From assembly GCA_021788955.1 (NCBI GenBank), contig JAJYKC010000074.1:1-8473 (forward strand): a DNA stretch of 8,473 nt. The letters run 5' to 3'. The translations under genes and the position numbers were made by a program. This document shows, piece after piece, positions 1 to 8,473 of this stretch. Within the stretch, counting starts at the first letter, position 1. Each line of letters begins with the position of its first letter. The DNA comes from Acidobacteriota bacterium. Lineage in GTDB: Bacteria > Acidobacteriota > Terriglobia > Bryobacterales > Bryobacteraceae. The notes beneath the pieces were generated by a model. It was not told the origin of the DNA and did no database searches. It saw only the letters and a list, made by a program, of their open reading frames with translations.

Positions 1-1
1 C

Positions 2-562
2 GTCATCGGCCTCCCCACCTACGGCAAAGGCCTCGTCCAAAGCGTCTACCCCCTCGCCGGCGGAACAGCCATGGCCCTCACCACCGCCTTCTACTACACC
101 CCCAGCGGCCGTTCCATTCAGCATCCCCTCAACGACACCCAACTCCTTCTCTCAAAATCCGCTCCCGAGTACAAAACCGACTCCGGCCGCATCGTCCACG
201 GCGGCGGCGGCATCCAACCTGACATAATCACGGAGCCGCCCATCCCCAGCCGGCTCCGCCAGGTCCTCGAAGTCAGCGGCGTCATCCCCTCCTTCGCCAT
301 CGACTACGTCGAGCGCCACAAACCCGACGCCCCTTTCCGCGTCACCGGCGACGTGCTCGACGAATTCGAAGTCTACGCCTCCGCTCGCGGCATCCAGCCC
401 TCCGTCGCTGAATGGCAGTCGGAAAGCGATTGGCTCACCAGCCGCCTCAACGAGGAAATCCAAACCCAGATCGGCGGCGTCCAGAAAGGCGACGAAGTCG
501 CCGTCCGCCGCGACCCCGTCGTCCGCACCGCCCTGGACGAACTGGCCAAATCCGCACGATAA
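2..562 (+). CDS. S41 family C-terminal processing peptidase, 3' part only
   Basis: This is the last 186 residues of a carboxy-terminal processing serine protease (S41, CtpA/Prc type), an exported enzyme that trims or degrades envelope proteins using a Ser-Lys dyad. The open frame runs in from the left edge, so the signal peptide, PDZ domain and catalytic serine lie outside the window. The visible part begins in the protease core with GLPTYGKGLVQ, whose Lys (residue 9 here) matches the family's general-base lysine. The typical strand LTTAFYYTPSGRSIQ follows, then GGGGIQPDI. The last 120 or so residues form the helical C-terminal extension common in Gram-negative S41 proteins. An ATG at 71 falls inside the conserved core and is not a plausible start. 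The next gene begins 14 nt after the stop, so the two are probably cotranscribed. The family call is firm; the physiological substrate is unknown. Confidence 0.93.
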   Translation, partial: VIGLPTYGKGLVQSVYPLAGGTAMALTTAFYYTPSGRSIQHPLNDTQLLLSKSAPEYKTDSGRIVHGGGGIQPDIITEPPIPSRLRQVLEVSGVIPSFAIDYVERHKPDAPFRVTGDVLDEFEVYASARGIQPSVAEWQSESDWLTSRLNEEIQTQIGGVQKGDEVAVRRDPVVRTALDELAKSAR

Positions 563-576
563 TGTAGGCGGCGCAA

Positions 577-1653
577 ATGCCGGCCACTACCTTCACCGCG
601 TCCTACGATCGAGTTGCCGCCATCGTATCCTTCATCGTCTGCCTGGCGCCAGTCCTGATCGGCCTGCTCATTCATAACACTGTCGCCTCGGCTCTGCTCA
701 TCGCCCTCATCCTCCTCACCTATCTCTGGTCCCCGCGCTCCTACTCGGTTTCCGCCGAGTCGATCACCGTCAATCGCCTCGTAGGCGGCCGCCGCATCCC
801 GCTCACTCAAGTCCGTGAGCTCCGCCGCGCCACCCCCGAAGACCTCTCGGGCGGTATCCGCCTCTGGGCCCGCGGCGGCCTCTTCGGCTACTTCGGCGTC
901 TTCCGCACGGCAAAACTCGGCGCCAGCCGCTGGTACGTCACAAATCGCCGCAACATCGTCATCCTCTCGACCGTTGCCGGCACAACGCTTTTCAGCCCCG
1001 ACGACGTCGATGGCTTCCTGGCAGCCGCACACCCCTGGGTGCCCTTCGCCTCATCCGTTCCCAGTCCCGCCTCCCCCGCGGCCATACCCTCGCGCCGCGC
1101 CCTTGGCTGGTTCGCCGTTGCCGCCGTCGCCGGCGTCATCGGAGCCGTGGCCGCCCTCGTCGCCTTCGCCATCACCTATTCGCCCGGCCCGCCCGACTAC
1201 ACCCTCACCCCCAACAGCCTCGCCATCCACGACCGCTTCTATCCTGTCACCCTATCCGCCGACTCCGTCGACAGTTCGGACGTCCGCGTCGTCGATCTCG
1301 ACACCAATTCCGCCTGGCGCCCCGTCGCCCGCACCAACGGCTTCGCCAACAGCCACTACCGCTCCGGTTGGTTCCGTGTTGTCAATGGAGAAACGGTGCG
1401 CCTCTACCAGGCCGGCAGCCGCCGCCTCGTCCTGCTCCCGTCCAACGGAACAGGCCCCACGGTGCTGCTCGAAGTAAATTCCCCCGAGGCCTTCGTCGCC
1501 GACCTCCGCCGCGCCTGGAGCGCTCAGGCCACCGTGCGAGCCCGCCGCGCCTTAAGCCCGTGCAGCACCAGCGGCGCCAGCGAAATCAGCACCACCGCGA
1601 TCACAAACTTGTCGAAGTTCCGCCGCACAAACGGAATGTCGCCCAACGCGTAG
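577..1653 (+). CDS. Membrane protein with two bacterial PH-like domains
   Basis: This predicted 358-residue integral membrane protein has no known function. Two adjacent hydrophobic helices (about 12-32 and 36-51) are followed by a PH-like domain (about 55-154, with YSVSAESITVNRL and SRWYVTNRRNIVILST) that resembles the bacterial PH family bPH_5. A third helix (about 174-200) leads to a second, weaker copy of the same fold (about 208-314). The two copies share the pattern Y-hydrophobic-T/S-x-x-S-hydrophobic near their starts and a PDDVDGFL / SPEAFVADL segment followed by a terminal W. The natural domain ends near residue 314. The last 44 residues are low in structure and come from reading through the antisense of the convergent DedA gene. 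The ATG at 577 lies 14 nt after the peptidase stop and no strong Shine-Dalgarno is visible. The fold assignment is by pattern, without a profile search. Confidence 0.8.
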   Translation: MPATTFTASYDRVAAIVSFIVCLAPVLIGLLIHNTVASALLIALILLTYLWSPRSYSVSAESITVNRLVGGRRIPLTQVRELRRATPEDLSGGIRLWARGGLFGYFGVFRTAKLGASRWYVTNRRNIVILSTVAGTTLFSPDDVDGFLAAAHPWVPFASSVPSPASPAAIPSRRALGWFAVAAVAGVIGAVAALVAFAITYSPGPPDYTLTPNSLAIHDRFYPVTLSADSVDSSDVRVVDLDTNSAWRPVARTNGFANSHYRSGWFRVVNGETVRLYQAGSRRLVLLPSNGTGPTVLLEVNSPEAFVADLRRAWSAQATVRARRALSPCSTSGASEISTTAITNLSKFRRTNGMSPNA

Positions 1654-2177
1654 CCCAGCCCCACCATCGACGCCACCCAGCCCGCCCCGCCCACCAGGTC
1701 GAACGGTAGAAACCGCGTGTACGGCATCCGCGCCACCCCCGCCACAAACGGCGCAAACGTCCGCACAATCGGAACAAACTTGGCATAGATGATCGTCTTG
1801 CCGCCATGCTTGGCGTAAAACGCTTCCGTCCGCCGCAGATAGTCCTGCTTGAAGAACCGCGAATCCGGCCGATTGAACACCGCCTTCCCCGCCCGCCGCC
1901 CCAGCAGATACCCGCTGAAATCCCCCGCCATGCACGCCACAAACAGCGCCACCCCGATCAGCCGCGGATCGAGCCGCCCCGCACCCGTCACCACCCCGAT
2001 CGTAAACAAAAGCGAGTCGCCCGGCAGCACAAATCCGAACAACAGCCCCGTCTCGACAAACACCACCGCCATCAGCAGCGCGTAGCTGTACCACCCCGTC
2101 ACCACCGTGCTCAGCAGGTGGATCAGACGGTCCGGGTCCGTCAGCGTGTGAAGAAAATCCAGAAAGGCGTGAAGCAT
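1524..2177 (-). CDS. DedA family inner-membrane protein (VTT/SNARE-associated domain)
   Basis: This is a 217-residue polytopic membrane protein of the DedA family, whose members act in lipid transport/flippase activity, membrane homeostasis and drug or pH tolerance. The hallmarks are present in order: FVETGLLFGFVLPGDSLL (40-57), with the conserved acidic E42 and the LPGD turn; a GDFSGYLLGRRAG segment (85-97); and KFVPIVRTFAPFVAGVARM (133-151), with the conserved arginine R139. At least four hydrophobic stretches are visible (about 29-62, 71-93, 159-178 and 188-206). Length is typical of the family. The gene starts 16 nt after the ppiD stop and no clear Shine-Dalgarno precedes the ATG, so expression probably depends on the ppiD transcript. 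Its 3' end overlaps the convergent PH-domain gene by 130 nt, and no terminator is seen. Confidence 0.93.
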   Translation of the reverse strand: MLHAFLDFLHTLTDPDRLIHLLSTVVTGWYSYALLMAVVFVETGLLFGFVLPGDSLLFTIGVVTGAGRLDPRLIGVALFVACMAGDFSGYLLGRRAGKAVFNRPDSRFFKQDYLRRTEAFYAKHGGKTIIYAKFVPIVRTFAPFVAGVARMPYTRFLPFDLVGGAGWVASMVGLGYALGDIPFVRRNFDKFVIAVVLISLAPLVLHGLKARRARTVA

Positions 2178-2193
2178 GGTGCCGTACGCCGGC

Positions 2194-4107
2194 CTAGCTC
2201 TGGTAGCTCGCCGCCAGCCGCTGGATCACGTCCTTGTGAATTTTGATCTTGCCTTCCTTTTCCAGCCGGCTCCGGATGGCGTCCTCGAACAGGTTCATCC
2301 GCTCCTGCTGCTTCCGGTTCTTGAGCTCCGCGATAATGCTGTCGCGCTGTGCGGCCAGCTTCGTCATGTCCGCCGGAACCTGCTCGACCACCTTGGCCAC
2401 TACCGCCTGGTTGCTCGCCGAAACCGGCCCGACAATCGCGCCAACCGGCTGCGTGAACGCCGCCGACAGCAGCGAGGCCGGACCCAGCCCTTCCACCGCC
2501 CCGATCATCGCGAACGGCTCGGGCGTCTTCACCTCCACTTTAAACTCCTTCGCCACAGCCTGAATGTCCTTGCCGTCGCGCAGCTCCTTGCCCGCCTTCG
2601 TCGCATCATCGGCCGCCAGCGCCAGCGCCTTCTGCGTCGTCAACTGCCGCCGGATCCCGCTCACCACGTCCCCGAAATCCGCCGGGTGCGGGGCAATCAC
2701 TGACGTGCACACCGCGAACGCCAGCTTGTCGTTCCCGATCGCCACCGGCTGGCTCACCCCGTTCACCTGCAGCCCCGCGATCGCGGAAGTGAGCTGCGGC
2801 GACACCATCCCCGGCACCGGATCCGTCGGACCCAGCTTCTGCGCCTGAATTACCGTCAGCCCGTACTTCGCCGCCACCTGCGCCGCTGTCTGCGGAGCCG
2901 CCACCAGCTCCGCCTGCGCGTTGTTCGCGATGTCCTGCATCTTCTGGTTCACCACCTGCTTCTTCAGCGCCGTCGCAATGTCGTTCTTTACCTCGCTGAA
3001 CGGCTTCACCTGCGCCTGCTGATGATCCATCACCTGTAAAATGTGATAGCCGTACTCGGTGGTCACGATCCCGCTCAACTGCTTCGTCTTCAGCGAAAAC
3101 GCAGCGTCCTCGAACGGCTTCACCGTCTGGCCCCGCACAACCCAGCCCAGCTCGCCGCCGTTAGCCGCCGAACCGGGATCCTGCGAATACTTCTTCGCCA
3201 GCTCGGCGAAGTCCGCCCCGCCCTGCAACTGCTTCAGCAGATCCTCGGCCTGCTGGTGAATCTTATCCGCCTCCGCCTTCGACTTCCCCGTCGTCGTCAG
3301 CAGAATGTGCCGCACGTCCACCCGCTCCGGCGTCCGGTACTGATCAATGTTCGCGTTGTAATAGGCCAGAAGCTGTGCGTCCGGCACCGTAATCGTCCCG
3401 CCCACCTTCGCCTGGTCCACCACCAGCACCGTCGCATTCCGCTGCGGCGGCGTCTGGTAGGCGGCCTTGTGCTGATCGTAATAAGCGTGCAATTCTTCAT
3501 CGCTCACCTTGATCTGGCTCCCGAGCGTCGCCTCGCTGAACAGCAGGTAGTCGATCTTCACCTTTGCGTTCTCGCGGTTGTACTCCTCCTCAATCTCCTT
3601 CGGCGTCACCACGATCGCTTCCATCGCCACCTGCCGCAGCCGCTGCGTCGCCATGCTTTCCCGCATCGACGCTTCAAACTCCGGCACCGTCATCCCCTGT
3701 TCCTCGACATACTGCTTGTACAGCGCCACGTCGTGAAATTGCGAGTTGATCACCACTTGCAACGTGTTGGCCAGCTCCGCGTCGCTCACCCGGTAACCCA
3801 GACGGTCCGCCTCGTACGCCATCGCCCGCTCCGTGATCATCTGGTCGATCGCCTGTGGCACGTACACATGCAGCAGCTCGTTCGGAATCTGCCGGTTCCG
3901 CCGCATCGCCTGGATCTGTACATCCACCTCGCGCAGCGTCAGGTCCTGCCCGCCGATCTCCGCCACCACCTGGTCGTACCCGCTGCTCGACCCGCCGCCG
4001 CCATAGTTCGGAATCAGGTACACCAACATCGAAAGCGCAACCAGGCCAAGCAGCACACCCAGCAGAATGCGGACAGCCTTGTCTCGGCTGCGGAACAAAT
4101 CGAACAT
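2194..4107 (-). CDS. ppiD: PpiD-type membrane-anchored peptidyl-prolyl isomerase / periplasmic chaperone
   Basis: This 637-residue protein is close in length to E. coli PpiD (about 620). PpiD is anchored in the inner membrane and assists folding of proteins leaving the Sec translocon. A short basic cytoplasmic start is followed by one transmembrane helix (about 13-33) and a Gly/Ser linker (36-43). A SurA_N-like chaperone region comes next (about 44-190). One parvulin domain (about 262-360) carries RHILL, GADFAELAKKYSQD, GGELGW, F-x-x-AAF and TEYGYHILQV. The C-terminal chaperone half (about 365-637) ends in charged helix. The ATG at 4107 is supported by a GAGGAG Shine-Dalgarno at 4117-4122, 9 nt upstream, and by a promoter further upstream. 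It forms an operon with the DedA gene. Whether the parvulin domain is catalytically active cannot be told; PpiD parvulin domains are often inactive. Confidence 0.93.
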   Translation of the reverse strand: MFDLFRSRDKAVRILLGVLLGLVALSMLVYLIPNYGGGGSSSGYDQVVAEIGGQDLTLREVDVQIQAMRRNRQIPNELLHVYVPQAIDQMITERAMAYEADRLGYRVSDAELANTLQVVINSQFHDVALYKQYVEEQGMTVPEFEASMRESMATQRLRQVAMEAIVVTPKEIEEEYNRENAKVKIDYLLFSEATLGSQIKVSDEELHAYYDQHKAAYQTPPQRNATVLVVDQAKVGGTITVPDAQLLAYYNANIDQYRTPERVDVRHILLTTTGKSKAEADKIHQQAEDLLKQLQGGADFAELAKKYSQDPGSAANGGELGWVVRGQTVKPFEDAAFSLKTKQLSGIVTTEYGYHILQVMDHQQAQVKPFSEVKNDIATALKKQVVNQKMQDIANNAQAELVAAPQTAAQVAAKYGLTVIQAQKLGPTDPVPGMVSPQLTSAIAGLQVNGVSQPVAIGNDKLAFAVCTSVIAPHPADFGDVVSGIRRQLTTQKALALAADDATKAGKELRDGKDIQAVAKEFKVEVKTPEPFAMIGAVEGLGPASLLSAAFTQPVGAIVGPVSASNQAVVAKVVEQVPADMTKLAAQRDSIIAELKNRKQQERMNLFEDAIRSRLEKEGKIKIHKDVIQRLAASYQS

Positions 4108-4152
4108 AAACTCAGACTCCTCAGGGGAAAACGCAGAAATTCAGAATCCTCT

Positions 4153-4161
4153 AGTATAGCA
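4153..4161 (-). promoter_or_regulatory. Extended -10 promoter of ppiD
   Basis: Read on the minus strand, the sequence is TGC followed by TATACT, which matches the extended -10 form (TGn-TATAAT) with one mismatch. No good -35 lies at 16-18 nt, as is common for extended -10 promoters. The start of transcription would fall near 4146, giving a leader of about 40 nt that includes the GAGGAG ribosome binding site. The element sits just past the stop of the upstream nucleotidyltransferase pseudogene, so ppiD does not depend on that gene for transcription. Confidence 0.5.
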
Positions 4162-4166
4162 ACGGC

Positions 4167-5048
4167 TTAACCCGGCGCTCCACTCAATAACCCCCGGCGA
4201 AACAAGTCCAGAACCAACTCCGGCGCCGGTAGCACGCCCGAAGTAGCCGACGTATCAATAATCTGGTTCACCAGATGCTCAAAGCTTGCCTCCGGCTCCA
4301 GAACCGGCCTCGCCATCCCGGACGACGACGCTGGACAAAGGCGGGCTACGTCCCGTCCTAACAACTCCCTCCCCGCCGAGGGCACGTCAAATGCAATCGA
4401 TTCGACTAAGCCCATCTCTTCGTCAACGAGCCGGTCCACATGGCCGGCGTCGGCATATGCCGCCAAAAGCGGGTACAGATCGGCGGCATCCTTGTTCGTC
4501 GCTGTTCCAGGATCAGCCCACGCGATCCGCTTGAGCAGCGCCAACCTCGGAATCGACGCCACACGCACCGCCAGCCCGTCTTCGATCTCAAGCGGAACGG
4601 AAGTCGACAACGCCTCCTCAAAACCGGCCACGTTCATCACGATATCGCGGCCCGGCGGCCACGCGATCGTACCCTCGGCGGATGTGACGCCCGGAAATCG
4701 AATCAGGTCCACCGGAACCGGGAATCCGCCGGCGTCGCCCCGGTACAGAAGCCGCTGCGGCGCGAACCGTTCAGGGACAATGTCGCCGGTGGCCGTCAAT
4801 CGCTGCTTCAACAAAGTGAACCCGTCCCAACTCGCTACCGCAACCCCAAAGTCGATATCCCGCGTCGCGCCTCAGGACCACAGGCCGTACACGTTCACCA
4901 ACAGAAGATCCCGCGCCGTGGCCCCAACCGCAAAGTACGCGCAATCTGCCTCCTGCGCGATCGGATCGAACCTCCGAAGCACGCGTGCACTCAAAGGATC
5001 GACCGGCTTAATCGGCCGCACGGAACACCGGCGCGATCCGTTGCTCAT
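4167..5048 (-). pseudogene. Nucleotidyltransferase (AbiEii/AbiGii-like family) interrupted by in-frame TGA
   Basis: A single frame of 293 codons runs from ATG at 5048 to the TAA at 4167, broken only by TGA at codon 59 (4872-4874). The ATG is preceded by AGGGA six nt upstream and by an in-frame stop, so it is the natural start. The N-terminal half reads FAVGATARDLLL (39-50), then the stop, then GATRDIDFGVAV (60-71). This matches the nucleotidyltransferase fold motif, a glycine helix followed by Dh[DE]h with D64 and D66. The rest (LLKQRL, VDLI at the third acidic strand, and a helical domain with KRIAWADPG and KDAADLYPLL) fits predicted nucleotidyltransferases of the AbiEii toxin class. No AbiEi-like antitoxin is visible. 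After the TGA the first possible start is a TTG at 4814, with no clear ribosome site and beyond the catalytic motif. A sequencing error cannot be excluded. Confidence 0.78.
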
Positions 5049-5145
5049 GCATCATCCCTGCTGTTTCTGGCCAACCGCTCTCCGGGCTTCACTGATACTC
5101 TGACGATGAAGAATCCGGAATTGTATATCCACTAAACATGCGCCC

Positions 5146-5161
5146 TTCCTGACTTCAGGAA
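5146..5161. repeat. Perfect 7-2-7 inverted repeat, operator-like
   Basis: TTCCTGA, a CT spacer and TCAGGAA form an exact 16-bp dyad. The two-base gap is too tight for a stable RNA hairpin of full length, so a site for a dimeric DNA-binding regulator is the likelier reading. It lies about 20 nt after the weak promoter candidate and about 100 nt from the start of the divergent pseudogene, so it could serve either direction. No regulator family is recognised from the half-site. Confidence 0.4.
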
Positions 5162-5260
5162 ATAATTCCACGGATCCCGGTACACTTTTCTCCCTGATTC
5201 TTCTGGCTTTGATAAGGTTCCTCCTTAGCACTGACCGAGAATGTTCGAGTTAAACGGAAA

Positions 5261-5290
5261 CAACCGGGTAAGAATCTGAACATCCGGTTG
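5261..5290 (+). repeat. Inverted repeat in the EPS leader
   Basis: CAACCGG (5261-5267) and CCGGTTG (5284-5290) are exact reverse complements around a 16-nt spacer. As RNA they would form a 7-bp stem with a wide loop. No T-run follows, so it does not look like an intrinsic terminator. It may be part of a folded leader or an operator. The function is unknown. Confidence 0.35.
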
Positions 5291-5441
5291 GAATGCGAAC
5301 TGCTGCGCTTCCCGTGTCATCTAATTTCCGCTTGGCCCGCAGCGAACATGTTTGGTCGTGAACGCGGGATTAGGGTGACTTCCGACCGAAGACCCGTCTC
5401 ACGTCGGCTACGACTGTCAAGTGACGTCGAAGTGGCAAAAG

Positions 5442-5454
5442 GGCGGTAGCCTGT
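5442..5454 (+). promoter_or_regulatory. ops/JUMPstart-like element (RfaH-type antiterminator loading site)
   Basis: The sequence GGCGGTAGCCTGT, preceded by a further G, matches the core of the enterobacterial JUMPstart/ops element as I recall it (GGGCGGTAGCGTG) at 12 of 13 positions. The GC-GGTA-GC mini-hairpin core is intact. So is the T-G step at element positions 11-12, with a G ten bases before it, which is the G-Y-G layout of the consensus RNA polymerase pause. In RfaH operons this element pauses polymerase and loads the NusG paralogue through the exposed non-template strand. Here it lies 65 nt before the start of a NusG-paralogue gene that heads a polysaccharide operon, the right strand and context. 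Against this, the 8-base core GGCGGTAG also occurs by chance in the ppiD coding sequence of this window. Confidence 0.5.
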
Positions 5455-5497
5455 CCCGACCTCGTGCACGGTTCAGCCTTGCAGCTCCCATGACTTT

Positions 5498-5516
5498 CTA
5501 AACAGCGGAGGTTTAG
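5498..5516 (+). promoter_or_regulatory. Start-site hairpin carrying the Shine-Dalgarno of the antiterminator gene
   Basis: CTAAAC (5498-5503) pairs exactly with GTTTAG (5511-5516) around the 7-nt loop AGCGGAG. The Shine-Dalgarno GGAGG (5507-5511) sits in the loop and its last base is in the stem. It ends 8 nt before the ATG at 5520, an ideal spacing. The A/T-rich stem would be weak, so the structure may tune rather than block ribosome access. A GGA in a hairpin loop over a ribosome site is also the layout recognised by CsrA/RsmA proteins. Confidence 0.45.
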
Positions 5517-5519
5517 TGT

Positions 5520-6053
5520 ATGCCCGCAAGCCCGGACTCCCCTTGGTATGCCATCCGCGTTAAATCCAATCGCGAATGGGTAACATCAGATGCTCTGAGG
5601 GGCCGTGATTATGAAGTTATTTTTCCTTCATATCACGAGCTCCGAACTGATGGTTGCGAAGCGCGGACAGTGGAACGTCCATTATTCCCCGGATATCTTT
5701 TTTGCCGGATGGACATCAACAACCGGCTCCCCGCGCTGATCATTCCCGGGGTATTACACATCGTCGGTATCGGCCGTAAGCCAGAGCCCATTGATCCTTC
5801 GGAAATGGCAGATGTGATGACCCTGCTCGAGTCCAAACTGAACATTACTCCCTTCGATTACCCGCCTGTTGGGGAGCGAGTGCGCATTTATAGGGGACCG
5901 TTGCGCGGGGTGGCCGGAACCGTACTCGCGCATAGGGGCTCGGAGAAGCTAGTGATATCGGTGAGCCTCCTTCAACGAGCTATCGCTGTCGACGTCGAAC
6001 GTGACTGGGTCACGTCAGCGACTACCTGTTCTGATTCCGCTTCCATCGCCTAG
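5520..6053 (+). CDS. NusG-paralogue transcription antiterminator (UpxY/RfaH/LoaP type)
   Basis: This 177-residue protein has the two-domain NusG layout. The NGN domain (about 8-106) starts with WYAIRVKSNREWVTSDAL and carries YEVIFPSY, the PLFPGYLFCRMD segment (54-65), and GVLHIVGIGRKPEPID. The KOW-type C-terminal domain (about 115-165) reads VGERVRIYRGPLRGVAGTV and ends SVSLLQRAIAVDVERDWV. Placement as the first gene of a capsule/EPS cluster, rather than beside secE and ribosomal genes, marks it as a specialised paralogue that binds RNA polymerase and promotes read-through of its own operon. The ATG at 5520 is fixed by GGAGG 8 nt upstream. The wzz-like gene follows after 12 nt. An ops-like site lies in its leader and a terminator-like hairpin just downstream. 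It is related to UpxY, RfaH and LoaP; which subgroup cannot be settled by eye. Confidence 0.93.
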   Translation: MPASPDSPWYAIRVKSNREWVTSDALRGRDYEVIFPSYHELRTDGCEARTVERPLFPGYLFCRMDINNRLPALIIPGVLHIVGIGRKPEPIDPSEMADVMTLLESKLNITPFDYPPVGERVRIYRGPLRGVAGTVLAHRGSEKLVISVSLLQRAIAVDVERDWVTSATTCSDSASIA

Positions 6054-6065
6054 AGAGAACCCGCA

Positions 6066-7592
6066 GTGTCCACTTCAAACTCCGCTTTGATAACCCGACC
6101 TTCCTCAGTGAGAGCCCCCGGAGGAGGGGCTCTCTTATTTCGCGATGTTCTGGAACGGTTGTTCCGCAAGAAAAAACAGCTTCTCATTTTGCTTGGCCTG
6201 TGGACGGGCGCGGTCGCCGCATATGTAGCCCTGGCCCCGCCGGTCTATCAGGAAGAGATTCAGTTCCTGATCAATAATAACCGCGCGCCCGAAGTCATCA
6301 GTCCGGAAATGAACAGCGGACCGGTTGCACGAGACTATGTCGACGACTCGGTTATCGCAACTGAACTTCAGTTACTGTCCAACGTCGATCTGCTTCGCGA
6401 CGTGGTGAAACAGTGTGGCTTGGCGAAGAGCACCGATCCCAGCGCGGAGGAAGAGGCCGTGCGGCATCTTCGGACACAGTTGAAGACCGCTCCCGTGCTA
6501 AAGGCCAACATGATCAAGGCAACGTATTCGTCTTCAGATCCAAAGCAAGTGGAAGCGGTACTCCGGACATTGTCCGACGACTATCTGAACGAGCACCTTC
6601 GTGCGCACGGCTCTGCTGGCACATATGAACTCTTCGCCAAGCAAGCGAACGAGTACGAACAAGAACTCAAGACCCTGCAGGACCAGTTGACGCAGTTTCA
6701 CGCCCAGCGCAATATCGTGGAGCTTGGGGAACAAAAAGACCTAAACCTTCGCAAACTCGTCGATCTCCAAGCGGCACTCAAGGATGCGGTGGCGAATCGG
6801 GCCGAGGACATACAGAAGATCGGTACGCTCAAGGCACAATTAGCGGGGCTTGGTTCACGTATTACGACTCAGGCACGGAAAGTTCCGAACCAGTACTCGG
6901 TGGAGCGGTTGAACACGATGCTTGTAGAACTGGAGAACAAACGCACGGAGTTGGCGGCAAAGTACCAGCCTACCGAGCGCGTCATTCGGGAACTGGATCA
7001 AGAGATCGCCAATACGAAAGCCGCGCTGCAGAACGCTGGCCGGATGGCATCCACCGAAGAAACCACCGACGTAAATCCGCTGCGTCAGTCGCTTGAGGCG
7101 GAATTGGCCAAGACTCAGGTCGCTGAAAAGGAAGAGCAGGTGCATATCGCCAACCTGGAGCGGGACATTGCAGGTTATCGAGGGTCCTTGTCCGGATTGG
7201 AAGATGCGACGGCGAGCGATGATCAACTCGTGCGGAGGATCAAGGAAGCAGAAGACAATTTCTTCCTGTATTCGAAGAAGCGCGAGGAGGCCCGGATCGA
7301 GGAGGCGATGAACCATCGGAAGATTGCAAACGTTAGCCTGGTTCAACCTGCCGCTGTGCCTGCGCTACCTCTGCCGGCGGTTTCACTGACCTTAATCGCA
7401 ACATATGTCCTGGGGTGCCTGCTAATCGTTTCGATGTCCATCGCGACCGGACTGGCGTCGAAGAAGATCTCCACCGCGTGGGAGCTAGAGGTACTCACCG
7501 GGATGCCCGTGCTAGCAGAAGTTCCCGTGGAAGCCGTGCTGCCGGCCGCCGCCGGTGTGATGCCTGTAGTCGATCCGGAGCTAAACATATGA
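6066..7592 (+). CDS. Wzz/GumC-type polysaccharide chain-length / co-polymerase protein
   Basis: This 508-residue inner-membrane protein of the polysaccharide co-polymerase family sets chain length and links the Wzy polymerase to the export channel. After a flexible Gly-rich N-terminus come FRDVLERLFRKKKQ and a first transmembrane helix (about 37-58). The Wzz domain (about 59-180) includes YQEEIQFLI. Long periplasmic coiled coils follow (about 186-325 and 337-418). A GNVR-like region with NFFLYSKKREEARIEEAM (398-415) and a Pro-rich VPALPLPA precede the second transmembrane helix (about 438-460). The cytoplasmic tail ELEVLTGMPVLAEVP is typical of proteins that work with a BY-kinase partner, which here is the next, overlapping gene. 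The GTG at 6066 has AGAGAG nearby; an alternative in-frame GTG is at 6108. A terminator-like hairpin lies within codons 15-25. Confidence 0.93.
   Translation: MSTSNSALITRPSSVRAPGGGALLFRDVLERLFRKKKQLLILLGLWTGAVAAYVALAPPVYQEEIQFLINNNRAPEVISPEMNSGPVARDYVDDSVIATELQLLSNVDLLRDVVKQCGLAKSTDPSAEEEAVRHLRTQLKTAPVLKANMIKATYSSSDPKQVEAVLRTLSDDYLNEHLRAHGSAGTYELFAKQANEYEQELKTLQDQLTQFHAQRNIVELGEQKDLNLRKLVDLQAALKDAVANRAEDIQKIGTLKAQLAGLGSRITTQARKVPNQYSVERLNTMLVELENKRTELAAKYQPTERVIRELDQEIANTKAALQNAGRMASTEETTDVNPLRQSLEAELAKTQVAEKEEQVHIANLERDIAGYRGSLSGLEDATASDDQLVRRIKEAEDNFFLYSKKREEARIEEAMNHRKIANVSLVQPAAVPALPLPAVSLTLIATYVLGCLLIVSMSIATGLASKKISTAWELEVLTGMPVLAEVPVEAVLPAAAGVMPVVDPELNI
6110..6140 (+). terminator. Terminator-like hairpin inside the 5' end of the wzz-like gene
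   Basis: GAGAGCCCC (6110-6118) pairs perfectly with GGGGCTCTC (6126-6134) around the 7-nt loop CGGAGGA. TTATTT follows at 6135-6140. This 9-bp GC-rich stem with a short U-rich tail has the form of an intrinsic terminator, although the tail is only six bases with one A. It lies in the coding frame (an APGGGALL stretch), so it can only act if translation lags. It sits 57 nt past the stop of the antiterminator gene, where an antiterminator-controlled stop would be expected. The loop also contains a Shine-Dalgarno-like GGAGGA, but the ATG after it (6145) is out of frame. Confidence 0.5.
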
Positions 7593-8245
7593 CCATCCGC
7601 ACAGCCAAACTGCTTGAGTCGCTCGACCAACCACAGCGCCGGGTGGCAACGTTGATTCCCGCGTTGCCCGCACCGTGCGCGAATTCTACCAGTTACACGT
7701 ACCTTCCACTCGTGCACCGCCTTGTCCAACTGCGCCAGGAACAGAATCACGGTATGATCACAGCGTTCACGTCCGTCAACTCAGGTGAGGGAGTAACGCA
7801 TGTGGTTGAATCCCTCGCTTGGGAGTTGGCAAGACACAGCGGCGAGCAGATCCTGCTTACCACGGGCTACGCTTTGACCTGCCCGCCCGTCCATCCCCTC
7901 TGGAACCAGGATCACGCGATTTCACACAGGGTTCACAGACTTGTCGAGGGGCACGCCAGTGAACAGAGGCCGCTACAAAGCCTTCGCTGGCAGGACCTGC
8001 GCGGTGTGCGGGAGCGGTTCGGCTTCGTATTGGTAGACTGTCCAGCGATACAAAAGTCGTCTGCCATTCTGACTCTCGGCCGGTCGGTAGACGGCGTGGT
8101 ACTCGTCGTAGCGGCCGATGAAACCGAACGCGACGACGTGCGGCGTGCCCAACAGGCCTTGGCCGCTTCATCCGCGAAATTACTCGGCTTAGTCCTGAAC
8201 AAGCGGAGAAATCCCATACCGAGCCCGATCTCCCGGCTGGTGTAG
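7589..8245 (+). CDS. BY-kinase/CpsD-like P-loop ATPase with degenerate Walker A
   Basis: This 218-residue cytoplasmic protein is of the bacterial tyrosine-kinase (CpsD/CapB, MinD-like) family, the usual partner of Wzz proteins in polysaccharide assembly. The fold is recognisable: YLPLVHRLVQLRQ before MITAFTSVNSGEGVTHVVESLAWELA (56-81), the Walker B strand FGFVLVDCPA (144-153), then VDGVVLVVAADETERDDV and LLGLVLNKRRNPIP. The Walker A signature is GEGVTHV in place of GEGKTTV, so the phosphate-binding lysine is missing. The A' strand ILLTTGY lacks the usual LLID-D aspartates. No C-terminal tyrosine cluster is present. It is probably a pseudo-kinase or a structural partner. The ATG at 7589 overlaps the wzz stop by four bases (ATGA) and has GGAG at 7577-7580, which points to translational coupling; a longer in-frame extension to 7415 would lie wholly over wzz coding and is rejected. 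Confidence 0.85.
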   Translation: MTIRTAKLLESLDQPQRRVATLIPALPAPCANSTSYTYLPLVHRLVQLRQEQNHGMITAFTSVNSGEGVTHVVESLAWELARHSGEQILLTTGYALTCPPVHPLWNQDHAISHRVHRLVEGHASEQRPLQSLRWQDLRGVRERFGFVLVDCPAIQKSSAILTLGRSVDGVVLVVAADETERDDVRRAQQALAASSAKLLGLVLNKRRNPIPSPISRLV

Positions 8246-8256
8246 GTGTGAACGTC

Positions 8257-8473
8257 ATGTTAATCCTACGTTTGACGATTGCCGCACTCCTGTGCTTAAC
8301 ACTTCAGGCTGGCGATCAACCACAAGCCCCACCGGCAGGCTTCTCAACGCGAAATGCCCGGTACAAGCTGCAGTCGGACGATGTTGTGGAGGTTCGCTTC
8401 CGTTACACGCCTGAGTTCAATGCGGTGGCGACGGTTCAGCCCGACGGATTTATCAGTCTGCAGGCGAGATCGG
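8257..8473 (+). CDS. Wza-type polysaccharide export protein, 5' part only
   Basis: The first 72 codons of an outer-membrane polysaccharide export protein (PES/SLBB family) are present and run off the right edge. A Sec-type signal peptide is evident: MLILRL, a hydrophobic core to about residue 17, and likely cleavage near LQAG. A cysteine at residue 13 does not sit in a good lipobox. The mature part begins the export domain with YKLQSDDVVEVRF, then YTPEFNAVATVQPDGFISLQ, close to the family pattern of Y-x-L-x-x-x-D followed by PEFN and V-x-PDG-x-I-x-L. The start chosen is the ATG at 8257, with AGG ten bases upstream; an in-frame GTG at 8248 is the alternative. It lies 11 nt after the kinase-like gene, in the same operon, and would form the secretion channel for the polymer. 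Confidence 0.88.
   Translation, partial: MLILRLTIAALLCLTLQAGDQPQAPPAGFSTRNARYKLQSDDVVEVRFRYTPEFNAVATVQPDGFISLQARS

Follow-up and report, generated by a model that had tools for sequence, protein, structure and literature searches.

The window, that is, the whole stretch of 8,473 nucleotides analyzed here, ends in the first genes of an exopolysaccharide (EPS) operon on the + strand. The first gene (5520..6053) encodes a NusG paralogue of 177 residues with NGN and KOW domains, UpxY-like by its profile scores, and the proposed reader of the element described below. It is followed by genes for a polysaccharide chain-length determinant of the Wzz/PCP type (6066..7592, by domain match) and a tyrosine-kinase-like protein of the EPS system (7589..8245, by matches under the curated cut-offs), and by the start of a Poly_export-type gene (8257..8473; 24.4 bits, gathering score 28) truncated by the window end. 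The paralogue gene thus heads an EPS operon, as an earlier note on this DNA had claimed, and stands first in a polysaccharide operon as upxY genes do; upxZ does not come second, because the next gene is that of Wzz. Directly past the paralogue gene, in the first Wzz codons, a GC-rich hairpin of 9 pairs followed by TTATTT (6110-6134) resembles a terminator; it is also found in locus L001 and is not general among relatives. A terminator at this place was considered as the target of antitermination and rejected: 3 of 95 loci have one there, whereas the reverse strand and a single shuffle each gave 6 of 95, so it is not a general feature. Upstream of the leader, a minus-strand frame (4170-5048) resembles by eye a nucleotidyltransferase gene and carries one in-frame stop; its longer part has no Pfam match, and the frame may be a pseudogene.

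In the presumably transcribed leader of this long operon, on the sense strand, GGCGGTAGCCTG (5442..5453) matches GGCGGTAGNNTG, which we take to be the ops consensus, at every position, and is kept in relatives. It is the sole match in the window at up to one mismatch, both strands having been scanned. GGGCGGTAGCCTG occupies 5441-5453, the + strand from 5441 reads GGGCGGTAGCCTGTCCC, and the 9-mer GGCGGTAGC occurs once in the whole window. The earlier note had reported a 13-mer agreeing with the ops core at 12 of 13 bases, 65 nt ahead of the paralogue gene on the coding strand, with the letters of a GC-GGTA-GC mini-hairpin and a T-G step retained. All of this is accurate: the 13-mer is one base off the wza and rfb ops of MG1655 (GGGCGGTAGCGTG), there are 65 nt between 5454 and the ATG at 5520 (66 nt if counted from 5453), and the hairpin letters and the step lie at 5443..5450 and 5452..5453. 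The latter is the T/G step of the consensus pause, with G5442 and G5443 presumably as its upstream G pair. GC-GGTA-GC is predicted to be a DNA mini-hairpin of the non-template strand, on the basis of its letters, the loop statistics of relatives and the RfaH:ops structure (PMC5995543); the C3:G8 pair would be 5444:5449, the loop G4-A7, and the bases read by RfaH, G5 and T6, would be 5446-5447. The core is abutted upstream by AAAAG (5437..5441), also kept in relatives, and the pause step is directly followed by TCCC (5454..5457; YCC in relatives). Six bases further upstream than AAAAG, where many relatives have a TGGGAC box, the window has AAGTGG. A Shine-Dalgarno-like GGAGG (5507..5511) lies 8 nt ahead of the ATG. 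No sigma-70-like promoter was recognized on the + strand of 5000-6150, and a scan against Rfam drew a blank for the window leader, at E up to 5, as well as for eight relatives, at E up to 1.

With up to one mismatch allowed, 0.76 matches to GGCGGTAGNNTG are expected per window by chance; the window by itself is therefore not significant, and conservation decides. The earlier note had itself allowed for chance, pointing to a second copy of the 8-mer GGCGGTAG in ppiD coding sequence, which indeed exists (2400, minus strand, within the ppiD-like ORF 2194-4107). Its caution holds for the window alone, but not for the leaders of relatives, which are far above chance. Alignment of 43 homologous proteins led to 48 loci, all titled Acidobacteriota, with a placeable gene start in 44, one of which (L003) has almost no leader. 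GGCGGTAG is found within 300 nt upstream in 19 of the 44 loci, versus 0.31 expected, and in a set of 19 sites the first pause-step base is always a pyrimidine and the second always a purine. Across the 44 loci (428 kb), GGCGGTAGC occurs 26 times forward, 19 of these inside the 300-nt leaders (12.8 kb in total), and 3 times in reverse; GGCGGTAGNNTG has 17 forward occurrences, 12 of them in leaders, and none in reverse. Beyond the window, GGCGGTAGC is thus far above chance. Seventeen genomes hold 79 GGCGGTAGCNTG sites, of which 14 sit 47-161 nt ahead of the matched domain of a paralogue, where about 0.01 are expected from the genome sizes, and 65 stand elsewhere. The paralogues in this set are 45 matches of at least 60 bits; the 16 weaker matches, taken as housekeeping NusG plus one fragment, are never preceded by GGCGGTAGCNTG (0/16). 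The nearest genome is that of L001, whose protein is 97% identical to the query; its two GGCGGTAGCNTG sites each head a paralogue gene. In Acidobacteriaceae bacterium KBS 96 (genome G015), too, a paralogue is preceded by an ops, at C1:5299216 (locus L198).

An enlarged survey of 223 loci left, once duplicates and one short leader had been removed, 204 distinct genes with a leader of at least 150 nt; at four of the survey loci the conserved Trp codon could not be located, and its nominal position was used. Exact GGCGGTAGC lies within 300 nt upstream in 40 of the 204, and our final rule assigns an ops-like element to 95 (71 class I, 14 class II and 10 triloop), the few leaders with two candidates being entered under one class each. 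This rule is circular in two respects, in that its weight matrix was trained on 19 leaders that belong to the 95, and the box rule that adds the remaining leaders demands a G..A or GAA loop. A test that leaves the loop open is a search for TGGGAC (up to one mismatch), 7 nt, GC, 3-5 nt and GC, which found 59 leaders versus 8.7 matches expected. The box-anchored form is present in 70 of the 204 leaders in sense and in 0 in antisense. The other 109 leaders have no element by the final rule; further upstream of them, candidates were found at 4 loci in sense and 4 in antisense, and one in sense (L029, -516, GGGCGGTAGCATGCCC) looks real. By draw, 67 of 133 order-level genes, 25 of 42 from the genome_contigs set and 3 of 29 phylum-wide genes carry the element. 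Among viral contigs, 78 of 80 loci had usable leaders, with two convincing variants (L051 and L068); a single match to the class I pattern, surrounded by ORFs that look phage-like by eye, was taken as chance. Two genomes of the order, G214 and G204, contain 8 and 7 NusG-type matches, an expansion reminiscent of Bacteroides. The conservation in orthologous leaders on which the earlier note had staked its claim is therefore borne out, in 19 of 44 loci versus 0.31 expected and in 95 of 204 leaders, and its motif observation is confirmed.

What is conserved in relatives is a unit of about 27 nt with a variable loop, for which 58 sites from the first 148 leaders give the consensus tGGGACtgAAAgGGCGGTAGCtTGcCC; between -110 and +70 around the element, only a weak A at -23 stands out besides this consensus. 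The window copy is devoid of the TGGGAC box, and the same box-less form, AAAGGGCGGTAGC, is found in L002, L010 and L015. In the search that leaves the loop open, four-base loops anchored by the box are of the form G..A in 54 of 57 cases in leaders, versus 7 of 51 elsewhere in the loci; those in leaders are GGTA (31), GGCA (8), GCGA (4), GTGA (4), GATA (3), GGGA (2), GTAA (1) and GAGA (1). In the triloop form, GC-GAA-GC, the spacer is mostly 8 nt, so that the distance from the box to the T/G step is unchanged. The sequence GCGAAGC is known as an extraordinarily stable hairpin, and is a DNA mini-hairpin. At six loci (L320 and L323-L327) triloop elements lie just ~18 nt ahead of the paralogue match and share the letters that follow, as if the gene began with them. 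TNTG past the stem marks a second class, of which 150 genomes contain 29 examples; read backwards, its pattern never occurs in them. The T/G step is nearly fixed behind the hairpin, and comes one base later in class II. In the RfaH:ops complex (PMC5995543), the loop comprises G4-A7, the C3:G8 pair matters, and the base-specific hydrogen-bond network involves only G5 and T6; the variants in relatives thus preserve the GC-G..A-GC frame and alter the bases that RfaH reads. Energy tables for mini-hairpins do not distinguish among the four-base G..A loops (ten were tried, with the same value for each) and give GAA no bonus, so this comparison is uninformative. On the tree the loop changes 34 times, versus a mean of 44 (minimum 41) after shuffling; that is, loops are partly inherited.

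As to the protein, the best-scoring NCBIfam family for the window paralogue is UpxY (NF033644; 77.5 bits, curated cut-off 100). With RfaH (TIGR01955) it scores 65.6 bits (cut-off 144.5) and with LoaP (NF033641) 54.5 bits (cut-off 125), so that it reaches none of the three cut-offs. The two other paralogues of the nearest genome pass that for UpxY, with 102.6 and 118.2 bits. Among the RfaH residues in direct contact with ops, K10 alone is kept (as K15), and H20, R23 and R73 are replaced by A25, G28 and P76; the R73 equivalent is proline in 42 of the 48 class I proteins with a GGTA loop. AlphaFold2 predicts strands in the KOW region, with which a further state, alpha-helical and autoinhibited and able to refold as in RfaH, would be compatible. 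In a fold comparison the NGN model fits RfaH at ops, NusG chains scoring closely behind RfaH.

The identity of the loop is statistically associated with the DNA-facing residues of the paralogue. For 94 element-bearing genes (L240 was left out), pairs that share a loop resemble each other more than pairs with different loops do at the 11 RfaH contact positions, by a gap of 0.123 when similarity in the rest of the NGN domain is held equal. Entropy-matched control columns give a gap of -0.010 (sd 0.024), and 0 of 1000 such sets reach 0.123; a 15-position version was equaled by 0 of 60 random sets, 2 of 1000 column sets are equally large within class I, and 47 disjoint nearest pairs (25 with the same loop, 22 with different loops) give p=0.002 in a Mann-Whitney test, all of which are rough probabilities because the compared pairs are related. 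The six strongest columns, L70, P71, R69, R29, D65 and L73, correspond to RfaH T67, T68, T66, Q24, D60 and N70; T68, Q24 and N70 are on the contact list, two more are neighbors, and D60 is neither. Paralogues of one genome share their loop in 9 of 26 pairs, and a fraction of 0.296 does so among 4424 pairs between genomes; no enforced loop difference was seen in the 26 pairs.

The element also stands ahead of genes other than the paralogue's own. In 150 genomes the class I/III pattern has 76 matches, versus 41 when read backwards, which is a large background; these and the 29 class II matches yielded 59 loci (30 + 29), in 32 of which a paralogue match begins within 600 nt. Among the other 27, the gene next behind is of the Poly_export (5), sugar transferase (2) or Wzz (2) type in nine, two of which (L317 and L342) have one small ORF in between; in three the paralogue, recognized by eye from its translation, is the second gene; and two elements head an acyltransferase gene and a PAP2 gene with a Wzi match under its cut-off. 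No polysaccharide gene was found at 13 of the 27, and in 10 of these 13 the element is inside a same-strand ORF. The first 15 of the 27 were picked by eye and the others then scanned, except L314 and L319, which offered no usable ORF. The small ORFs in L317 and L342, which precede Poly_export genes, resemble each other by eye, and the Poly_export gene in L318 has a NikA-like domain at its N-terminus. Fourteen further class I sites were picked by eye from the 46 locus-less matches of the 76. One of them had been counted before as a paralogue leader; at each of the remaining 13, the longest of the ORFs that begin within 900 nt is of a polysaccharide type, namely Wzy_C (5), Poly_export (4), Wzz/kinase (2), flippase (1) or sugar transferase (1). 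The fetched paralogue leader is without an element in seven of these genomes (in G173 its score is just under the threshold), and with this one leader considered per genome, the seven appear to have an RfaH-like arrangement. Such elements in relatives, ahead of polysaccharide operons that have no paralogue next to them, make action in trans probable as well. Sequence thus gives good support to the earlier proposal that, outside enterobacteria, a paralogue gene has an RfaH-like loading element in its own leader, but not to the part in which the antiterminator controls its own leader only. The interpretation as a whole is supported, with two refinements: by score the protein is nearer UpxY than RfaH, and the conserved unit is longer than the core.

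Taken together, these results make it very probable, in our judgment, that the motif is an ops-type recruitment element, used for RfaH-like, pause-coupled loading in cis and in trans. The element, its strand and place, its conservation, the genes behind it and the residue association are established here; pausing, hairpin extrusion, loading and antitermination we infer from RfaH. RNA polymerase leaving the leader promoter would pause at T5452/G5453, and the exposed non-template strand would fold into the GC-GGTA-GC mini-hairpin. The NGN domain of the UpxY-like protein encoded downstream, or of another paralogue of the genome, would dock on the loop, and the paralogue would be loaded onto the paused polymerase, displacing NusG, and travel with it along the whole of the exopolysaccharide operon, which is long, while suppressing termination. 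As the element lies ahead of the gene that encodes the paralogue, the operon of the factor itself would be expressed more strongly too. Several observations count against this reading: 109 of 204 leaders, and 26 of the 29 phylum-wide ones, are without the element; 65 of 79 GGCGGTAGCNTG sites are off paralogues, the class I/III background is large, and 13 of the 27 distal loci have no polysaccharide gene. So do the missing TGGGAC box of the window copy, the replacement of H20, R23 and R73, the lack of a recognizable + strand promoter, and the closeness of NusG chains to RfaH in the fold comparison.

An unlikely alternative is that the element acts as RNA, the nascent GC-GNNA-GC hairpin being bound by the paralogue after leaving the polymerase. 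LoaP, itself a NusG paralogue, binds an RNA hairpin (PMC12691694); GCGA, GTGA, GAGA, GTAA, GAAA, GGAA and GGGA are also GNRA loops of RNA; and the JUMPstart family of Rfam models a region that includes ops as RNA. However, the commonest loops, GGTA and GGCA, as well as GATA and the GAA triloop, are outside GNRA, the T/G step keeps its place behind the hairpin, the residues most associated with the loop include RfaH DNA-contact positions, the 71 class I sites have no covariation readable as an RNA stem across the element, and Rfam is silent on the window leader and eight relatives. We give still less credence to the idea that the element is only a conserved consensus pause, which slows the polymerase for translation or processing while the paralogue does not read its sequence. 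Its outer letters are those of the consensus pause, but the TGGGAC box is, to our knowledge, outside it. Diverse polymerases do pause at ops-like sequences, as stated in Wang 2020 (PMC7593976); nevertheless, the loop varies in a structured way (G..A in 54 of 57) and goes with paralogue residues, and the element precedes paralogue genes and polysaccharide operons and none of the 16 low-scoring NusG matches. That the window copy is a chance look-alike, whatever relatives show, is hardly credible, for although its match is not significant and has no box, L002, L010 and L015 have the same box-less form, and in the nearest genome GGCGGTAGCNTG is present twice, each time ahead of a paralogue gene.

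Beyond the recruitment element itself, we give even chances to a broader proposal for the Acidobacteriota, in which NusG paralogues would find their loading sites by the addresses that a family of non-template-strand DNA mini-hairpins provides. The address would consist of the two central bases of the loop, or of its length, set in a constant frame (usually the TGGGAC box, the two-base-pair stem, the closing G..A and the pause T/G), with the paralogue surface co-evolving. If so, a readable DNA-hairpin code would decide which antiterminator boards which polysaccharide operon. Loop sharing within genomes, at about the rate between genomes, speaks against strict one-to-one addressing. Whether a DNA hairpin is read in a sequence-specific way can be tested directly with the series of loop variants and partner surfaces that nature offers here.

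We found no published account of an acidobacterial ops/paralogue system in a literature search that covered few subscription papers. Wang 2020 (PMC7593976) describes RfaH as mostly limited to Proteobacteria, and it already mentions paralogues whose genes lie within the operons they target, giving their recruitment mode as unknown. A canonical ops in another phylum, ahead of paralogue genes and of many polysaccharide operons and next to a protein without three of the four direct contacts of RfaH, suggests that the element or its reading arose repeatedly, or is older than thought.

Among known systems, LoaP shares with the present one a NusG paralogue that depends on a small leader hairpin; it differs in that the hairpin bound is RNA (PMC12691694), and in score (54.5 of 125 bits). 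The JUMPstart RNA (RF01707) ends in the same ops core, but does not match the window leader (E up to 5), whereas the E. coli rfb positive control scores 60 bits. UpxY of Bacteroides capsule operons is the best-scoring family and is likewise encoded by the first gene of a polysaccharide operon. It prevents termination in the leader of its own gene (PMC7819879). In a 2024 study it reportedly recognizes, at a pause, both the non-template DNA and the duplex upstream. Unlike UpxY, the window protein is under the 100-bit cut-off, is followed by Wzz and not by UpxZ, and has a canonical ops in its leader, and relatives have targets with no adjacent paralogue, acidobacterial leaders being those that were read. 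With RfaH/ops, the window shares the core GGCGGTAGCNTG, the C3:G8 pair, G5, T6 and the T/G step, as well as an NGN model that fits RfaH at ops; as with ops/JUMPstart in Proteobacteria, the element lies in polysaccharide-operon leaders, in relatives also in those with no adjacent paralogue. In contrast, the window protein is outside the RfaH family by score (65.6 of 144.5 bits) and keeps only K10, and its gene has a Shine-Dalgarno-like GGAGG, which RfaH-controlled genes are said to lack (PMC7819879). The upstream box of relatives is TGGGAC at -12, not the JUMPstart stem, and wza and rfb of E. coli have the core without TGGGAC at that position. Finally, unlike in the RfaH system, the acidobacterial loop varies between paralogues, and the paralogue is often encoded in the operon it would target.
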